64,000 nt of DNA from Chryseobacterium oryzae (GTDB lineage: Bacteria > Bacteroidota > Bacteroidia > Flavobacteriales > Weeksellaceae): the NCBI RefSeq assembly GCF_022811665.1, contig NZ_CP094529.1:3067264-3131263 (forward strand), read 5' to 3'. Position numbers and translations under genes: made by a program. Positions 1 through 64,000 of the stretch are shown here, one piece after another. Under the pieces are notes generated by a model. That model worked only from the letters and a program-made list of their open reading frames with translations. It made no database searches and had not been told where the DNA came from. The first letter of the stretch is position 1; every line of letters begins with the position of its first letter.

Positions 1-27
1 ATTAAAGATTTAGTCTAAAAAAAATTG

Positions 28-62
28 ATAACCGCCTCTTACTTTGTGGCGGTTTTTTTTCT
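28..62 (+). terminator. Rho-independent terminator of a gene left of the window
   Basis: The arms AACCGCC (30-36) and GGCGGTT (48-54) form a hairpin followed by eight or more T on the + strand. No + strand gene lies upstream in the window, so it probably ends a gene to the left. The stop codon of the acyltransferase on the other strand lies in the loop, so the two transcription units end tail to tail. Confidence 0.75.
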
Positions 63-1130
63 TAAAAATTCCAAAACCTTCCAGCCAAAATCATCAAATT
101 TCTTCAGACCAGCCGAAATGATAAACGCTAAAATGACATTCATTATATAAATAAGAATCATCAAAACCCACCAAGGCATCAATTCTTTCATGGGAACGAC
201 GAAGAAATAAACAAGCGAAGAGCTGATTCCCTGTCCGAAATAAAAGAAAATGGCATTTTTTCCAACGTAGGTTATAAAGTTTTCTTTGTTAATTTTAAGA
301 CGGTTATAAAACACAAAAAGTGTTGTAAGAGAAAATAAAGACCAAATGATATAAGGGATTTTTGGTGGAAATTTTTGCTTGTTGATTTTATAGAATATAT
401 CATTCCCAAAATACCAAAACATCCAAAGTAATGCTGCTGCAACCAAACCATAAAGTAGAGGAATCATTTTTGTAGGAATTGTTTTTCCTCTCATTTTATT
501 GGCAACCAGAAAAACCGTCAGATAAAATGCAACGTAACCGACTTGTCCGTTCGGATAAATTTCAGGGGAAATATTGAAAAGCAATGTTAAACCGATACAA
601 ATTCCGATAAACCAATTAATATGTTTAGGGAAAAATCTTAGAATTAAAACTCCGAAAACAGTTAAAATATAATAGACTTTCAGATACCAGAAACTTCCCA
701 TTACTACGGGAAAAGTGTCTGCATTAGTGTATTCATGAAGATACCAGTTGCCTAAATTCTGCCATTGCGGAACAGTGGAAATGCTTGTTGCCGCATATTT
801 TGATCCGAAAGTAGAATAAAACTTCTGAAGCCAATCTAGCGAGAAAAAAGTTAAACCGAAAATTTTAAAGAAATAATCTAAAAAGAAAAGTAGCGTTACA
901 AAAAGCATGTAAGTGATCTGTAATTTCAGTAAACGGTAAAAGGTTTTTTCTATGTTTGAGCCAGAAGTAATTCCGCTTAGTGCATAGAAAAGTGCGACAT
1001 CAAATACCAGTGAAAACACTCTGATTTCCGGAATAATATAAAACTGCCCAGACCAAAAAGCTGTATGGATAAAAATAATGGAAAGTGTGGCAAGTCCTTT
1101 GGCAAAATCGATGTAAAGATCTCTGTTCAT
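39..1130 (-). CDS. Acyltransferase family 3 membrane protein
   Basis: This 363-residue integral membrane protein has about ten hydrophobic segments. Its N-terminus RDLYIDFAKGLATLSIIFIH matches the start of acyltransferase-3 proteins, with a D-x-x-K-G motif and a conserved His on the first membrane helix. The family transfers acyl groups such as acetyl or succinyl to cell-surface sugars or peptidoglycan from the cytoplasmic side; the substrate here cannot be told. The gene is single and diverges from the GLPGLI gene at 1211. A TATTTTTG -7 box on the minus strand (1150-1157) fits a short leader. The family call is firm, the function open. Confidence 0.8.
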   Translation of the reverse strand: MNRDLYIDFAKGLATLSIIFIHTAFWSGQFYIIPEIRVFSLVFDVALFYALSGITSGSNIEKTFYRLLKLQITYMLFVTLLFFLDYFFKIFGLTFFSLDWLQKFYSTFGSKYAATSISTVPQWQNLGNWYLHEYTNADTFPVVMGSFWYLKVYYILTVFGVLILRFFPKHINWFIGICIGLTLLFNISPEIYPNGQVGYVAFYLTVFLVANKMRGKTIPTKMIPLLYGLVAAALLWMFWYFGNDIFYKINKQKFPPKIPYIIWSLFSLTTLFVFYNRLKINKENFITYVGKNAIFFYFGQGISSSLVYFFVVPMKELMPWWVLMILIYIMNVILAFIISAGLKKFDDFGWKVLEFLRKKTATK

Positions 1131-1184
1131 CTAAATTTGGAATATTTCTCAAAAATACAAATAAAAGAGAATCGATTTAATTTC

Positions 1185-1192
1185 TATATTTG
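1185..1192 (+). promoter_or_regulatory. Putative -7 box of the GLPGLI gene
   Basis: TATATTTG fits the Bacteroidota -7 consensus TAnnTTTG and lies 18 nt before the ATG at 1211. I see no TTG at the expected -33 position, so this is a moderate call. Confidence 0.4.
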
Positions 1193-1210
1193 GAGAATTA
1201 ATCAGGAACA

Positions 1211-2104
1211 ATGAAATTTAATTTTTGCTCCCTTTTGGTGTTCTTCGCTTTTCTAAATCTTTCGGCGCAGGGAAACCGTTTTATTTACGAATATCAATTC
1301 AAAATAGATTCAACAAAAACAGACAGCCTCAAAAAAGAGTTTGTAAATCTGGATATTTTTCCTGAAAAATCTTATTTCTACGGTCAGGCAAAATTTGCAA
1401 GTGATTCTATTGCGAATAATTCTATTATTAAACAAAGAAAAATCAATCCAAACGAAATTAGTTATTCTACCAATATGGAAGATTGGAATGTCTCTTATTT
1501 AGTTGAAAAACCTTATCCTGTCACAAAAACGACTTGGTTTACTAAAATTGAGGAAACAAATCTTATTATCGAGGAAAATCCTATTTTGAAATGGAACATT
1601 CTCCCCGAAACACAAAAAATTGAAAATTATAATTGCCAGAAAGCAACTTTGAGTTTTGGAGGAAGAATTTGGGAAGCTTGGTTTTCTAAAGATTTACCTT
1701 TTCCAGATGGTCCTTACAAATTTCATGGTTTGCCGGGATTAATTGTAAAACTTCAGGACAAAACAAAATCTCATCAGTTTTTGCTGAAAGGAAATAGAAA
1801 GTTAACTGCAAACGACCATTCCTGGAACTATATTTGGGATTTGGAAAAAGAGGCAAAGCATGAGTTTAATGGCGTAAAAGTTACCCCAACTCAATATAAA
1901 AAATTGTATTTGTCCTATAAAAATGATCCTGCGAAAGATATTAAACTAGATCTTGCAGACCCTCATACAACAATGACCGTTACCACAGAAGGAGGGGCAA
2001 AACTTACAGATAAAGCAGAAATTATTAAGTATTTTGAGCAATCTATGGCAGAGAAATTCAAAACAAATAATAACCAGCTAGAATTAAACTTATACAAAAA
2101 ATAG
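1211..2104 (+). CDS. GLPGLI family exported protein
   Basis: The 297-residue protein starts with a signal peptide ending near LSAQG. It carries the family signature FPDGPYKFHGLPGLIVK around residues 167-183, after W-x-A-W-F. GLPGLI proteins (TIGR01200) are exported Bacteroidota proteins of unknown function, often found near TonB-dependent receptors. A paralogue with the same core is at 8672-9583. The gene sits between a divergent acyltransferase and rplU, with 79 nt before rplU, and rplU has its own promoter, so it is probably a single-gene unit. Family membership is seen; the function is unknown. Confidence 0.85.
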   Translation: MKFNFCSLLVFFAFLNLSAQGNRFIYEYQFKIDSTKTDSLKKEFVNLDIFPEKSYFYGQAKFASDSIANNSIIKQRKINPNEISYSTNMEDWNVSYLVEKPYPVTKTTWFTKIEETNLIIEENPILKWNILPETQKIENYNCQKATLSFGGRIWEAWFSKDLPFPDGPYKFHGLPGLIVKLQDKTKSHQFLLKGNRKLTANDHSWNYIWDLEKEAKHEFNGVKVTPTQYKKLYLSYKNDPAKDIKLDLADPHTTMTVTTEGGAKLTDKAEIIKYFEQSMAEKFKTNNNQLELNLYKK

Positions 2105-2123
2105 AAAAAATCTCAAAATCATA

Positions 2124-2153
2124 TTGTTAGTGAATAAAAAATCCTTACATTTG
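2124..2153 (+). promoter_or_regulatory. rplU-rpmA promoter (Bacteroidota type)
   Basis: A -33 TTG (2124-2126) and a -7 TACATTTG (2146-2153) are 19 nt apart, matching the primary sigma factor consensus of Bacteroidota. The start codon of rplU lies 30 nt downstream. This is the clearest promoter in the window for a housekeeping operon. Confidence 0.75.
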
Positions 2154-2183
2154 CACCTCGAATTAACTAAAAATTTATAGACA

Positions 2184-2570
2184 ATGTTTGCAATTGTAGA
2201 AATAGCAGGGCTTCAATACAAAGTTGAGCAAGACCAGAAGTTGTTTGTAAACCGTTTAAAAGGAGATAAAGGAGGAAAAGTATCTTTCGATAAAATTCTT
2301 CTTACTGTAAACGGAGCAATCACTGTAGGCGCCCCAGCTGTAAACGGAATCACTGTAGAGGCAGAGATCTTAGACCACGTAAAAGCTGATAAAGTAATCG
2401 TTTTCAAAAAGAAAAGAAGAAAAGGTTACGAAGTGAAAAACGGTCACAGACAATCTCTTACTCAGATCAAAATCACTGGTATTACAGGATTTGAAGGTAA
2501 GAAAGCTGAAAAACCAGCAAAGAAAACAACTAAAAAAGCTGACGCTGAAGCAACTGAAAGCGCAGAATAA
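2184..2570 (+). CDS. rplU: 50S ribosomal protein L21
   Basis: L21 binds 23S rRNA in the large ribosomal subunit next to L20. The N-terminus MFAIVEIAGLQYKVEQDQ and the RRKGYEVKNGHRQ stretch near residue 83 are typical. At 128 residues it is about 25 longer than the E. coli protein because of a lysine/alanine/glutamate-rich tail after residue 103, a kind of extension common in Bacteroidota. It forms the usual operon with rpmA, 26 nt downstream, behind the promoter at 2124-2153. Confidence 0.97.
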   Translation: MFAIVEIAGLQYKVEQDQKLFVNRLKGDKGGKVSFDKILLTVNGAITVGAPAVNGITVEAEILDHVKADKVIVFKKKRRKGYEVKNGHRQSLTQIKITGITGFEGKKAEKPAKKTTKKADAEATESAE

Positions 2571-2596
2571 TTTAAACCAAAAAACCTTAAAATAAA

Positions 2597-2854
2597 ATGG
2601 CACACAAGAAAGGAGTTGGTAGTTCCAAGAACGGTAGAGAATCTCACTCTAAAAGATTAGGTGTGAAGATTTTCGGAGGACAAGAAGCTATTGCCGGAAA
2701 CATCATCATTAGACAAAGAGGTACACAACACCACCCAGGTGAAAACGTGGGTATAGGTAAAGACCACACTTTGTTTGCATTAGTAGACGGAAAAGTAGTT
2801 TTCAGAAAGAAAGCAAACAACAGATCTTTTGTATCTGTAGAACCGAACGCTTAA
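2597..2854 (+). CDS. rpmA: 50S ribosomal protein L27
   Basis: At 85 residues this is the usual length for L27. [20 protein letters not shown] is the conserved N-terminal arm that reaches toward the peptidyl-transferase centre, and the LGVK-x-FGG-Q core follows. There is no sign of the extra N-terminal prepeptide of Firmicutes L27. It is the second gene of the rplU operon and is followed by a strong terminator. Confidence 0.97.
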
Positions 2855-2875
2855 TCCAGATCGGCGTTTTATACG

Positions 2876-2913
2876 AAAAAAACACTGAAAGCTTTGCTTT
2901 CAGTGTTTTTTTT
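2876..2913 (+). terminator. Terminator of rplU-rpmA
   Basis: AACACTGAAAGC and GCTTTCAGTGTT form a perfect stem around a TTT loop, extended by A/T pairs, with a run of eight T on the + strand. Confidence 0.9.
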
Positions 2914-2956
2914 ATGGTAAAATAATCTATAAAGATTTTAATAAACATACATTCAT

Positions 2957-2987
2957 AAAAAAGTCCAGAATTGCTTCCGGACTTTTT
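2957..2987 (-). terminator. Terminator of the TPR-protein gene
   Basis: Read on the minus strand, AGTCCGGAA and TTCTGGACT pair around GCAA, with one G-T pair, and end in a T run. On the plus strand the same pair would be a mismatch, so it works best for the gene ending at 3007. Confidence 0.8.
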
Positions 2988-3006
2988 ACTTTATGGCTGG
3001 TTGAAA

Positions 3007-4386
3007 TTAGCCTCTTTTCTTTTCTTTCGATTTTACTTTCTTTACCTCATCTTTAATATAAGGATATTTTTTCTGCATATCAGAAACAAGTGTAGGATCT
3101 AAGTCTAGAGCTTTTTTAAGTGACTTCGTGCCTTTCTCCTTTTCATTTAAGTTGAAGAAGCAGTTGCTTAGCTGATAGAATAATTCTGCACGGTAATGGT
3201 ATTTTATTGCGTTTTCTAAAATAGTTACCGCTTCTTCATATTCTCCTACCAACATCAAAACTTCAGAATAAGCATACCAATTGTAAAATCTGGACGGTTC
3301 TGCATCTACCAATTTTTTTAAACAGGTAAGACTTTCTTCAAACTTTCCGGCATCAATAAAGAGAAATGCAAGCCTTTTCTGATAATCGAGGTTATCGTCA
3401 TTCAACAATGTAGCTTCTTTTGCAAAATGAAGAGCTTCCGGCATTCCACCCATTTCTTCATAAAGATAAGACTGCTCCATCATCGAAAGATAAAACTGCG
3501 GATCTTCTCTTAAAGATTTCTGAAAATAATTAAGTGCAATTATGGGCTGTTTTAAAGCTTTATAGCACAATCCTATTTTGTAATATGTAAATGCTTTGGT
3601 ATATTCTAATTCCAGCATCTCTTCATACACAGAAATAGCTTTCTGATATTGGTTTAACGCTTCGTAACATGCTGCTTTACTGGCGTAAACTCCAACAGAC
3701 CCGGAATTTATTGCCAACATATAATCGAAAGCTTTTATGGCTTCTTCGTAATTTTTACGGACAAAGTAATATTGCCCATATTCACTCCAAGCCATTTCAG
3801 AATAAGAGAACTCGTCTAAGTAATCATTCAGAAAAGCGATAGCTTCGTCACTCTTATTAAGATCATTAAAACAGATCATAATATTTTCTAAAGAGTAATC
3901 GTCCAAAGGATCTTCTTTAAGGGCTTGCTGATAGTATTTAAGTGCATTAAAAGGATCTCCAAGATTCACATACTCATCTGCAATAAAATTGTTGAGAAAG
4001 TTTTGCTCTTCCTCTAGTTCCAAAGCTTTTTTGCAGATTTCTATAGATTTTTTAGGATTTCCTAAATTTGAATAATACTTAGCATAACAAACCAGAAAAT
4101 CTGTATTTTCCATAGATGAACCTTTAAGCTCATCTATCAGCTGTTTTGCTGTGTTAAAGTCTTCCCATTCCAAAAGTACTTCAAGTTTTTTAATCTTGAT
4201 ATCCAGAGAATTGGGATGAAGCTTAAGACCATAATTTACTGCCATATCGGCGTAATTGAAGTCTCCAAGCTCCAAATAATAAACAATAATGTCTTCTAGC
4301 TCTTCCGTATCAAAGTAGAATTCATCGTTGATTTCCATCATTTCTTCGAACTTTTTTACAAGTTCATTTCCAAAATATTCTTCCAA
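3007..4386 (-). CDS. Tetratricopeptide repeat protein
   Basis: The 459-residue cytoplasmic protein consists almost wholly of TPR-like helix pairs, with repeats such as YYQQALKEDPLDDYSLENI and YFQKSLREDPQF. An acidic N-terminus (FYFDTEELEDI) and a lysine-rich tail frame them. There is no signal peptide, so it is probably a scaffold; the partner is unknown. The first codon is TTG at 4386, because an in-frame stop lies just upstream and no ATG occurs before residue 16. If that internal Met is used, the protein starts at 4341. The gene stands alone between glmM and rpmA. Confidence 0.8.
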   Translation of the reverse strand: MEEYFGNELVKKFEEMMEINDEFYFDTEELEDIIVYYLELGDFNYADMAVNYGLKLHPNSLDIKIKKLEVLLEWEDFNTAKQLIDELKGSSMENTDFLVCYAKYYSNLGNPKKSIEICKKALELEEEQNFLNNFIADEYVNLGDPFNALKYYQQALKEDPLDDYSLENIMICFNDLNKSDEAIAFLNDYLDEFSYSEMAWSEYGQYYFVRKNYEEAIKAFDYMLAINSGSVGVYASKAACYEALNQYQKAISVYEEMLELEYTKAFTYYKIGLCYKALKQPIIALNYFQKSLREDPQFYLSMMEQSYLYEEMGGMPEALHFAKEATLLNDDNLDYQKRLAFLFIDAGKFEESLTCLKKLVDAEPSRFYNWYAYSEVLMLVGEYEEAVTILENAIKYHYRAELFYQLSNCFFNLNEKEKGTKSLKKALDLDPTLVSDMQKKYPYIKDEVKKVKSKEKKRG

Positions 4387-4511
4387 TATAAATGAGTTTT
4401 AAGATTTAAGACCTGAGAGATGAGATATTCTAATCCCCGCTTCTGAAAATCTTAATGACTATAAATTTAATAATAATAATTTTTAAAATGATGAAATAGA
4501 TTTTATTTTTT

Positions 4512-5894
4512 TTAAATCAAACTATTGATTTTGGCTATCATTTCATCACCTAACTGATCTGCTTCTTGCTGCGATTTAGCCTCCGTGTAGATTCTGATAA
4601 TAGGTTCTGTATTCGATTTTCTCAAATGAACCCAATTGTTTTCGAAATCTATTTTTACACCATCAACAGTAGAAACCTCTTCATTTTGATATTCTTTTTC
4701 CACTTTAGTTAAAAGATCATCTACATTAATCTCGGGAGTAAGTTCAATTTTCTTTTTACCCATAAAATAGCTAGCGTATCCTGCTCTGAGCTCCGAAACA
4801 GTTTTATTTTCTTTTGCCAAATGTGTTAGAAATAATGCAACACCCACCAAAGAATCTCTTCCGTAATGAAGATCCGGATAAATAATTCCGCCATTTCCTT
4901 CGCCACCGATTACTGCATTCTTCTCTTTCATTAAGTTGACTACATTTACCTCTCCTACTGCACTGGCAAAATATTCTGAGTGATGCGCATGAGCCACATC
5001 TCTTAAAGCCCGGCTGGAAGAAAGGTTAGAAATTGCCACTCCTTTTTTGTTTTTCAGTAAATAATCTGCAACAGCAACCAAGGTGTATTCTTCCCCAAAC
5101 ATTTCTCCTTTTTCATCAATTAAAGCCAATCTGTCTACATCAGGATCTACCACAACTCCAAAATCTGCTTTTTCTTTTTTTACCAGTTCACAGATATCTC
5201 CCAAATGTTCTTTCAAAGGTTCCGGGTTGTGAGGAAACTGTCCGTTGGGTTCGCAATATAATTTTACAGTTTCGCATCCCAGTTTATCTAAAAGCATTGG
5301 TATCGCTATTCCTCCTGTAGAATTTACTGCATCCAGAACAATTTTATATTTTTTTGCTTTAATAGCTTCTACATCTACCATTGGCAAATCCAAAATCTTT
5401 TGAATATGAATATCAAAAGCATCTTCTCTTGTTTCGTATTTCCCTAAATCATCCACTTCAGCATAGTTGAAATCTTCACTTTCGGCTAAAGCTAAAACTT
5501 CTGCTCCATTTTCTCCACTAATAAATTCCCCTTTTTCGTTTAGAAGCTTCAAGGCGTTCCATTGTTTAGGATTGTGAGATGCGGTTAAAATAATTCCTCC
5601 ATCTGCTTTCAGCTCGGGAACCATTACCTCAACAGTCGGTGTTGTAGATAATCCCAAATCTATCACATGAATTCCTAACCCTTGTAAGGTTGCGGTAACC
5701 AACGAATTAACCATAGAACCTGAAATTCTGGCATCTCGTCCGATAATAAGCGTTAAATCTTTTTTATTTTTATTATTCTGAAGCCATGTCCCAAAAGCGG
5801 AAGCAAATTTTACCACATCAAGCGGTGTTAAATTATCTCCTACTCTACCTCCAATTGTTCCGCGAATACCTGAAATACTTTTTATTAATGACAT
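4512..5894 (-). CDS. glmM: Phosphoglucosamine mutase (alpha-D-phosphohexomutase)
   Basis: This enzyme converts glucosamine-6-phosphate to glucosamine-1-phosphate for peptidoglycan and LPS precursors. The active-site serine loop TASHNP is at residues 104-109. The metal-binding loop DPDVDR is at 250-255, a sugar-binding GEGNGG near 333 and the phosphate-binding RKSNTEPIIRIY near 425. Its length of 460 is in the family range (E. coli 445). Bacteroidota often have two hexomutases, so a phosphomannomutase role cannot be fully excluded. It appears single, 125 nt upstream of the TPR gene on the same strand. Confidence 0.85.
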   Translation of the reverse strand: MSLIKSISGIRGTIGGRVGDNLTPLDVVKFASAFGTWLQNNKNKKDLTLIIGRDARISGSMVNSLVTATLQGLGIHVIDLGLSTTPTVEVMVPELKADGGIILTASHNPKQWNALKLLNEKGEFISGENGAEVLALAESEDFNYAEVDDLGKYETREDAFDIHIQKILDLPMVDVEAIKAKKYKIVLDAVNSTGGIAIPMLLDKLGCETVKLYCEPNGQFPHNPEPLKEHLGDICELVKKEKADFGVVVDPDVDRLALIDEKGEMFGEEYTLVAVADYLLKNKKGVAISNLSSSRALRDVAHAHHSEYFASAVGEVNVVNLMKEKNAVIGGEGNGGIIYPDLHYGRDSLVGVALFLTHLAKENKTVSELRAGYASYFMGKKKIELTPEINVDDLLTKVEKEYQNEEVSTVDGVKIDFENNWVHLRKSNTEPIIRIYTEAKSQQEADQLGDEMIAKINSLI

Positions 5895-6145
5895 CGTAGT
5901 TTATTCTAATTTGATTGAATTAATTTTCTGCAAAGATACTCAAATACCCGCAATGTAAATGTTCACAAATCTTTTCTTTACATTTCCGTAATAATGATCT
6001 CATTTATACACATACAAGAAATATAACGCAATAAGAATGCATCCAATCTATACTTAGAAAAGGAATCGAATATAAAATTTAGAAAATCTCAGACAATAAA
6101 AATTATTTCAAGCTATTTTTTAAGCCGATTTTCATAACCTTTAGG

Positions 6146-6298
6146 TTAAGAACAACCACAATTCTTATTACAACTTGATCGTTTGGAAGTGAATTTTTTA
6201 CTCGAAAAATTTTTACGGAGAATTCTGTAAAAAGAATAGCATGCGAAAATTACTATCAACGCAACTATTATATATTGAAAAACCATCGAATTATTCAT
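6146..6298 (-). CDS. FeoB-associated Cys-rich membrane protein
   Basis: This is a 50-residue gene, easily lost to length filters, that starts with ATG one base after the FeoB stop codon. Residues 5-24 form one membrane helix (MVFQYIIVALIVIFACYSFY). A basic stretch RKNFSSKKFTSKRSS follows, and the tail ends in C-N-K-N-C-G-C-S with three cysteines. Small proteins of this type follow feoB in many bacteria (FeoB-associated Cys-rich family). They are thought to assist ferrous iron transport, perhaps as a substitute for FeoC. The position, helix and cysteine tail are seen; the role is inferred. Confidence 0.85.
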   Translation of the reverse strand: MNNSMVFQYIIVALIVIFACYSFYRILRKNFSSKKFTSKRSSCNKNCGCS

Positions 6299-6299
6299 T

Positions 6300-8270
6300 T
6301 TACTTTAACGTTTGATATACAATCATCGACACAAAATATGCCAAACCGGTCATCATAACCAACTGCAAAGCTGTCCATTTAAAACTTTTAGTTTCTTTGT
6401 ACACTACAGCAATCGTAGATACGCACTGCATAGCAAATGCGTAAAATAAGAGAATAGAAATTCCTGTTGCAAAACTGAAAACTTTTTCTCCATTCGGTTT
6501 TACATCATGCCGCATTTTATCGATCACTTTTCCTTCAGGAACATCATCATCCAGACTGTATAAAGTAGACATAGTTCCTACAAAAACTTCCCGTGCTACA
6601 AAACTCGTAAGAATTCCTACTCCCATCTTCCAGTCGTATCCCAACGGTGCAATAGCGGGTTCTATAACCTTTCCCATTCTGGCAAGATAAGAATGATCTA
6701 ATGAGACATCGGCTGAAACCCATTCTCCGGGTTTTTGTTTAGGTCCGAAATAGCTTAAAACCCAAACGATGATACTTACTACAAAAATAATCTTTCCTGC
6801 TCCGGTAATAAATTCCCAAACTTTCCCTAAAACCAATTTTAAATCGTTTCCGAACAAAGGTTTTTTATAAGTAGGAAGATCCATTACCAAATACGTTTTC
6901 TTTTCTTCTTTAATAAAATGCTTCAAAATAAACGCAGATAAAAGGGCAACAAAAAACCCTAACAAATACATTCCTAAAAGCACCAAAGCTTTATAATGAA
7001 TCCCGAAAATCGTTTTATCTGAAATAATGAGTCCTATAATTATACTGTAAACAGGTAATCTTGCAGAACAAGTCATAAAAGGGGTTACCAAAATGGTAAG
7101 CAATCTTTCTTTAAGATTCTCTATATTTCTTGTCGAAATAACTGCAGGAATTGCACAAGCCGTTCCCGAAACGAGCGGAACAATACTTTTTCCGTTCAGA
7201 CCGAAAGGGCGGAGAATTCTGTCCATTAAAAATATAACTCTCGACATATATCCGGAATCTTCCAGCAAATAAAGGAAGTACAATAAAATACCAATCTGCG
7301 GAGCAAAAACAATAATACCTCCTAATCCGGGAATAATCCCTTTGGAAACCAATGAATTGATTGGTCCTACCGGAAGATGTTCTGCCGATGTATCCGAAAG
7401 CCATCCAAAAAACTCATCAATTAAGTTCATAGGATATTCTGCGATAAAAAATACGCTCTGAAAAATAACCAAAAGCACCAGCAGAAAAAATAAATATCCA
7501 AAAACAGGATGTACAAGAAGTTTATCTAATTTATCTGTAAGAAGCTGCTTAAATTCAGGTTTTTTGGATATTACTTCATTCAAAACATCATCAATTTTCT
7601 GATATCTTCTTACCGTTTCCTGAACCTGTAATCTTTTAGGATTTAAACTTTTATCTTTTCTATTTTTGTTGAAAGTAACATCCAGCCAATCTTTATACTG
7701 ATTTCCTGATAATTTTTCGTGATGTTCTGAAGGTATCTTGAACGATTGATTTTCTGCAGCGATAAAATCATCATTAAAAATAGCTTCTTTAATAATATCT
7801 ATGCCTAAATGTTCTTTAGCATTGGTTTTAATAACCTTTACATTCAGTTTAGAAGAAAGTTGGTCTACATCGATATGAATTCCTCTTCTTTCTGCCTGAT
7901 CAATCTGATTGAGAATTAAAATTGTGGGAACTCCCAAATCCTGAATCTGCTGAAAAAGGAGCAGTCCTCTTTTTACACTCAACGCCTCTAGAATATAGAT
8001 GATCCCAGAATAATCCTGCTTATTTTCCAGCAAGAATTTAGATAAAATTGCTTCATCTTCTGAAGTGGGATAAATACTGTAAGATCCCGGTAGATCTATA
8101 ATCTCTACTTCTTCGTTATTGAATGTGTATTTTCCGGAATGGCTCGAAACGGTGACTCCGGTATAGTTTCCGGTTTTTTGCTTTTTATTGGACAGAGCGT
8201 TGAAAAGTGTAGATTTCCCAACATTCGGGTTTCCAACTAAAAGTATTTTTTTGTGGCTATTTTCCTGCAT
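6300..8270 (-). CDS. feoB: Ferrous iron transporter B
   Basis: FeoB is the GTPase-coupled inner-membrane Fe(II) importer. The G1 loop GNPNVGKST is at residues 13-21, G3 DLPGS near 59 and G4 NQID near 121. The membrane part follows from about residue 250, with two Gate domains (near GTACAIPAVISTRNIENLKE and VAREVFVGTMSTLY) whose cysteine lies in the pore. Its 656 residues are shorter than E. coli FeoB (773) but usual for Bacteroidota. It overlaps feoA by 14 nt and is followed by the Cys-rich helper, so the order is feoA-feoB-helper. Confidence 0.95.
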   Translation of the reverse strand: MQENSHKKILLVGNPNVGKSTLFNALSNKKQKTGNYTGVTVSSHSGKYTFNNEEVEIIDLPGSYSIYPTSEDEAILSKFLLENKQDYSGIIYILEALSVKRGLLLFQQIQDLGVPTILILNQIDQAERRGIHIDVDQLSSKLNVKVIKTNAKEHLGIDIIKEAIFNDDFIAAENQSFKIPSEHHEKLSGNQYKDWLDVTFNKNRKDKSLNPKRLQVQETVRRYQKIDDVLNEVISKKPEFKQLLTDKLDKLLVHPVFGYLFFLLVLLVIFQSVFFIAEYPMNLIDEFFGWLSDTSAEHLPVGPINSLVSKGIIPGLGGIIVFAPQIGILLYFLYLLEDSGYMSRVIFLMDRILRPFGLNGKSIVPLVSGTACAIPAVISTRNIENLKERLLTILVTPFMTCSARLPVYSIIIGLIISDKTIFGIHYKALVLLGMYLLGFFVALLSAFILKHFIKEEKKTYLVMDLPTYKKPLFGNDLKLVLGKVWEFITGAGKIIFVVSIIVWVLSYFGPKQKPGEWVSADVSLDHSYLARMGKVIEPAIAPLGYDWKMGVGILTSFVAREVFVGTMSTLYSLDDDVPEGKVIDKMRHDVKPNGEKVFSFATGISILLFYAFAMQCVSTIAVVYKETKSFKWTALQLVMMTGLAYFVSMIVYQTLK

Positions 8271-8523
8271 CTATCAATTCTTCTACAATAATAAAATCTG
8301 CCTCTTCGGGGCGGAGTGCTATTCTGCTTTTTTCTTCACCAAATTCAACATACAAAGGTCCGTTGAAAGGAGCCTGATAAAGGATTTTGAAAACTGTATG
8401 AGGTAGAATTCCCATTTCTATAATTTTCACAGGCATATCCATTCCGTCATTATCATAACCGATAATTTCACCTAATGTATTTTTAGGAAAACTACTGAGG
8501 CTAAGTAAAGTGATGTCTTGCAA
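8257..8523 (-). CDS. feoA: Ferrous iron transport protein A
   Basis: FeoA is a small cytoplasmic SH3-like protein that works with FeoB. The 88 residues hold the FeoA-domain pattern G-x-I-x-G-Y then IIEMGILPHTVFKILYQAP and ending IALRPEEADFIIVEE. The start codon is TTG at 8523; no ATG lies upstream in frame, and the predicted promoter leaves a leader of only about 15 nt. It is the first gene of the operon and overlaps feoB by 14 nt, which suggests coupled translation. Confidence 0.9.
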   Translation of the reverse strand: MQDITLLSLSSFPKNTLGEIIGYDNDGMDMPVKIIEMGILPHTVFKILYQAPFNGPLYVEFGEEKSRIALRPEEADFIIVEELIDAGK

Positions 8524-8543
8524 AATAAAAATTTTTGTAACTG

Positions 8544-8551
8544 CAAATATA
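8544..8551 (-). promoter_or_regulatory. feoA -7 promoter box
   Basis: On the minus strand this reads TATATTTG, a match to TAnnTTTG, about 21 nt before the feoA start. The -33 region is covered by the palindrome at 8556-8574. Confidence 0.55.
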
Positions 8552-8555
8552 CGTT

Positions 8556-8574
8556 ATTTAAATTTAATCTAAAT
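8556..8574. promoter_or_regulatory. Candidate iron-responsive operator of feoAB
   Basis: ATTTAAATT, one base, then AATCTAAAT form a 9-1-9 inverted repeat with a single mismatch. It lies between the -7 box and the -33 position, where a bound repressor would block RNA polymerase. A 19-bp AT-rich palindrome before feoA is what a Fur- or DtxR-type iron repressor would use. The palindrome is seen; the regulator is inferred, and chance is possible in such AT-rich DNA. Confidence 0.45.
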
Positions 8575-8583
8575 AGCGAAACG

Positions 8584-8624
8584 ACAAATAAATAAACCCA
8601 AATACTGTAATAGTATCTGGGTTT
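8584..8624 (-). terminator. Terminator of the second GLPGLI gene
   Basis: AAACCCA-G-ATACT and AGTAT-T-TGGGTTT (minus strand) pair around a five-base loop and are followed by ATTTATTTG. The tail is only moderately T-rich, but the position just downstream of the stop at 8672 fits. Confidence 0.6.
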
Positions 8625-8671
8625 AATTAAAATATAATTTAGTTGAATAAGAATGTAGTATCTAAAGAGAT

Positions 8672-9583
8672 TTATTTCTCTATTACTGCCGCAGAAGTTT
8701 TGTTGTAAGTTGCTTCTATAGGATTATCATTCGCATTATAGAAATCTTTATACATTTTCTCCTGTTTTTTTATAAGATCTCCTACTGTTCCATCTGTTCC
8801 TGGTACTGGTTGAGAAAGCATTGCCTGATTCATCATTGGTCTTACAGATGCAAAAGGATCTTTTTTAAAATCGCTGAACGTTTTTTCGAATTTTTCTCTT
8901 GTTAAATCTTTTGGTTTTCCTCCAGTAGCTTGTGCAAGCGTTTCCATGTAAGAAAATTCTTTATAATCATCTACTTTTTTATTACCCTGCAAGATCCAAG
9001 AGTAATTTTTTGCATCGTCTTCTATTTTCACAATTAACCCAGGAAGCCCCCAGAATTTATAAGGACCATCTGGAAAAGGCAAATCTGTAGAGAACCAAGC
9101 TGTCCATTTTCTGCCTCCAAAATCTGTAGTAGCTTTTTGGGTGTTATACTCTCCTATTTTTTGCTTTTCATTAGAAATTTTCCATTTGAATTTTAAATCT
9201 TCTGTATAAGCAATATTCACTGGTGTCATTCCGTTGGCAACTTTGTCGATATACTCTATTTTCATCCCCGGATAATATTTGTGAATTCTTGCAGAAAATT
9301 TCGGCGTTTTCAGGGACTTAGAAAGATCTTTATAAACACCAGCTTTCTGCATGGCTTCTATTTCTACTTTAGTAATAGAATCCTGAGAAATTACTGTATA
9401 ATCCTGATAAACAGATCTGTCTTTATTTGTAATATCCAAAACGGTAATCACTTTATCCAGCTTAGTTGAGTCTTTTTTAGGCTTAAAAGTTAATTCATAA
9501 AAAAAACGGTTAGAACTTTCCTTTTCCTGGGCATTAGAGAAGGCAAATACAGCAACCATTAATAATGATAATATATTTTTCAT
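8672..9583 (-). CDS. GLPGLI family exported protein
   Basis: The 303-residue protein has a signal peptide (cleavage near FSNAQ). The core FPDGPYKFWGLPGLIVKIED sits around residues 173-192 after TDFGGRKWTAWFS. It is a paralogue of the protein at 1211-2104, from which it differs mainly in the C-terminal third. It lies downstream of the large outer-membrane receptor on the same strand, the usual company of this family. A hairpin terminator at 9675-9704 separates the two, so it may have its own transcript. The function is unknown. Confidence 0.85.
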   Translation of the reverse strand: MKNILSLLMVAVFAFSNAQEKESSNRFFYELTFKPKKDSTKLDKVITVLDITNKDRSVYQDYTVISQDSITKVEIEAMQKAGVYKDLSKSLKTPKFSARIHKYYPGMKIEYIDKVANGMTPVNIAYTEDLKFKWKISNEKQKIGEYNTQKATTDFGGRKWTAWFSTDLPFPDGPYKFWGLPGLIVKIEDDAKNYSWILQGNKKVDDYKEFSYMETLAQATGGKPKDLTREKFEKTFSDFKKDPFASVRPMMNQAMLSQPVPGTDGTVGDLIKKQEKMYKDFYNANDNPIEATYNKTSAAVIEK

Positions 9584-9674
9584 AGGTCTGTTTTTAATTA
9601 CGTTGTATTAATATCTTTTGAAGATTAGTATTGGTTTTTTAGAAATTGTTACAGTTTTTAAGTTTTTATTTTAA

Positions 9675-9704
9675 GAAAAAAACCAACCCTTTTCAGAGTT
9701 GGCT
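9675..9704 (-). terminator. Terminator after the outer-membrane receptor
   Basis: On the minus strand CCAACTC and GGGTTGG pair around TGAAAA and are followed by seven T. It lies just past the receptor stop at 9713 and before the GLPGLI gene. Confidence 0.75.
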
Positions 9705-9712
9705 ATAATATT

Positions 9713-12415
9713 TTATTTAAAGTTGAATTTTACAGAAAACATCACCTGACTTGGGCGAAGCTGCATGGTAGTTTGCGACACCGTTGCCAAATTCAGATCT
9801 ATTCTTTCAAAAACTTTTCTGTTGGCAATATTCATCCATTTCAATTCAAAATCAATTTTTTTACTTGCCCAGCTAAACTGGTAAGACAAATCGTAGAAAG
9901 CATTCTTGTATTTTGTATCTCCGAAATTAGAATTGATCTGATCCCAGTAAAATCCTAACGTATGATTTTCCATTGGATAAAAGAATACACTCAAATTATG
10001 GTTGTAACTTTCTGTTTTATTGTTCTGAATTCCGTTTTCTTGCTTAGTCCAGCCTTTAGAAGCATTAAAATCTACACTCATCCAAGAAAAATAGGTGTTG
10101 TTGAATTTAAAACCTAAAGTATTTCCTACATTTTTGTTATCGATAAAATCATTATTTCTAAGTTGTTGCGATGTTGTGTTAGACTGGTTAAAAGTAACAG
10201 ATGCATTTGTTTTGAATTTAGGGAAATATTTGCCAATCTCACCATACAAAGTATTGGTTTCACGGCTGTTTTCACTTTCAATATATTCGATAACACTGAA
10301 ACCAGATGAATTAACTCTGCTAGACGCCAATAAGTTATTCTTAGAATTGCTCACTCTATACCCCGCATTAAAGAATAAATTATTCAATGGGTTTCTATAC
10401 TCTAATCTACCTCCTGCACTTTTTGAAGTTGTCTGCGGAATAGGATTATTGGCATTCATCACATTAAAGCCTCCCGGACTTGTAAGAATATATCCCGCAT
10501 AAGCCGTTTGAATATCTCCAAAATTATTACTGATATTTCCGCTTGCACTTGCTTTAAAGAACGATGCGAAACTGTACTGTACAAAAATATTAGGTGTAAA
10601 AGTAGTTTTGTTTAAAGATTTGTTTACGTTTCTAGTTGGATCTTCTGCTTTAATGCTGTTAAAATTTACAGGAATGTTCGAAAACAAGCTCCAAGCATCA
10701 TTTTTATAATTAATTCCTACGGAAGCAGATGGAGTAATTTCTGTAAACTTCAGAGCGTTGTCATAGAGAGGACTGTTAAAATCCGGAGCTCCATTTACCC
10801 CTGTAGTTGTGCCATCAAAGTTTGTAGTGAGTTTGTCTGTTGAAAAATCTACACCCACTTGCGGAGTAAACGTCCATCCTTTTGTAGTAAAACTAATGTT
10901 GGCAGAATGAGATGTTTCTAAAGTTTTCATTCTGTAATTTTGAAGAGCTATACTTCCCGGAGCAAACGGAATTGTCGTTAATGACGAATTCTGAATAAAA
11001 GGAATTTTCAAGTATTCTGCAGGTGTAATCTGTAATGTTTGGTTATCATCCTGATAGTTAATATACGATTTTAAATTAACCATTTTTTCTTTCCAAGGAA
11101 TGATGGTACTTAGCGAGTTTTGGAAAGAAGAAGTTGGAGACTGTACTGCCTGGTTTCCGTATCTGTTACCCGAAACATCCCATCTGTTGGCATCTGCTCT
11201 ATCGGCATTCCAAAATTGAGAGAATGTTGTAACATTTTTAAAAAATCCTTTTTTAGCATTCTTTGTGAAAATTAATTCTCCCTTAAGCTTGTCTGTATAG
11301 AAATTATTTAAAAACTTATAACCATACTCTGTTTTTTGCTGAAAATCGGTTACGTAAGTCGTAGATTCTCTTTCAACAGCATTATTGGTATAATTGGCGT
11401 TGGTTTTTAGCTCCCACTCTTGTTTTTTATCGATATTGGTAAGGTAATTTGCAGACAAATAATGAACGTTATTAAATAAATATCTTCTTACCGGAAGATT
11501 AGGAACGCTTGCATTTTCTACACCCAACCAACTGTTCTGAGAGGCATTTCCTCTACGACCTTCCCAAGAACTTCCAAATCCTATAATATTTCCTTCATTT
11601 TCTACCTGTTCTCCCATGTTGTTGGTTTTGTAATTGAGCACCCATTGTTGTTTTTTGCTGAAAAACATAGGCGTGAGCTTTACATTCCATAGCCAAGGAT
11701 CTCCAAAACCACTTCCAACTTCACCTCTACCGGTCATGGTAACCGATTTTTTAAGTTTAATATTAATAGCAGCTGCATCTGACGGTATTTTACCCTGAAG
11801 CATTTTTACAGGTTGGTGATTTTCCATTACTTCCACTTTAGCAACAGCATCTTTAGGAAGCGAGTTGCTAATGGTTCCATAACCACCTTCCATAAGATCT
11901 TTTCCTTCAACATAGAATTTATTAATGGCATTACCCTGATACATAATTGTACCATCTGCTTTTACTTCTATCCCCGGAATTTTCTTCATTACATCTGCTA
12001 AAGTACGGTCACTTTTGCTGTCGAATGCCTTAAGATCGTAGGCGATGGTATCCCCACGGGAAGTAATTATTTTGGTTTTCAGCTTTACTTCTTTAATTTC
12101 TGTAGCTTCCGGCTGTAATTTGAAACTGATATTCTGATTGCTGTTAGTGATCTGTTTAGTCTGCGGTCTTTGATTAAATGCCTTAACTTTTAAATCTACA
12201 TTAGATTCAGATGAACTGAAAGTTACTTTATATTCACCTTTAGAATTGGTGATTCCATAAGCCAGAATAGCATCTTTTCCCGGCTCTTCTACCGTAACAC
12301 TTGCACTTGGAATTGCTACTCCGTCTTCATCTGTAACTACACCGCTTACCGTTTTCTGTGCAAAGGTAATGATGGAGAAAAAAAACATCAGAAAAAGAGA
12401 AATTTTTATTTTCAT
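9713..12415 (-). CDS. TonB-dependent receptor-like outer membrane beta-barrel protein
   Basis: At 900 residues, it has a signal peptide ending near ITFAQ. A carboxypeptidase regulatory-like domain follows (VSGVVTDEDGVAIPSASVTV, residues 23-42, to about 107). Then comes a plug-like region with VMKKIPGIEVKADGTIMYQG near 142-161 and a long beta-barrel ending in an aromatic-rich strand VMFSVKFNFK. This matches the outer-membrane beta-barrel family of SusC/TonB-type receptors common in Bacteroidota. No substrate clue is visible. A good promoter lies upstream (12565-12594) with a leader of about 140 nt. The GLPGLI gene follows after a terminator. Confidence 0.85.
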   Translation of the reverse strand: MKIKISLFLMFFFSIITFAQKTVSGVVTDEDGVAIPSASVTVEEPGKDAILAYGITNSKGEYKVTFSSSESNVDLKVKAFNQRPQTKQITNSNQNISFKLQPEATEIKEVKLKTKIITSRGDTIAYDLKAFDSKSDRTLADVMKKIPGIEVKADGTIMYQGNAINKFYVEGKDLMEGGYGTISNSLPKDAVAKVEVMENHQPVKMLQGKIPSDAAAINIKLKKSVTMTGRGEVGSGFGDPWLWNVKLTPMFFSKKQQWVLNYKTNNMGEQVENEGNIIGFGSSWEGRRGNASQNSWLGVENASVPNLPVRRYLFNNVHYLSANYLTNIDKKQEWELKTNANYTNNAVERESTTYVTDFQQKTEYGYKFLNNFYTDKLKGELIFTKNAKKGFFKNVTTFSQFWNADRADANRWDVSGNRYGNQAVQSPTSSFQNSLSTIIPWKEKMVNLKSYINYQDDNQTLQITPAEYLKIPFIQNSSLTTIPFAPGSIALQNYRMKTLETSHSANISFTTKGWTFTPQVGVDFSTDKLTTNFDGTTTGVNGAPDFNSPLYDNALKFTEITPSASVGINYKNDAWSLFSNIPVNFNSIKAEDPTRNVNKSLNKTTFTPNIFVQYSFASFFKASASGNISNNFGDIQTAYAGYILTSPGGFNVMNANNPIPQTTSKSAGGRLEYRNPLNNLFFNAGYRVSNSKNNLLASSRVNSSGFSVIEYIESENSRETNTLYGEIGKYFPKFKTNASVTFNQSNTTSQQLRNNDFIDNKNVGNTLGFKFNNTYFSWMSVDFNASKGWTKQENGIQNNKTESYNHNLSVFFYPMENHTLGFYWDQINSNFGDTKYKNAFYDLSYQFSWASKKIDFELKWMNIANRKVFERIDLNLATVSQTTMQLRPSQVMFSVKFNFK

Positions 12416-12564
12416 ATGTCGAGTTTTATTTATCTAAATTTTCTTGGTAAAAGAAGAATATATTTTACATTCTCTGGTAAAACAATTTTCTTCATATTGT
12501 AACTGGATGATTAGTTAATACAAAATCTGTTTTGTTACACAATACCGAGATTTATATTTTGAAG

Positions 12565-12594
12565 CAAAGCTAAGACAATATTTTATCACTACAA
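12565..12594 (-). promoter_or_regulatory. Promoter of the outer-membrane receptor
   Basis: Minus-strand TTG (12592-12594) and TAGCTTTG (12565-12572) are 19 nt apart, a full Bacteroidota promoter match. The intergenic stretch 12416-12720 holds this promoter, the leader and the thiL terminator; I see nothing else there. Confidence 0.65.
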
Positions 12595-12671
12595 AAATAG
12601 TTATAATGAGATTTGATTTTTATAGCCCATTCGAACTCAACTTGAATTCGTTTCATAAAAATACAATCAAC

Positions 12672-12696
12672 AAAAAACCACTACAAAATGCAGTGG
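12672..12696 (-). terminator. Terminator of thiL
   Basis: CCACTGCA and TGTAGTGG (minus strand, one G-T pair) form a hairpin with a TTT loop followed by six T. Confidence 0.85.
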
Positions 12697-12720
12697 CTTC
12701 ACAATATTTAAAATTAAATT

Positions 12721-13785
12721 TTAATCTTTCTGCTGATTTCCTAAAAAAGCATCCCAACCCTGTGCCGTTAAAGCAACTAACTGGTTAGAGCCTCTTGCAA
12801 TCATAAAGTTCCCGTCTTCTTTTTCAACGGCGTGACCGATAATTGTGAAATCCGGATGGTTTTTAATCTTATCAAAATCATTGGGCGAAATTGTGAACAG
12901 CAATTCATAATCTTCTCCGCCACTTAATGCCGCCATTACTGGGTTTAAATTAAATTCATCTGCTGTGGAAATCGTAAGATTATCCATCGGAATTTTTTCT
13001 TCATACAATCTGAAACCAACATTTGACTGATCCGAAAGGTGAAGGATTTCTGAAGCCAGGCCATCGGAAATATCAATCATAGACGTTGGTTTGATATCCA
13101 GCTGTTCCAAAATTCCTTTTACGTCTGTTCTTGCTTCCGGTTTCAATTGTCTTTCTAAAATATAATCATAACCTTCCATTTCAGGCTGCATATTGGGGTC
13201 AGCCAAAAAAACGGCGTGCTCTCTTTCCAGAATCTGAAGACCCATATAAGCTCCGCCTAAATCTCCTGTTACCACCAAAAGATCGTTGGGTTTTGCACCA
13301 TTTCTTTTGACAATATTTTCATCGTTTTCTATTCCGATTGCCGTGATGCTCATTACCAAACCAGCGTTGGAACTCGTTGTATCTCCGCCAATTAAATCAA
13401 CTTTATATCTAGCACATGCAGTCTGGATTCCGGCATAAATTTCTTCCAGAGCTTCTACCGGGAAACGGTTAGAAACGGCTAAAGAAACCAAAATCTGTGT
13501 GGGTGTGGCATTCATCGCGGCAATATCGCTGAGGTTCACCACAACGGCTTTATATCCCAAATGTTTTAAAGGAACATATCCTAAGTTGAAATGGACCCCT
13601 TCTGCCAAAACATCAGTAGTTAAGATAACTTTTTTATTTCCGGGATTTATAACCGCTGCATCATCTCCCACTCCAAGCTCCGAAGATTCATTGGATAATG
13701 GAAAAAATTCGGTTAAATGCTTAATTAAACCAAATTCTCCTAATTTTGAGATGGGCGTTAATTCTTGCTCTTTATCTTCAAACAT
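12721..13785 (-). CDS. thiL: Thiamine-monophosphate kinase
   Basis: ThiL phosphorylates thiamine monophosphate to the active diphosphate. Family marks are GVGDDAAV near residue 38, TTDVLAEGVHFNLGY near 56 (Mg binding), DLIGGDTTSS near 134, VTGDLGGAYMGL near 172 and the C-terminal SGGEDYELLFT near 290. The length of 354 is normal. It is on the same strand as the thioesterase, 72 nt downstream of it, with a palindromic spacer between. It ends at the hairpin at 12672-12696. Confidence 0.95.
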   Translation of the reverse strand: MFEDKEQELTPISKLGEFGLIKHLTEFFPLSNESSELGVGDDAAVINPGNKKVILTTDVLAEGVHFNLGYVPLKHLGYKAVVVNLSDIAAMNATPTQILVSLAVSNRFPVEALEEIYAGIQTACARYKVDLIGGDTTSSNAGLVMSITAIGIENDENIVKRNGAKPNDLLVVTGDLGGAYMGLQILEREHAVFLADPNMQPEMEGYDYILERQLKPEARTDVKGILEQLDIKPTSMIDISDGLASEILHLSDQSNVGFRLYEEKIPMDNLTISTADEFNLNPVMAALSGGEDYELLFTISPNDFDKIKNHPDFTIIGHAVEKEDGNFMIARGSNQLVALTAQGWDAFLGNQQKD

Positions 13786-13797
13786 ACGTTAAATTAT

Positions 13798-13861
13798 AAA
13801 TGATGTTGGATAATTGATAAATGCTGAAAAAATCAATCATTATTTATCAATTATCATTTAT
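13798..13861. repeat. Imperfect palindrome between thiL and the thioesterase
   Basis: AAATGAT, five bases, ATAATTGATAAATG on the left is mirrored by CATTATTTATCAATTATCATTT on the right around about 14 bases. The spacer is AT-only and could fold into a long hairpin. It may be a degraded mobile palindrome or a transcript stabiliser. Confidence 0.5.
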
Positions 13862-14352
13862 TTATTAAAAATTGCCGGATCTATATTTTCCGGGCGGAAA
13901 GGGAGTTTTTTAAAATCTTCTCTTGTCATTAGGATGGTTTCGGCGGTTTTGTATTTGTTCATCGCTTCCACTACATCATCCGGCGGAGAAGTCATTTTTC
14001 TGAGCATCGTATCAATCCAAACCCCGGTTGCTTCAGATGTGGCACAGTGAGAACCATCGGGGAGATAAAATTTATGTACAAAACGGTAAATGGATGCGTC
14101 TTCTGCACAACCATCAATTTCAAGACTTACTATTACCTTTTGATCGGCAAAAATTTCTTTAAAGAAAGAAAATCTTTCGTGCATAATTACAGGACCAATG
14201 CCCCAACGGCTCATTTGGGTAACGCCCATTTTTTCTTTTTTCATAAACGCCATTCTGGTCTGTGCACAGTATTGCACGTAAGAAGAATTGGCAAGATGCT
14301 TATTGGCATCCAGATCGCTCCAGCGAACTTCGAATGTATGGTAAAAAGTCAT
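13858..14352 (-). CDS. Acyl-CoA thioesterase (hotdog fold, 4HBT type)
   Basis: The 164-residue protein starts HTFEVRWSDLDANKHLANSSYVQY. This is the catalytic loop of 4-hydroxybenzoyl-CoA-type thioesterases, with Asp15 and Asn18/His19 in the R-W-x-D-L-D-x-N-x-H motif. It would hydrolyse an acyl-CoA thioester; the substrate is unknown, and FatA/YbgC-like relatives exist. It lies upstream of thiL on the same strand and may be cotranscribed with it. Confidence 0.8.
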   Translation of the reverse strand: MTFYHTFEVRWSDLDANKHLANSSYVQYCAQTRMAFMKKEKMGVTQMSRWGIGPVIMHERFSFFKEIFADQKVIVSLEIDGCAEDASIYRFVHKFYLPDGSHCATSEATGVWIDTMLRKMTSPPDDVVEAMNKYKTAETILMTREDFKKLPFRPENIDPAIFNK

Positions 14353-14423
14353 TTTAAAAAAAATAGTTTAGTTTGAATTAAAAGAAAAGATCACAAATTC
14401 TTTATTAGAAAATCAACGTTATG

Positions 14424-14490
14424 TTTGTCATTCCGCAGGAATCTAAAAACAATAGCCTTTCTTCAACTGAGATTCCTACGGAATGACAAA
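14424..14490. repeat. Short palindromic repeat element, copy 1
   Basis: Two 21-nt arms pair at 20 of 21 positions around a 25-nt loop. The left arm core is GTCATTCCGCAGGAATCT (14427-14444) and the right arm is its inverse at 14470-14490. A decayed relative lies at 37855-37921. It resembles a REP- or MITE-like dispersed element in a 278-bp gap that otherwise holds only the flavoprotein leader. Confidence 0.7.
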
Positions 14491-14630
14491 TTGAATGAAT
14501 ATGAAAGCTCTTGTGATTATTAATTTACTTTTAAAATTCAAAAATTATAATTCCCAAAATTACTCAAATAAGATGGTTTATAAAAATTGTAGTTTTGTAA
14601 AAATAATCTTCAGCATAAGATTAAATCATT

Positions 14631-15833
14631 ATGAAACAAATTATCATTATCGGAGGAGGTGCTGCAGGATTTTTCTGTGCTGCCAATCTTGACGAAAAAA
14701 AATATAAAATCACCATTTTGGAGCAGAATTCTGACGTTCTTCAGAAAGTGAAAATTTCCGGAGGTGGTCGCTGCAATGTAACTCATGCCTGTTTTGATCC
14801 AAAAGAGCTGGTTCAGTTTTATCCTCGCGGAAACAAAGAACTGCTGAGTGTTTTCACCAAATTCCAGCCGGGAGATACGATGGATTGGTTCGAAAAACGA
14901 AAAGTATCGTTGAAAATAGAAAATGATAACAGAGTTTTCCCGGAAAGCAATTCTTCGCAAACCATTATCAATACTTTTCTGAATGAAATTCAGCAGAAAA
15001 AGGTTGAAGTGAAAACGAAATGTTCGGTTAAAGAGATTGAAAAAACGGATGAAAAATATTCGGTTAAAACCAGTTTAGGAGATTTTGAAGCAGATTTTGT
15101 GATTTATACCACAGGAAGTTCGCCAAAATCTTTAAAAATGATAGAGAATTTAGGTCATAAAATCGTTGATCTGGTTCCTTCTCTTTTTACTTTTAATATT
15201 AAAGATGATTTGCTGAAAGATTTGGCAGGAACAAGTTTCGAAATGGCAGAAACCTCCATTCCCAAACTGAAAACCGAAGAGAGCGGGCCGCTTTTGATTA
15301 CGCATTGGGGACTTTCGGGACCTGCAATTTTAAAAATTTCTGCCTGGGAAGCCATTAATCTGGCAAAAGTAAAATACAACTTTGAAATTGAAGTTAATTT
15401 TATTTCCAAAGATTTTGATGATGCCGAAGAACTATTTCAGAATTTTAAACAATCGAATCCAAAGAAATCTATCGGACAGTCTAAAATATTTGAAGTAACC
15501 AATCGTTTTTGGCAGAGAATACTGGAAGTTTCAAAAGTCGATTTGAATAAACAAATTGCAAATATTTCAGGCAAAGAAATGCAAACGATTCTTGAAAATT
15601 TATGCAAAAAGAAATTTCAGGTTACCGGAAAATCTACTTTTAAGGATGAATTTGTAACCGCTGGAGGTGTTGATTTAAAGGAGATTAACTTTAAAAATAT
15701 GTCTTCAAAATTGTTGCCTAATTTGTATATTGCCGGAGAAGTTTTAAATATTGATGCGGTAACCGGCGGATTTAATTTTCAGGCATGTTGGAGTGAAGCC
15801 TGGCTGATTGCACAGGATTTGAACCAATTATAA
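14631..15833 (+). CDS. NAD(P)/FAD-dependent oxidoreductase, HI0933/YhiN type
   Basis: The FAD-binding Rossmann motif IIGGGAAGFFCA is at residues 5-16, followed by GGGRCNVTHA near 45. The C-terminal AGEVLNIDAVTGGFNFQACWSEA is typical of the HI0933 flavoprotein family (usual length about 400; here 400). The biochemical role of the family is not settled. The gene is the first of a + strand run with the DUF2306 and YARHG genes, 33 nt upstream of the former. Confidence 0.9.
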   Translation: MKQIIIIGGGAAGFFCAANLDEKKYKITILEQNSDVLQKVKISGGGRCNVTHACFDPKELVQFYPRGNKELLSVFTKFQPGDTMDWFEKRKVSLKIENDNRVFPESNSSQTIINTFLNEIQQKKVEVKTKCSVKEIEKTDEKYSVKTSLGDFEADFVIYTTGSSPKSLKMIENLGHKIVDLVPSLFTFNIKDDLLKDLAGTSFEMAETSIPKLKTEESGPLLITHWGLSGPAILKISAWEAINLAKVKYNFEIEVNFISKDFDDAEELFQNFKQSNPKKSIGQSKIFEVTNRFWQRILEVSKVDLNKQIANISGKEMQTILENLCKKKFQVTGKSTFKDEFVTAGGVDLKEINFKNMSSKLLPNLYIAGEVLNIDAVTGGFNFQACWSEAWLIAQDLNQL

Positions 15834-15866
15834 AAAGTTTATTTTCCGTAAGAATTTTAATAAAAT

Positions 15867-16505
15867 ATGCTTTCAGCTAAAAAAAATATTTCGAGTTTAT
15901 TCAAAATCCTTTTAATTATCGGGTTCGGATATTTCTTTTGGCTGATGTTGAAAATTACCTTCGAATATATTCCTTTGAAAAGTGATGTAAGTTTTTTAAT
16001 GATTAAACAAACTGAAGTTACAGACAGACCAGAATATCTTTATTTTTTTTACACTCACGTTTACACAAGTATTTTTGTTCTACTAACCGGTTTTTTAGCC
16101 ATTCTCAGAAAAGATTTTGGTGTGAAAAATTTCCATAAAAGCACAGGGAAAATATATGTTTTTCTAATTCTTTTATTTGCAGCACCATCAGGAATTTATA
16201 TGGGAGTTTTTGCCAATGGAGGATTTCTTTCTAAAATTTCATTTGTGATTTTGGGGAGTTTATGGTGGTTCTCAACGTTTAAAGCTTATCAATTAGCCCG
16301 ACAGAAAAAATTTACAGAACATAAAAAATGGATGTGGCGAAGTTTTGCATTGACAATTTCTGCCATTACCTTGAGAATGTGGAAAGTAATTATTGTATAT
16401 TTATTCCACCCGAATCCGATGGATGTCTATCAAATCATAGCGTGGTTGGGTTGGGTTCCAAACATTATTTTAATAGAATATTTAATTTTAAAAAAACACA
16501 TTTAA
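15867..16505 (+). CDS. DUF2306-like membrane protein
   Basis: The 212-residue membrane protein has about six hydrophobic segments. A histidine-containing HVYTSIFVLLTGFLAI precedes FHKSTGKIYVFLI and HKKWMWRSFALTISAITLRMW. This layout resembles DUF2306 proteins, possibly haem- or quinone-linked given the conserved intramembrane histidines. That is a recollection of the family pattern, not a search. It is followed after 4 nt by the YARHG lipoprotein. Confidence 0.65.
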   Translation: MLSAKKNISSLFKILLIIGFGYFFWLMLKITFEYIPLKSDVSFLMIKQTEVTDRPEYLYFFYTHVYTSIFVLLTGFLAILRKDFGVKNFHKSTGKIYVFLILLFAAPSGIYMGVFANGGFLSKISFVILGSLWWFSTFKAYQLARQKKFTEHKKWMWRSFALTISAITLRMWKVIIVYLFHPNPMDVYQIIAWLGWVPNIILIEYLILKKHI

Positions 16506-16509
16506 TTGT

Positions 16510-17430
16510 ATGAAAATTTTAAAAATTTCTTTAATTGCCCTTTTTGTCATCAGTTTATCTTCCTGTAAAAAAGAGACGGAAACCCATGCGAAGTCTAAAG
16601 ACAGCTTAGCTGTAAAGAAAGATTCTGTAATCGTTCCCGAAGTACATAAAGAGTATTACGGTATTTACATGGGCGATTTTGAGGGGAGAGGTCAAGTCTA
16701 TGACAGCGAGACGAAGGAGTATTATGATGGAATTGATTTCAAAAAAATCTCATTAAAAATCAACAGGATTACCAAAGACAGCGTTTACGGACAAAGCATT
16801 GTAGATGGAGCTCAAAGACCTTTCAGAGGGGTTTTTAAAGAAGGTTCCCAAACTTTTGTTTTGGATGAACCCGGAAATGATAAAACCGACGGAAGGTTTG
16901 AAGTGAAACTCAAAAACGACAGTATCACCGGGAAATGGACAGCCTTCAACAAGTCTGCAGTAAAAGCACCTTTGAAAAATCTGAAGCTGATTAAAAAGGA
17001 GTTTGTTTATAATCCCAATTTTATGCTGGATGAAAATTCTGATGTGGTAGACTGGGAAAATACCAAATATTCTAAAGAAAAATATACGGATGAAGAAACT
17101 GGGAAAACCGAAACTTTTACCGCCTCAAAAAATAGATATGCTTCTAAAGCCATATTTAAGATCAATGCTTCCAGGCAAAAGCTTACCGAAAAAGACTTAA
17201 AAAACCTCAGAAAACTCGATATGGAAATTATTAAAAATGCAGTTTTTGCAAGACACGGCTATGCATTTAAAAAACCTACGTACCGATATTTTTTTGAGCA
17301 GACAGACTGGTATATTCCGGTTTCTAACAATGTTGATGGCGAGCTTACTCCCTTGGAAAAAGACAATGTTGCTTTACTGAACCGTTTTATTCAATACGCA
17401 GAAGATAAGTATGACCAGTTTGGGAGATAA
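16510..17430 (+). CDS. YARHG-domain lipoprotein
   Basis: The 306-residue protein has a lipoprotein signal with lipobox LSSC (Cys19), so it is expected on the periplasmic face of the envelope. Residues 235-302 form a YARHG domain (NAVFARHGYAFKKPTYRYFF, then a tryptophan and LTPLEKDNVALLNRF). This domain occurs in extracellular proteins and is thought to bind or assist peptidoglycan-related partners; its function is unproven. The middle has beta-rich repeats of the DSITGKWTA type. It follows the DUF2306 gene by 4 nt and converges with the gene at 17433. Confidence 0.85.
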   Translation: MKILKISLIALFVISLSSCKKETETHAKSKDSLAVKKDSVIVPEVHKEYYGIYMGDFEGRGQVYDSETKEYYDGIDFKKISLKINRITKDSVYGQSIVDGAQRPFRGVFKEGSQTFVLDEPGNDKTDGRFEVKLKNDSITGKWTAFNKSAVKAPLKNLKLIKKEFVYNPNFMLDENSDVVDWENTKYSKEKYTDEETGKTETFTASKNRYASKAIFKINASRQKLTEKDLKNLRKLDMEIIKNAVFARHGYAFKKPTYRYFFEQTDWYIPVSNNVDGELTPLEKDNVALLNRFIQYAEDKYDQFGR

Positions 17431-17432
17431 TC

Positions 17433-17834
17433 TTAACCCTTTTTCCTGAATTGGAAGGAGGTATAAACGATCAGACATCCAACTGCATAACACAAAATAT
17501 CTATCCACGAGAAAGAATTTCCAATAACAATATACATTAGGCTTCCTGGTTGGAAGCCTAATTTTTCGGCAATATTTAAATACTGTGCAAACTCTACGAG
17601 GCACGAGAAAATAAAAATTCCGATGATCAGTTTTTCTCTGTCTATTTGTAAAAAAGTCCTAACAAAAGTATAAAGTAATATTACAGCAATTACATCCCCT
17701 AAATAGGCACGCACAAAAAAAACATCTCTAAGCTTTGTCGCGATTAAAACCTCTACTAAAAAAAGCAAAATTGTAAGAACAAAAAAAGGGATGCTGAATT
17801 TTAGCTTGAAATCGAAATCTTTGTTTTCCACCAT
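17433..17834 (-). CDS. DUF2809-like small membrane protein
   Basis: The 133-residue protein has four hydrophobic segments. AYLGDVIAVILLYTFVR, FSCLVEFAQYLNI and SFSWIDILCYAVGCL match the DUF2809 pattern. The family may be related to VanZ-like membrane proteins; no activity is known. It ends 2 nt from the stop of the YARHG gene (convergent) and seems to be transcribed alone. Confidence 0.75.
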   Translation of the reverse strand: MVENKDFDFKLKFSIPFFVLTILLFLVEVLIATKLRDVFFVRAYLGDVIAVILLYTFVRTFLQIDREKLIIGIFIFSCLVEFAQYLNIAEKLGFQPGSLMYIVIGNSFSWIDILCYAVGCLIVYTSFQFRKKG

Positions 17835-17953
17835 TTTAAAATGTTACTGTAATGTAAATATAAAACAAATTACAAATAATTCTAAATATCTTAACTTTGC
17901 AATCATTAACTGGAATCAAATCCTGATTTAAAAATTCCACAATTAAAAACAAA

Positions 17954-18829
17954 ATGATTAAAACCATCCTAATTTCTATTGCAGTAATTAGCAGTGTTTT
18001 CTTATCTGCACAAGATTCTGCTTCGGTTGCCTCAAAAAATCCTGAAATAAATACAATTCCGGTTTCAGATTCAATATCTGCTACAGATTTAGATTTTTTA
18101 AAGAAAAAATTCGACTTGAAAGATGTTGCATTAAGTGCAGATACAACACCTGAATTTGTGGGTGGAATGAAACAATTCAGAAAAAGATTTTTTGAGTTTT
18201 ACAAAGTTTCTCATTCTAAAAAAGATAATGTACGTCTTTATTTTGTTGTAGAAAAAACCGGATACGTAAGAAATTACATCGCAATTTCTCCAAATAAAAA
18301 ACTGAATAAAGATGCAGAAACAGCCATGCAGAAAGTTTTTGAACGCTGGAAACCTGCTACCATTAAAAATCAAGCGGTAAGGTATCTTATGGTTTTTCCT
18401 GTTTCCACAGAAACTTTTATTGAGGACAACAAAGAAGACGAAAATAGTAAGCTTCAGAATATTAACGCAGCCGAAATTCCGGATCTGAATTATCTAAAAA
18501 CTGTTTTTGATCTAAAAGGGGTTGTTTCTAAAGCAGATACAGCACCCGAATTCCCTAACGGAATGAAAGCTTTTAAAAGAAAATATTTTGAAGCTATTGA
18601 AACTCTGAATCTTAAAAACAATGAAAAATTAGATGTACATCTTTATTTTATTGTTGAAGAAAACGGTTATGTAAGAAATGTTACCGCAGTAGGAAAAAAC
18701 AAAAAACACGTTAAAGAAGCAGAATTAGGAATCAGTAGATTAACTGAACGTTGGAAACCAGCCACAATAAACGGGAAACCTGTACGGTATCTTTTTTACT
18801 TCCCTTTGGTTAGCAAAAAGTATGATTAA
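17954..18829 (+). CDS. Exported protein with two tandem TonB-C-like domains
   Basis: The 291-residue protein has a signal peptide ending near FLSAQ. It holds two copies of the same domain of about 110 residues, at roughly 46-155 and 174-288. Each copy runs PEF-x-x-GM-x-x-F, LYF-x-VE-x-x-GYVRN and ERWKPATI-x-x-x-x-VRYL. The V-x-x-x-G-x-V-x-x pattern and closing W-x-P-x-x-x-x-G-x-x-V resemble the C-terminal domain of TonB energy transducers. There is no membrane anchor or Pro-rich linker, so it is not a normal TonB. A TAACTTTG -7 box is at 17892-17899. A single-domain relative follows at 18886. Confidence 0.7.
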   Translation: MIKTILISIAVISSVFLSAQDSASVASKNPEINTIPVSDSISATDLDFLKKKFDLKDVALSADTTPEFVGGMKQFRKRFFEFYKVSHSKKDNVRLYFVVEKTGYVRNYIAISPNKKLNKDAETAMQKVFERWKPATIKNQAVRYLMVFPVSTETFIEDNKEDENSKLQNINAAEIPDLNYLKTVFDLKGVVSKADTAPEFPNGMKAFKRKYFEAIETLNLKNNEKLDVHLYFIVEENGYVRNVTAVGKNKKHVKEAELGISRLTERWKPATINGKPVRYLFYFPLVSKKYD

Positions 18830-18885
18830 ATTGCATTGGTTTCTGGACAACATCCAATAAGTTAAATAATTACCTGGGAAAACTT

Positions 18886-19329
18886 ATGAAATATATTATT
18901 ACCGCAATAGCTTTAATTTTTAGCATTACCGCTTTTGGGCAAGTTGCTAGCTCCACTGAAGTGCCTCTTCCGGTTTCTCAAGAGGACAAGAATAAGCCCA
19001 TAGATTTCCTGATAGTTTATAAAAATCCAGATGTAATGCCCGATTTTCCTGAAGGAATTTCAGCTTTTAGAACTCAATTCCAGAATGCTGTCGACACCAA
19101 TGCTTTTCACCCTGAAAATGGAGAAAACGATCTCAAAGCTTTAATAAGTTTCATCATAGAAAGAGACGGCAGTATGACCGATGTAAAAGTAAGCGGCTCC
19201 AACGAAAAATTCAATGCCGAAGTTAAAAAAGCGGTACGAAGCATTAAAGACAAATGGAAACCGGGTAAAATTAAAGGACAAGCTGTAAGAAGCCGATATA
19301 AAATACCTTTAACAATAAAAATCAGTTAA
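18886..19329 (+). CDS. Exported single-domain TonB-C-like protein
   Basis: The 147-residue protein has a signal peptide ending near TAFGQ and one TonB-C-like domain. It runs MPDFPEGISAFRTQF, then FIIERDGSMTDVKVSG, then KWKPGKIKGQAVRSRYKIPL. It shares the P-D/E-F-x-x-G-x-x-x-F start and the W-K-P-x-x-I/x-G-x-x-V-R end with the duplicated protein just upstream (56 nt away). They likely arose by duplication and may be cotranscribed. The partner is unknown. It ends 5 nt from the convergent mutS. Confidence 0.7.
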   Translation: MKYIITAIALIFSITAFGQVASSTEVPLPVSQEDKNKPIDFLIVYKNPDVMPDFPEGISAFRTQFQNAVDTNAFHPENGENDLKALISFIIERDGSMTDVKVSGSNEKFNAEVKKAVRSIKDKWKPGKIKGQAVRSRYKIPLTIKIS

Positions 19330-19334
19330 AATTT

Positions 19335-21926
19335 TTACCCTCCGATCATTTTTTTAATTGAATTCAATTTCATCAAAGCCTCAATCGGCGTCAATGTATT
19401 GATGTCGATTTTTGTAAGTTCTTCCCGAATATTTTCCAAAACAGGATCGTCCAGCTGAAAAAATGATAACTGCATGTTTTCTTCCGTCACTCTTTTAATG
19501 CTTTCTGAAGATCCTCCACTTTGAGAACGGCTTGCTTCAAGGGTTTTCAAAATTTCATTGGCTCTGTTCACAACTTTTGATGGCATTCCTGCCAATTTTG
19601 CTACGTGAATACCAAAACTGTGTTCACTTCCACCCGGAACAAGTTTTCTGAGGAAAATTATATTTCCTTTATTTTCCTGAATAGAAACATGAAAATTTTT
19701 AATTCTTTCAAAATTCACGGTCATCTCATTCAGTTCATGATAATGAGTGGCAAACAAAGTTTTAGCCTGTGTAGGATGTTGGTGAAGGTATTCTGCAATT
19801 GCCCATGCAATAGAAACACCATCGTAGGTAGACGTTCCGCGTCCGATTTCATCCAAAAGAATCAGGCTTCTTTCCGAAATATTATTAAGAATATTCGCCG
19901 CTTCGTTCATTTCAACCATAAAAGTCGATTCGCCCGCAGAAATATTATCACTTGCTCCTACTCTGGTAAATATTTTATCTAAAACTCCTATTTCTGCATG
20001 TTTTGCAGGTACAAAGCTGCCTATCTGAGCCAAAAGACACACAATTGCAGTCTGACGCAAAATGGCAGATTTCCCCGCCATGTTGGGTCCTGTAACCATG
20101 ATAATCTGCTGAGAATATTTATCTAAAAAAATATCATTCGGAATGTACTTTTCACCTAACGGAAGTGCATTTTCTATAATCGGGTGTCTTGCTTCTTTCA
20201 GATCGATAGAAAAATTTTCATTCAGTACCGGTTTGGTATAGCTTTCAGATACAGCCAGTTCAGATAATCCGACAGCTACATCCAACTGTGCAATGATAGT
20301 AGAGTTTTCCTGAATTTTATCAATATATATCATAGTATCAGAACAAACTTTACGGTAAAGTTCATTTTCCAAAACACTAATTTTTTCTTCTGCACCTAGA
20401 ATCTGATTTTCGTATTCTTTCAGCTCTTCTGTGATGTACCGCTCTGCATTCACCAACGTTTGCTTTCTCAGCCATTCGGCAGGTACTTTGTCTTTGTGGG
20501 TATTTCGGACCTCAATAAAATATCCGAACACGTTATTAAAATCTATTTTCAGACTAGAAATACCTGTTCTTTCTATTTCTCTTTGGCACATTTCATCCAA
20601 AAATCCTCTTCCTTTACTTTGAAGCCCACGAAGATGATCTAACTCAACCGAAATATTTTCTTTAATTACATTTCCTTTGGCAAGACTTACGGGAAGTTCG
20701 TCATTCAAATGATTTTCCAGTAAAACAATGAGTTCATCCAAATTATTTATGGGTTCCAACCACGCCAAAACATCTGCATGAGGATGCAGTAAGTATTTAA
20801 TTTTCTGAATATTGATAAGACTTTGTCGAAGATATCCCAATTCTTTAGGAGAAATTTTTTCGGCAGCCAGCTTTCCCATTAATCGGTCTAAATCTGAAAT
20901 TGAACGGAGCAAAACAGAGATTTCATACTTTAGATGATCGTTTTCGTTGAGAAAATCTATTAAAGAAAGCCTTCTGTTAATCTCATGAACCGATTTTAAA
21001 GGAAGTATAATTCTTCTTCTTAAAAGCCTTCCACCCATTGGTGTAGACGTTTTATCTACAATATCCAAAAGTGATTTCCCTTTGGCATTGCTCGGATAAA
21101 CGATTTCTAAATTTCTGAGCGTAAAATGATCCATCATCAGATAATCTTCCTGCGGAATTACCTGAATTTTGGTAATATGTGCCAATAAGTTGTGATGAGT
21201 ATCCTCCACAAGATAAGCGAAAATAGCTCCTGCTGCTGTAATCGCCAATTGAGAATTTTCTACCCCAAAACCTTTTAAAGAATTGGTTTTAAAATGATTG
21301 GTAAGTTTCTCGTATGCAAAATTATATTGATAAGCCCAATCTTCAAGCTTAAAAACATTTTTATTCTTAAGTTGCTCCGGAATCTGAACACTGCGTTGGT
21401 AAATAATCTCACTAGGATCGAACGTGCTTACGATATGCAGGAGTTTTTCCAAATTACCTTCACTTACCAGAAATTCTCCCGTAGAAATATCTACCAAAGC
21501 AATTCCGTATTTTTCTTTTTCTTTGTGAAGCGATAGAAGAAAATTATTTTTCTTCGATGTTAAAACCTGATCGTTGAACGTTACTCCCGGAGTTACCAGT
21601 TCCGTAACGCCACGCTTTACGATTCCTTTTACCGATTTAGGATCTTCCAACTGGTCACAAATGGCAACTCTAATCCCTGCTCTCACAAGCTTCGGCAAAT
21701 AAGAATCTACAGAATGATGCGGAAATCCAGCAAGCTCTATATGCCCTTCTCCATTGGCTCTTTTCGTTAAAACAATTCCTAAAATCTGTGATGTTTTTAC
21801 AGCATCCTGCCCAAAAGTTTCGTAAAAATCACCTACTCTGAACAGCAAAAGCGCATCCGGATATTTCGCCTTGATGGTGTTATACTGAGTCATTAAAGGG
21901 GTTTCTTTTTTCGCTGCTTTTGCCAT
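19335..21926 (-). CDS. mutS: DNA mismatch repair protein MutS
   Basis: MutS recognises mismatches and recruits MutL. The mismatch-binding motif is LLFRVGDFYETFGQDA near the N-terminus. The Walker A motif GPNMAGKSA is about two thirds along and is followed by STFMVEM, LLDEIGRGTSTYDG and ATHYHEL. I chose the start MAKAAKKETPL at 21926 (863 residues). The frame is open to 21983, but the promoter at 21971-22000 puts transcription start near 21965, after the longer start. It is single, divergent from sufE. Confidence 0.96.
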   Translation of the reverse strand: MAKAAKKETPLMTQYNTIKAKYPDALLLFRVGDFYETFGQDAVKTSQILGIVLTKRANGEGHIELAGFPHHSVDSYLPKLVRAGIRVAICDQLEDPKSVKGIVKRGVTELVTPGVTFNDQVLTSKKNNFLLSLHKEKEKYGIALVDISTGEFLVSEGNLEKLLHIVSTFDPSEIIYQRSVQIPEQLKNKNVFKLEDWAYQYNFAYEKLTNHFKTNSLKGFGVENSQLAITAAGAIFAYLVEDTHHNLLAHITKIQVIPQEDYLMMDHFTLRNLEIVYPSNAKGKSLLDIVDKTSTPMGGRLLRRRIILPLKSVHEINRRLSLIDFLNENDHLKYEISVLLRSISDLDRLMGKLAAEKISPKELGYLRQSLINIQKIKYLLHPHADVLAWLEPINNLDELIVLLENHLNDELPVSLAKGNVIKENISVELDHLRGLQSKGRGFLDEMCQREIERTGISSLKIDFNNVFGYFIEVRNTHKDKVPAEWLRKQTLVNAERYITEELKEYENQILGAEEKISVLENELYRKVCSDTMIYIDKIQENSTIIAQLDVAVGLSELAVSESYTKPVLNENFSIDLKEARHPIIENALPLGEKYIPNDIFLDKYSQQIIMVTGPNMAGKSAILRQTAIVCLLAQIGSFVPAKHAEIGVLDKIFTRVGASDNISAGESTFMVEMNEAANILNNISERSLILLDEIGRGTSTYDGVSIAWAIAEYLHQHPTQAKTLFATHYHELNEMTVNFERIKNFHVSIQENKGNIIFLRKLVPGGSEHSFGIHVAKLAGMPSKVVNRANEILKTLEASRSQSGGSSESIKRVTEENMQLSFFQLDDPVLENIREELTKIDINTLTPIEALMKLNSIKKMIGG

Positions 21927-21970
21927 TACAATCTGTCTTACAATTGGGACGGTAAAAGTAAGAAATAAAA

Positions 21971-22000
21971 CAAAAGTATTCAAGGAGATAACCGAGACAA
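21971..22000 (-). promoter_or_regulatory. mutS promoter
   Basis: Minus-strand TTG (21998-22000) and TACTTTTG (21971-21978) are 19 nt apart. The position decides the mutS start in favour of 21926. Confidence 0.65.
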
Positions 22001-22017
22001 CAAAAATCTAAAAACAG

Positions 22018-22025
22018 TATCTTTG
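22018..22025 (+). promoter_or_regulatory. Putative -7 box of the sufE operon
   Basis: TATCTTTG fits the -7 consensus and lies 19 nt before the sufE start. No clear TTG is seen at -33. Confidence 0.45.
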
Positions 22026-22044
22026 CCAAAAGAAAAGTACCAAT

Positions 22045-22464
22045 ATGACCATCAAAGAAAAACAGCAGGATATCATTAACGAATTTGCCTTTTTGGATGA
22101 CTGGGAACAGAAATACGAATATATTATTGATCTTGGAAAAGAGCTGAAGGGGCTGTCGGAAGATAAAAAAACAGACGAAAACCTCATCAAAGGCTGCCAA
22201 AGTAAAGTGTGGATTGATGCTGAATTTAAGGATGGAAAATTATTTTTCGATGCCGATTCGGACGGTATTTTGCCTAAAGGGATTGTTTCTCTTCTTATCA
22301 GCATTTACAGCGGGCATTCTACACAGGAAATTCTCGACTCTGATTTCGATTTTATTTCCGAAATCGGGTTGCAGGAATTTTTGTCTCCATCCAGAGCCAA
22401 CGGATTAATGGCAATGACCAAACAGATTAAATTTTACGCTGTTGCTTATCAATTGAAATCTTAA
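22045..22464 (+). CDS. sufE: SufE family sulfur acceptor
   Basis: SufE takes persulfide sulfur from the cysteine desulfurase SufS and passes it to the Fe-S assembly scaffold. The 139-residue protein has WEQKYEYIIDLGKEL and then LIKGCQSKVW, where the cysteine (about residue 51) is the sulfur acceptor. It ends with LSPSRANGLMAM. The length is standard. It starts a + strand run with two glycosyltransferases (3-nt gap), though no functional tie to them is apparent. Confidence 0.92.
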   Translation: MTIKEKQQDIINEFAFLDDWEQKYEYIIDLGKELKGLSEDKKTDENLIKGCQSKVWIDAEFKDGKLFFDADSDGILPKGIVSLLISIYSGHSTQEILDSDFDFISEIGLQEFLSPSRANGLMAMTKQIKFYAVAYQLKS

Positions 22465-22467
22465 GAA

Positions 22468-23433
22468 GTGACCCGAATTTTAGCATACCGTTTCTCTGCT
22501 TTTGGTGATGTTGCCATGACAGCACCTGTGTTCAGGGAGTTTTTGGAGCAGAATCCTAATGTGGAAATCATTATGGTTTCCAGAAAAAATTTTGAAAGCT
22601 TATTCTCTGATATTCCGAATGTTATCTTCCACGGAATTGATGTAGACGATTATAAAGGTTTTTTGGGAGTACGCCGTTTGGCAAAAGAACTCCTCAATCT
22701 TTACAAACCTAATTATATTGCTGATTTGCACGATGTTATACGTTCTAAAATACTGGATAAAATTTACATCAGAAAAGGGCTAAAAGTTTTTAAAATAAAT
22801 AAAGGAAAAGAAGAAAAAGAAAATCTTACCAATGTTTGGAATTTAGATAAATTTCAGCTTAAAAAAACTACAGAACGTTATGCAGATGTATTTCGTGAAA
22901 TGGGTTTTACGGTAAACCTTTCGCACCAGCTTCGTCCGAAAACTACACAAAAAAAAGGAATTGGTTTTGCTCCTTTTGCACAGCATAAAGGAAAAATGCT
23001 GCCTTTAGAAAAGTCTTTCGAACTGGCAAAAATTCTGGCAGAGAAAAACACAGTTTACTTTTTTGGTGGCGGAAAAAAAGAAATGGAAACCCTAGAAAAA
23101 TGGGAACAGCAAATTCCTAACACCCAAAGTTTGGCAGGAAAACTTAGCCTTTCGGAAGAACTGAATAAAATATCTGAGTTGGAAGTAATGATTTCTATGG
23201 ATTCTGCCAATATGCATTTGGCAAGTATTGTGGGAACAAGGTGTATTTCTGTGTGGGGTTCTACCCATCCTTTTGCGGGGTTTTTAGGGTTCGGACAAAG
23301 TGAAAATGACGTGGTCCAGATTAAAGATTTAAGCTGCAGACCGTGTTCAGTTTTTGGAGACAAAGAATGCTTCAGAGGAGATTGGGCTTGTCTTGAGGAA
23401 ATAAGAATTCAGCAAATTATCGAAAAAGTTTAG
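22468..23433 (+). CDS. Glycosyltransferase family 9 (heptosyltransferase-like)
   Basis: The 321-residue protein begins ILAYRFSAFGDVAMTAPV, the GT9 N-terminus. It has the donor-binding stretch SLAGKLSLSEEL, SMDSANMHLASIVGTRCISVWGSTHP and a closing SCRPCSVFGDKECF. GT9 enzymes add heptose or related sugars to LPS core. The start is GTG at 22468, 3 nt after sufE. It is followed after 4 nt by a family 2 enzyme, so both may act on the same surface glycan. Confidence 0.88.
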   Translation: MTRILAYRFSAFGDVAMTAPVFREFLEQNPNVEIIMVSRKNFESLFSDIPNVIFHGIDVDDYKGFLGVRRLAKELLNLYKPNYIADLHDVIRSKILDKIYIRKGLKVFKINKGKEEKENLTNVWNLDKFQLKKTTERYADVFREMGFTVNLSHQLRPKTTQKKGIGFAPFAQHKGKMLPLEKSFELAKILAEKNTVYFFGGGKKEMETLEKWEQQIPNTQSLAGKLSLSEELNKISELEVMISMDSANMHLASIVGTRCISVWGSTHPFAGFLGFGQSENDVVQIKDLSCRPCSVFGDKECFRGDWACLEEIRIQQIIEKV

Positions 23434-23437
23434 CACA

Positions 23438-24340
23438 ATGAAAATTTCTGTGTGCATTCCGGTCTTTAATTTCGATGTAAGAGAATTGATTACAGAATTA
23501 AAACATCAAATTCAAAAAGATTCTTTAAACGCAGAAATTATTGTTATTGACGATGCTTCAGACTCCAAATTCATCCAATACAACCAGGAAATTCTAAATT
23601 TGTGTGACGGTTTTGTCGGTCTTGAAAAAAATATAGGCAGATCAAAAATCAGAAATCTTTTTCTTAAATATTCGCATACCGATTACCTACTTTTTCTGGA
23701 TTGCGACGGTCAAATTATTTCTGATGATTTTTTAAAAAAATATTTCGATTTTATAGAACTAAACCTCTCATCACAAGTCGTTTATGGAGGAAGAATTGCC
23801 CCTAAAAAACCTTTGACACCCAATAATATTTTAAGATGGAGGTTTGCTGTTGAAAGAGAAAATTTACCTTTAAAAAAAAGAATTGAGAAACCTTATTTAA
23901 GTTTTCAGACCAATAATTTTCTGATTTCTAAGAATGTTTTTGAGGAAGTGCCTTTTAATACTTCTGTCAAAAAATACGGATATGAAGATTTAATTTTCGC
24001 GATGGATTTAAAAGCCAAAAATATCCCGATTCATCATATTGAAAATTATATTTTAAATAACGATGTGGAATCTAATGTGGTTTATCTTAATAAAGTAGCC
24101 GAATCTATCGATAACCTTGCCTTATTATTGAAGGATAAAACGTTACATTCAAAATTATCCGAAATAAAAATAGTAAAAGCTTACCTGTTTATTTCTAAAG
24201 TGCCTGCATTAAAGTTTGCTGTAGCAAAAATCTTAAACAGTTTTGAAGGTTATTTTATCAAAAATTTACGTTCTCAGAATCCGAATCTTACGTTTTTGGA
24301 TCTTTATAAGCTTCTCCTCCTTATAAAAAGATTATCATAA
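23438..24340 (+). CDS. Glycosyltransferase family 2
   Basis: The 300-residue protein has a GT-A fold. ISVCIPVFNF opens the domain, IIVIDDASDS holds the nucleotide-binding aspartates near 37, and LLFLDCDGQI near 88 is the DxD site. FEEVPFNTSVKKYGYEDLIFAMDL contains the ED general-base motif. There are no membrane helices, so it acts in the cytoplasm on a surface-glycan precursor. The acceptor is unknown. It is the last gene of the sufE run. Confidence 0.9.
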   Translation: MKISVCIPVFNFDVRELITELKHQIQKDSLNAEIIVIDDASDSKFIQYNQEILNLCDGFVGLEKNIGRSKIRNLFLKYSHTDYLLFLDCDGQIISDDFLKKYFDFIELNLSSQVVYGGRIAPKKPLTPNNILRWRFAVERENLPLKKRIEKPYLSFQTNNFLISKNVFEEVPFNTSVKKYGYEDLIFAMDLKAKNIPIHHIENYILNNDVESNVVYLNKVAESIDNLALLLKDKTLHSKLSEIKIVKAYLFISKVPALKFAVAKILNSFEGYFIKNLRSQNPNLTFLDLYKLLLLIKRLS

Positions 24341-24464
24341 CTATTTTTGGAGAAATTCAAAGAAAGTTCTTTCCTATAAATTTTACTGTTGATATTGCAT
24401 TTTAAAACTGAGAATATCAATCCTTCCACTCAGTAACCATATTGTACCATTCGGTCATATAAAA

Positions 24465-24496
24465 TTGATTCGAGATTGCATTCTGTACTACATTTG
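24465..24496 (+). promoter_or_regulatory. Promoter of the 2TM/LytTR operon
   Basis: TTG (24465-24467) and TACATTTG (24489-24496) are 21 nt apart. The site supports translation starting at 24537 rather than at the upstream in-frame codon at 24465. Confidence 0.55.
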
Positions 24497-24536
24497 TTTC
24501 AACAAAAACAAACAGTTACACTTTAAATCTGAAAAT

Positions 24537-24830
24537 ATGGAAACTTACATCAACAAAGAAGAATTAGCTTACCAAAAAGCAGCCACAAGAGTTAAAGAAT
24601 TAAAAGGGTTTTATGGCAACCTTACTTCATATTGCCTAGTAATTTCTTTTTTAGCGGTTCTAAATCTTTTAACTTCACCAGAATATCTTTGGTTTTTATG
24701 GCCAATGTTAGGATGGGGAATTGGCATTGTTGCACATGCCGCCACCACTTTCGGAATCGGAAAAGAATGGGAAGAAAAGAAAATAAACCAGCTTATACAG
24801 GAAGAAAAAAATAATTCGAAATCACTTTAA
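24537..24830 (+). CDS. 2TM-domain membrane protein
   Basis: The 97-residue protein has a basic amphipathic lead (YQKAATRVKELKGFYGN) and two membrane helices joined by a short loop (LTSPEYLWFLWPMLGWG). A charged tail with KEWEEKKINQL follows. This is the 2TM domain found alone or fused to LytS-type kinases in Bacteroidota. It is strikingly like the C-terminal domain of the histidine kinase at 42487-43806. It is followed by another 2TM protein and a LytTR regulator, so a signalling role is likely. ATG at 24537 was chosen because the longer frame would overlap the promoter. Confidence 0.8.
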   Translation: METYINKEELAYQKAATRVKELKGFYGNLTSYCLVISFLAVLNLLTSPEYLWFLWPMLGWGIGIVAHAATTFGIGKEWEEKKINQLIQEEKNNSKSL

Positions 24831-24856
24831 TTAAATATCACTAAATAACTATCATC

Positions 24857-25120
24857 ATGAACTATAACATCGCACAACAAAGAGTAAAAAATTTAAAATC
24901 ATTCTATAAAAACTGTATGTGGTTTGCAATTGTAGCAATCATAATTTCGGGTAGAGGTTTTGTAAAATGTATGACCACAGATTACACTTTTCATGGCTCA
25001 TTAATTCTTACAATTTGGGCAATAATTCTTGTAGTAAAAGCAGTAAAACTATTTATATTGAATTCTTCTTGGGAACAAAAAATTATTGAGCAGGAAATGA
25101 ATACTGAAAAGAAATATTAG
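24857..25120 (+). CDS. Second small 2TM-type membrane protein
   Basis: The 87-residue protein starts NIAQQRVKNLKSFYKN, the same pre-helix motif as its neighbour, and ends SSWEQKIIEQEM. There are two hydrophobic segments (CMWFAIVAIIISG and SLILTIWAIILVVKAV). It is more diverged than the protein at 24537, but the shared borders suggest a common origin. It lies 26 nt downstream of that gene and 58 nt upstream of the LytTR regulator. Confidence 0.75.
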   Translation: MNYNIAQQRVKNLKSFYKNCMWFAIVAIIISGRGFVKCMTTDYTFHGSLILTIWAIILVVKAVKLFILNSSWEQKIIEQEMNTEKKY

Positions 25121-25178
25121 GATATAAAGATCAAAATATTTCTTTATTTTTAACATTAGATAAAATCTTGAAATTTAA

Positions 25179-25931
25179 ATGGGAATGATTAAAACAGTTA
25201 TTATTGAAGACGAGAAACCTGCCGCAAGAAAACTGGAAAGAATGTTGGGTTTATTTCCTGATTTACAAATTGTTGCCAATCTGGAATCAGTAGAAGAAGC
25301 AGTAGAATGGTTTTCGGGGAATGAGCATCCTCAGCTTATTTTTTCTGATATTGTTTTGGGCGATGGGCTTTCGTTTGATATTTTCGATAAAATTTTCACC
25401 AAGGCATTTATCATTTATACCACCGCCTTCGATCAGTATACTTTAAAAGCTTTCAAACTCAACAGTATCGACTATCTTTTAAAACCGATAATGGAAGAAG
25501 ATCTTCAAGGTGCTATTGAAAAGTTTAAATCTTTTATCCCATCAGATCAAGCTATCAAATCGTCCGACATTAAGCAACTCATTAAGAAAGAAAAAACAGT
25601 TTTATCCAGAATTCTTGTGAAGATAGGATATAATCTTAAGATTGTTCAGACCCAAGAAGTAAGCTGTTTTTTCAGCGAAAATAAAATTGTTTATCTGCAA
25701 ACTCAGGAAAGAATATATCCTTCAGATTTCACGTTGGATGAGTTGGAAGATGCTTTAGACGAAAAGAAATTTTTCCGGGTTAATCGCCAGTATATCATCA
25801 ATTCAGATTATATTAAAAATATACATACTTCTCCCAATTATAAAGTGGAACTGGAGTTTCAGCCACAAGAAGAAATTACCGTTAGCCGCGACAGAGTGAA
25901 AGATTTTAAAGATTGGCTGGTAGGAAATTAA
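25179..25931 (+). CDS. LytTR-family response regulator
   Basis: The 250-residue protein has a receiver domain and a LytTR DNA-binding domain. The receiver contains IIEDEKPAARKLERML, the phosphorylated Asp in FSDIVLGDG near residue 58 and YTTAFDQYTLKAF with the Lys switch near 107. The LytTR domain runs from about 150 to 245 (FRVNRQYIINSDYIKNI). Such regulators are activated by LytS-type kinases. No kinase is adjacent; the best candidate is at 42487-43806, linked by its 2TM domain. A second Met two codons in could also start it. Confidence 0.92.
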   Translation: MGMIKTVIIEDEKPAARKLERMLGLFPDLQIVANLESVEEAVEWFSGNEHPQLIFSDIVLGDGLSFDIFDKIFTKAFIIYTTAFDQYTLKAFKLNSIDYLLKPIMEEDLQGAIEKFKSFIPSDQAIKSSDIKQLIKKEKTVLSRILVKIGYNLKIVQTQEVSCFFSENKIVYLQTQERIYPSDFTLDELEDALDEKKFFRVNRQYIINSDYIKNIHTSPNYKVELEFQPQEEITVSRDRVKDFKDWLVGN

Positions 25932-25934
25932 AAA

Positions 25935-25972
25935 AAACCTTAAACAGAATGATTGTTTAAGGTTTGTCTTTT
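25935..25972. terminator. Bidirectional terminator between the LytTR gene and mnmA
   Basis: AAACCTTAAACA and TGTTTAAGGTTT form a 12-bp perfect stem with a seven-base loop. A T-rich tail is present on the + strand, and a run of eight T on the minus strand serves the convergent mnmA. Confidence 0.85.
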
Positions 25973-25985
25973 ATTAAAAAATATT

Positions 25986-27173
25986 TTAGGAAATTACACC
26001 ACTTCCGATAAGTTCGTCATCCAAATACCATGACGCAAACTGACCTTCTGCTATTGCAGACTGCAATTCTTCGAATTCTATATAGAAAGCGTCTTCAAAC
26101 TGATACAAAACAGCTTTCTGCAAAGGCTGTCTGTATCTGAATCTTGCTAAAACTTCCATAGATTCTCCATTTTTTAGTTTTAAATCTTCACGAACCCAAT
26201 GGAGTTCAGAATTATCAATTTTTAAAGCTTTTTTCAAAAGTCCCGGAAACTGATGCCCTTCTCCTACAAAAAGAATATTGTTTTCCATATCCCTGGAGAT
26301 GATAAAGCAACTTTCCTTATGGCCTCCTATTCCTAAACCTTTACTTTGACCAATGGTAAAAAACTGTGCTCCTTGATGTTTTCCAATAACTTTACCGTCC
26401 GTTTTTTGATAATGAATTTTTCGGCTTAAAAATTCTAATTCTTCCTGTTTTGAAGAAAATTCGGGTTTTTTTTGAGCAAAAATTGGTGAATCTTTAAAAA
26501 TTTCTACAATTTCTCCTTCTTTTGGAACCAACTGCTGTTGCAAAAACTGTGGTAAACTTACTTTCCCGATAAAACATAAACCCTGCGAATCTTTTTTATC
26601 GGCGGTTACCAAACCTATTTCTTTAGCAATTTCTCTTACTTGAGGCTTTGTAAGCTCTCCGATAGGAAATAAAGCTTTAGAAAGCTGATCCTGACTTAAC
26701 TGGCAAAGGAAGTAAGACTGGTCTTTATTATTATCTTTACCTGCCAAAAGATGAAAAATTTCTTTTCCGTCTTCATCAATGGTAGAATTTACTCTTGCAT
26801 AATGCCCCGTTGCCACTTTATCTGCACCTAAAGACATTGCCGTTTTCATAAAAACATCAAATTTTACTTCTCTGTTGCACAAAACATCTGGATTGGGAGT
26901 TCTTCCTCGCTGATATTCATCGAACATGTAATCTACAATTCTTTCTTTGTAAAGATCGCTCATATCGATTACCTGAAAAGGAATTCCAAGCTTTTGAGCC
27001 ACCATAAGCGCATCATTGCTGTCTTCTATCCACGGACACTCATCTTCCAATGTAGCCGAAGCATCATTCCAATTTCTCATAAAAAGAGCTACGACTTCGT
27101 GCCCTTGCTGTTGCAGCAAATAAGCTGTAACACTAGAATCTACGCCTCCGGAAAGGCCTACAACTACTTTCAT
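25986..27173 (-). CDS. mnmA: tRNA-specific 2-thiouridylase
   Basis: MnmA thiolates U34 of Lys, Glu and Gln tRNAs. The PP-loop SGGVDSS is at residues 8-14. The catalytic cysteines sit in [13 protein letters not shown] (about 101) and [10 protein letters not shown] (about 199), and GHYARV near 122 is also typical. The length of 395 is slightly above E. coli (368), mostly from an insert near 240. It is single, with a possible TATTTTTG -7 box at 27222-27229 on the minus strand. Confidence 0.96.
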
Positions 27174-27249
27174 TTTTTCAATTTTACGAAACTCTTAACG
27201 GGAGTTCTTAGTTTGACGGTGCAAAAATACGATTTTATTAAGCAGTATT

Positions 27250-27278
27250 TTGATTATTAAATAAATGCTTTAAATTTG
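27250..27278 (+). promoter_or_regulatory. Promoter of the beta-barrel gene
   Basis: TTG (27250-27252) and TAAATTTG (27271-27278) are 18 nt apart, with the ATG 21 nt further on. Confidence 0.55.
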
Positions 27279-27299
27279 AATGATTGATAACCATTAACA

Positions 27300-27830
27300 A
27301 TGATGAAAAAAATTATACTCTCGGCTTTTATTTTTTCTGCTTTGGTTTTAAATGCTCAAACAGAAAACAGTTCTCAGGACACAATGCACTCCAACTGGAC
27401 TTTCGGAGGGGGAATTGGAGCAAGTTTCGGAAGCAACAATTACTTTAATCTTTCCGCAGCACCACGAGTGGGATATCGGTTTACAGACAATCTGGAAGGC
27501 GGAGCTTTGGGAAGTATTTCTTGGCAGAAATCTAATTATTATCGTTCGACCATGTTCGGGTTGGGACCATTTCTGAACTATTATTTTGCAAGATCTTTTT
27601 TTGTAAGTGCCAATTATCAGCATTATTTTATCAACTATAAAGATACTTTTTACGATTTTAAAGCAACCAAAAATGAAGATGCTCTATATCTTGGCGGTGG
27701 TTATATGCAGAGTATCGGTAATAATTCTTATCTGCAATTAGGATTGATGTACAATGTATTGTGGAAAGAAAATTCGAGTATTTTCTCTAGCGGATTAGTG
27801 CCCAATATTGGATTTGTGGTAGGATTGTAA
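27300..27830 (+). CDS. Small outer-membrane beta-barrel protein
   Basis: The 176-residue protein has a signal peptide ending near LNAQT. Alternating glycine and aromatic strands follow (WTFGGGIGASFGSNNYFNLS, RVGYRF, FGLGPFLNYYF, LGLMYNVLW) with a short final strand. The shape fits an eight-strand OmpA/OmpX-like barrel. No enzymatic motif is seen. It is single, with its own promoter and terminator; a second Met follows the first. Confidence 0.75.
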   Translation: MMKKIILSAFIFSALVLNAQTENSSQDTMHSNWTFGGGIGASFGSNNYFNLSAAPRVGYRFTDNLEGGALGSISWQKSNYYRSTMFGLGPFLNYYFARSFFVSANYQHYFINYKDTFYDFKATKNEDALYLGGGYMQSIGNNSYLQLGLMYNVLWKENSSIFSSGLVPNIGFVVGL

Positions 27831-27863
27831 ATTATTGATTTTGGAAAATGTAAGAAAAAATAA

Positions 27864-27896
27864 AAAGCATCGGAAATATCCCGATGCTTTCTTTTT
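27864..27896. terminator. Bidirectional terminator between the beta-barrel gene and clpC
   Basis: AAAGCATCGG and CCGATGCTTT form a 10-bp stem. T-rich tails on both strands suit the convergent genes. Confidence 0.85.
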
Positions 27897-27914
27897 ATAG
27901 TTTAGTTATTCAAT

Positions 27915-30446
27915 CTAAGACTGAGATTTTTCAGCAGATTTTTTTGGTTTTGATGTTTTACCTTCTAATCCGTCTTTCGCTTCATTAAGATCAAGAACTA
28001 CCGTTTCTCCTTCAGTTAATTGTTTATTTACCAGCATTTCTGCCAATAAATCTTCAATATACTTCTGAATAGCTCTTTTTAGAGGTCTTGCTCCGAAATC
28101 TTTATCCCAACCTTTTTCAGAAATAAAATCTTTAGCATTATCTGTTAACTCAACTTTATAGTTCAGTTTTTCTAGTCTGCTGTAAAGTTTATTCAATTCG
28201 ATATCAATAATTTTCTTGATATCTTCTTTCTCAAGAGAGTTGAAGATAATAATATCATCAATTCTGTTTAAGAATTCCGGTGCAAATGCTTTTTTAAGTG
28301 CATTTTCTATAGTACCTCTGGCTCTGGAATCAGAATTGGTTTTCTTCGCATTTGTTCCGAATCCTACTCCATCCCCAAAATCTTTAATATCTCTTGTACC
28401 GATATTCGACGTAAGGATGATAATTGTATTTCTAAAATCAATTTTTCTACCTAAACTATCTGTAACGTGACCTTCATCTAAAATTTGAAGCAGGATATTG
28501 AATACATCCGGGTGAGCTTTTTCAATTTCATCCAAAAGAACAACTGCATAAGGTTTTCTTCGTACAGCTTCGGTTAATTGTCCGCCTTCTTCATACCCAA
28601 CATATCCCGGAGGCGCACCAACCAATCTTGAAACCGCAAATTTCTCCATATATTCGCTCATATCGATTCTTATTAAAGCTTCATCAGAATCGAAAAGCTC
28701 TCTTGCCATTACTTTACCAAGCTCTGTTTTACCGACACCCGTTGTTCCGAGGAAAATGAAAGTTCCGATGGGTCTGTTTGGATCTTTTAACCCGGCTCTG
28801 TTTCTCTGAATGGCTTTAACTACTTTTTTCACAGCATCTTCCTGACCGATTACTTTACCGTTCAGCTTTTCATCCATCTGAGCCAATTTGTCGAGTTCAT
28901 TTTTGCCAACTTTGGTTACAGGAACGCCACTCATCATAGAAACAACTTCTGCTACATTTTCTTCAGACACCGTTTCTTTCTTCTCTTTTACATCTTTATC
29001 CCACTGGTCCTGAGCAGAATTAAGCTCCATCTGCAAACGTTCTTCTTCGTCTTTCAGTTTTCTGGCTTCAAGATAATCCTGAGCTTTTACTGCTTTCTGT
29101 TTTAGCTCATTTATTTCCTCAATTTTCTTTTCGAAATCGATAATTGCAGTAGGAACTTTCATGTTTTTGATGTAAACACGAGAACCTGCCTCATCCATCG
29201 CATCAATAGCTTTGTCTGGTAAAAAACGGTCTGTTATATATCGAGATGTAAGATTTACACACGCCGCAATAGCTTCAGGAGTGTAAATTACATTATGATG
29301 TTCTTCATATTTATCTTTAATCTGATTCAAAATCTGGATGGTTTCTTCAATAGAAGTTGGCTCCACCATTACTTTTTGAAATCTTCTTTCTAAAGCTCCA
29401 TCTTTCTCGATGTACTGACGGTACTCATCCAAAGTAGTCGCACCAATGCATTGAATTTCCCCTCTTGCTAAAGCTGGCTTGAACATATTGGAAGCATCTA
29501 AACTTCCTGTAGAACTTCCGGCTCCAACAATAGTATGCAACTCATCTATGAATAAAATTACGTCACGGTTTTTCTCGAGTTCCGTCATAATGGCTTTCAT
29601 TCTTTCTTCGAACTGACCTCGGTATTTGGTTCCCGCAACCAGACTTGCAAGATCCAGGGTAATAACTCTTTTTCCGAAAAGAACTCTGGAAACTTTTTTC
29701 TGTTGAATTCTCAATGCCAAACCTTCAGCAATCGCAGATTTCCCAACACCCGGCTCACCAATTAAAAGAGGATTGTTCTTTTTTCTTCTCGATAAAATCT
29801 GAGAAACTCTCTCTATTTCTTTCTCGCGACCGATAACCGGATCTAATTTTCCGTCTCTTGCCAAGGCGGTTAAATCTCTACCAAAATTATCTAACGTTGG
29901 AGTTTTACTTTTTGCAGAACCTAGATTTCCGGTAGGTTTTCTCATTTGCTCAAATTCTTCTTTATCGTCATCGTCATCATAAGCAGAATTCCGCGGAGTT
30001 TGTCCAGAATTTTTCAGCATTTTTTGATATTCTCTAGACACACCTTCATAATCTACATCATAAGCGCCCAAAATAGTGGAAGTAGGATCTTCATATTTAT
30101 AAAGAATACCCAAAAGCAAATGAACAGTATTAATTTCGTTTGTTTTGTATTGTCTGCATTCGAGCTCTGCACGTTTAACGGCATGATCTGCCATTTTCGT
30201 GAAAGAAATATTGGTAACCTCCTCAGAAATAGGATTTAGACTTGCTGTATTTAAAGTTTCAATTTTTCTTCTGATCTGTGTTAAATCGGCATTAAGGTTT
30301 TGAAGGATTTCTTTTGCAGAGTTTTCTGTTTTTATAATACCTAAAAGTAGATGTTCTGTATTAAGAAATTCACTTTTCAGCCTTCGGGCTTCATTTTTGC
30401 TTTGCTTGAACACTTGGCTCAAACCTTGTGAAAACTTATAATCCAT
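27915..30446 (-). CDS. clpC: ClpC-type AAA+ unfoldase (Clp protease ATPase subunit)
   Basis: The 843-residue Hsp100 protein has two N-terminal repeat motifs (residues 1-145) and a first ATPase with GEPGVGKSAIAEG near 208. A UVR-type coiled middle domain (EARKLKDEEERLQ near 445) and a second ATPase with GTTGVGKTELGKVMA near 568 follow. The UVR motif and lack of a long ClpB linker make it ClpC rather than ClpB. It would unfold substrates for ClpP. The C-terminus is lysine-rich. It is single, with no CtsR or McsAB partners nearby. Confidence 0.94.
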   Translation of the reverse strand: MDYKFSQGLSQVFKQSKNEARRLKSEFLNTEHLLLGIIKTENSAKEILQNLNADLTQIRRKIETLNTASLNPISEEVTNISFTKMADHAVKRAELECRQYKTNEINTVHLLLGILYKYEDPTSTILGAYDVDYEGVSREYQKMLKNSGQTPRNSAYDDDDDKEEFEQMRKPTGNLGSAKSKTPTLDNFGRDLTALARDGKLDPVIGREKEIERVSQILSRRKKNNPLLIGEPGVGKSAIAEGLALRIQQKKVSRVLFGKRVITLDLASLVAGTKYRGQFEERMKAIMTELEKNRDVILFIDELHTIVGAGSSTGSLDASNMFKPALARGEIQCIGATTLDEYRQYIEKDGALERRFQKVMVEPTSIEETIQILNQIKDKYEEHHNVIYTPEAIAACVNLTSRYITDRFLPDKAIDAMDEAGSRVYIKNMKVPTAIIDFEKKIEEINELKQKAVKAQDYLEARKLKDEEERLQMELNSAQDQWDKDVKEKKETVSEENVAEVVSMMSGVPVTKVGKNELDKLAQMDEKLNGKVIGQEDAVKKVVKAIQRNRAGLKDPNRPIGTFIFLGTTGVGKTELGKVMARELFDSDEALIRIDMSEYMEKFAVSRLVGAPPGYVGYEEGGQLTEAVRRKPYAVVLLDEIEKAHPDVFNILLQILDEGHVTDSLGRKIDFRNTIIILTSNIGTRDIKDFGDGVGFGTNAKKTNSDSRARGTIENALKKAFAPEFLNRIDDIIIFNSLEKEDIKKIIDIELNKLYSRLEKLNYKVELTDNAKDFISEKGWDKDFGARPLKRAIQKYIEDLLAEMLVNKQLTEGETVVLDLNEAKDGLEGKTSKPKKSAEKSQS

Positions 30447-30597
30447 AATTTATCTCATTAGAATAAAAGCAACGTTGCCTTATATTCGATATCTAAATTA
30501 CAAATATTTTACCAAATAACAATTAATGACTTTATGGCAGAAAAATGTTTTTTATCTTTCTGAAAATGATTAAGTTTGTGATTCTCAAATTCTGTTC

Positions 30598-30831
30598 ATG
30601 AATCCTGATACCGCAACTTACATCGGTTATGCCGCTTCTCTTTTTATTGTTTTAAGTTTTATCCTGAAAGATTTAACAAAAATCAGGATTGTTAATTTAA
30701 TTGGCTGTATCTGTTTTGTAATCTACGGTATTTTCAGCGGTATGCTTTGGCCGGTTATTATCCCCAATGGAATTATCTGTCTGGTGCAGATTTATCATTT
30801 AATTGCGGCAAAAAATAAACATGAGCAGTAA
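30598..30831 (+). CDS. Small YgjV-like membrane protein
   Basis: The 77-residue protein has three hydrophobic segments and the pattern IGYAASLFIVLSFILKDLTK, IRIVNLIGCICFVIYG, WPVIIPNGIICLVQIYHL. This resembles half of a PQ-loop or YgjV-type inner-membrane protein; the function is not known. Its last 11 nt overlap the start of the glycosyltransferase at 30821, so translation is probably coupled. Confidence 0.7.
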   Translation: MNPDTATYIGYAASLFIVLSFILKDLTKIRIVNLIGCICFVIYGIFSGMLWPVIIPNGIICLVQIYHLIAAKNKHEQ

Positions 30832-31921
30832 AAAAATTTTAGTCTCCGCGTTCAGCAATTTGTATACGGATCAAAGAATAGAAAAAGTCTGCCGAACTTT
30901 ATACGAAAACGGATACCAAATTGAGCTAATTGGAAATGATTGGGGCGGTAAAACAGAAATGCACCGACCTTATCCTTTTTCCCGAATTTCTTTATCTTCC
31001 AAAAGCTTAAAAACCGCTTATTTTGAATTCAACTGGAAGCTGTATCATGAATTAAAATCTAAATTTGATAAAAACACAATTCTTTTAGCAAATGATTTGG
31101 ATGCACTGTTACCGAATTATTTAATTTCAAAAAAATACAATATTCCTTTGGTTTTCGACAGCCATGAGATTTTTTCTGAAATGCCTGCTATACAGGGTAA
31201 ACTGTCACAAAAACTGTGGAGATATCTCGAAAAAAGTCTTGTTCCGAAAATAAAATTCATGATGACTGCAAGTTCGGGGTATGCAGACTGGTTTCATAGA
31301 AAATATGGCGTGGATGCAGTGGTTGTAAGAAATGCACCTAGAAAGTTTGATTTTTCACAAAATATTCCCGAGAATAATCCTAAAATCATTTTATATCAAG
31401 GCGTTATCAATCCTTTCCGCGGAATTGACAAAGCGATATTGGCAATGCATCATCTTGAAAATGTAGTTTTTAAAATTGCAGGTGATGGTCCTATGAGAAA
31501 AGAATATGAAGATTTGGTTACAAAGGAAAATCTTCAGGAAAAAGTACAGTTTATAGGGAAATTGCTGCCACAGGATTTACGTAAAATTACGATTTTGGCA
31601 GATTGCGGAATGAGTATTGAAGAAAACGGCGGAGAAAGTTACTTTTATTCTTTGCCCAACAAAGTTTTAGACTGTATTCAGGGCAGAGTTCCTTTAATTA
31701 TGTCTCCATTTCCTGAAATGGAAAGCATTAAAAACAGGTTTAATGTGGGTGAGATTATCGAAAATCATAATCCTCAGTCTATTGCCAAAGCCATAAAAAA
31801 AGTGTTAGAAAAAGGCAGAAAAAATTATTTCCCTGAACTCGAAAAAGCTGCCGAAGCCTTATGTTGGGAAAATGAAGAGCACAAAATTCTGAATCTTTTT
31901 GAAAAAATTACACTCTCTTAG
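30821..31921 (+). CDS. Glycosyltransferase family 4-like
   Basis: The 366-residue protein has a GT-B fold. LVSAFSNLYTDQRIEKVCR opens the N-domain, and LYQGVINPFRGIDKAI and KIAGDGPMRKEYE near residues 198-235 mark the donor-binding domain. SIEENGGESYFYSLPNKVLDCI holds the E-x7-E-like pattern. It likely builds a surface polysaccharide. I start it at ATG 30821 because the longer frame from 30803 lies wholly within the upstream gene. It follows the YgjV-like gene with an 11-nt overlap. Confidence 0.88.
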   Translation: MSSKKILVSAFSNLYTDQRIEKVCRTLYENGYQIELIGNDWGGKTEMHRPYPFSRISLSSKSLKTAYFEFNWKLYHELKSKFDKNTILLANDLDALLPNYLISKKYNIPLVFDSHEIFSEMPAIQGKLSQKLWRYLEKSLVPKIKFMMTASSGYADWFHRKYGVDAVVVRNAPRKFDFSQNIPENNPKIILYQGVINPFRGIDKAILAMHHLENVVFKIAGDGPMRKEYEDLVTKENLQEKVQFIGKLLPQDLRKITILADCGMSIEENGGESYFYSLPNKVLDCIQGRVPLIMSPFPEMESIKNRFNVGEIIENHNPQSIAKAIKKVLEKGRKNYFPELEKAAEALCWENEEHKILNLFEKITLS

Positions 31922-31966
31922 TTTCAGAAATACACTATAAATGTCTGCTGCGTTATTCTAATCTTT

Positions 31967-31974
31967 TATCTTTG
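31967..31974 (+). promoter_or_regulatory. Putative -7 box of the bestrophin gene
   Basis: TATCTTTG fits TAnnTTTG and lies 17 nt before the ATG at 31992. Confidence 0.4.
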
Positions 31975-31991
31975 CAATATACAGTGTATTT

Positions 31992-32873
31992 ATGAGAGTT
32001 TACGACACCAAACATTTCCTTAAAATTCTTTTTAGCCTTCATAAAAGCGATACGTTGAAGATTCTTTTTCCTTCGATGCTTCTTATGGCTGTATATTCTT
32101 ACGGTGTTCAGTATCTTGAGATAGAATATCTTCATTTAACTTCAAACTCGAAGGTGAGTAATGTAGGGATGATTCATTCTTTACTCGGATTTGTACTTTC
32201 TTTGCTTTTGGTTTTCAGAACAAATACAGCGTACGACAGATGGTGGGAAGGCAGAAAACTGTGGGGAAAACTGGTAAATGATTCCAGAAACTTTGCCATA
32301 AAAATTAATTCTATTCTTGCAGAAGACAGGCAATCTGCATATCAAATTGCAAGATATATTAAATATTTTCCGCATTTTTTAGCAAAACACCTTTCTAAAG
32401 AATCTACGAGACTCGCATTGGATGAAGATTATTCTGAGATCGAAAACTCATTGAAAAATCATGGTCCTTCAGATTTAATAGCACTTCTTAGCCATAAATT
32501 ATATCAGCTTAAAAGAGAAGGTAAGATTACCGATACAGAAATGCTTTTTTTAGACACACAATTATCTGGTTTTCTGGAAGTTTGCGGCGGATGCGAGAGA
32601 ATTAAAAACACTCCTATTCCTTATTCTTATTCATCTTTTATAAAAAAGTTTATCATTCTGTATGTTTTGGCACTTCCCATTGCGTATGTCATTAATCTCG
32701 GATATTTTATGATTCCGCTAACGGTTTTTGTCTTTTATGTATTAATGAGTTTAGAATTAATCGCTGAAGAAATAGAAGATCCTTTTAATAATGATGAAAA
32801 CGATATTCCTATGGAAACTATTGCTCAGAACATCGAACGAAACGTTCATCAAATCATCGTTGGAAAAAAATAA
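31992..32873 (+). CDS. Bestrophin-family ion channel
   Basis: The 293-residue membrane protein carries the bestrophin signature FRTNTAYDRWWEGRKLWGKLVNDSRN (residues 75-100, here joined from two adjacent parts). There are hydrophobic segments near 25, 55 and 220-250, and a C-terminal DPFNNDENDIPME stretch like the cytoplasmic gate region. Bacterial bestrophins form pentameric ion channels. It is single. Confidence 0.92.
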   Translation: MRVYDTKHFLKILFSLHKSDTLKILFPSMLLMAVYSYGVQYLEIEYLHLTSNSKVSNVGMIHSLLGFVLSLLLVFRTNTAYDRWWEGRKLWGKLVNDSRNFAIKINSILAEDRQSAYQIARYIKYFPHFLAKHLSKESTRLALDEDYSEIENSLKNHGPSDLIALLSHKLYQLKREGKITDTEMLFLDTQLSGFLEVCGGCERIKNTPIPYSYSSFIKKFIILYVLALPIAYVINLGYFMIPLTVFVFYVLMSLELIAEEIEDPFNNDENDIPMETIAQNIERNVHQIIVGKK

Positions 32874-32927
32874 ACAGCTGAATTCGCTCTGCAATTGAAT
32901 TCATAAATTTTAAATAGAAATAATATT

Positions 32928-33458
32928 TTGGTACACAAATTAAAGCTTGAGGAGCTCAACAGAATAGATGTAGAAACATTCAAGAAAACAGATAAAATCT
33001 CTTTGGTCGTCGTGTTGGATAATGTTAGAAGTATGCATAATGTAGGAGCCACTTTCAGAACTGCGGATGCATTTTTGGTGGAAAAGATTGTTCTTTGCGG
33101 AATTACACCTCAACCTCCACACCGCGAAATCCATAAGGCGGCTCTGGGTGCTACAGAAAGTGTAGACTGGAGCTATGAAAAAGACATCAATACCGCTATT
33201 GAAAATTTGAAATTAAATGGCTTTGAAATTTTGGGAATCGAGCAAACTTCAAACAGCATTATGATTTCTGATTTTAAAATTGATCATTCTAAAAAATATA
33301 CCATTATTCTGGGCAATGAAGTAGACGGAATTAGCGATGAAGCTTTACCAAACATCGAAACTTTTCTTGAAATTCCTCAATTGGGAACCAAGCATTCTTT
33401 AAATGTAAGTGTTTGCGGAGGAATCGTAATGTGGGAGTTTGCAAAAGCCTTAAAATAA
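32928..33458 (+). CDS. SpoU/TrmH-family RNA methyltransferase
   Basis: The 176-residue protein has the three SPOUT motifs. These are VLDNVRSMHNVGATFRTADA near residue 30, ILGNEVDGIS near 126 and IPQLGTKHSLNVSVCGGIVMWE near 148. It would 2'-O-methylate a tRNA or rRNA; the exact site is unknown. The start is TTG at 32928, as no other start fits the conserved N-terminus. It is single, with a hairpin downstream. Confidence 0.9.
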   Translation: MVHKLKLEELNRIDVETFKKTDKISLVVVLDNVRSMHNVGATFRTADAFLVEKIVLCGITPQPPHREIHKAALGATESVDWSYEKDINTAIENLKLNGFEILGIEQTSNSIMISDFKIDHSKKYTIILGNEVDGISDEALPNIETFLEIPQLGTKHSLNVSVCGGIVMWEFAKALK

Positions 33459-33494
33459 AAAACTGCTTCTGTCTGAAAGACAGTGCAGTTTGAA
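33458..33494. terminator. Hairpin after the SpoU methyltransferase gene
   Basis: AAACTGC, TT, CTGTCT pair with AGACAG, T, GCAGTTT around GAA. The T-rich tail is better on the minus strand, where no gene is seen, so the + strand role is tentative. Confidence 0.5.
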
Positions 33495-33642
33495 ATAAAT
33501 CTAATAAAAAGTAAAAATGAAAGGCGACAAAGGTACATTTTTTTTGGACGCCGACAAATTTTTAAGAACGAAATTTTCAACTTTTCAAAAAAAACAGGTT
33601 GATAAGGAAATTGTTTAGTTGAATTTTTTATAAATTAGCACA

Positions 33643-34293
33643 ATGTTTATTAAGGACTATATCTCAAAAGATTTTCCGTGTTTTCATCTTTCTGATTCTA
33701 TAGAGTCGGCAAGAGAAACAATAGAAGCTTTTGGATATACACATATTTTCATTAAGAAATCTCATCACTTCCACGGTGCAATAGCCAAAGACTTCCTCTA
33801 TGAAGAAGAAGGCAGCCTTAAAAATCTGGAACATCAGATTGAAAGATTTGCTATTTTGGAAGACAATAATATTTTAGACAGCATTCGTCTTTTTTATACT
33901 TTCGATGCGAATGTAATTCCCGTCATCAATAAATCCGAAAAATATTTGGGATATATTACCTGTGATGATGTTTTCCGTACGCTATCAAAATATCCGCTTT
34001 TTTCAGAAACCGGTGCAATAATTACGGTAGAAGTACCTTCCAGAAAATATTCTATGACGGAAATTGCCAATATTGTAGAAAGCAACAATTCTAAATTTTA
34101 CGGAGGTTTTATCAGCATGATGTCGGATGAAGTCATCCAAGTAACATTGAAGATGAGCAATGAGAATCTAGCGTCTATTGATGCAACATTCGACAGATAC
34201 GATTACAGAATTGTAGAAAAATATTATTCTGACGAGAAAACAGATATGTTGAAAGACCGGTTTGGTTTTTTACAGAAATTTATAGAAATCTAA
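33643..34293 (+). CDS. CBS-domain protein
   Basis: The 216-residue cytoplasmic protein has a CBS pair over residues 1-125 (DYISKDFPCFHLSDSIESA, then FDANVIPVINKSEKYLGYIT). A C-terminal ACT-like half follows (TVEVPSRKYSMTEIANIVE, YRIVEKYYSDEK). CBS pairs bind adenine nucleotides. It stops 1 nt before nadK, so the two are almost certainly cotranscribed. A role in sensing the adenylate state next to NAD kinase is plausible but inferred. Confidence 0.85.
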   Translation: MFIKDYISKDFPCFHLSDSIESARETIEAFGYTHIFIKKSHHFHGAIAKDFLYEEEGSLKNLEHQIERFAILEDNNILDSIRLFYTFDANVIPVINKSEKYLGYITCDDVFRTLSKYPLFSETGAIITVEVPSRKYSMTEIANIVESNNSKFYGGFISMMSDEVIQVTLKMSNENLASIDATFDRYDYRIVEKYYSDEKTDMLKDRFGFLQKFIEI

Positions 34294-34294
34294 T

Positions 34295-35161
34295 ATGAAG
34301 GCAGCCATTTATTCGCAGAAAAAAGACTTAGATACTTTTTTATATTTAAGTAAATTTATCTCCGAGCTGGAAAGCAGAGGTGTAGAATCTGTTCTGTATA
34401 ACGAAATGGCAGAAGCACTTCAGTTTTCTAAAATTTTCGAAACTTTTTCTCATAAGCAAGATCTTATTGAAAAAAAAGTAGATCTTTTTTTTACTTTTGG
34501 AGGAGACGGAACCATTGTAAACGCTCTTACTTTTATAGAAGATTTAGAAATTCCTATTGTAGGAGTAAACACAGGAAGATTAGGTTTTCTCGCAAGTTTT
34601 ACCAAAGAGGAAGCCTTTAAAGCACTGGATTCTATCCTTAAAGGAGATGTAAAAACCAGCCGCCGTTCTGTAATTGAAGTTGTTTCTCCAAAATCTGAAG
34701 ATTTTTTTCCTTTTGCCTTGAATGATGTGACAATTTCCAGAAAAGAAACCACATCTATGATAACCGTAGATTCTTACATTAATAACGAATTTCTGAATGT
34801 TTTTTGGGGAGACGGCGTTATTGTTTCTACTCCAACAGGTTCTACTGCCTATTCTCTAAGTTGTGGAGGTCCTATTATTTCTCCCAACAACGAAAATTTT
34901 GTTATCACCCCAATCGCCCCTCATAATCTTAATGTAAGACCTTTGGTTGTGAATGATAAGGTCGAAATAAAATTCAGAGTGGAGAGCAGAGTTCCGCAAT
35001 ATTCTCTTTCATTAGACTCCAGACTTATTCATATCGAAACAGATCAGGAAATCGTGATCAAGAAAGCGAATTTTCAAATTTTGCTTGTGCAGCCAAACAA
35101 TCTCAGTTTCTACGAAACTATACGCCAGAAGCTTCTTTGGGGAAGAGACAAAAGAAATTAA
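34295..35161 (+). CDS. nadK: NAD kinase
   Basis: NadK makes NADP from NAD. The GGDGT motif is at about residues 68-72 (FTFGGDGTIV), followed by GVNTGRLGFLA near 92. The conserved GDGVIVSTPTGSTAYSLSCGGPI (two adjacent parts near 172-195) and a C-terminal SLDSR complete the pattern. The length of 288 is standard. It follows the CBS gene by 1 nt. Confidence 0.96.
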   Translation: MKAAIYSQKKDLDTFLYLSKFISELESRGVESVLYNEMAEALQFSKIFETFSHKQDLIEKKVDLFFTFGGDGTIVNALTFIEDLEIPIVGVNTGRLGFLASFTKEEAFKALDSILKGDVKTSRRSVIEVVSPKSEDFFPFALNDVTISRKETTSMITVDSYINNEFLNVFWGDGVIVSTPTGSTAYSLSCGGPIISPNNENFVITPIAPHNLNVRPLVVNDKVEIKFRVESRVPQYSLSLDSRLIHIETDQEIVIKKANFQILLVQPNNLSFYETIRQKLLWGRDKRN

Positions 35162-35231
35162 TTATTGATTAAAAAAATGTTATCTTTACAAGAATTTTCA
35201 AACTAAATTTAATCTTACTAAAAGCTAAAAT

Positions 35232-36302
35232 ATGAGCAGAATTTTTCCGGCAGGAGTTGCCACAGGTCAGTTAGTTACAGATATTTTTCAGCATGCGAAA
35301 GAAAATAAATTTGCATTGCCTGCAGTAAACGTAATCGGTTCGAGCACCGTAAACGCTGTAATGGAAACTGCTGCAAAACTAAATTCTCCAGTTATTATTC
35401 AGTTTTCCAACGGAGGTGCTGCTTTTAATGCAGGAAAAGGATTGAGCAATGACGGACAAAAAGCTGCCATTCTTGGTGCAATTGCAGGAGCTAAGCATAT
35501 TCACACTTTAGCAGAGGCTTACGGAGCTACCGTAATTCTTCATACCGATCATGCTGCAAAAAAATTATTACCTTGGATTGACGGTTTACTAGATGCAAGC
35601 GAAGAATTTTACAAACAAACCGGTAAATCGCTTTACTCATCTCACATGTTGGATCTTTCTGAAGAGCCTTTAGAAGAAAATCTTGAGATTTCTGCTCAAT
35701 ATTTCGAAAGAATGGCAAAAATGCAGATGACTTTAGAAGTTGAAATCGGTGTAACAGGTGGCGAAGAAGATGGTGTAGACAACTCTGGTGTTGATAACTC
35801 CTTATTGTACACTCAACCTGAGGATGTAGCTTATACCTATGAAAAATTAAAAGCTGTTTCTGATAACTTTACCATTGCTGCTGCTTTCGGAAATGTTCAC
35901 GGTGTTTACAAGCCAGGTAATGTAGTTTTAACTCCAAAAATCTTAGAAAACTCTCAAAAATTTGTTCAGGAAAAATTCGGAACTGCAGCTAAACCGGTAA
36001 ATTTTGTATTCCACGGTGGTTCTGGTTCTACTTTAGAAGAAATAAGAGAAGCAATTGATTATGGAGTAATTAAAATGAATATTGATACCGATCTTCAGTT
36101 TGCTTATACAGAAGGAATCAGAGATTATATGGTAAACAATGTAGAATATTTGAAAACTCAAATCGGAAATCCTGAAGGCGAAGAAAAACCAAACAAAAAA
36201 TTCTATGATCCGAGAGTTTGGGTAAGAAAAGGTGAAGAAACGTTCTCTAAGAGATTGGTACAGGCATTTGAAGATTTAAATAACGTAAATACGCTTAAAT
36301 AA
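35232..36302 (+). CDS. fbaA: Class II fructose-bisphosphate aldolase
   Basis: This zinc-dependent glycolytic aldolase cleaves fructose-1,6-bisphosphate. Zinc ligands lie in LHTDHAA near residue 107 and in FHGGSGS near 259, with the E in LEVEIGVTGGEED near 175. The tail CDS region NIDTDLQFA is also typical. At 356 residues it is the class IIA length (E. coli 359). A TATCTTTA near-match to the -7 box lies about 50 nt upstream. It is followed by a palindromic spacer before accD. Confidence 0.96.
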   Translation: MSRIFPAGVATGQLVTDIFQHAKENKFALPAVNVIGSSTVNAVMETAAKLNSPVIIQFSNGGAAFNAGKGLSNDGQKAAILGAIAGAKHIHTLAEAYGATVILHTDHAAKKLLPWIDGLLDASEEFYKQTGKSLYSSHMLDLSEEPLEENLEISAQYFERMAKMQMTLEVEIGVTGGEEDGVDNSGVDNSLLYTQPEDVAYTYEKLKAVSDNFTIAAAFGNVHGVYKPGNVVLTPKILENSQKFVQEKFGTAAKPVNFVFHGGSGSTLEEIREAIDYGVIKMNIDTDLQFAYTEGIRDYMVNNVEYLKTQIGNPEGEEKPNKKFYDPRVWVRKGEETFSKRLVQAFEDLNNVNTLK

Positions 36303-36307
36303 AATTT

Positions 36308-36374
36308 GTATAAAGTAAAATGTATAAAGTACAAAGTATTTTAATGCTCTGTTTTTATACATTTTACACTATAC
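36308..36374. repeat. Palindromic spacer between fbaA and accD
   Basis: GTATAAAGTAAAATGTATAA (from 36308) and its inverse at 36354-36374 pair with two mismatches in 21 around about 25 nt. No T run follows, so it is not a standard terminator. It could be a dispersed palindrome or an mRNA stability hairpin between two highly expressed genes. Confidence 0.55.
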
Positions 36375-36398
36375 ATTGTACATTAATACTTATTAAAA

Positions 36399-37253
36399 AT
36401 GGCATTCGACTGGTTTAAAAGAAAAGCACAAAATATTACAACCTCTACAGATGAGAAGAAAGATGTTCCGAAAGGACTTTGGCATCAGACTCCGTCTGGA
36501 AAAGTAGTGGAACATGATGAACTTAAAAGAAACAATTATGTTTCTCCGGAAGATGGCTTCCACGTAAGAATAGGAAGTGCTGAGTTTTTTGATATCCTTT
36601 TTGACGAAGGCAAGTTTACCGAATTGGATGCTAATGTTGAAAGTATTGATATGCTCAACTTTAAAGACACAAAGTCGTATACTGACCGTCTGAAGGAAGT
36701 TAAAGCAAAAACAAAACTCACAGATTCTATTAGAAATGCTGTGGGAACCGTAAACGGAACCGAAATGGTGGTTTCTTGTATGGATTTCGCTTTCATTGGA
36801 GGATCTTTGGGTTCTGTAATGGGAGAAAAAATCAGAAGAGCGATTGATTACTGTATCGAGAAAAAACTTCCTTATATGATTATCTGCCAATCTGGTGGAG
36901 CAAGAATGCAGGAAGCAACCTATTCTTTGATGCAGTTGGCAAAAGTTCAGGCAAAACTGGCTCAGCTTTCAGAAGCGGGTCTTTTGTATATTGCCTACCT
37001 TTGCGATCCTACTTTTGGCGGAATTACCGCATCTTTCGCAATGACGGCAGACATCATCATGGCAGAACCTAAAGCATTGATCGGATTTGCAGGGCCAAGA
37101 GTAATCCGTGAAACCATCGGTAGAGATTTACCGGAAGGTTTCCAGACTTCAGAATTCCTTCAGGAAAAAGGGTTTGTAGATTTTATCGTTAAAAGAACAG
37201 AAATAAAAGATAAAGTATCGCAAACAGTAAATTTATTGGCTTCGAAAGCATAA
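36399..37253 (+). CDS. accD: Acetyl-CoA carboxylase carboxyltransferase subunit beta
   Basis: AccD with AccA transfers carboxyl from biotin to acetyl-CoA. The crotonase-like core is complete: [33 protein letters not shown] and [21 protein letters not shown]. The N-terminal region aligns with the zinc-ribbon stretch of other AccD proteins ([20 protein letters not shown]). The four zinc cysteines are all replaced. I believe this loss is shared by related Flavobacteriia. The length of 284 is normal. Confidence 0.93.
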
Positions 37254-37272
37254 AATTTAATTTAAATAAAAC

Positions 37273-37304
37273 AAATCTCTCTCAATTTGGGAGAGATTTT
37301 TATT
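37273..37304 (+). terminator. Terminator of accD
   Basis: AAATCTCTCTC and GGGAGAGATTT (one T-G pair) form a stem around AATTT, followed by a T-rich stretch on the + strand. The next gene starts only 5 nt later. Confidence 0.75.
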
Positions 37305-37308
37305 TTTT

Positions 37309-37821
37309 ATGAGGACTTTTAAAGTGATTTTCAACACCATAAAAAGCATGAGTTTAAAAAAAATTCTCAGGCTTTTGTCCGCTGTGTTACCCCATCCTAT
37401 TTTCTCGGTTTTAAGTTTTTATGCAACAATAAAGGCTTTTACCATTGCACAGAAGCTTTATCCTAAAACTGCCTCAAAAAATGGAAAAGGCAATGCCTTC
37501 AGACATGCATTTTGGTGCTGCCTCATTACCATGTACTGCAGTAAAGTATCTTCTCCTGAAAAAGCTTTGGATTTCTGTAAAAAAATTACAGATCTTCACG
37601 AAGAATTATTTCCCAATAAGCCATTGGAAACCAAAATGGATTTGCACAACAATAAGGTTGGGATGGATTATTTTATGGAGCTTCTCCCGGGAATTCACCG
37701 TCAGTTTTTTGAAAAAAGTTTCTTCGTAGAAGAGTTGCAAAAAAAAACAGCAAATGCAAAAGTGTTGAAAAACCTGGATGATGATTTTGCCGGAGAATTG
37801 GTTTATTTGGATGAAAAATAA
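37309..37821 (+). CDS. DUF6973-like protein
   Basis: The 170-residue protein has the pattern GKGNAFRHAFWCCL, then DLHEELFP and KMDLHNNKVGMDYF. The N-x-x-R-H-A, H-E and D-L-H-N-N motifs look like a set of metal or catalytic residues, as in the DUF6973 family that I recall. A hydrophobic stretch near 28-46 may anchor it. No activity is known. It starts just after the accD terminator and may have its own promoter inside it. Confidence 0.6.
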   Translation: MRTFKVIFNTIKSMSLKKILRLLSAVLPHPIFSVLSFYATIKAFTIAQKLYPKTASKNGKGNAFRHAFWCCLITMYCSKVSSPEKALDFCKKITDLHEELFPNKPLETKMDLHNNKVGMDYFMELLPGIHRQFFEKSFFVEELQKKTANAKVLKNLDDDFAGELVYLDEK

Positions 37822-37854
37822 AAATTAAGCGTTTCATTTATCCATTAAGAATAT

Positions 37855-37921
37855 AATTCCGTAGGAATATCAGCATAATTTCCCCAAAAATATACCGTTT
37901 AGATTACTAAGGAATGACAAA
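37855..37921. repeat. Short palindromic repeat element, copy 2 (decayed)
   Basis: The right arm (37901-37921, core AGATTACTAAGGAATGACAA) matches the right arm at 14470-14490 at 19 of 21 positions. The left arm (37855-37870, AATTCCGTAGGAATAT) is a weaker match. The spacing is nearly the same as in copy 1. The 194-bp gap also holds the leader of the next gene. Confidence 0.6.
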
Positions 37922-38015
37922 AATTCAGTAATTTTAATGTCGCCGAAATTTATATCTTCTCTCTTTTTGTAATCTTACTTTTTTTTAATTAAGTTTAAAC
38001 AATTAATTTCATCAA

Positions 38016-39419
38016 ATGGTTCTCAGCAGAATTTGGTCGGCGTTTATTATTATTGCGATTGCAATCGCGAGTATAAAATATATTTCATCAAGCCATTACA
38101 AAACCATTTTCAACGATATGGTGGTTGGAAAAGGCGGAGATACGGTACAAATTGCGACTCAAAATATGAGTGCGATAACGCCGCTTATAAGAGATAGTTT
38201 AATGAAAAAATCAGATTTTGCTGATAATAGAATTCATTACAAAACCGATTCTCTGAAACAAAATGTAAAGGTTTACCGTATTCAGGAATCAGATGGAGTG
38301 ATAGGAACTTCAGAAACAGCAGTAAAAATCTGTCTCGGTTTAATTGGAATTATGACATTATTTATGGGATTCATGAGTATTGCTGAAAAAGCTGGTGGAA
38401 TAAATCTGTTAAGCCGTTTAATTCAGCCATTTTTTTCGAAATTATTTCCCGAAATACCTAAAAACCACCCTTCTTTTGGACACATGCTGATGAACTTCAG
38501 TGCCAATCTTTTAGGTCTGGATAATGCAGCCACTCCTTTTGGTTTAAAAGCTATGGAAAGTCTGCAGACTTTAAATCCAAATAAAGACACCGCAAGCAAT
38601 TCACAAATTATGTTTCTCTGCCTTCACGCAGGAGGGATGACTTTAATTCCGGTTTCCATAATCGCCATACGAGCTTCAATGGGTTCGAAGACACCTACAG
38701 ATATTTTCTTGCCCTGTATGATTGCCACTTTTACAGCTACTTTGGCTGCAATGATCATTGTTTCGGCTTATCAGAAAATCAATTTATTAAGACCTGTTGT
38801 CATTGCGTATGTGGGCGGAATTTCTGCTATTATCGGACTTTTGGTAGTTTATTTGGTTCAATTAAGTAAAAATGAACTTGACGATTTCAGCAAGGTTCTA
38901 AGCAATGGACTCATCCTTTTCATTTTTGTTGCCATCGTTCTTGGAGCAGTTTACAAAAAAATAAATGTGTTTGATGCTTTTATTGACGGTGCAAAGGAAG
39001 GTTTCACTACCTGCGTGAAAATTATCCCGTATTTAGTGGGAATGTTAATCGCGATTTCTCTTTTAAGAACTTCAGGCGTTTTTGATGTAATAATTGACGG
39101 AATGAAATGGATCGCTTATTCAGCCAATGTAGATGCAAGATTTGTAGACGGACTTCCAACTGCTTTAATTAAGCCTTTATCTGGGTCTGGAGCCAGAGGA
39201 ATGATGGTGGATACTATGGCAACTTTCGGAGCAGACAGTTTTCAGGGGAAATTGGCAGCGGTTCTTCAGGGAAGCTCAGATACGACGTTTTATGTGATTG
39301 CAGTTTATTTCGGAGCTGTAGCCATTAAAAATACCAGATATACCGTAATTGCCATGCTTCTGGCAGATTTAGTAGGAATTATTACTTCTATTGTATTGGC
39401 GTATTTGTTTTTTGCTTAG
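38016..39419 (+). CDS. Nucleoside-recognition (Gate) membrane protein, SpmA-SpmB fusion type
   Basis: The 467-residue membrane protein has two Gate-domain halves. The first runs GLIGIMTLFMGFMSIAEKAG to NLLGLDNAATPFGLKAMESL, as in SpmA. The second runs from about residue 310 (KEGFTTCVKIIPYLVGMLIAI) to GSSDTTFYVIAVYFGA, as in SpmB. In spore formers these are separate genes; in Bacteroidota they are fused. The substrate is unknown. It is followed by a small gene 21 nt downstream. Confidence 0.87.
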   Translation: MVLSRIWSAFIIIAIAIASIKYISSSHYKTIFNDMVVGKGGDTVQIATQNMSAITPLIRDSLMKKSDFADNRIHYKTDSLKQNVKVYRIQESDGVIGTSETAVKICLGLIGIMTLFMGFMSIAEKAGGINLLSRLIQPFFSKLFPEIPKNHPSFGHMLMNFSANLLGLDNAATPFGLKAMESLQTLNPNKDTASNSQIMFLCLHAGGMTLIPVSIIAIRASMGSKTPTDIFLPCMIATFTATLAAMIIVSAYQKINLLRPVVIAYVGGISAIIGLLVVYLVQLSKNELDDFSKVLSNGLILFIFVAIVLGAVYKKINVFDAFIDGAKEGFTTCVKIIPYLVGMLIAISLLRTSGVFDVIIDGMKWIAYSANVDARFVDGLPTALIKPLSGSGARGMMVDTMATFGADSFQGKLAAVLQGSSDTTFYVIAVYFGAVAIKNTRYTVIAMLLADLVGIITSIVLAYLFFA

Positions 39420-39440
39420 ATAAATTTTAAACTTAAAAAT

Positions 39441-39830
39441 ATGATTACAGATAAAGAATTTACATTACGGCTGATCCGTCAGCTAACTCAGGCATTAGAA
39501 AAACTGATTTTGGATAAACCTGAAGAAAGTTTAATGCAAAAAGATTTAGATTTCGATTCTTTAATGAAAGATATTTTCAAATTCGATTTTGTAACACTTT
39601 CATCAAAATCAAAAGAAGAAATCATTGAAATTGTAAATGAAAGACAGGAAAGAGATCGTAAAGATTATTACGAAATGCTCGGAAATCTTTTCTATTATAA
39701 CGGAAAGGTCTTAAATAAACCCGATTTTTTAGCTAAAGCAAAAACTTTTTACGAGCTTTATTTACAAACCAGCGGAATTTTTGCACTTCCCATCATTAAC
39801 AGAATAAGCGAAATTAAGAATCTTTCTTAG
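39441..39830 (+). CDS. Conserved small cytoplasmic protein of unknown function
   Basis: The 129-residue protein has no signal peptide or membrane helix. It is rich in charged helices (KEFTLRLIRQLTQALEKLI, KSKEEIIEIVNERQERDRK), and the last 50 residues look like a single TPR-type helix pair (YNGKVLNKPDFLAKAKTFYELY). I do not recognise a named family, though DUF6483-like layouts are similar. It lies 21 nt after the SpmA-SpmB-like gene and ends at a terminator, so they form one unit. Confidence 0.6.
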   Translation: MITDKEFTLRLIRQLTQALEKLILDKPEESLMQKDLDFDSLMKDIFKFDFVTLSSKSKEEIIEIVNERQERDRKDYYEMLGNLFYYNGKVLNKPDFLAKAKTFYELYLQTSGIFALPIINRISEIKNLS

Positions 39831-39852
39831 ATTAAAATCGTTCTAATTTCAC

Positions 39853-39896
39853 AAAAAAAATGCTCACGACTTTTTATTATTGTGAGCATTTTCGTT
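39853..39896. terminator. Bidirectional terminator
   Basis: AAAATGCTCAC and GTGAGCATTTT form an 11-bp stem around 13 nt, between the convergent genes at 39441 and 39924. Confidence 0.75.
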
Positions 39897-39923
39897 TAAA
39901 ATCCTAAGTATTTAACTTCTAAA

Positions 39924-41720
39924 TTACTTTTGTTTCTTTGCCCAAAGCTCCATTTTTCTGTTGAGAACATCTAAAGGAAGACAACCCTGATTCAGAATTT
40001 CATCATGAAATTTAGCCAAACTGAATTTATTTCCAAGTTCTTTTTGATATTTTTCTCTCAGCTCTCTTATTCTTAAAGAACCGATTTTATAGCCTAAAGC
40101 CTGTCCGGGCATTGCCATATATCGTTCAACTTCTGCAACTGCTCCCGCTTCATCGTAGGCAATATTATTTAAAAAATAAGTAATTGCCTCTTCTCTGGTC
40201 ATTTTACCTGTATGAATCCCGGTATCTACCACCAAACGAACTGCACGAAGCATTTGATCGCTTAAATATCCCATTTTTTGGTAAGGATCTGTATATAAGC
40301 CAAACTCCGGACCTAAAGTTTCGCAATAATGTGCCCAACCTTCTCCATAAGCTCCAAACCAGCCAAATCTCATAAATTTTGGAAGTTTTGTATTTTCCTG
40401 CTGCAAAGAAACCTGATAATGATGTCCCGGAATTGCTTCATGCAAGAAAAGAGATTCCATTCCTGAAGTTACATTGAATTTTGTAGGATCTGGAATAGGC
40501 ATATAGAAAATACCCGGTCTTTTTCCATCCGGAGTTCCCTGAATATACTCTGCACTTGCACTCGCTTCACGAAATTTTTCTGTCTGTCGGATTTCAAACT
40601 TTGTTTTGGGAGTAACTCCAAACATGGTTTTTAGCTTTGGAGTAATTTTAGCTAAAATTCCGTTGAAGCCATCCAAAACCTCTTTAGATGTTTTATAAGG
40701 CATTGCTTTAGGATCTGTTTTTACAGAGGTAATAAACTGTTCCAAAGTTCCTGTGAAGCCAACCTGCTGTTTTACTTTTTCCATTTCACCCCGAAGCATC
40801 GCTACTTGTTGTAATCCTATTTTATTTATTTCTTCGGGAGTTTTGTTGGTGGTAGTCCAGCTTTTCGCATAAAATTCGTAGATGTTTTTACCATTAGGAA
40901 GGCTGTTGTAACCATCTGTTTCTCTAGCATTTGGCAAATATTCTTTTTCAAGGAAATCTCCCATTTTTTTATATGCCGGAATAATATTTTTTATGATAGA
41001 TTCCTTATAAAGTTTTGCATATTTATCTTTTTGATCTTTGGTGAAGTTTTTAGGAAAATTATTAATGGGACCATAGAAAATATTTTTTGCAAAATCTGTA
41101 GTAATAATTTCTTCTGACCTCATCTGAGGAATCATTTTGATGACTAGTTTTTTGGGTAAAACCATCTTATTGGTCATTCCTTCTTTGAAATTTTCTGTTG
41201 CCGCATTCATCCAAACCGGAAATTTCTCCATTCTTTTCAGCCAATCTTCATAATCTTTGTCTGTATTGAAAGGCTGACTTCCCTGCCCACTTCCGTATAA
41301 CGGAAAGCTTAAAGGCAAACCTCCAAACTGTGTAAAAGGAATATATTCCGGGTGGTAAACAAAAGCTTCAATTTTGTCATTCAAAGTAAAATCCAAAACA
41401 TCGTAAACTACTTTATCATCATCCGAAAGGCTTTTGTAATCTACATTTTTAAGCTGCTTAAGCACCGAATTATAAAATGCTAATTCTCCAGATATAAAAT
41501 CTTTGTCTATATTAATCGGTAACTGGTCGTTATATCTTAAATCTCCCTGAGAAGTAGCTTCTAAAGGATATAGCTTTAAATATTGCTCATAATAATTGGA
41601 AGCAATAGAATCTATATTCGTAGGCGTAACTTTGGTAATCGGAGAATCTGTTTTTTTACAGGAAATTACTGCCGATGTAAGACTGATTGCTAAAATGGCT
41701 TTCAGAAAGATATTTTTCAT
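39924..41720 (-). CDS. DUF885 family lipoprotein (putative zinc peptidase)
   Basis: The protein has a lipoprotein signal with lipobox AVISC. The catalytic-looking HEAIPGHHYQ motif is near residue 428 and an EGWAHYCE motif near 467. These two motifs define DUF885, related to M32-like and other zinc metallopeptidases. RYMAMPGQALGYKIG near 540 is also typical. The start at ATG 41720 (598 residues) places the signal peptide at the normal distance; an in-frame ATG at 41732 is also possible. It is single, and its substrate is unknown. Confidence 0.87.
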   Translation of the reverse strand: MKNIFLKAILAISLTSAVISCKKTDSPITKVTPTNIDSIASNYYEQYLKLYPLEATSQGDLRYNDQLPINIDKDFISGELAFYNSVLKQLKNVDYKSLSDDDKVVYDVLDFTLNDKIEAFVYHPEYIPFTQFGGLPLSFPLYGSGQGSQPFNTDKDYEDWLKRMEKFPVWMNAATENFKEGMTNKMVLPKKLVIKMIPQMRSEEIITTDFAKNIFYGPINNFPKNFTKDQKDKYAKLYKESIIKNIIPAYKKMGDFLEKEYLPNARETDGYNSLPNGKNIYEFYAKSWTTTNKTPEEINKIGLQQVAMLRGEMEKVKQQVGFTGTLEQFITSVKTDPKAMPYKTSKEVLDGFNGILAKITPKLKTMFGVTPKTKFEIRQTEKFREASASAEYIQGTPDGKRPGIFYMPIPDPTKFNVTSGMESLFLHEAIPGHHYQVSLQQENTKLPKFMRFGWFGAYGEGWAHYCETLGPEFGLYTDPYQKMGYLSDQMLRAVRLVVDTGIHTGKMTREEAITYFLNNIAYDEAGAVAEVERYMAMPGQALGYKIGSLRIRELREKYQKELGNKFSLAKFHDEILNQGCLPLDVLNRKMELWAKKQK

Positions 41721-41832
41721 GAGAATATACATTTAAAAAACAAAAATAACCAATATCATTATGTAAATGCATTTTGTATGCAGAATTTCTTAAAAAAAAA
41801 TTCAAAATATTTTTCACATTAGTACATTTTTC

Positions 41833-41840
41833 TATCTTTG
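41833..41840 (+). promoter_or_regulatory. Putative -7 box of the acidic-protein gene
   Basis: TATCTTTG fits TAnnTTTG, about 50 nt before ATG 41890. Confidence 0.4.
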
Positions 41841-41889
41841 TCTAAACCATTTAACATTCATCGTATTACTGTTCTTTTTGCAAGAAATA

Positions 41890-42351
41890 ATGAAAGGGAT
41901 TTTAAAAATTTACCATCCGGACGAAACACTAAAATACAACATAAAAAGCTCTTACTGCAAGGCTGTTTATAGTAATCAAAAACATTTACTGGAAGTAGAA
42001 ATCATTACAGATGACAGTCTGGATCATGTGGATGACGATTCTCTGCAATACAATTTTCCTCAGCTTTCTATGGAAATTTTTGATTTTCCGATAGATTCTG
42101 ACGAAATTGAAGGGCAAACTTTCCTCATTAATGATTCTGATGACGAAACTTTTACTGAAGTAGATTTGTTCGATGACGAACATGCTTACATCTATGACAA
42201 CGAACTTTGTTTTGAAAAAAACGAAGACAACGAACTACAGGTAATCTGGAAAGGAACGATTGACGATTTCTACACCGGATCCGAGACTCCTCTTCCATTC
42301 AGAATGAAATGCGAATTTAAGCCGGATGAAATTGTTATAGACGAAGATTAA
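41890..42351 (+). CDS. Acidic cytoplasmic protein of unknown function
   Basis: The 153-residue protein is strongly acidic, with clusters such as DDSLDHVDDDS and NDSDDETFTEVDLFDDEH. It lacks a signal peptide and membrane helices. The ends look like beta strands (LKIYHPDETLKYNIKSSY, FRMKCEFKPDEIVIDED). I do not recognise a family. An in-frame TTG at 41878 exists, but ATG 41890 is more likely. It is single, between a -7 box and a terminator. Confidence 0.6.
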   Translation: MKGILKIYHPDETLKYNIKSSYCKAVYSNQKHLLEVEIITDDSLDHVDDDSLQYNFPQLSMEIFDFPIDSDEIEGQTFLINDSDDETFTEVDLFDDEHAYIYDNELCFEKNEDNELQVIWKGTIDDFYTGSETPLPFRMKCEFKPDEIVIDED

Positions 42352-42379
42352 AAACATTAAGTTTTAGAAATCATTTAAT

Positions 42380-42432
42380 AAAAAAGCTTTAAACATTTAA
42401 ACCATTAAGGTGTAAATATTTAAAGCTTTTCT
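42380..42432. terminator. Bidirectional terminator
   Basis: AAAAGCTTTAAACATTT pairs with AAATATTTAAAGCTTTT around 15 nt. It lies between the convergent acidic-protein and kinase genes. Confidence 0.7.
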
Positions 42433-42486
42433 TATCTTGTTTAAATATGCCGTTTTGGCTTGATTTTTTTGATAAAGAAAAGAAAA

Positions 42487-43806
42487 TTATCTTTTATTTT
42501 TCTCTTTCTCCATCAACTCTTTAATTTTTCTGTCTTCCCAGTTTTTACCAATTGCAAAAACAGTCATCCCATGTGCAATAATGCCAATTCCCCATCCGAG
42601 CATAGGAAGATAAAACCAAAGATGATTAGGACTGGTTATTAGATTGAAAATAACTAAAAACGGAATGACGATACAATAAGAAATTAAATTTGCATAGAAA
42701 CTTTTAATTTCTTTAACCCGTTTATGTGCCCGTTCATAAGAATCGTTTTTAGTTTCTTCTATTTCATTTACCACTTGAGGTTTATGAGAAAGCATCGGAA
42801 GTTTTACTTTAAAATAATCTTCAGATTTTTCTATAAAAACATTTCTTTGGGTAAGCAAGGCATATCTCTGTACAATATTCGCTAAACCAATGCCTGCACT
42901 TTCTTTAATCTGCTCACGAACCTGGAGATTATTTTCAATGCAGAGTTGGTCTCCCTGGCTAAAAATTTTAATCAGTAAAGGCTTGGAAGAAGTCGCAAGG
43001 TTGTGTTTAATACAGTTTTCCAACAAGAGCTGTAAAGACAGAGGAACAACAAATTTTCTTACATCGGCTTCATTAACATCAAAAATAAAATCTACACTAT
43101 CTTCAAAGCGGGTTTTAAGTAAATCGCAATATATTTGGGCAAATTCTACTTCATCTTCCACAGAAACCAACTCTTTATCTTTCTGTTCCAAAACATACCG
43201 ATAAATCTTAGACATTGATGCAGTAAACTTCTGTGCCTGAACAGGATTTTCATCTATTAATGAGCTTAAAACATTTAATGAATTGAAAAGAAAATGAGGA
43301 TCCAGCTGGTTTTTTAAACTTTCTAACTGTGCATTGGCAGATTTTGCAATAAGCTTCTGTTCTACAACTTCTTTTTTAGTCGCTTTTTTAAGCTCTTCCA
43401 TGAAGCCTTTTGCATGAAGAAATGCAGAAATGAGTAATGCAATATTAATGGTAAACCAATTGATGAAATTGTATTTCCCAAGAAAATATTCTTCTGTTGT
43501 TGCTGCTTTCTGAAACACCACAAAATTGATGTAATTACAAAAATAAACAAGAATGATATTGGTAATTAAAATAGCTACAATGCTGATTATTGCACGCTTC
43601 GTTGTAGCTTCCGACCAGGGGAATTTTTTATTGAGAAAATCATTTATCAGTCCATTGCCGCCACCCAAAACAAATGAATACATGGATGAAATAAGAATCG
43701 TTAATCCAAAGTTTTCTATTGTCTTTTCAGTAGTAAAAAGAAAGAAAAAAAACATAGAAGTGGCAAGAGAAACCCACGCCAGCGTAATTACATTTTTACG
43801 TGTCAT
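42487..43806 (-). CDS. LytS-type sensor histidine kinase with a C-terminal 2TM domain
   Basis: The 439-residue protein has four membrane helices in residues 5-145, then a His-kinase domain. LDPHFLFNSLNVLSSL holds the phosphorylated His, LQLLLENCIKHN is the N box and AGIGLANIVQRYALL the G box. Residues from about 360 form an added 2TM domain (AHKRVKEIKSFYANLISYC to KNWEDRKIKELM), almost the same as the free protein at 24537. The start is ATG 43806; the frame runs back to a TTG at 43824. No regulator is adjacent, so the LytTR protein at 25179 is the likely partner. Confidence 0.9.
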   Translation of the reverse strand: MTRKNVITLAWVSLATSMFFFFLFTTEKTIENFGLTILISSMYSFVLGGGNGLINDFLNKKFPWSEATTKRAIISIVAILITNIILVYFCNYINFVVFQKAATTEEYFLGKYNFINWFTINIALLISAFLHAKGFMEELKKATKKEVVEQKLIAKSANAQLESLKNQLDPHFLFNSLNVLSSLIDENPVQAQKFTASMSKIYRYVLEQKDKELVSVEDEVEFAQIYCDLLKTRFEDSVDFIFDVNEADVRKFVVPLSLQLLLENCIKHNLATSSKPLLIKIFSQGDQLCIENNLQVREQIKESAGIGLANIVQRYALLTQRNVFIEKSEDYFKVKLPMLSHKPQVVNEIEETKNDSYERAHKRVKEIKSFYANLISYCIVIPFLVIFNLITSPNHLWFYLPMLGWGIGIIAHGMTVFAIGKNWEDRKIKELMEKEKNKR

Positions 43807-43879
43807 ACAGATTAATATCTTCAAAAATAGGATAAAAAAGCTGCGTTAGAAAAAATTCTGTTCACAGCTTTCCTAAAAT

Positions 43880-44527
43880 TTATTTTCCGGCTTGGCTGAT
43901 AAAATATTCAGCTTCCTCCTTTCCCCAGTTCGGATCCAGGGATGTTTTAGGGTTAAATGATTGATATTTTTCTAAAGCCATTTTGAAAAGTTCCATACCC
44001 TTTTCTTTACTTCCACCAAAATTTTCTGGAGTAAAGTACGTGTCTTCTGCTTTAATCAGGGTAACTCTTGGATTGGTAGGATCAAGCTTTTCTGCTACTT
44101 TCAGCTCTTGTTGAGCCTGAGATCCAAAGGTTCTGAATCTTTCCATCGGATTAGCCATCATTTTGAGCGAATAAATCATTTTCTGAAGAAGATGAATTTC
44201 TGAATTGTCTTTTTCCACAGCGTTTGCCGCATCTACAAATTTCTGTGCATTATCTGCCGCTTCATCCAAAGCTTCCGTTTTACCATTTTGCATCTCACTT
44301 CTTCCTTTCTGAATATAAGAAAGTGCTGCATAATAATTCGGTTGCCATTTTCCTTTTTCTTTTTCTGCAATTCTTTGAAAATCATTGGCAACTGCCAAAT
44401 AATCTTCTGAGGATTTCGACTGCTCTAGTTTAGAGATTTTTTCAGTCATAACTTTTTCATAATTACCCTGAGCATAAGCAACTAAGCTCATACAGCCTAA
44501 AGCAAAACTTAAAATGATTTTTTTCAT
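43880..44527 (-). CDS. Exported TPR-like protein downstream of a TonB receptor
   Basis: The 215-residue protein has a signal peptide ending near VAYAQ. Helical repeats of TPR type follow (YEKVMTEKISKLEQSKSSED, YYAALSYIQKGRSEMQNGK, VAEKLDPTNPRVTLIKAED). The C-terminal GGSKEKGMELFKMALEKYQ fits a last repeat. It follows the TonB-dependent receptor by 36 nt on the same strand, so it may be a periplasmic or surface partner of that receptor. The function is unknown. Confidence 0.75.
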   Translation of the reverse strand: MKKIILSFALGCMSLVAYAQGNYEKVMTEKISKLEQSKSSEDYLAVANDFQRIAEKEKGKWQPNYYAALSYIQKGRSEMQNGKTEALDEAADNAQKFVDAANAVEKDNSEIHLLQKMIYSLKMMANPMERFRTFGSQAQQELKVAEKLDPTNPRVTLIKAEDTYFTPENFGGSKEKGMELFKMALEKYQSFNPKTSLDPNWGKEEAEYFISQAGK

Positions 44528-44563
44528 GATTTTTAAATTTAAGATTAATATTTTAATGAATTT

Positions 44564-46789
44564 TTAAAGATTATTATCTATCGCTTCCTGCGTTTTATCG
44601 ATCCCAAAACTAATTAAAGCACCTATGTACACAAAAGTTTGAGTTGCAGGCAAAACAGGAGCACTCACCTCTCCGTTAGAAGAAAAACGATACCCGTAGA
44701 TGTTTTTGTTTCCCAAAATATTATTAACTCCGGCAACAAGAATAGTAAATGCTTTAGCATCTTTTTTTCCTAGATTAGGAAGATAATTCAAGCTGAAATT
44801 CAAAGAATTAAAGTCTTTTACTATACCTTGAGATTTCATGATATTTTCGCTATTTGCCGCAATAATATTGTAGAAAGGTCTTCCCGATGTATATGTGTAT
44901 GAAAAATTAAAACCCGTTTTCCAAGAATTTACAAATTTGCTTGCCACAACCGAAACGTTATGCTTTGCTGCAAAACTTGGATAAAGCTCTGTTGGGTAAT
45001 TCAAAAACTCTCTTCTGCTATCTAGGTAAGAATAAGAAACCCAATAATTTATATCTTTAAGCGTTTTTTTATCCCTCCAAAGTATTTCTATGCCTTTTGC
45101 GAACCCGCTTCCCTGTTGTGGAATAACTGTATTCTGAAAGCCTGTATTAATTGTTTTTACTAGATTTTTATAATCTTTGTAAAAAGCCTCCAAACGCAAT
45201 GTTCTTTTGTCTTCGCTTCTTTGAATCTGGAATATATAATGAGTGGCTTTCTGAAAATTTTGGTTGAAATTCTGTGTTAAATATCTAGATTCCGGTGTTT
45301 GGTAAAAAATACCGTATGCCAATGAGCTTACCCATTTTTCTGAAATTCTGTATGCTGCCGAGAATCGAGGTGCCACATTCCACTGATTCAGAAAGCTTGA
45401 ATTTTCTGCTCTTAAGCCTAAACTTGTAGAAAAATTTCTTCCGAATGCTAAATTACTTTCAGCAAATAATGCTGTAGTAAAGTTGTTGAGTGTATTTTTT
45501 TGCGGTACAGAATTAAATATAGAAGATTGTGATTTGTCATTTTCAGACATTAATTCAAATCCGGCTTTTACATTGCTTGCAGAAGCAATTTTTCTTTCGA
45601 AAACAGCTCTGCTGTTCCAGTATAACCCTTCAGAATTTATATTTACGTTTCCTATGCTGTTTCCTGCATTTAGAATTCCTATTTGCAAATCATTTTTATT
45701 GATGCTGAAAGAAGAGCCTATATTCATTAAATAACTGCCCATTTTCTTTTTGTAGGTAAGACTGTGAAATGTATTTTTTCCCTGAACAGAAGGTTGTTGT
45801 TCATCGTAATTTTGTTCTAAACTGGGCTGAGAAACAATGAGTGAATTGGTGTCGAAACTTCCGTAATATTTAAGAAAACCACCAGATTTTGTTCTCACTC
45901 TGAAATTTCCGTTTACAGAAACATTTCTCGGAGCTTTAATAAAGTGGGTATCAAAATTCAGGATTTTGGTAATTAAGCCTAAATTAAAAATATTAGCATC
46001 TAACCCATAGCTGAATGTTTTTTTCTCGTTAAGATGCTGATAATTTCCTCCCAAAGAAAATGGAAAAATATTAAAAGAATATGAACTTTCATCGGGCATA
46101 TCAACACTTTCCAGTAATAAAACAGATGATAAAGCCTGTCCGTACAGTGCAGAATACCCACCGCTGGAAAAAACACTTCCTTTGAAGATTGAAGTATTAA
46201 ATCTTTCTCTTCCTGCAAGACCGGGAACCGAACTGCTGAAATAATTGTTAACAAGATTTCCGTCTATGTAGTATTTGGTTTCTGCACCGGTTCCACCTCT
46301 TACAAAAAGACCTTCGCTGTCGCCTGCGTTCTGTACTCCGGGAAGAAATTTATATCCTGTAGTAGTTTGTCCCTGAGAACCTGCTGTAGTGTAAATATCC
46401 ATGGGAGTGAGTGCTGCTGTAGCCCGTTTTCTGTCACTTGCTTCTATAGAGCCAGCAGAAATAACTACGGCATCTATTTCGTTTACTTGCTCTTTAACAT
46501 CTGCATTTACAACCAGATTTTCATTGGCTATAGAGATATTTTTTTGTACTTCTGCATATTTAGGATGCGAAAATATGAGAATATGACTTCCCTTTTCTGT
46601 GGTTTCAAAAGAAAAACTACCTTCTTTGTCTGTGGTTGCTCCGTCATAAGTATCTTTAAGCGTTACATTAACTTCAGCTATACCTTTATTCTTAAACGTA
46701 ACTTTACCGGAAATTTTAACCTGCGAAAAGGCAAATGCAAAGCCTAAAAGGAGGAGAAAGCCGAATAGTTTTTGAAATAGAATTTTCAT
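44564..46789 (-). CDS. TonB-dependent receptor
   Basis: The 741-residue protein has a signal peptide ending near FAFSQ. A carboxypeptidase-regulatory-like domain (ISGKVTFKNKGIAEVNVTLKD, residues 25-105) precedes a plug with GYKFLPGVQNAGDSEGLFVRGG near 148-170. A 22-strand-like barrel ends at VYIGALISFG, with a short non-aromatic extension. It lacks a clear SusC signature. A TAnnTTTG promoter was not seen. It is followed by the small TPR-like gene, and the ligand is unknown. Confidence 0.9.
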   Translation of the reverse strand: MKILFQKLFGFLLLLGFAFAFSQVKISGKVTFKNKGIAEVNVTLKDTYDGATTDKEGSFSFETTEKGSHILIFSHPKYAEVQKNISIANENLVVNADVKEQVNEIDAVVISAGSIEASDRKRATAALTPMDIYTTAGSQGQTTTGYKFLPGVQNAGDSEGLFVRGGTGAETKYYIDGNLVNNYFSSSVPGLAGRERFNTSIFKGSVFSSGGYSALYGQALSSVLLLESVDMPDESSYSFNIFPFSLGGNYQHLNEKKTFSYGLDANIFNLGLITKILNFDTHFIKAPRNVSVNGNFRVRTKSGGFLKYYGSFDTNSLIVSQPSLEQNYDEQQPSVQGKNTFHSLTYKKKMGSYLMNIGSSFSINKNDLQIGILNAGNSIGNVNINSEGLYWNSRAVFERKIASASNVKAGFELMSENDKSQSSIFNSVPQKNTLNNFTTALFAESNLAFGRNFSTSLGLRAENSSFLNQWNVAPRFSAAYRISEKWVSSLAYGIFYQTPESRYLTQNFNQNFQKATHYIFQIQRSEDKRTLRLEAFYKDYKNLVKTINTGFQNTVIPQQGSGFAKGIEILWRDKKTLKDINYWVSYSYLDSRREFLNYPTELYPSFAAKHNVSVVASKFVNSWKTGFNFSYTYTSGRPFYNIIAANSENIMKSQGIVKDFNSLNFSLNYLPNLGKKDAKAFTILVAGVNNILGNKNIYGYRFSSNGEVSAPVLPATQTFVYIGALISFGIDKTQEAIDNNL

Positions 46790-46917
46790 GGATGTTTTAA
46801 TTTTCTGTAAAATTATACTGAAAACTATTCTAAAAACTATTTTTGTTACTGAATCGTTATTTCTGCTTACTGAATCGTTTTTATTGAAATGAGCAGCTCT
46901 AAAACATTTTCTAAATC

Positions 46918-46949
46918 ATAAAAAAACCACCAACTTTCGTTGATGGTTT
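46918..46949 (-). terminator. Terminator of the tail-specific protease gene
   Basis: On the minus strand AAACCATCAAC and GTTGGTGGTTT pair around GAAA with one T-G pair and end in a T run. Confidence 0.85.
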
Positions 46950-46956
46950 ATCATAT

Positions 46957-49086
46957 TTATTGTTTAAACTTCATGTCTGCAACAATATTCATCGCTTCCT
47001 GAAGGTAAGAATCTTTCTGAAGATTTTTTATCCAAAACTCGGATTTCTTTTTAAATACCTCATCTTTTTTCTCTCTTTCTATTTCTGAAGGATACATCGC
47101 AAATTTCAGCCCATTATCAAATTTAGAAAGTTTCTTAAATTTCTCAATCTGAGCTTTTCTTTGCTTCATCAACTCATTAAATTTATTGATATTTAAAGTA
47201 ATGGTTTCTTCTTTATTCAGTTTTTCTCTCCATTGTGCAGATTCCAGAAGTAACTGGTAGTTTGAATTTTTTGCCATTCTTTCATTGCTCGCTTTTTCTA
47301 AAGTTTTTACATCTAGACCATTCAGCTTTTGGAAGTTGGCACTAGGAATTTTATCCCATGCAAGAGCAAATTCATCATATCTTTCACCAATTTCTGCATA
47401 GGTAAAGAAATCTTTCATCTGAATATCAGAAACAATGCCTTTTCTTTGGTTAGACTCGCCGGTAATTCTGTAAAACTTCTGAATCGTTAGTTTTAAAGAT
47501 CCGAAATCATCTTCAGTATTCAAAAATCTGTTTAAATCTACGAAAGTCTGTACTGTACCTTTTCCAAACGACTGTGGAGAACCTACAATAATCGCTCTGC
47601 CATAATCCTGCATTGCTCCGGCAAGAATTTCTGAAGCAGAAGCAGAAAGTTCGTTTTGCATAATAACCAAAGGACCCGTCCAAATAGGTGTTTCCTGTTT
47701 GTTTTTAAGCGTCTGAATTTTTCCGTTCCCGTCTTTTACCTGAACATAAGGTCCTGCGTTCATGAACAATCCCATAATATCGCCAACTTCCGTTAAAGAA
47801 CCTCCACCATTATTTCTTAAATCCAGAACAATTCCTTCAATTCCCTGAGCTTTCAGTTTAACGATTTCATTTTTAATATCATCGGATGCGTTTCTTCCTT
47901 TTTCATCTTCAAAATCCGCATTAAAGCTTGGTAAATTAATAAAACCATATTTTTTTCCGTTCGGAGAATTTACAATAATACTTTTAGCAAAAGTATCTTC
48001 AATGGCAACTTCTTCACGAATCATTGTTACGTCTCTTATGGTACCGTCTTTCTTCTGAACCGTTAAAGTTACCGGAGTTCCCTTTTCTCCACGAATTAAC
48101 CTCACAGCTTCATCCGAAAGCATTCCTACCACATTTACTGCATCTTCTTTCGGTTTAGATCTTACTTTCAGGATTTTATCTCCTTCAGAAAGCTGTTTAG
48201 ATTTCCAAGCAGGAGCACCAATCGTTAATGCACCCAAATATAAATTTCCTTTTTTCTCCTGAATTAAGGCTCCAATACCAATTACTTTTCCTTTAAACTG
48301 GGTATCAAAATCTTCTTTATCTTTTGGAGAATAATAATTGGTGTGCGGATCGAAAACTTCTGTATACGCGTTCATATACACCGTAAACCAATCCATTTTT
48401 TTTCTTTTTTTGAATCTGGTAAAGGTTTCTTTCACCAAATCTTTTACCTCATCTGTAGCTTTTGTAAGCTTTTGCTGAGGCGAAAGAACTTCCAATTTTA
48501 TGGTATCTTTCAGTTTAAATTTCTGTACAGAATCTTTTTTCTCTTTTTGAGTTTCTTCTTTGCTGTTCATCGATTCAATTTCCTGAAGAATATTGTACTT
48601 GATGAATTTTTTCCACTCATTATACTGATCCTGTTTGTTTACAGGTGTTTTTTTGAGTTTCGGCTCAAGAATTAGCGATTCGTCTTCTTCAAGATTTATG
48701 GGCTTACTGAAAATATCCTGAGTCATTTTATCGATTTCATCAACTCTTTGGTACAATCTGTCTATGGTAAGCTTGTAAAATGTGAGATCTCCCTGAGTGA
48801 TATAATCATCAAGCTTTGTTTCGTGTTTAGAAAATTCATCCATATCAGACTGCAGAAAATATCTTTTCGCAGGATCTATCATTTCAAAATAATGCTTGTA
48901 AACATCCTTAGAATACGCATCATTGAAAGCTTTTGGACTGTAATGTAAGTAAGAAAGAGTATTTTTAACACTCACCATAATCGTCTGCATCTTTTCATCA
49001 TCATTTTTAGGTGAATTGAAACAAAACATAAGACTTGTTAATGGAATGAGGAGTAAAAATTTATTCAGTTTGAAATTTTTCCACAT
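46957..49086 (-). CDS. prc: Carboxy-terminal processing (tail-specific) protease
   Basis: This 709-residue S41 protease acts in the periplasm, cutting proteins from the C-terminus. The N-terminus holds a signal or anchor (FLLLIPLTSLMF). A PDZ domain lies near 240-340 (IGALIQEKKGNLYLGALTIG). The catalytic Ser is in ELSASASEILAGAM and the Lys in SPQSFGKGTVQTF. A C-terminal coiled tail with many Lys/Glu is typical of the Prc (Tsp) subgroup. The gene is single and diverges from surE. Confidence 0.93.
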   Translation of the reverse strand: MWKNFKLNKFLLLIPLTSLMFCFNSPKNDDEKMQTIMVSVKNTLSYLHYSPKAFNDAYSKDVYKHYFEMIDPAKRYFLQSDMDEFSKHETKLDDYITQGDLTFYKLTIDRLYQRVDEIDKMTQDIFSKPINLEEDESLILEPKLKKTPVNKQDQYNEWKKFIKYNILQEIESMNSKEETQKEKKDSVQKFKLKDTIKLEVLSPQQKLTKATDEVKDLVKETFTRFKKRKKMDWFTVYMNAYTEVFDPHTNYYSPKDKEDFDTQFKGKVIGIGALIQEKKGNLYLGALTIGAPAWKSKQLSEGDKILKVRSKPKEDAVNVVGMLSDEAVRLIRGEKGTPVTLTVQKKDGTIRDVTMIREEVAIEDTFAKSIIVNSPNGKKYGFINLPSFNADFEDEKGRNASDDIKNEIVKLKAQGIEGIVLDLRNNGGGSLTEVGDIMGLFMNAGPYVQVKDGNGKIQTLKNKQETPIWTGPLVIMQNELSASASEILAGAMQDYGRAIIVGSPQSFGKGTVQTFVDLNRFLNTEDDFGSLKLTIQKFYRITGESNQRKGIVSDIQMKDFFTYAEIGERYDEFALAWDKIPSANFQKLNGLDVKTLEKASNERMAKNSNYQLLLESAQWREKLNKEETITLNINKFNELMKQRKAQIEKFKKLSKFDNGLKFAMYPSEIEREKKDEVFKKKSEFWIKNLQKDSYLQEAMNIVADMKFKQ

Positions 49087-49233
49087 AAATCTATAATATA
49101 TTTTATTAAATTTTTTAAGAATTATTTTTATTAGTAGCTATAATTAAATTACCGTTACAAATTATCAAAATTAATACCTTATTTAGAATAATCAATTAGT
49201 TTTAAGTAATTTTGTTACAATTAAATTTTTTAT

Positions 49234-50004
49234 ATGGAAAAACCACTTATTCTGGTTACCAACGATGATGGTATTACTGCTCCGGGAATCAGAAATCTTG
49301 TAGAATTTATGAATGAGATAGGAGAAGTAATTGTGGTGGCTCCCAATTCTCCGCAAAGCGGAAAAGGTCATGCAATTACCATCAATTCTACTTTAAGCTA
49401 CGAAGAACTGCATTTAGATGGTCCTCAAAAAGATTTTTCTTGCAGCGGAACGCCAGTAGACTGTGTAAAGATGGCATTAGATAAAATTCTTCCCAGAAGA
49501 CCAGATATTGTGGTTTCAGGAATTAATCACGGAGCCAATTCTTCCATTAATGTAATTTATTCGGGTACAATGTCTGCTGCGGTTGAAGGTGGTGTGGAAG
49601 GACTTCCGTCTATTGGCTTTTCTTTACTGGATTTCAGTTGGGAGGCAGATTTTACACAGGCTAAAGAATATATACAGAAAATTGTTAAAAAAACTTTAGA
49701 AAATCCTATGCCTAAAGGTGTTGTATTAAATGTGAACATTCCAAAACTTCAAAAAGATGAAATAAAAGGGGTGAAAATATGCAAACAGGCGAACGCTAAA
49801 TGGGAAGAAAGTTTCGATGAACGCATTAATCCACACGGAAAAAAATATTACTGGCTTACAGGATATTTCAACAATATGGATGAGTCTGAAGATGCAGACG
49901 AAACAGCTTTGGCAAATGGCTATATTTCTATTGTTCCAGTAAAATTCGATCTTACAGCGTACGAATACATGAATACTTTAAATGAAATAATGAAATTCGA
50001 TTAA
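49234..50004 (+). CDS. surE: 5'/3'-nucleotidase SurE
   Basis: SurE dephosphorylates nucleoside monophosphates. LVTNDDGITAPGI near residue 7 holds the metal-binding DD pair, CSGTPVDCVKMAL follows near 84 and GINHGANSSINVIYSGTMSAA near 110. The length of 256 is normal. A TAATTTTG -7 box lies at 49207-49214. It is single and ends at a strong bidirectional hairpin. Confidence 0.95.
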   Translation: MEKPLILVTNDDGITAPGIRNLVEFMNEIGEVIVVAPNSPQSGKGHAITINSTLSYEELHLDGPQKDFSCSGTPVDCVKMALDKILPRRPDIVVSGINHGANSSINVIYSGTMSAAVEGGVEGLPSIGFSLLDFSWEADFTQAKEYIQKIVKKTLENPMPKGVVLNVNIPKLQKDEIKGVKICKQANAKWEESFDERINPHGKKYYWLTGYFNNMDESEDADETALANGYISIVPVKFDLTAYEYMNTLNEIMKFD

Positions 50005-50025
50005 TAACGCTTTAATAAAAACACT

Positions 50026-50074
50026 CAAAAAGACAGATTTCTAAATTTTGAATAGTAGAAATCTGTCTTTTATT
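50026..50074. terminator. Bidirectional terminator
   Basis: AAAGACAGATTTCTA and TAGAAATCTGTCTTT form a 15-bp stem around 13 nt, between the convergent surE and the glycosyltransferase. The latter ends inside the right flank. Confidence 0.85.
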
Positions 50075-51272
50075 TTCTATTCTTCTCCTCGATCCAGCGA
50101 CTCATATATTTGGTTGAGTTGAGTTGATGATGCTGCAGGATTTTGCCAAGGTAATTCTCGTTTCTGTGAGCCTGCAGATGGTCTTCAATTTTAGAAATTC
50201 TTTCCCAAAACAAACCGACATACAATTGCTTATCAAACATTTGTTTCAATATCTCATAAGCATTTTCATTGGCCAGATTCCAAAGCGTCTCACTTTGATA
50301 TAACTCGATGGCTTTTTCTACAAACATTTCATCAGAATCTTCGATAAAACCATTCCAGGGCAAATCTTTATGCATCGCTTCGGCACCGACAGTCGTTGTA
50401 ACATTTGGTAAGCCAAACTGCATACTTTCCCAAAGTTTCCCTTTCAGACCTGCACCAAAAGGAATGGGTGCCAACAAAATTCTGTATTCATTAAAAATAA
50501 ATTCGACATTTTCTGCCCTACCCTTCACTAAAAAACCTTCTTTCTCGTTGTGGAGTTGGTAAACCTTATCAGAAGCATACGCACCGTAAATATGGAGTTT
50601 AGCTTCCGGAAGTTGTCTTCGGATCGATTTCCAGATAGATTTCAATTTGAGAACCGTTTGCCAATTAGGCTCGTGGAGGAAATTTCCGATGCTTACAAAA
50701 TGTTTTCTCTCAGAAAAAGGTGTTTTATTTTTCTCGATTTTCTCTGTCAGAAAAGGAATATAAAGCAGAATATCCGGATTGATTCTGAATTGATTTATCA
50801 ACAATTGATACTCAACTTCAGAAATAATCAACGATAAATCACATCGTAGCACCGACGCCATTTCTCGTTTGAAAACATCATTTACCAAATCCCTATTTTC
50901 CACATTCTTCTTCTCTACAAACGCTTTCCGCCGGGCTTCTCTTAAGAAATGCAAATCTTCTGTATCCAGGATTTTTATCGCATTAGGACAACTTTCAGAA
51001 ACGCGCCAACCAAACTGCTCCTCGGTCACATAGCGGTCAAAAAGGAAAATGTCGGGATTTAGATTTCGGATTTTATCATCAAAACTCTCGTTATTGATCT
51101 CTATTTTTTCCACCTCTATCTTTTCCGAAAACTCTATGTTATTAGAAGCGGTCAAAAACGTTATTCGGTAATGGTTTTCAGAAAATAACTGCATCAATTG
51201 CATCATCCGATGTCCTGCCGCCGTAGAAGCCGGCTCCGGAATAACGAGTCCTATAATAACGAGATGTTTCAC
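50070..51272 (-). CDS. Glycosyltransferase, GT-B fold
   Basis: The 400-residue protein has the GT-B opening LVIIGLVIPEPASTAAGHRMMQL. The donor region carries FVSIGNFLHEPNWQ, KLHIYGAYA and IPFGAGLKGKLWESMQFGLPNVTTTVGAEAM, where the conserved G-x-K-x-K/x-W-E-x-M-x-x-G-L-P-x-V pattern binds the nucleotide sugar. It starts with GTG at 51272. It looks alone and is the first gene of the stretch that seems richer in GC. Confidence 0.83.
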   Translation of the reverse strand: MKHLVIIGLVIPEPASTAAGHRMMQLMQLFSENHYRITFLTASNNIEFSEKIEVEKIEINNESFDDKIRNLNPDIFLFDRYVTEEQFGWRVSESCPNAIKILDTEDLHFLREARRKAFVEKKNVENRDLVNDVFKREMASVLRCDLSLIISEVEYQLLINQFRINPDILLYIPFLTEKIEKNKTPFSERKHFVSIGNFLHEPNWQTVLKLKSIWKSIRRQLPEAKLHIYGAYASDKVYQLHNEKEGFLVKGRAENVEFIFNEYRILLAPIPFGAGLKGKLWESMQFGLPNVTTTVGAEAMHKDLPWNGFIEDSDEMFVEKAIELYQSETLWNLANENAYEILKQMFDKQLYVGLFWERISKIEDHLQAHRNENYLGKILQHHQLNSTKYMSRWIEEKNRK

Positions 51273-51305
51273 AGGTACAAAAATAGAAATTCTAAATCAT
51301 ATAAT

Positions 51306-51420
51306 TGGGGCAGCTATTTCCGTCCTCCGTTCCCGCTATCCCGAAAGCCATTGCATTCCCAGCGCTTTTCGGGATGAGCTCCACTCAGGTCGGGCTGCAG
51401 ATTCAGCATAAAAAGAAGTT
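51306..51420. repeat. GC-rich intergenic element with a hairpin
   Basis: This stretch is much richer in G and C than its surroundings. It contains ATCCCGAAAGC (51338-51348) and its near-perfect inverse GCTTTTCGGGAT (51364-51375). The wording GCAGCTATTTCCG...CCGTTCCCGCTATC is like a dispersed intergenic element I recall from Chryseobacterium and Flavobacterium genomes. It lies in the 251-bp gap between the divergent genes. It codes for nothing obvious. Confidence 0.55.
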
Positions 51421-51523
51421 TTGTCGTTAGGATACTATTTTAGATAAGATTTCCATATTAATCAAGTCAAAATCAGTTCTCATAATCATCAATATTCAAA
51501 AAAATAAATGCTAATTTTGGTAT

Positions 51524-52564
51524 ATGCGAATAGAAAACGAAATTAAATTAGGATTCAAAGACGTGATGTTTCGTCCAAAACGATCAACACTCAAATCCCG
51601 CTCAGAAGTGACGATAGAAAGAGAATTTACCTTTCTTCATACCCAAAAAAAATGGAGCGGCACACCACTGATTGCCGCTAATATGGACACTGTTGGTACT
51701 TTTGAAATGGCTGAAGCACTTTATAAAGACAAGATTATCACCGCGGTTCATAAACATTATAGCGTTCAGGAATGGTCTGATTTTCTGAAAGATAAACCCG
51801 ATGACTTCTACCAGTATATTGCGTTAAGTACCGGCACAGGAAAGGCGGACGAAGAAAAAATTAAAACCATCTTGCAAGCCAACCCAAAAATAGAATTTCT
51901 CTGCATTGATGTTGCCAATGGCTATTCCGAGCATTTTGTAGCGTTTGTGAAAAAAGCACGTCAGAATTTTCCTGATAAAATCATTATGGCGGGCAACGTG
52001 GTAACCGGCGAAATGGTAGAAGAATTACTTTTGGCAGGTGCCGACATCATCAAAGTGGGGATTGGTCCTGGCTCTGTTTGCACCACGCGTGTAAAAACGG
52101 GTGTCGGCTATCCGCAACTTTCCGCCATTATAGAATGTGCCGATGCAGCACACGGTCTTGGCGGTCAAATCATTGGTGATGGCGGCTGCAAAGTTCCCGG
52201 AGATGTAGCAAAAGCGTTTGGTGGCGGTGCCGATTTTGTAATGCTCGGCGGTATGTTTGCCGGACACGACGAAAGTGGTGGCGAACTCATCACAGAAAAC
52301 GGAAAAACATTCCGACTATTTTACGGAATGAGCTCCCAAACTGCGATGGATAAACACGCTGGCGGTGTTGCAGAATACCGCGCCTCGGAAGGAAAAACCG
52401 TGAAAGTCCCTTACAAAGGTCCGGTGACAGAGACTGTAAAAGATATTCTGGGTGGCGTCCGTTCGACTTGTACTTACGTTGGTGCCTCTAAACTGAAAGA
52501 GTTATCGAAAAGAACCACGTTCATCCGTGTTCAGGAGCAGGAAAATCAGGTGTTTGGCGGATAA
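51524..52564 (+). CDS. guaC: GMP reductase
   Basis: GuaC converts GMP to IMP with NADPH. The catalytic cysteine is in [15 protein letters not shown] (about residue 186). [36 protein letters not shown] and [17 protein letters not shown] are typical of GuaC rather than IMP dehydrogenase, and there is no CBS insert. The length of 346 matches E. coli GuaC (347). A TAATTTTG box ends only 5 nt before the ATG, so the transcript could be leaderless. Base composition is clearly richer in GC than in most of the window. Confidence 0.95.
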
Positions 52565-52692
52565 AGTTTATGAATGATCTATAATAACACCTTAATTTTC
52601 AGTCATTTAAAAATATAATTATTGTATTTTATAAATTAAAACTACTCTAATTAAAGGATTGATTATCAGGTAATTAAAGAATAAAAAGGGTG

Positions 52693-52718
52693 TGTCTCCG
52701 ACATTGATGTCGGAGACA
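52693..52718. promoter_or_regulatory. 26-bp palindrome upstream of the Doc-type module
   Basis: TGTCTCCGACAT and ATGTCGGAGACA are perfect inverse copies separated by TG, 14 nt before the ATG at 52733. The position and symmetry suit an operator for autoregulation by the DNA-binding protein. A hairpin acting on the transcript is the main alternative; there is no T run, so a terminator is unlikely. Confidence 0.7.
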
Positions 52719-52732
52719 TCAAACTAAATAAT

Positions 52733-53758
52733 ATGAAAAGAGACTTAACAAATTCTCCTGTTGAAAGAAAAAATGTATTAAATAATAATATAGCAATCCC
52801 TGAAATATATAAGGCGGTAAGCTTTCCTGGTGTTCTTCTTGAAAAAAAATTCCGTTATACAAAACAGCAGCTTTCAGAATTTTTTGAAGTTGACGTTAGA
52901 ACTATTGAAAGGGTTTTAGCAAATAACGAAGACGAAATTATTTCAAATGGATACGAAGTTCTTACTGGAAATCGATTAAAGATATTTAAAGAAGAATTTA
53001 TCAAAATAATTAATCCTCATTACAAAGAAGAATTAAATAAAGCTCCATCTTTAGGTGTTTTTACATTTAAAGCTTTATTGAACTTTGGAATGTTATTAAC
53101 TGACTCTGAGAGAGCTAGGCAAATTCGATCACTCATTTTGGACATTGTTATAGATGTTTTAAATGAAAAAGTGCAAGGTCATACAAAATTTATCAATCAA
53201 AGAGAAGAACAATATCTTTTTGTTGCTATGGATGAATTTGATTATAGAACTAAATTTACAAATGCTATTGATCATTATATTGAAAAGAATAATTTTAAGT
53301 ATTCTCAACTTACTGATAAAGTATATAAAAGTATATTTAAAGAAAATGCGAGTGAGTATAAAAAAATTCTTCGTTTAAACTCTAAACAGAGCGTTCGTTC
53401 TACTTTTTACACAGAAATTTTAAGAATTATATCCGACTATGAAAATGCTTTTGCTGTCGAGTTAGAAGATTGCTTTAATGAAAAAGGCAGAAAATTAACT
53501 CTTACAGAAGCACATTCTTTATTTAATGATTTTTCCAAAAGAGCTGAAAAGATGATGTATGCTTCTATACAAGATGCTAGAAGTAAAATGGCTAGTCGGG
53601 ATTTAGCTTTTAGAGATGCCTTACATGAAAAATTAGAGGACTACATAAAAGAAGTTTCGGAAGAAGATTTTGAAAAATTTTTAGGAGAACAGAGTATGAC
53701 AATAGAACGGCGTTTGGAAGAGAACAAAGATGTATTTAAAAGATTAAAAAATAGATAA
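52733..53758 (+). CDS. DNA-binding protein, probable antitoxin/regulator of a Doc module
   Basis: The 341-residue protein has a helix-turn-helix near residues 43-65 (TKQQLSEFFEVDVRTIERVL). A middle part (FKALLNFGMLLTDSERARQI, then RSLILDIVID) is like RhuM/BRO-type phage-related regulators. The C-terminal 150 residues are charged and helical (LTEAHSLFNDFSKRAEKMMY, FEKFLGEQSMTIERRLEENK). It is far larger than the usual Phd partner (about 73). The gene is AT-rich compared with guaC and sits behind a palindrome. It ends 2 nt before the doc gene. The antitoxin role is inferred from context. Confidence 0.7.
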   Translation: MKRDLTNSPVERKNVLNNNIAIPEIYKAVSFPGVLLEKKFRYTKQQLSEFFEVDVRTIERVLANNEDEIISNGYEVLTGNRLKIFKEEFIKIINPHYKEELNKAPSLGVFTFKALLNFGMLLTDSERARQIRSLILDIVIDVLNEKVQGHTKFINQREEQYLFVAMDEFDYRTKFTNAIDHYIEKNNFKYSQLTDKVYKSIFKENASEYKKILRLNSKQSVRSTFYTEILRIISDYENAFAVELEDCFNEKGRKLTLTEAHSLFNDFSKRAEKMMYASIQDARSKMASRDLAFRDALHEKLEDYIKEVSEEDFEKFLGEQSMTIERRLEENKDVFKRLKNR

Positions 53759-53760
53759 TA

Positions 53761-54246
53761 ATGCTACTTTATTTCCCTAAAGAATTTGCTATCAAAATTC
53801 ATGACAAAATTTTAGATATTTCAGGTGGACATAAAGGTATTAAGGATGAAGGCAATATTGAAAGTCCACTATACCACATCCAACAAGACATATATTATCC
53901 ATATCTTGAAGATAAACTCACACATTTAGTTTTTTGTTTCAATAAATTCCATGCTTTCAATGATGGTAATAAGCGAACATCAATTGCTCTAGGTGCTTTC
54001 TTTTTACAAACGAATGGTTTTGGAAATATCGTGAATAAATTTATTCGAGAAATGGAAAATATTGCTGTTGCTGTTGCCGACAATGTTATTGGTAAAGAAT
54101 TATTGCACGATATTATAGCATCTATTATTTATGATGATGATTATGATGAAATAATAAAATTAAAAATTTTCGATACTTTAAATAGTATTAACAAGGATGT
54201 AGGAATTAATCTCGCTGACAATAACACTTTTTGGGATTTATATTAA
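53761..54246 (+). CDS. doc: Doc-type (Fic-fold) toxin
   Basis: The 161-residue protein has the Doc motif HAFNDGNKRT at residues 64-73. A lysine replaces the glycine of true Fic AMP-transferases, as in Doc, which phosphorylates EF-Tu. An N-terminal GNIESPLYHIQ stretch (31-41) resembles the part preceding the motif in Doc. The C-terminus after about 125 is an acidic extension beyond P1 Doc (126 residues). It follows the DNA-binding protein by 2 nt and overlaps the 3' end of the convergent nucleosidase gene by 4 nt. Confidence 0.85.
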   Translation: MLLYFPKEFAIKIHDKILDISGGHKGIKDEGNIESPLYHIQQDIYYPYLEDKLTHLVFCFNKFHAFNDGNKRTSIALGAFFLQTNGFGNIVNKFIREMENIAVAVADNVIGKELLHDIIASIIYDDDYDEIIKLKIFDTLNSINKDVGINLADNNTFWDLY

Positions 54247-54827
54247 TTCACAAGAAAGTAATTATCCAACTCTCTTCTCAACGCAACCGCTGCCTTTTTA
54301 ACCTCCACTGTCCAATCTTCGGCAGCACTACCATTGGCACCATCAGAAATGTATTTAAAACAAAGAAAATCAATAGATTCTGAAACCGAAACTTTCGCAA
54401 GCGCAAACGCTTCCATATCAATAACATTATATTCCGGGTTGCGATGCTCTACTTCGAATTGATCGCCTGAACCGCAAATCCCTTTTGGTAAATGTTCTAT
54501 GGTTAAACCATAATTTAATATGACAGGATCATCGGAAAATGGTGTTTCAAACTTCTGAAAACCCAAAGCCCGAACATCCATATCTCTTTGGATAAACTGG
54601 CTGCAGTTAACCACACTTCCCCGGTCAAATTTGGTGCTGCCTGCTGTTCCCAAGTTGATAATCAAATCAGGTTTATGCGCTAGAATCGCTTTCGTCAAAT
54701 GATAGCTTGCATTGACTTTGCCGATGCCTACAAACAATGTATTGTAATCGTCAAAAGCCTTGCCCGCTTCTGACTCTAAGGCAAAAACGAGCAAAACATT
54801 TTTATATTCTTTTTGATTGATAATCAT
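54243..54827 (-). CDS. Purine nucleosidase / nucleoside phosphorylase-like
   Basis: The 194-residue protein is in the PNP/UDP family. VFALESEAGKAF near residue 14 holds the catalytic-type Glu and GIGKVNASY near 35 is typical. NLGTAGS near 58, NVIDMEAFALAKV near 138 and the Asp in KYISDGAN near 161 complete the pattern. It is shorter than MTA/SAH nucleosidase (about 230). It could be that enzyme, or MqnB-like. It is the last gene of the Lut-type operon, 9 nt after the lutC-like gene. Confidence 0.8.
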   Translation of the reverse strand: MIINQKEYKNVLLVFALESEAGKAFDDYNTLFVGIGKVNASYHLTKAILAHKPDLIINLGTAGSTKFDRGSVVNCSQFIQRDMDVRALGFQKFETPFSDDPVILNYGLTIEHLPKGICGSGDQFEVEHRNPEYNVIDMEAFALAKVSVSESIDFLCFKYISDGANGSAAEDWTVEVKKAAVALRRELDNYFLVN

Positions 54828-54836
54828 ATCCTTACA

Positions 54837-55424
54837 CTAAGGCTTTTTTAGAAAGAAAAGTGTCAAAGTTCTTGCACCTTGAGCACCGTGAACTAAGACA
54901 GCACCAATGTCTGCCGTCGCAGAAGGCCCCATCATAAAGCATCCATAATGAGCGTCCGGGAAATTGGCAATCTTGTAAGCGGTATGCATATTTTCGGTGA
55001 TATCATCCGGATCCAGCAACACCGCCAAATGTTGGGATAAAAAACCAATAGAATCGGTAACGAGAGATTTTTCGGTAACCCAAACCATTCCCATTTCTGC
55101 CACGCCAAATTCGGCACGGAAAACGCCCAAATCAACATCATTAAGATCTGCCGGTTTTTGAACATTAATCTCTTTATTTCCCAGCCATTCCTGTGTTGCA
55201 GAACATACCACCTTGGCATCGGGAAGCTTATTCCGCATAATCTCCTGAGCTTCTTCCACAGATCCTACATCATAGAAATCGACGGCCGCCAATTTGGCGT
55301 TCTTTTCGAACACTTCTTTCAGGTTAACATTCGATTTTTTAAAATCCGGCACGAGAGGATAATCTACTTTTTCTCTGTTAACCAGATTCTCCTTCACACT
55401 ATTTAATAACTCTTCTTTAGTCAT
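54837..55424 (-). CDS. lutC: LutC/YkgG-type LUD-domain protein
   Basis: The 195-residue protein is a single LUD domain. DVGVFRAEFGVAEMGMVWV-like text near 100 and MMGPSATADIGAVLVHGAQGARTL near 168-191 mark the family. LutC is the third subunit of the LutABC complex that oxidises L-lactate to pyruvate. It overlaps lutB by 8 nt and is followed by the nucleosidase 9 nt on. Confidence 0.87.
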   Translation of the reverse strand: MTKEELLNSVKENLVNREKVDYPLVPDFKKSNVNLKEVFEKNAKLAAVDFYDVGSVEEAQEIMRNKLPDAKVVCSATQEWLGNKEINVQKPADLNDVDLGVFRAEFGVAEMGMVWVTEKSLVTDSIGFLSQHLAVLLDPDDITENMHTAYKIANFPDAHYGCFMMGPSATADIGAVLVHGAQGARTLTLFFLKKP

Positions 55425-56802
55425 TTTTTGATCTGTTTTTCTTATACCAATCTCTAAAAGTTTCTTTCTTCACATCCGGCAATTCCCGGTCTTCGACCCA
55501 AGGATCTAACTTGCTGTTTTCCAATATAGATTTCGGCAATATATTAAGCATATTAAAGGCTGTTTTCTCCATTTTTTCAAAAGCTTTGGGGCTGCCCAGC
55601 AAACGGTCGGCGGCGGCAAATGCCAATCGTCTTCCGAATGGTGTTTTTTTGTTTTCCATCATTACTTTTCGCCATTCCAGAATCTGATCAGAAATATTGA
55701 TATGAACCGGACAAATCTCGGTACAAGAACCACAAAGCGAAGAGTGGAATGGTAACTCAGAATACATATCCATATCGAATGTAGGGTCCAAAATGATCCC
55801 GATTGGCCCCGAATATGTTGCGCCATAAGATAAGCCTCCGCTACGTCTGTAGACAGGGCAAACATTCATACAAGCACCACATCTAATGCATTTTAGAGAC
55901 TCCCAAAACTTGTCCAATGAAAGCCTTTTGCTGCGTCCGTTATCTGTTAAAACCACATGCATTTCTGTCCCTTTTCTCGGTCCCGAAAAATGCGAGGTAT
56001 ATTGTGTGGCGGGTGTTCCCAAAGCACTTCTTGACAATAGTCTGATAAACACACCCAAATCTTCTTTCTTCGGCAGAATTTTCTCTATACCGATACTGGC
56101 AATATGCAACGGCGGAATGCTTGCGGTAAGGTCGGCATTTCCCTCGTTGGTACAAACGACAAAACTACCTGTCTCTGCAATGGCGAAATTGGCACCGGTC
56201 ATCCCTGCATCAGCTACAAGAAACTTTGGTCTGGCATTATTCCGCATTGCTTCGGTAAGAGAATTTTCGTCATTATCATTGGGATCTGTTCCTATCTTTT
56301 CTGCAAATAGTTTGGCAATATCATCGGTTGTTTTCTGGATAGCCGGCATCACAATATGACTTGGTCTTTCGTTGGAAAGCTGCTGAATCCTTTCGCCCAA
56401 ATCGGTCTCCAGAACATCGATTCCTTTTTTCTCGAGGAAGGGCGTCATGCCACATTCTTCCTGTAGCATCGATTTGCTTTTGATGATGCGTTTTACATCA
56501 TGAGAATTCAGAATATCATACACAATGGCATTGTGCTCATCGGCATCCTTGGCAAAATGAACTTTGATGCCATTTTCTTCTGCCTTCGTCACAAACTCAT
56601 CAATATAATGATCGAGATGCGTAAGTGTATGCTCTTTGATTTGTGAGGCCAGATTTCTTAGCTCTTCCCACTCCGGGATTTCGGATGCCACTTTGCCCCG
56701 TTTCATCACGGCATTCCAAAGATTTTTATCGTGCGCCGCTTCGTGTATATCATCCTGCTTGATGAATTTGCGTGCGTTATCTTCTATATTAATTCTTCCC
56801 AT
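55417..56802 (-). CDS. lutB: LutB-type iron-sulfur protein (lactate utilisation)
   Basis: The 461-residue protein has an N-terminal LUD domain and two 4Fe-4S motifs. These are CIRCGACMNVCPVYR near residue 310 and CGSCTEICPVHIN near 360. In the LutABC complex it passes electrons from lactate oxidation. It overlaps lutC by 8 nt and lies 11 nt after lutA. The electron acceptor is not visible in this window. Confidence 0.91.
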   Translation of the reverse strand: MGRINIEDNARKFIKQDDIHEAAHDKNLWNAVMKRGKVASEIPEWEELRNLASQIKEHTLTHLDHYIDEFVTKAEENGIKVHFAKDADEHNAIVYDILNSHDVKRIIKSKSMLQEECGMTPFLEKKGIDVLETDLGERIQQLSNERPSHIVMPAIQKTTDDIAKLFAEKIGTDPNDNDENSLTEAMRNNARPKFLVADAGMTGANFAIAETGSFVVCTNEGNADLTASIPPLHIASIGIEKILPKKEDLGVFIRLLSRSALGTPATQYTSHFSGPRKGTEMHVVLTDNGRSKRLSLDKFWESLKCIRCGACMNVCPVYRRSGGLSYGATYSGPIGIILDPTFDMDMYSELPFHSSLCGSCTEICPVHINISDQILEWRKVMMENKKTPFGRRLAFAAADRLLGSPKAFEKMEKTAFNMLNILPKSILENSKLDPWVEDRELPDVKKETFRDWYKKNRSKND

Positions 56803-56813
56803 TGTTGATTTAA

Positions 56814-57563
56814 TTAAAAAGGTCCGTTATTAAGAACCTGAGCAATGTGTACAAACTTAAGATTCGATTTTTCCCTTTTAGCAATGCCTTCCTGATGCAT
56901 CAGACAAGACATATCTGGCGAAACCACATATTCTACCTCATGTTTGGTATAATCTGCAACTTTATCCTGACCCATTTTGGCACTCACGGCTTCGTCGGTT
57001 ACACAAAACGTACCGCCAAAACCGCAACATTCTTCTGGTCGGTCTATGGTTTCTATTTTAACGCCGGACACTTGTTTCAAAAGATCTTCAGTTTTGTTGA
57101 AGTAAGGCTCTTGCCACTCAAAACGGGATGCTACGTGGAGCCCACGGATAGAGCTGCAGGAGTTATGGATAGCAACGGTATGCTGAAAATCTGCCCACGG
57201 AAAATCTTTGACTTTGAGAACATCGTGGATAAACTCCACCAGTTCTATGGTTTTGTGACGGATTTGCGTTACGGTATCGGTCTGAGGAATGGCATCCATA
57301 TGAAATTTAACGTGCTTTACGCAACTGCCTGCCGGCCCAACAATATAATCGAAATCGAGGTCTTTAAAATTTTCACAAAACTGGGTTTCTGTTCTCACAG
57401 AATGCTTTTGGTCTCCCTCGTTGGCCATTGGCTGTCCGCAACATGTTTGCTGAAGTGGTACTATTACTTCTACTCCCAATTTCTCTAACAACTCCAAAGT
57501 GGCAATACCTACATTAGGATAAATTAGGTCTATATAACAGGGAATAAATAAGGCTACTTTCAT
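56814..57563 (-). CDS. lutA: LutA-type (Fe-S)-binding oxidoreductase
   Basis: The 249-residue protein has two CCG motifs, QQTCCGQPMANEGD near 41 and EECCGFGGTFCV near 185. These are ligands of a noncubane iron-sulfur cluster in the glycolate oxidase/heterodisulfide reductase family. It is the first gene of the order lutA-lutB-lutC-nucleosidase. A TAAATTTG -7 box (minus, 57585-57592) lies just upstream. LutR-type regulators are not seen here. Confidence 0.9.
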   Translation of the reverse strand: MKVALFIPCYIDLIYPNVGIATLELLEKLGVEVIVPLQQTCCGQPMANEGDQKHSVRTETQFCENFKDLDFDYIVGPAGSCVKHVKFHMDAIPQTDTVTQIRHKTIELVEFIHDVLKVKDFPWADFQHTVAIHNSCSSIRGLHVASRFEWQEPYFNKTEDLLKQVSGVKIETIDRPEECCGFGGTFCVTDEAVSAKMGQDKVADYTKHEVEYVVSPDMSCLMHQEGIAKREKSNLKFVHIAQVLNNGPF

Positions 57564-57738
57564 TATTTATTATAATTTGAAGTTCAAATTTATAAACTAA
57601 TATTTGTTTAAGCTGTTTCAAAAATTAAGAAATAGCCTTTCCCATCTCAATTTGTATTGAGTAAAAATAATTGCCATCAAAAAAATTTCAAGAGACTATT
57701 TGATAACTTATTTTAAGGCATATTAGTAATAAATGACA

Positions 57739-57770
57739 ACAAAAATGGTCGGAAATAATCCGACCATTAT
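57739..57770 (-). terminator. Terminator of the four-gene exported operon
   Basis: AATGGTCGG and CCGACCATT form a 9-bp stem with a seven-base loop. On the minus strand it is followed by five T, downstream of the stop at 57824. Confidence 0.8.
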
Positions 57771-57823
57771 AATTTACAGAACTTTATATTCCGTTTCTTT
57801 ACTCTTTCTCCGTGTCTATCATC

Positions 57824-58777
57824 TTACCATCCAGATGTTTTATAAATGTAATTAACATTTTTAGCCTGTCCTTGTCCATAGGCAACTCCTATATCTCTTA
57901 TAGATTTCAGTCTGTCTTTTTCGAGGCCAATTTCTTTATCTACCTTAAATTTCCACTCACGCCCATCTATTTCTATCACTCTTTTACCTACTTTATTTGC
58001 AAAAGCACTCACTTCTTTAAAGCAAGTTGCTCTAGGATCTATTCCTGATAAAATTTCTGCAACAACATTTGCTCCGTCGGATGTAGGGTTAGAATTCCAA
58101 TAATTTTGTGCATCTGCAAGTTTAATTTTACATTCACCATTAATTTTATTCCTATACATTTGGTCTACTGAAGCTAATGCTTTGTCGTAACAGCTTGAAG
58201 ATTCGGGAATTCCTGTAAGCATATAAAGTGCTTCATCAAACTGACTTTGATTTTCCAGCATTTTTGCTTCTTTTAAAACGGAGCTGCATCTATTATTATA
58301 ATAATTGATTATCTGCTTTTTACCATTTGCTACAAAACTTTGAAATTCTGCCTCATTGAATTTAATATTTTTAAATGCGTTGATAATAGCCTTTGTTTCA
58401 TTAGACCCAACTCCTTTAACAGTTACTGACTTTGTTGCAAATTTGTTGCCCTCTACTCCATCACCAATTATAAAGTTTATCCCTAAAGTGTATGCAAATG
58501 TAGATGGTGCAGTTCCCAAAACATCTTTTGTTAGAATATTCGAATTGGCTGTTAGAACAAATCTTGATGATGAATTGGTAATACCGTTAGAAGAAACAAT
58601 TTGTTTTAGTTTATTCTCTAATACGGTATAAGCTTCATTATTTTGTTCTGTAACTTCAGGGTCTATATAAACAGATAAAGGAAAATATTCTGGGCTTTTC
58701 GAAGCTTGAGCATAATTCAAGTTTGAAATTCCTGATAAAATCAATAAAACAAAACAAATATTTAGTGTATTTTTCAT
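57824..58777 (-). CDS. Exported protein of unknown function, fourth gene of a secreted operon
   Basis: The 317-residue protein has a signal peptide ending near LNYAQ. Residues 30-160 look like an alpha/beta domain (YTVLENKLKQIVSSNGI, SRFVLTANSNILTKD, GINFIIGD). Then a cysteine-containing helical part follows (YNNRCSSVLKEAKMLENQ, ALYMLTGIPESSSCYDKAL). The alpha/beta part resembles the short domains of FlgO/LPP20/CsgG-like proteins; that is an impression, not a search. The ATG at 58777 is preferred over a TTG at 58786. It lies 21 nt after the previous gene. Confidence 0.6.
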   Translation of the reverse strand: MKNTLNICFVLLILSGISNLNYAQASKSPEYFPLSVYIDPEVTEQNNEAYTVLENKLKQIVSSNGITNSSSRFVLTANSNILTKDVLGTAPSTFAYTLGINFIIGDGVEGNKFATKSVTVKGVGSNETKAIINAFKNIKFNEAEFQSFVANGKKQIINYYNNRCSSVLKEAKMLENQSQFDEALYMLTGIPESSSCYDKALASVDQMYRNKINGECKIKLADAQNYWNSNPTSDGANVVAEILSGIDPRATCFKEVSAFANKVGKRVIEIDGREWKFKVDKEIGLEKDRLKSIRDIGVAYGQGQAKNVNYIYKTSGW

Positions 58778-58798
58778 AAAATTCAATTTTAATATTTA

Positions 58799-59755
58799 TT
58801 ATTTTTCACCTAAAATAATTGTAACTTCTCCTAGACCTTTCATAACAAGTTTACTTGTAATATTAAAAGGTGCTGCTTTTAAGAAATCTTGAAGTTTTCT
58901 AAAATGTTTTCTCGCATCTAGTGCTTTTCCCTTATCATCAAACATTGGAATTCTTACTTGTGTAAATACCATTTGATTATCGGTTGCCGTTTCGGTACTG
59001 AATCTAGACTTAACAGAATTATCGCTAACCCATTCCTCTAAAATAGTTCCCAGCTCTTTTCCTTCATATTCTGTTTCTAGGTCGTTGTTCCAAGAGTCGA
59101 ATTTTTTTATTTTGAGTACAACTTCTCTTCCATTGGCAAACATATCATCAAAATGGCTTTGCAATTTTGAATTAAAAACATCAATATTACTCACGACTGC
59201 TTCTTCTAAAAGAACAGGTAATTCTGAGGAAAAGGAAGAAGCTCCGGTTCCTTCTGAACTTGCAATTTGTTTATTAGAATAATTATCTAATCCTCTTAGA
59301 ATATATGTTATAGATTTTTTTGGTCCTGTAGTATTTACTTTCCAGGTAATCTGCATAATAATATCTGCCTTTGCAACTTTTCGTAATCGATCAATTGGTG
59401 ATTCTGAAACTGAAGCTCCAGATTTTGAGGTAAGAACAGCATCTTCAGCACTTTCTGAACTAATGTTTTTTACTGCTGTTTCCAAATCTACTAATGGAAA
59501 ACCTCTGTCTGCCATTAAAGAGTTTATTTTACTAATTACTAATAACAACTCGGTATTTTCCTGTAACGCTCTTTTATAGTTTGGTATTTTATCTATACTC
59601 CCTTGATTTTTAAAAGACTCCATGAACCCGTATTGCTCACACCAATTGTCGCTGGGTACAACCATAATGGTAGGTTTTTTTGCCTGAGCATTTAGATTAA
59701 GGGTAAAAAATACCATTAAAGCCGTATAAAAAATATTTAAAATTTGCTTTTTCAT
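58799..59755 (-). CDS. Exported DUF6175-like protein
   Basis: The 318-residue protein has a signal peptide ending near LNAQA, then PTIMVVPSDNWCEQYGFMES. This opening, with LADRGF-type text (INSLMADRGFPLVDLE) and DRLRKVAKADIIMQITWKV, resembles DUF6175 proteins of Bacteroidota as I recall them. The order variable-start, ADII-x-x-x, then ILRGLDNYSNKQIASSEGTG is like the CsgG/FlgO fold. The function is unknown. It is the third gene of the operon. Confidence 0.62.
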   Translation of the reverse strand: MKKQILNIFYTALMVFFTLNLNAQAKKPTIMVVPSDNWCEQYGFMESFKNQGSIDKIPNYKRALQENTELLLVISKINSLMADRGFPLVDLETAVKNISSESAEDAVLTSKSGASVSESPIDRLRKVAKADIIMQITWKVNTTGPKKSITYILRGLDNYSNKQIASSEGTGASSFSSELPVLLEEAVVSNIDVFNSKLQSHFDDMFANGREVVLKIKKFDSWNNDLETEYEGKELGTILEEWVSDNSVKSRFSTETATDNQMVFTQVRIPMFDDKGKALDARKHFRKLQDFLKAAPFNITSKLVMKGLGEVTIILGEK

Positions 59756-59766
59756 GTTTCCGTTTT

Positions 59767-60273
59767 TTAAAATCCAGAAGATAAACCTCTTATTACACCT
59801 GCAGACTCCAAATCTTTTCTCAAAGCATCTTTCATTACAGATACCACAATACCAATCTTATATTCTCTTCCTACTTTCATTCTATCTTTTGCATCAATAT
59901 TACCATCAGAAGATACATTCACATATTTCATATATTTTCCTCCATCTTCGAAAAAATTATCAAAATAGGCTTCTTGTTCCACTTCAATATTTGGATTGGT
60001 AGCTAAAGCTTTTTGGGTGATACAATCTCTACCATTACCAACAAATCCTTTAAAAACTACCCCATGTACAGCATTTTTTTTCGCTTGTTCTATCGATACA
60101 TTTCCTCTTTTAGAATAAGACCAAACTTTCACCAAATAAGTTCCTTCTGCACCTGTACCTGCGCACTCCACTTCATATCTCCACTGTTCTGTATCTCTTT
60201 CGGCTTTCTTTCTTGCTTGTCCAAAAAAAATGTTCGAGATTATAAGAGTAAAAACAATTATTACTTTTTGCAT
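59767..60273 (-). CDS. Small exported protein of unknown function
   Basis: The 168-residue protein has a signal peptide ending near NIFFGQ. The mature part runs WRYEVECAGTGAEGTYLVKV, then SIEQAKKNAVHGVVFKGFVG and KVGREYKIGIVVSVMKDALRK. The AKKNAV-x-G pattern is like the A-x-x-x-A-x-x-x-A helix of LPP20/FlgP-type lipoproteins, though no lipobox is present. It is the second gene of the operon, 11 nt before the DUF6175-like gene. Confidence 0.6.
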   Translation of the reverse strand: MQKVIIVFTLIISNIFFGQARKKAERDTEQWRYEVECAGTGAEGTYLVKVWSYSKRGNVSIEQAKKNAVHGVVFKGFVGNGRDCITQKALATNPNIEVEQEAYFDNFFEDGGKYMKYVNVSSDGNIDAKDRMKVGREYKIGIVVSVMKDALRKDLESAGVIRGLSSGF

Positions 60274-60292
60274 TTTTCTATCTGTATTTTAA

Positions 60293-61495
60293 TTATTTAC
60301 CTTTTCTCTGTACCAATAACATCCCAGGGAAAAAATCTTTTCCTCTAACTTTCTTAAAATAAGTTCTGTCTGCTGAGCTGTCTGGATTATCTTCGGATGC
60401 ACCATATTGGTTATCCCAAATTGGATAATTAGTGTCAACCTTTACTGTACCTACTTGTACGTATTTTGTTTTTCCGTTTTCGTCAATTTGTTGTTCTATA
60501 ACATCAAAAACAGATTTTTTACTTAATCCTTCTTTAAGACCAATCTTTGCCGAGATAGGATCTACTGTATAAATAGGCGTTTTTGTTTTAAATTCATCAT
60601 GGTTTTTTTGTAATTTTACAATTACATTATCGATAGATTTTATTGCGGCTCTTTCTACAAGTTGTTCCTCTTTTTTGTTGGTAAAAACAGTAGATTGCAC
60701 ATCTGCCCAAGAATTATCTGTCCCGATATATTTTAATTTGAATATTTTGCATTCGTCAAATGCTTTTTTCTTTTCTTTGGTTATGGTTTTATCATCTGCC
60801 CAATAATCGTTGTAAAACTTTGCTGCTGTTTCTTCATCCCAAACAAGTTGGTATAAGTGAGCATTAGTCTTTACAATATATCCTTTCCCTGCAATTGTAG
60901 CTCCTGTACCTACCAATGATGTTACTGTAGAAGCGTTAGATACTCCCGCATAATCGCCAATAGCTCCTGCTATATTTAGCCAGCTATTTGCTTTTTTGGC
61001 AACCTCTTCTTTATTTGTATAACGAAATTCATTGATAAGAACAAACGTTTTTCCTATTAACTCTTCTCCTGCATCGGATAATAAATCTAAACCTCTTTGG
61101 CTAGCTTTTGCAGTTGCAACATCTAACGCGGAAGCATCATAACTCCCTCTTTCTTTTACCAAATTCATATTAAATCCACCTTTAGCTGATCTATTAAACC
61201 ATTTTGCCACCATATCGCGAGCAATTGCATTTAATAAATCTTCATTTCCCAATTGGTCTTTGGAAGGCAACTCTCCTAAATTGTAAACACGTTTACCTAA
61301 GTTGTGATCGTTAAATTTGTCTGGTATAGGGCTGGATTCAAAATTCCTTTTTATTTCATTACCGTATGGCAAGTCGGGCTTGTCTATCATTACAGTATAC
61401 AAGGAAATTCTCCTATATTTTAAATCTTTTTGTTCTTCTTGTCCTTTTATAAAAGAAACAAGAAAAAACACTACAAGAATAGCTGTGTTTCTCAT
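60293..61495 (-). CDS. Exported protein of unknown function, first gene of the operon
   Basis: The 400-residue protein has a signal peptide ending near SFIKGQ. An alpha-helical middle (NEDLLNAIARDMVAKWFNRS, EELIGKTFVLINEFRY) surrounds a glycine-rich hydrophobic stretch (LVGTGATIAGKGYIV). The C-terminal part from about 325 (KKSVFDVIEQQIDENGKTK, then YFKKVRGKDFFPGMLLVQRK) looks like the FlgT C-terminal domain. The resemblance is an inference from pattern. A possible -7 box TATTTTTG is at 61614-61621 on the minus strand. Confidence 0.6.
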   Translation of the reverse strand: MRNTAILVVFFLVSFIKGQEEQKDLKYRRISLYTVMIDKPDLPYGNEIKRNFESSPIPDKFNDHNLGKRVYNLGELPSKDQLGNEDLLNAIARDMVAKWFNRSAKGGFNMNLVKERGSYDASALDVATAKASQRGLDLLSDAGEELIGKTFVLINEFRYTNKEEVAKKANSWLNIAGAIGDYAGVSNASTVTSLVGTGATIAGKGYIVKTNAHLYQLVWDEETAAKFYNDYWADDKTITKEKKKAFDECKIFKLKYIGTDNSWADVQSTVFTNKKEEQLVERAAIKSIDNVIVKLQKNHDEFKTKTPIYTVDPISAKIGLKEGLSKKSVFDVIEQQIDENGKTKYVQVGTVKVDTNYPIWDNQYGASEDNPDSSADRTYFKKVRGKDFFPGMLLVQRKGK

Positions 61496-61613
61496 GGTTA
61501 TTAGTTTTTTTTAATTGTTTTATGTTTTATCTAACGCCAATAACTAATCTAAAATTAAATACTTAGATAAATTGGAGAGTAGAATTGATGATAAAATCTA
61601 TGGTTATTTGGAG

Positions 61614-61621
61614 CAAAAATA
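61614..61621 (-). promoter_or_regulatory. Putative -7 box of the four-gene exported operon
   Basis: On the minus strand this reads TATTTTTG, about 120 nt before the first gene. No TTG sits at the right -33 distance, so the call is weak. Confidence 0.3.
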
Positions 61622-61637
61622 GAAAAGCTGAACACAA

Positions 61638-61668
61638 AAAAAAATACCGCGTTCGCGGTATTTTTCAT
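61638..61668. terminator. Terminator of fabG
   Basis: AAAATACCGCG and CGCGGTATTTT form an 11-bp stem with a TT loop and T runs on both strands. It ends the fabG transcript and separates it from the exported operon. Confidence 0.85.
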
Positions 61669-61739
61669 TTACAAAAAGTTATTTATTTCGAGTAATTTAG
61701 AATATCATTTTATTTAATGAATTTCAATTTATCGATTAC

Positions 61740-62483
61740 TTAAGTCAACATTCCTCCATCAACATTCAGCACTTGTCCGGAAATGTATGAAGACATTTCA
61801 CTTCCTAAAAATACACATGCATTTGCGACATCTTCTGGCTGACCACCTCTTTTCAAAGGAATTCCGTCTCTCCAACCTTGTACTGTTTTTTCGTCAAGGG
61901 CAGCCGTCATTTCAGTTTCTATAAAACCTGGCGCCACGGCATTGCAACGGATATTTCTAGAACCTAGCTCTAACGCAATAGATTTCGAAAATCCGATAAC
62001 GCCAGCTTTGGAAGCAGCATAGTTGGCTTGTCCGGCATTACCTTTCACCCCCACAACAGAAGTCATATTGATAATTGATCCTGATTTTGCTTTCATCATG
62101 GGTTTAATTACCGCTTTTGTCAAATTGAAAACTGAATCTAAGTTAACTTTAATAATTGTATCCCAATCTTCTTTAGACATTCTCATTAACAGGTTATCTC
62201 TTGTAATACCTGCATTATTCACTAAAACATCTATTTTTCCGAACTGTGCCATAACTTCGTCTACAAGTTTTTGGGCAGCATCATAATCGGATGCATCAGA
62301 CTGGTAACCTTTTATTTCTGTAATCTTACTTAACTCTGATTCTAATTCGTTTGCTTTATCAACAGAACCGGCATAAGTAAATGCTATTTTTGCACCTTCT
62401 TTTGCAAAAACTTCTGCAATACCTTTTCCAATTCCTCGCGTTGCCCCTGTAATAATGGCAACTTTACCTTCTAATAACCCCAT
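61740..62483 (-). CDS. fabG: 3-oxoacyl-[acyl-carrier-protein] reductase
   Basis: FabG reduces 3-oxoacyl-ACP in fatty acid synthesis. It is an SDR protein with TGATRGIGKGIAE near residue 14, NNAGITRD near 88 and the catalytic Ser in MTSVVG near 141. Tyr and Lys lie in YAASKAG near 154 and the C-terminus ends SSYISGQVLNVDGGM. The length of 247 is standard. It is alone here, without the usual fab neighbours. It lies 44 nt from rsmI on the same strand. Confidence 0.93.
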   Translation of the reverse strand: MGLLEGKVAIITGATRGIGKGIAEVFAKEGAKIAFTYAGSVDKANELESELSKITEIKGYQSDASDYDAAQKLVDEVMAQFGKIDVLVNNAGITRDNLLMRMSKEDWDTIIKVNLDSVFNLTKAVIKPMMKAKSGSIINMTSVVGVKGNAGQANYAASKAGVIGFSKSIALELGSRNIRCNAVAPGFIETEMTAALDEKTVQGWRDGIPLKRGGQPEDVANACVFLGSEMSSYISGQVLNVDGGMLT

Positions 62484-62527
62484 ATATTTAATAATGTTTC
62501 TAAATTTATTATGGCAAAAATAATACT

Positions 62528-63199
62528 TTAAGAATTATTCACAATTAGAACAATTTCTCCTTTTAAAGTTTTACTTTTAGAAAAATCTATTAACTCATTG
62601 ATTGTCCCACGTTTGGTTTCTTCGAATTTTTTAGAAATTTCTCTACTCAGACTCACTCTTGTTTCTTCTCCAAAAAATTCTTTAATCTGCTCTAAGGTTG
62701 TATTGATTTTGTGAGGACTTTCATAAAGAACAATCGTCTTTTTTTCTTCTGCCAATTGCTTTAGTTTCGTCTGTCTACCTTTTTTTTGAGGAAGAAATCC
62801 TGCAAAATAAAAATCGTGATTGGGCAGCCCTGAAACCACAAGTGCAGGAACAAAAGCAGTCGCTCCGGGCAGACAAATCATTTCGATATTATGGTCTGAA
62901 CCCGCTTTAGCCAAAAGATAACCCGGATCTGAAATCCCCGGTGTTCCGGCGTCGGTAATAATTGCTATATTCTGTCCGTTTTCAAGATCAGAAATTACTT
63001 TTTCCGTAGCCTGATGTTCATTGTGTAAATGATAAGATTTCAGCGGTTTAGATATTTCATAATGTTTCAAAAGAACACCGGAAGTGCGGGTATCTTCACA
63101 GAGAATATAGTCTACCTCTTTCAGAATTCTGATGGCTCTGAAAGTCATATCTTCCAAATTCCCAACCGGAGTGGGAACAAAATACAGTATTCCGCTCAA
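62528..63199 (-). CDS. rsmI: 16S rRNA (cytidine-1402-2'-O)-methyltransferase
   Basis: RsmI methylates C1402 in the decoding centre. PTPVGNLEDMTFRAIRILKE near residue 10, ITDAGTPGISDPGYLL near 81 and CLPGATAFVPALVVSGLP near 107 are the conserved SAM-binding motifs. At 223 residues it lacks the longer C-terminal part of E. coli RsmI (286), as in other Bacteroidota. The start is TTG at 63199, 2 nt after the upstream stop; no ATG fits. It is probably cotranscribed with the acidic gene upstream. Confidence 0.94.
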   Translation of the reverse strand: MSGILYFVPTPVGNLEDMTFRAIRILKEVDYILCEDTRTSGVLLKHYEISKPLKSYHLHNEHQATEKVISDLENGQNIAIITDAGTPGISDPGYLLAKAGSDHNIEMICLPGATAFVPALVVSGLPNHDFYFAGFLPQKKGRQTKLKQLAEEKKTIVLYESPHKINTTLEQIKEFFGEETRVSLSREISKKFEETKRGTINELIDFSKSKTLKGEIVLIVNNS

Positions 63200-63201
63200 A
63201 A

Positions 63202-64000
63202 CTACATAAATTTATTTTCTACCAACAACCAAAGTCTCTGCGCATATTCATCCACCTTATCCCATTTTTTATCGTAATAAAGATCGCTGAGATATTCTTT
63301 GGCTTCTTCAATATTCTTACATCTGTTAAGCTCAGAAATAGCATTATTTAAGTCGGTTTGGCTTCCTCCAAAAAGCGTTTTGGTAAAAGCAAGACGATCG
63401 TTGAGATCTAGTCTGAATTCTTGTCTCGGTTTTTCAGCTTCCATGAAATCTGTAGGAATATTTGTTTTAATTAAACTTCCTGTATCTTCTTTCACGGTAG
63501 GAATTTCTACTTTTTCGTGCACAACATCTCTTTCGAGCGGATCATCATCAAAAAGTGTCTGTATAGATTTCAGACCTCTTATATTGGCAAGTTTTATCTT
63601 ATGTTCTTTTTTATCTGCTTCAGTATTTTCGAAATTTTGGTCTGAAGGTGGAGTTTCGTGCAGAGTTTCTGAAACTGGTCTTTCAATATCCACTATTCTT
63701 CCTTTTTCAGAAGATGGATATTCTTCATTATCAACATCTTTCTTAATTTCATCTAAAATAGTTTCTACATTAGAATTTTCCGAAATAATTTCTTCCTGAT
63801 TAAGTTTTGCAGCATCGGAACTGTAATGTTCCTGACTTTCCTCCACTAAAATATCTTCCTCTTTATAATTATCATCCGAAAAATCTATTTCTAATGAATT
63901 TTCTTCTTCTGCATCAAGTTCAGTAAAATTCTCATGAACAATTTCTTCTTCTTGCTTATTTTCTATAACTGTTTCTTCTGTAAAATCATTATCGGGTTCA
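63202..64000 (-). CDS. Acidic low-complexity protein, 5' end outside the window
   Basis: The frame is open with no stop from 63202 to the right edge, so at least 265 residues are encoded. The visible start at 63846 is a GTG inside the gene, and its real start lies beyond 64000. The N-terminal part is rich in Glu and Asp (EENSLEIDFSDDN, ILVEESQEHY). The C-terminal 90 residues are more ordered, ending LYYDKKWDKVDEYAQRLWLL. It stops 2 nt before rsmI. I recognise no named family, and the function is unknown. Confidence 0.75.
   Translation of the reverse strand, partial: EPDNDFTEETVIENKQEEEIVHENFTELDAEEENSLEIDFSDDNYKEEDILVEESQEHYSSDAAKLNQEEIISENSNVETILDEIKKDVDNEEYPSSEKGRIVDIERPVSETLHETPPSDQNFENTEADKKEHKIKLANIRGLKSIQTLFDDDPLERDVVHEKVEIPTVKEDTGSLIKTNIPTDFMEAEKPRQEFRLDLNDRLAFTKTLFGGSQTDLNNAISELNRCKNIEEAKEYLSDLYYDKKWDKVDEYAQRLWLLVENKFM

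Follow-up and report, generated by a model that had tools for sequence, protein, structure and literature searches.

A putative operator carried within the reading frame of its own presumed repressor in the PDC-M59 regulator-doc family, and placed in the leader in Chryseobacterium oryzae

The window analysed here, a stretch of 64,000 nucleotides of Chryseobacterium oryzae DNA, holds a compact two-gene unit in which a gene for a large DNA-binding protein precedes a doc gene and is itself preceded by a palindrome. The features of the locus, in window coordinates, are as follows.

51524-52564: guaC, a name that is a reading of the sequence
52693-52718: 26-bp dyad, probable operator for the regulator, with half-site TGTCTCCGACAT and core CCGACAT-NN-ATGTCGG
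52733-53758, plus strand: PDC-M59A regulator, 341 aa, identified by the PADLOC profile; presumed antitoxin and autorepressor
52895-52924, plus strand: predicted recognition helix, residues 55-64 including R56, E59 and R60, from both structure models and covariation
52994-53047, plus strand: linker, approximately residues 88-105, the position of the dyad in most relatives; none is left in the window's gene
53761-54246, plus strand: Doc/Fic toxin PDC-M59B, 161 aa
53950-53979, plus strand: Doc motif HAFNDGNKRT, from the sequence

The dyad begins 129 nt past the end of guaC and stops 14 nt short of the regulator's ATG at 52733, the regulator and doc are 2 nt apart, and a nucleosidase-like gene and lut-like genes, again named from a reading of their sequences, lie convergent with doc. 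The first-pass annotation had described the HAFNDGNKRT motif, a regulator gene ending 2 nt earlier and a palindrome 14 nt ahead of that gene, all of which are present in the sequence. It had also regarded the pair as an AT-rich insert between guaC and the lut genes. The AT-richness is real, with 28.1% GC in the pair against 45% in guaC, and 0.4% of the window's 1.5-kb segments have GC as low as the pair; as for the insertion, no empty site was found, the 29 guaC loci of relatives having no nucleosidase downstream within their 1.5-kb flanks.

The product of the second gene scores 49.5 bits against TIGR01550 (DOC_P1, cut-off 38.65) and carries the HxFxDGNKR motif, which identifies it as a Doc protein, and it further matches Pfam Fic (E 2.3e-11), the PADLOC profile PDC-M59B (E 5.7e-33) and the P1 Doc chains in the PDB (E 3.9e-7). 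As is established for the Fic/Doc family, HAFNDGNKRT is the catalytic loop. Two variants of the toxin gene were seen among relatives. In an uncultured Prevotellaceae (L064), the Doc partner, encoded behind the regulator at 6001-7017, is a 314-aa protein with a C-terminal TIR/SEFIR domain (Fic E 6.5e-7, TIR_2 E 6.9e-14), that is, with a second effector-type domain in one module. In Chryseobacterium taeanense (L003/L035), the doc frame is split into pieces of 66-67 aa and 118 aa, while neither the regulator nor a perfect 32-bp palindrome in the leader is damaged.

The regulator matches PADLOC PDC-M59A over residues 3-340 (E 4.7e-101), and the two genes, 2 nt apart, match PDC-M59A and PDC-M59B over nearly their full lengths. 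The pair is therefore already catalogued as PDC-M59A/B, a putative defence candidate. Passages of PMC12988326 describe the origin of the PADLOC candidates in a guilt-by-embedding search and state that the majority lack experimental validation; in the papers searched, the name PDC-M59 was not found, and none was seen to deal with an operator, a dyad within the gene, its relocation or a recognition code. The pairing itself is thus not new, and the novelty suggested earlier, that of a different class of antitoxin, shifts to the operator, which as judged from the sequences appears to lie within the frame that encodes its own repressor, to co-evolve with the recognition helix and to occupy the leader in the window's clade.

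What kind of protein the regulator is can be said in part. A Pfam search returned no family at E up to 1, and an NCBIfam search no curated family above its cut-off. The suggestion that Doc's partner here is not Phd-like therefore stands, and at 341 aa and with no Pfam match the regulator does not class as the Phd/YefM-type antitoxin of a Phd-Doc module. Membership in the RhuM family, also suggested, is not supported: Virulence_RhuM (PF13310) is unmatched by the regulator and anywhere in its own genome, and an hhalign profile comparison aligned 36 helix-turn-helix columns with a probability of 2.5%. The proposed BRO likeness survives as a hint of a KilA-N/BRO-like fold from viral structure matches, with no Pfam match behind it. 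The full-length model is middling (pLDDT 76, pTM 0.44), and with it the viral structure library gave four matches with E no higher than 0.001, and two of these are named KilA-N. The best PDB match of the same model is DdrC, at an rmsd of 13.9, and mostly helical models can reach such Z scores without kinship; the better N-terminal model, searched alone, had no strong match and did not list DdrC. We treat the KilA-N and DdrC kinships as leads from modelling. The models suggest an N-terminal winged-helix-like DNA-binding domain followed by a helical C-terminal part, and residues 55-64 form a helix in both models, the second helix of a helix-turn-helix in the N-terminal one. In the Streptococcus satellite phages Javan319, 742 and 313 (L144, L145, L146), a protein annotated 'CiaB protein' and encoded near the integrase end is, by its sequence, PDC-M59A-like.

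Among close genomes, 3 of 117 have a relative of the regulator, that of C. oryzae being counted in, and in the phylum, order and class samples the numbers are 33, 7 and 12 of 395 genomes; named species genomes contain at least 525, of which the best 80 were kept, so that the sampling leans to closer relatives. Viral contigs contribute 22 loci, to which are added a plasmid and four records of Streptococcus satellite phages. After removal of 14 partial and 10 identical sequences, the 142 loci with a hit gave 118 distinct full-length regulators; several of the phylum labels derive from metagenome bins. Broken regulator copies are frequent in the phylum sample (L027-L034, L115 and other partial loci) and come mostly from genus g86.

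In 113 of the 118, a Fic/Doc frame lies beside the regulator on the same strand, and in the other five the contig ends within 83 nt. The two genes are therefore a conserved unit, and the possibility that homologues of the regulator occur mostly without doc, named at the outset as an outcome that would refute the reading, did not materialise. The same near-fixed arrangement bears on the question of what restrains the toxin. It might be that the regulator controls expression of the pair only and that Doc either has another neutralising factor or lacks toxicity; the regulator does lack any known antitoxin motif or family. Yet the two-gene unit calls for no third gene, and broken copies occur in several genomes, and we consider this reading unlikely.

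Scans of the neighbouring genes covered 59 of 78 co-directional upstream genes and 50 of 59 downstream genes. Among the former there were 12 matches to N6_N4_Mtase, 11 to Methylase_S, 6 to N6_Mtase and 6 to Eco57I, multiple matches per gene being possible, and 18 of the latter match ResIII. On an Ilyobacter plasmid, for example, a type III restriction gene ends 28 nt before the pair, which is annotated as a DNA-binding protein and a death-on-curing toxin. The pair thus appears often to be embedded in restriction-modification operons, as judged by these profile matches. Passages of PMC3710099 describe RhuM-like and DOC genes in such operons, with RhuM often fused to DOC.

We now turn to the palindrome. 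The window's dyad reads TGTCTCCGACAT-TG-ATGTCGGAGACA, with two perfect 12-bp arms about a 2-bp centre. To call it a perfect 26-bp palindrome, as had been done, is right for the arms and slightly too strong for the whole, the centre not being palindromic. Chance does not readily produce such a site: shuffling the window gave no match in 100 shuffles, and in first-order-shuffled upstream regions of the family all 12 paired positions were matched in 1 of 5900 cases and at least 11 in 14 of 5900. A comparison of upstream regions placed a dyad of the same kind before the regulators of the window's closest relatives (Chryseobacterium, Kaistella and Sphingobacterium) and none before most other copies.

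Most members of the family have the dyad within the gene itself. Genome G312, which has a broken copy, gave the first instance within a reading frame; when the genes were scanned, such dyads turned up in the linker that follows the N-terminal domain, centred at about nt 270-315. Defined as at least 9 of 12 pairs in one frame at nt 255-325, with the control search in the same frame, an internal dyad occurs in 100 of 118 genes, compared with 18 of 1298 equal-sized windows elsewhere in those genes; at 11 or more pairs, the counts are 66 of 118 and 1 of 1298. The second refuting outcome named at the outset, absence of the palindrome from other copies of the pair, was consequently not seen either, although the result was unexpected: most copies have no upstream palindrome, and 100 of 118 have one in the gene. 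The window's own regulator gene scores 6 of 12 at this place. When the frame was left unrestricted, 86 of 93 distinct hits still fell in that one frame, and the seven out-of-frame hits (L002, L003, L004, L036, L083, L086, L142) include copies without an internal dyad. A score of 8 or more was reached by 71 of 118 real genes, in 70 of them at the dyad, and by 46 of 2360 synonymous-codon shuffles; because the shuffles seldom reach this score, the protein sequence alone does not force the dyad. Moreover, the four residues encoded by the dyad's centre are variable (DINV, DIDV, ETDF, LMNE, DIDD and others), as if here the protein follows the DNA.

The internal and upstream positions are almost mutually exclusive. 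With an upstream dyad defined as at least 11 of 12 pairs within 200 nt, 11 of the 118 copies, the window's included, have only the upstream dyad, one (L007) has both and seven have neither. An upstream dyad is therefore present in 1 of 100 copies with an internal one and in 11 of 18 without (P 4e-10, uncorrected for kinship). Four of the seven copies with neither at these thresholds keep a decayed dyad of 8/12 (L014, L015, L016, L018), and in L040, L067 and L086 no dyad passes, upstream or internal. In a tree made by a quick method and rooted at its midpoint, the upstream-type copies fall into two distinct clusters, both of which also hold one or two copies lacking both dyads, and the class sample adds three more upstream-type copies, with 10/12 pairs in L150 and L152 and 12/12 in L153. 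The two types also differ in setting: 42 of 96 internal-type copies lie directly behind a co-directional gene (within 60 nt), compared with none of 11 of the upstream type (P 0.003), and upstream-type copies have at least 126 nt of upstream space. This pattern fits a model in which the operator moves to the leader once the pair has a putative promoter of its own.

A few copies depart from these arrangements. L050, from a Limnohabitans bin, has two tandem dyads inside the regulator's reading frame, at gene nt 300-329 and 332-363, and the internal palindrome of L022, at gene nt 266-315, is 50 bp long, far exceeding the 26-bp consensus. L103 has a weaker upstream palindrome, TTTGGTCACGAAATGGATTTCATTACCAAA, beside its internal one, and a GAAAT half-site is common to both. 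This upstream palindrome looks like a duplicate of a linker segment and is possibly a step in relocation.

A palindrome of this kind could in principle be selected as RNA, as an mRNA hairpin acting in termination or in translational control, since its arms could pair with a short loop, and in the window it lies between guaC and a start codon, 129 nt past the one and 14 nt before the other. The pattern of mismatches argues otherwise. Across the 93 distinct dyads, which include a few chance hits in copies without an internal dyad, 984 positions are paired, 58 are A-C, 24 are G-T and 50 are other mismatches, so there is no excess of G-U, a pair that an RNA stem would tolerate and that a C-to-T change in the wobble position of a codon would leave in place. 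Furthermore, no T run follows the window's dyad, and a hairpin would not be expected to covary with a recognition helix. We regard an RNA role as very improbable.

Such covariation is what the family displays. It was examined in 111 dyad-bearing copies (an effective number of 63.6 at 80% identity), with linker columns excluded and with base positions, k, counted outward from the centre. Of approximately 3,800 residue/base pairs, the six with the strongest corrected mutual information all fall within residues 54-60, namely R60-k3, E59-k6, E59-k7, R56-k5, R56-k4 and D54-k3. The underlying tables are near deterministic. At residue 60, Arg goes with C at k3 in 87 of 88 copies, Asn with A in 19 of 19 and Lys with A in 3 of 3; at residue 59, Glu goes with C at k6 in 72 of 72, Asp with C in 26 of 26, Lys with G in 4 of 5 and Asn with G in 4 of 6; and at residue 56, Arg goes with G at k5 in 89 of 90 and Ala with C in 9 of 10.

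Kinship was controlled by means of 53 disjoint sister pairs and 1600 tests. The top three associations were 60-k3 (P 3e-7), 59-k7 (P 1.5e-6) and 59-k6 (P 7.5e-5, no longer significant once 1600 tests are corrected for). The link of residue 56 is strong when all copies are taken together and is not among the sister-pair leaders, k5 differing in two pairs only. Individual pairs illustrate the relationship well. For example, consider L048 and L052, which are 85% identical: the first has Lys59 with GGGACAT and the second Glu59 with CCGACAT. Likewise, in the 90%-identical L105 and L108, Arg56/Arg60 is found with CCG(A/T)CAT and Ser56/Lys60 with CCGTAAT. The code was also applied to 17 copies outside the tables, of which three were identical to copies already used and one had a broken site. 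In the 13 evaluable copies the residue 59 rule held 13 times (in L063 on one arm only), and the residue 60 rule held in 10 of the 11 to which it applied (in L013 on one arm only), with L153 as the exception.

The same code reaches the leader sites. R56, E59 and R60 of the window's regulator predict CCGACAT, which is its own half-site, and the upstream dyads of L098 and L100 obey the code of their Ala56 and Val56. Since these three upstream dyads follow the code, the leader and internal dyads are very probably one functional site. Covariation between the bases of the dyad and the recognition helix also means that the palindrome very probably serves this same regulator as its DNA operator. We infer, with good support from the covariation, that a dimer of the regulator binds it.

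The covariation also goes far to dispose of the idea of a dispersed repeat, or of an insertion element, present by accident. One observation points that way, in that genome G461, in which no regulator was found, has the same 18-bp pattern between genes; its locus L116 holds intergenic palindromes at 1500-1517 and 1607-1623, with a ACCGACAT core and a CCGGCAT variant. Against this, the core CCGACATNNATGTCGG has a single exact occurrence in the C. oryzae genome, besides one with a single mismatch, and ACCGACATNNATGTCGGT is found in 2 of 395 genomes only, in one of them inside a broken regulator copy. Together with the covariation with the regulator, which by itself largely refutes an accidental repeat, these counts leave that reading with a probability close to negligible.

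Overall, we believe that the locus is best explained, and with considerable confidence, as an autoregulated, toxin-antitoxin-like module whose operator lies mostly in the regulator's coding sequence and, in the window's clade, in the leader. PDC-M59A would bind the 26-bp dyad as a symmetric dimer through winged helix-turn-helix residues 55-64, repress the pair and hold Doc, presumably a translation-blocking kinase, inactive. A trigger, probably phage infection or else another stress, would then free Doc and bring translation to a stop. In copies of the leader type, repression would come about through overlap with the promoter region. In copies of the internal type, a dimer bound some 270-315 nt past the start codon would block elongation, and the site would act on a transcript running into the pair from whichever promoter or host operon precedes it. 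Decay of the internal site would have taken place in two clades, the window's and one other, with a site of the same pattern in the leader. We infer repression, the restraint of Doc and its release from established facts about Phd-Doc and from the context of the pair.

Alternatively, the dyad might serve as a sensing platform rather than for autorepression, or not for autorepression only, with a regulator-Doc complex resting there until it is released or activated when phage nucleases, methylases or replication alter the DNA. The structural model that would bear on this is middling, as noted above, and DdrC is absent from the search with the N-terminal model. A leader operator, as seen in two clades, is the expectation from plain autorepression. 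A sensing platform therefore strikes us as distinctly improbable, and we retain the autoregulated module as the preferred explanation.

That module resembles known systems without coinciding with any of them. Phd, the antitoxin of the phage P1 system, has about 73 residues. As in Phd-Doc of P1, a Doc-type toxin with a canonical motif lies downstream of a DNA-binding partner, and the operator is palindromic; passages of a review (PMC4803016) describe autoregulation with Phd and phosphorylation of EF-Tu by Doc. Unlike Phd, PDC-M59A has 341 aa and no Pfam antitoxin match, and its operator is mostly inside the partner's reading frame. With the RhuM/KilA-N/BRO-like phage regulators it shares an N-terminal helix-turn-helix, viral KilA-N models being among its structure matches, but nine RhuM genes that were scanned have no comparable dyad at a fixed place (best 10/12 anywhere). 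Operators in coding sequence have precedents in lac O2 within lacZ and in parS inside spo0J/parB of Bacillus subtilis. Those too are palindromic protein-binding sites in a reading frame, parS in the gene of its own binding protein; the PDC-M59 site differs in changing with the recognition helix of the protein encoded there, in belonging to a toxin-linked repressor and in having moved to the leader in two clades. Finally, passages of PMC7730913 report additional promoters within the antitoxin genes of axe-txe and yefM-yoeB. Control elements thus lie within the antitoxin gene there as well, but they are promoters, whereas PDC-M59 would have an operator co-evolving with the presumed antitoxin.

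A more ambitious reading can be built on this, one that is possible but to our minds rather more doubtful than secure. The internal operator would be a portable roadblock switch suited to restriction-modification operons, rebuilt in the leader when the pair leaves them. In this context, the coding sequence would be written by the protein's own DNA-binding specificity, and the roadblock might give a timing of doc and of the restriction genes like that of C proteins and independent of the promoter, a suggestion we make with the same reserve. Equally tentatively, once a pair had left its restriction-modification operon and gained a promoter, reconstruction of the operator in the leader would be accompanied by decay of the internal one.

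Regardless of how far that reading carries, the untested candidate PDC-M59 gains a concrete and testable mechanism. The family also offers a protein-DNA code that is readable from sequence alone, in which residues 56, 59 and 60 are set against three base positions. And a putative operator that is carried in the reading frame across 12 named phyla, and that appears to have been rebuilt in the leader in two clades, would be a natural experiment of a rare kind, showing how regulation can outlast a gene's horizontal transfer into an operon foreign to it.
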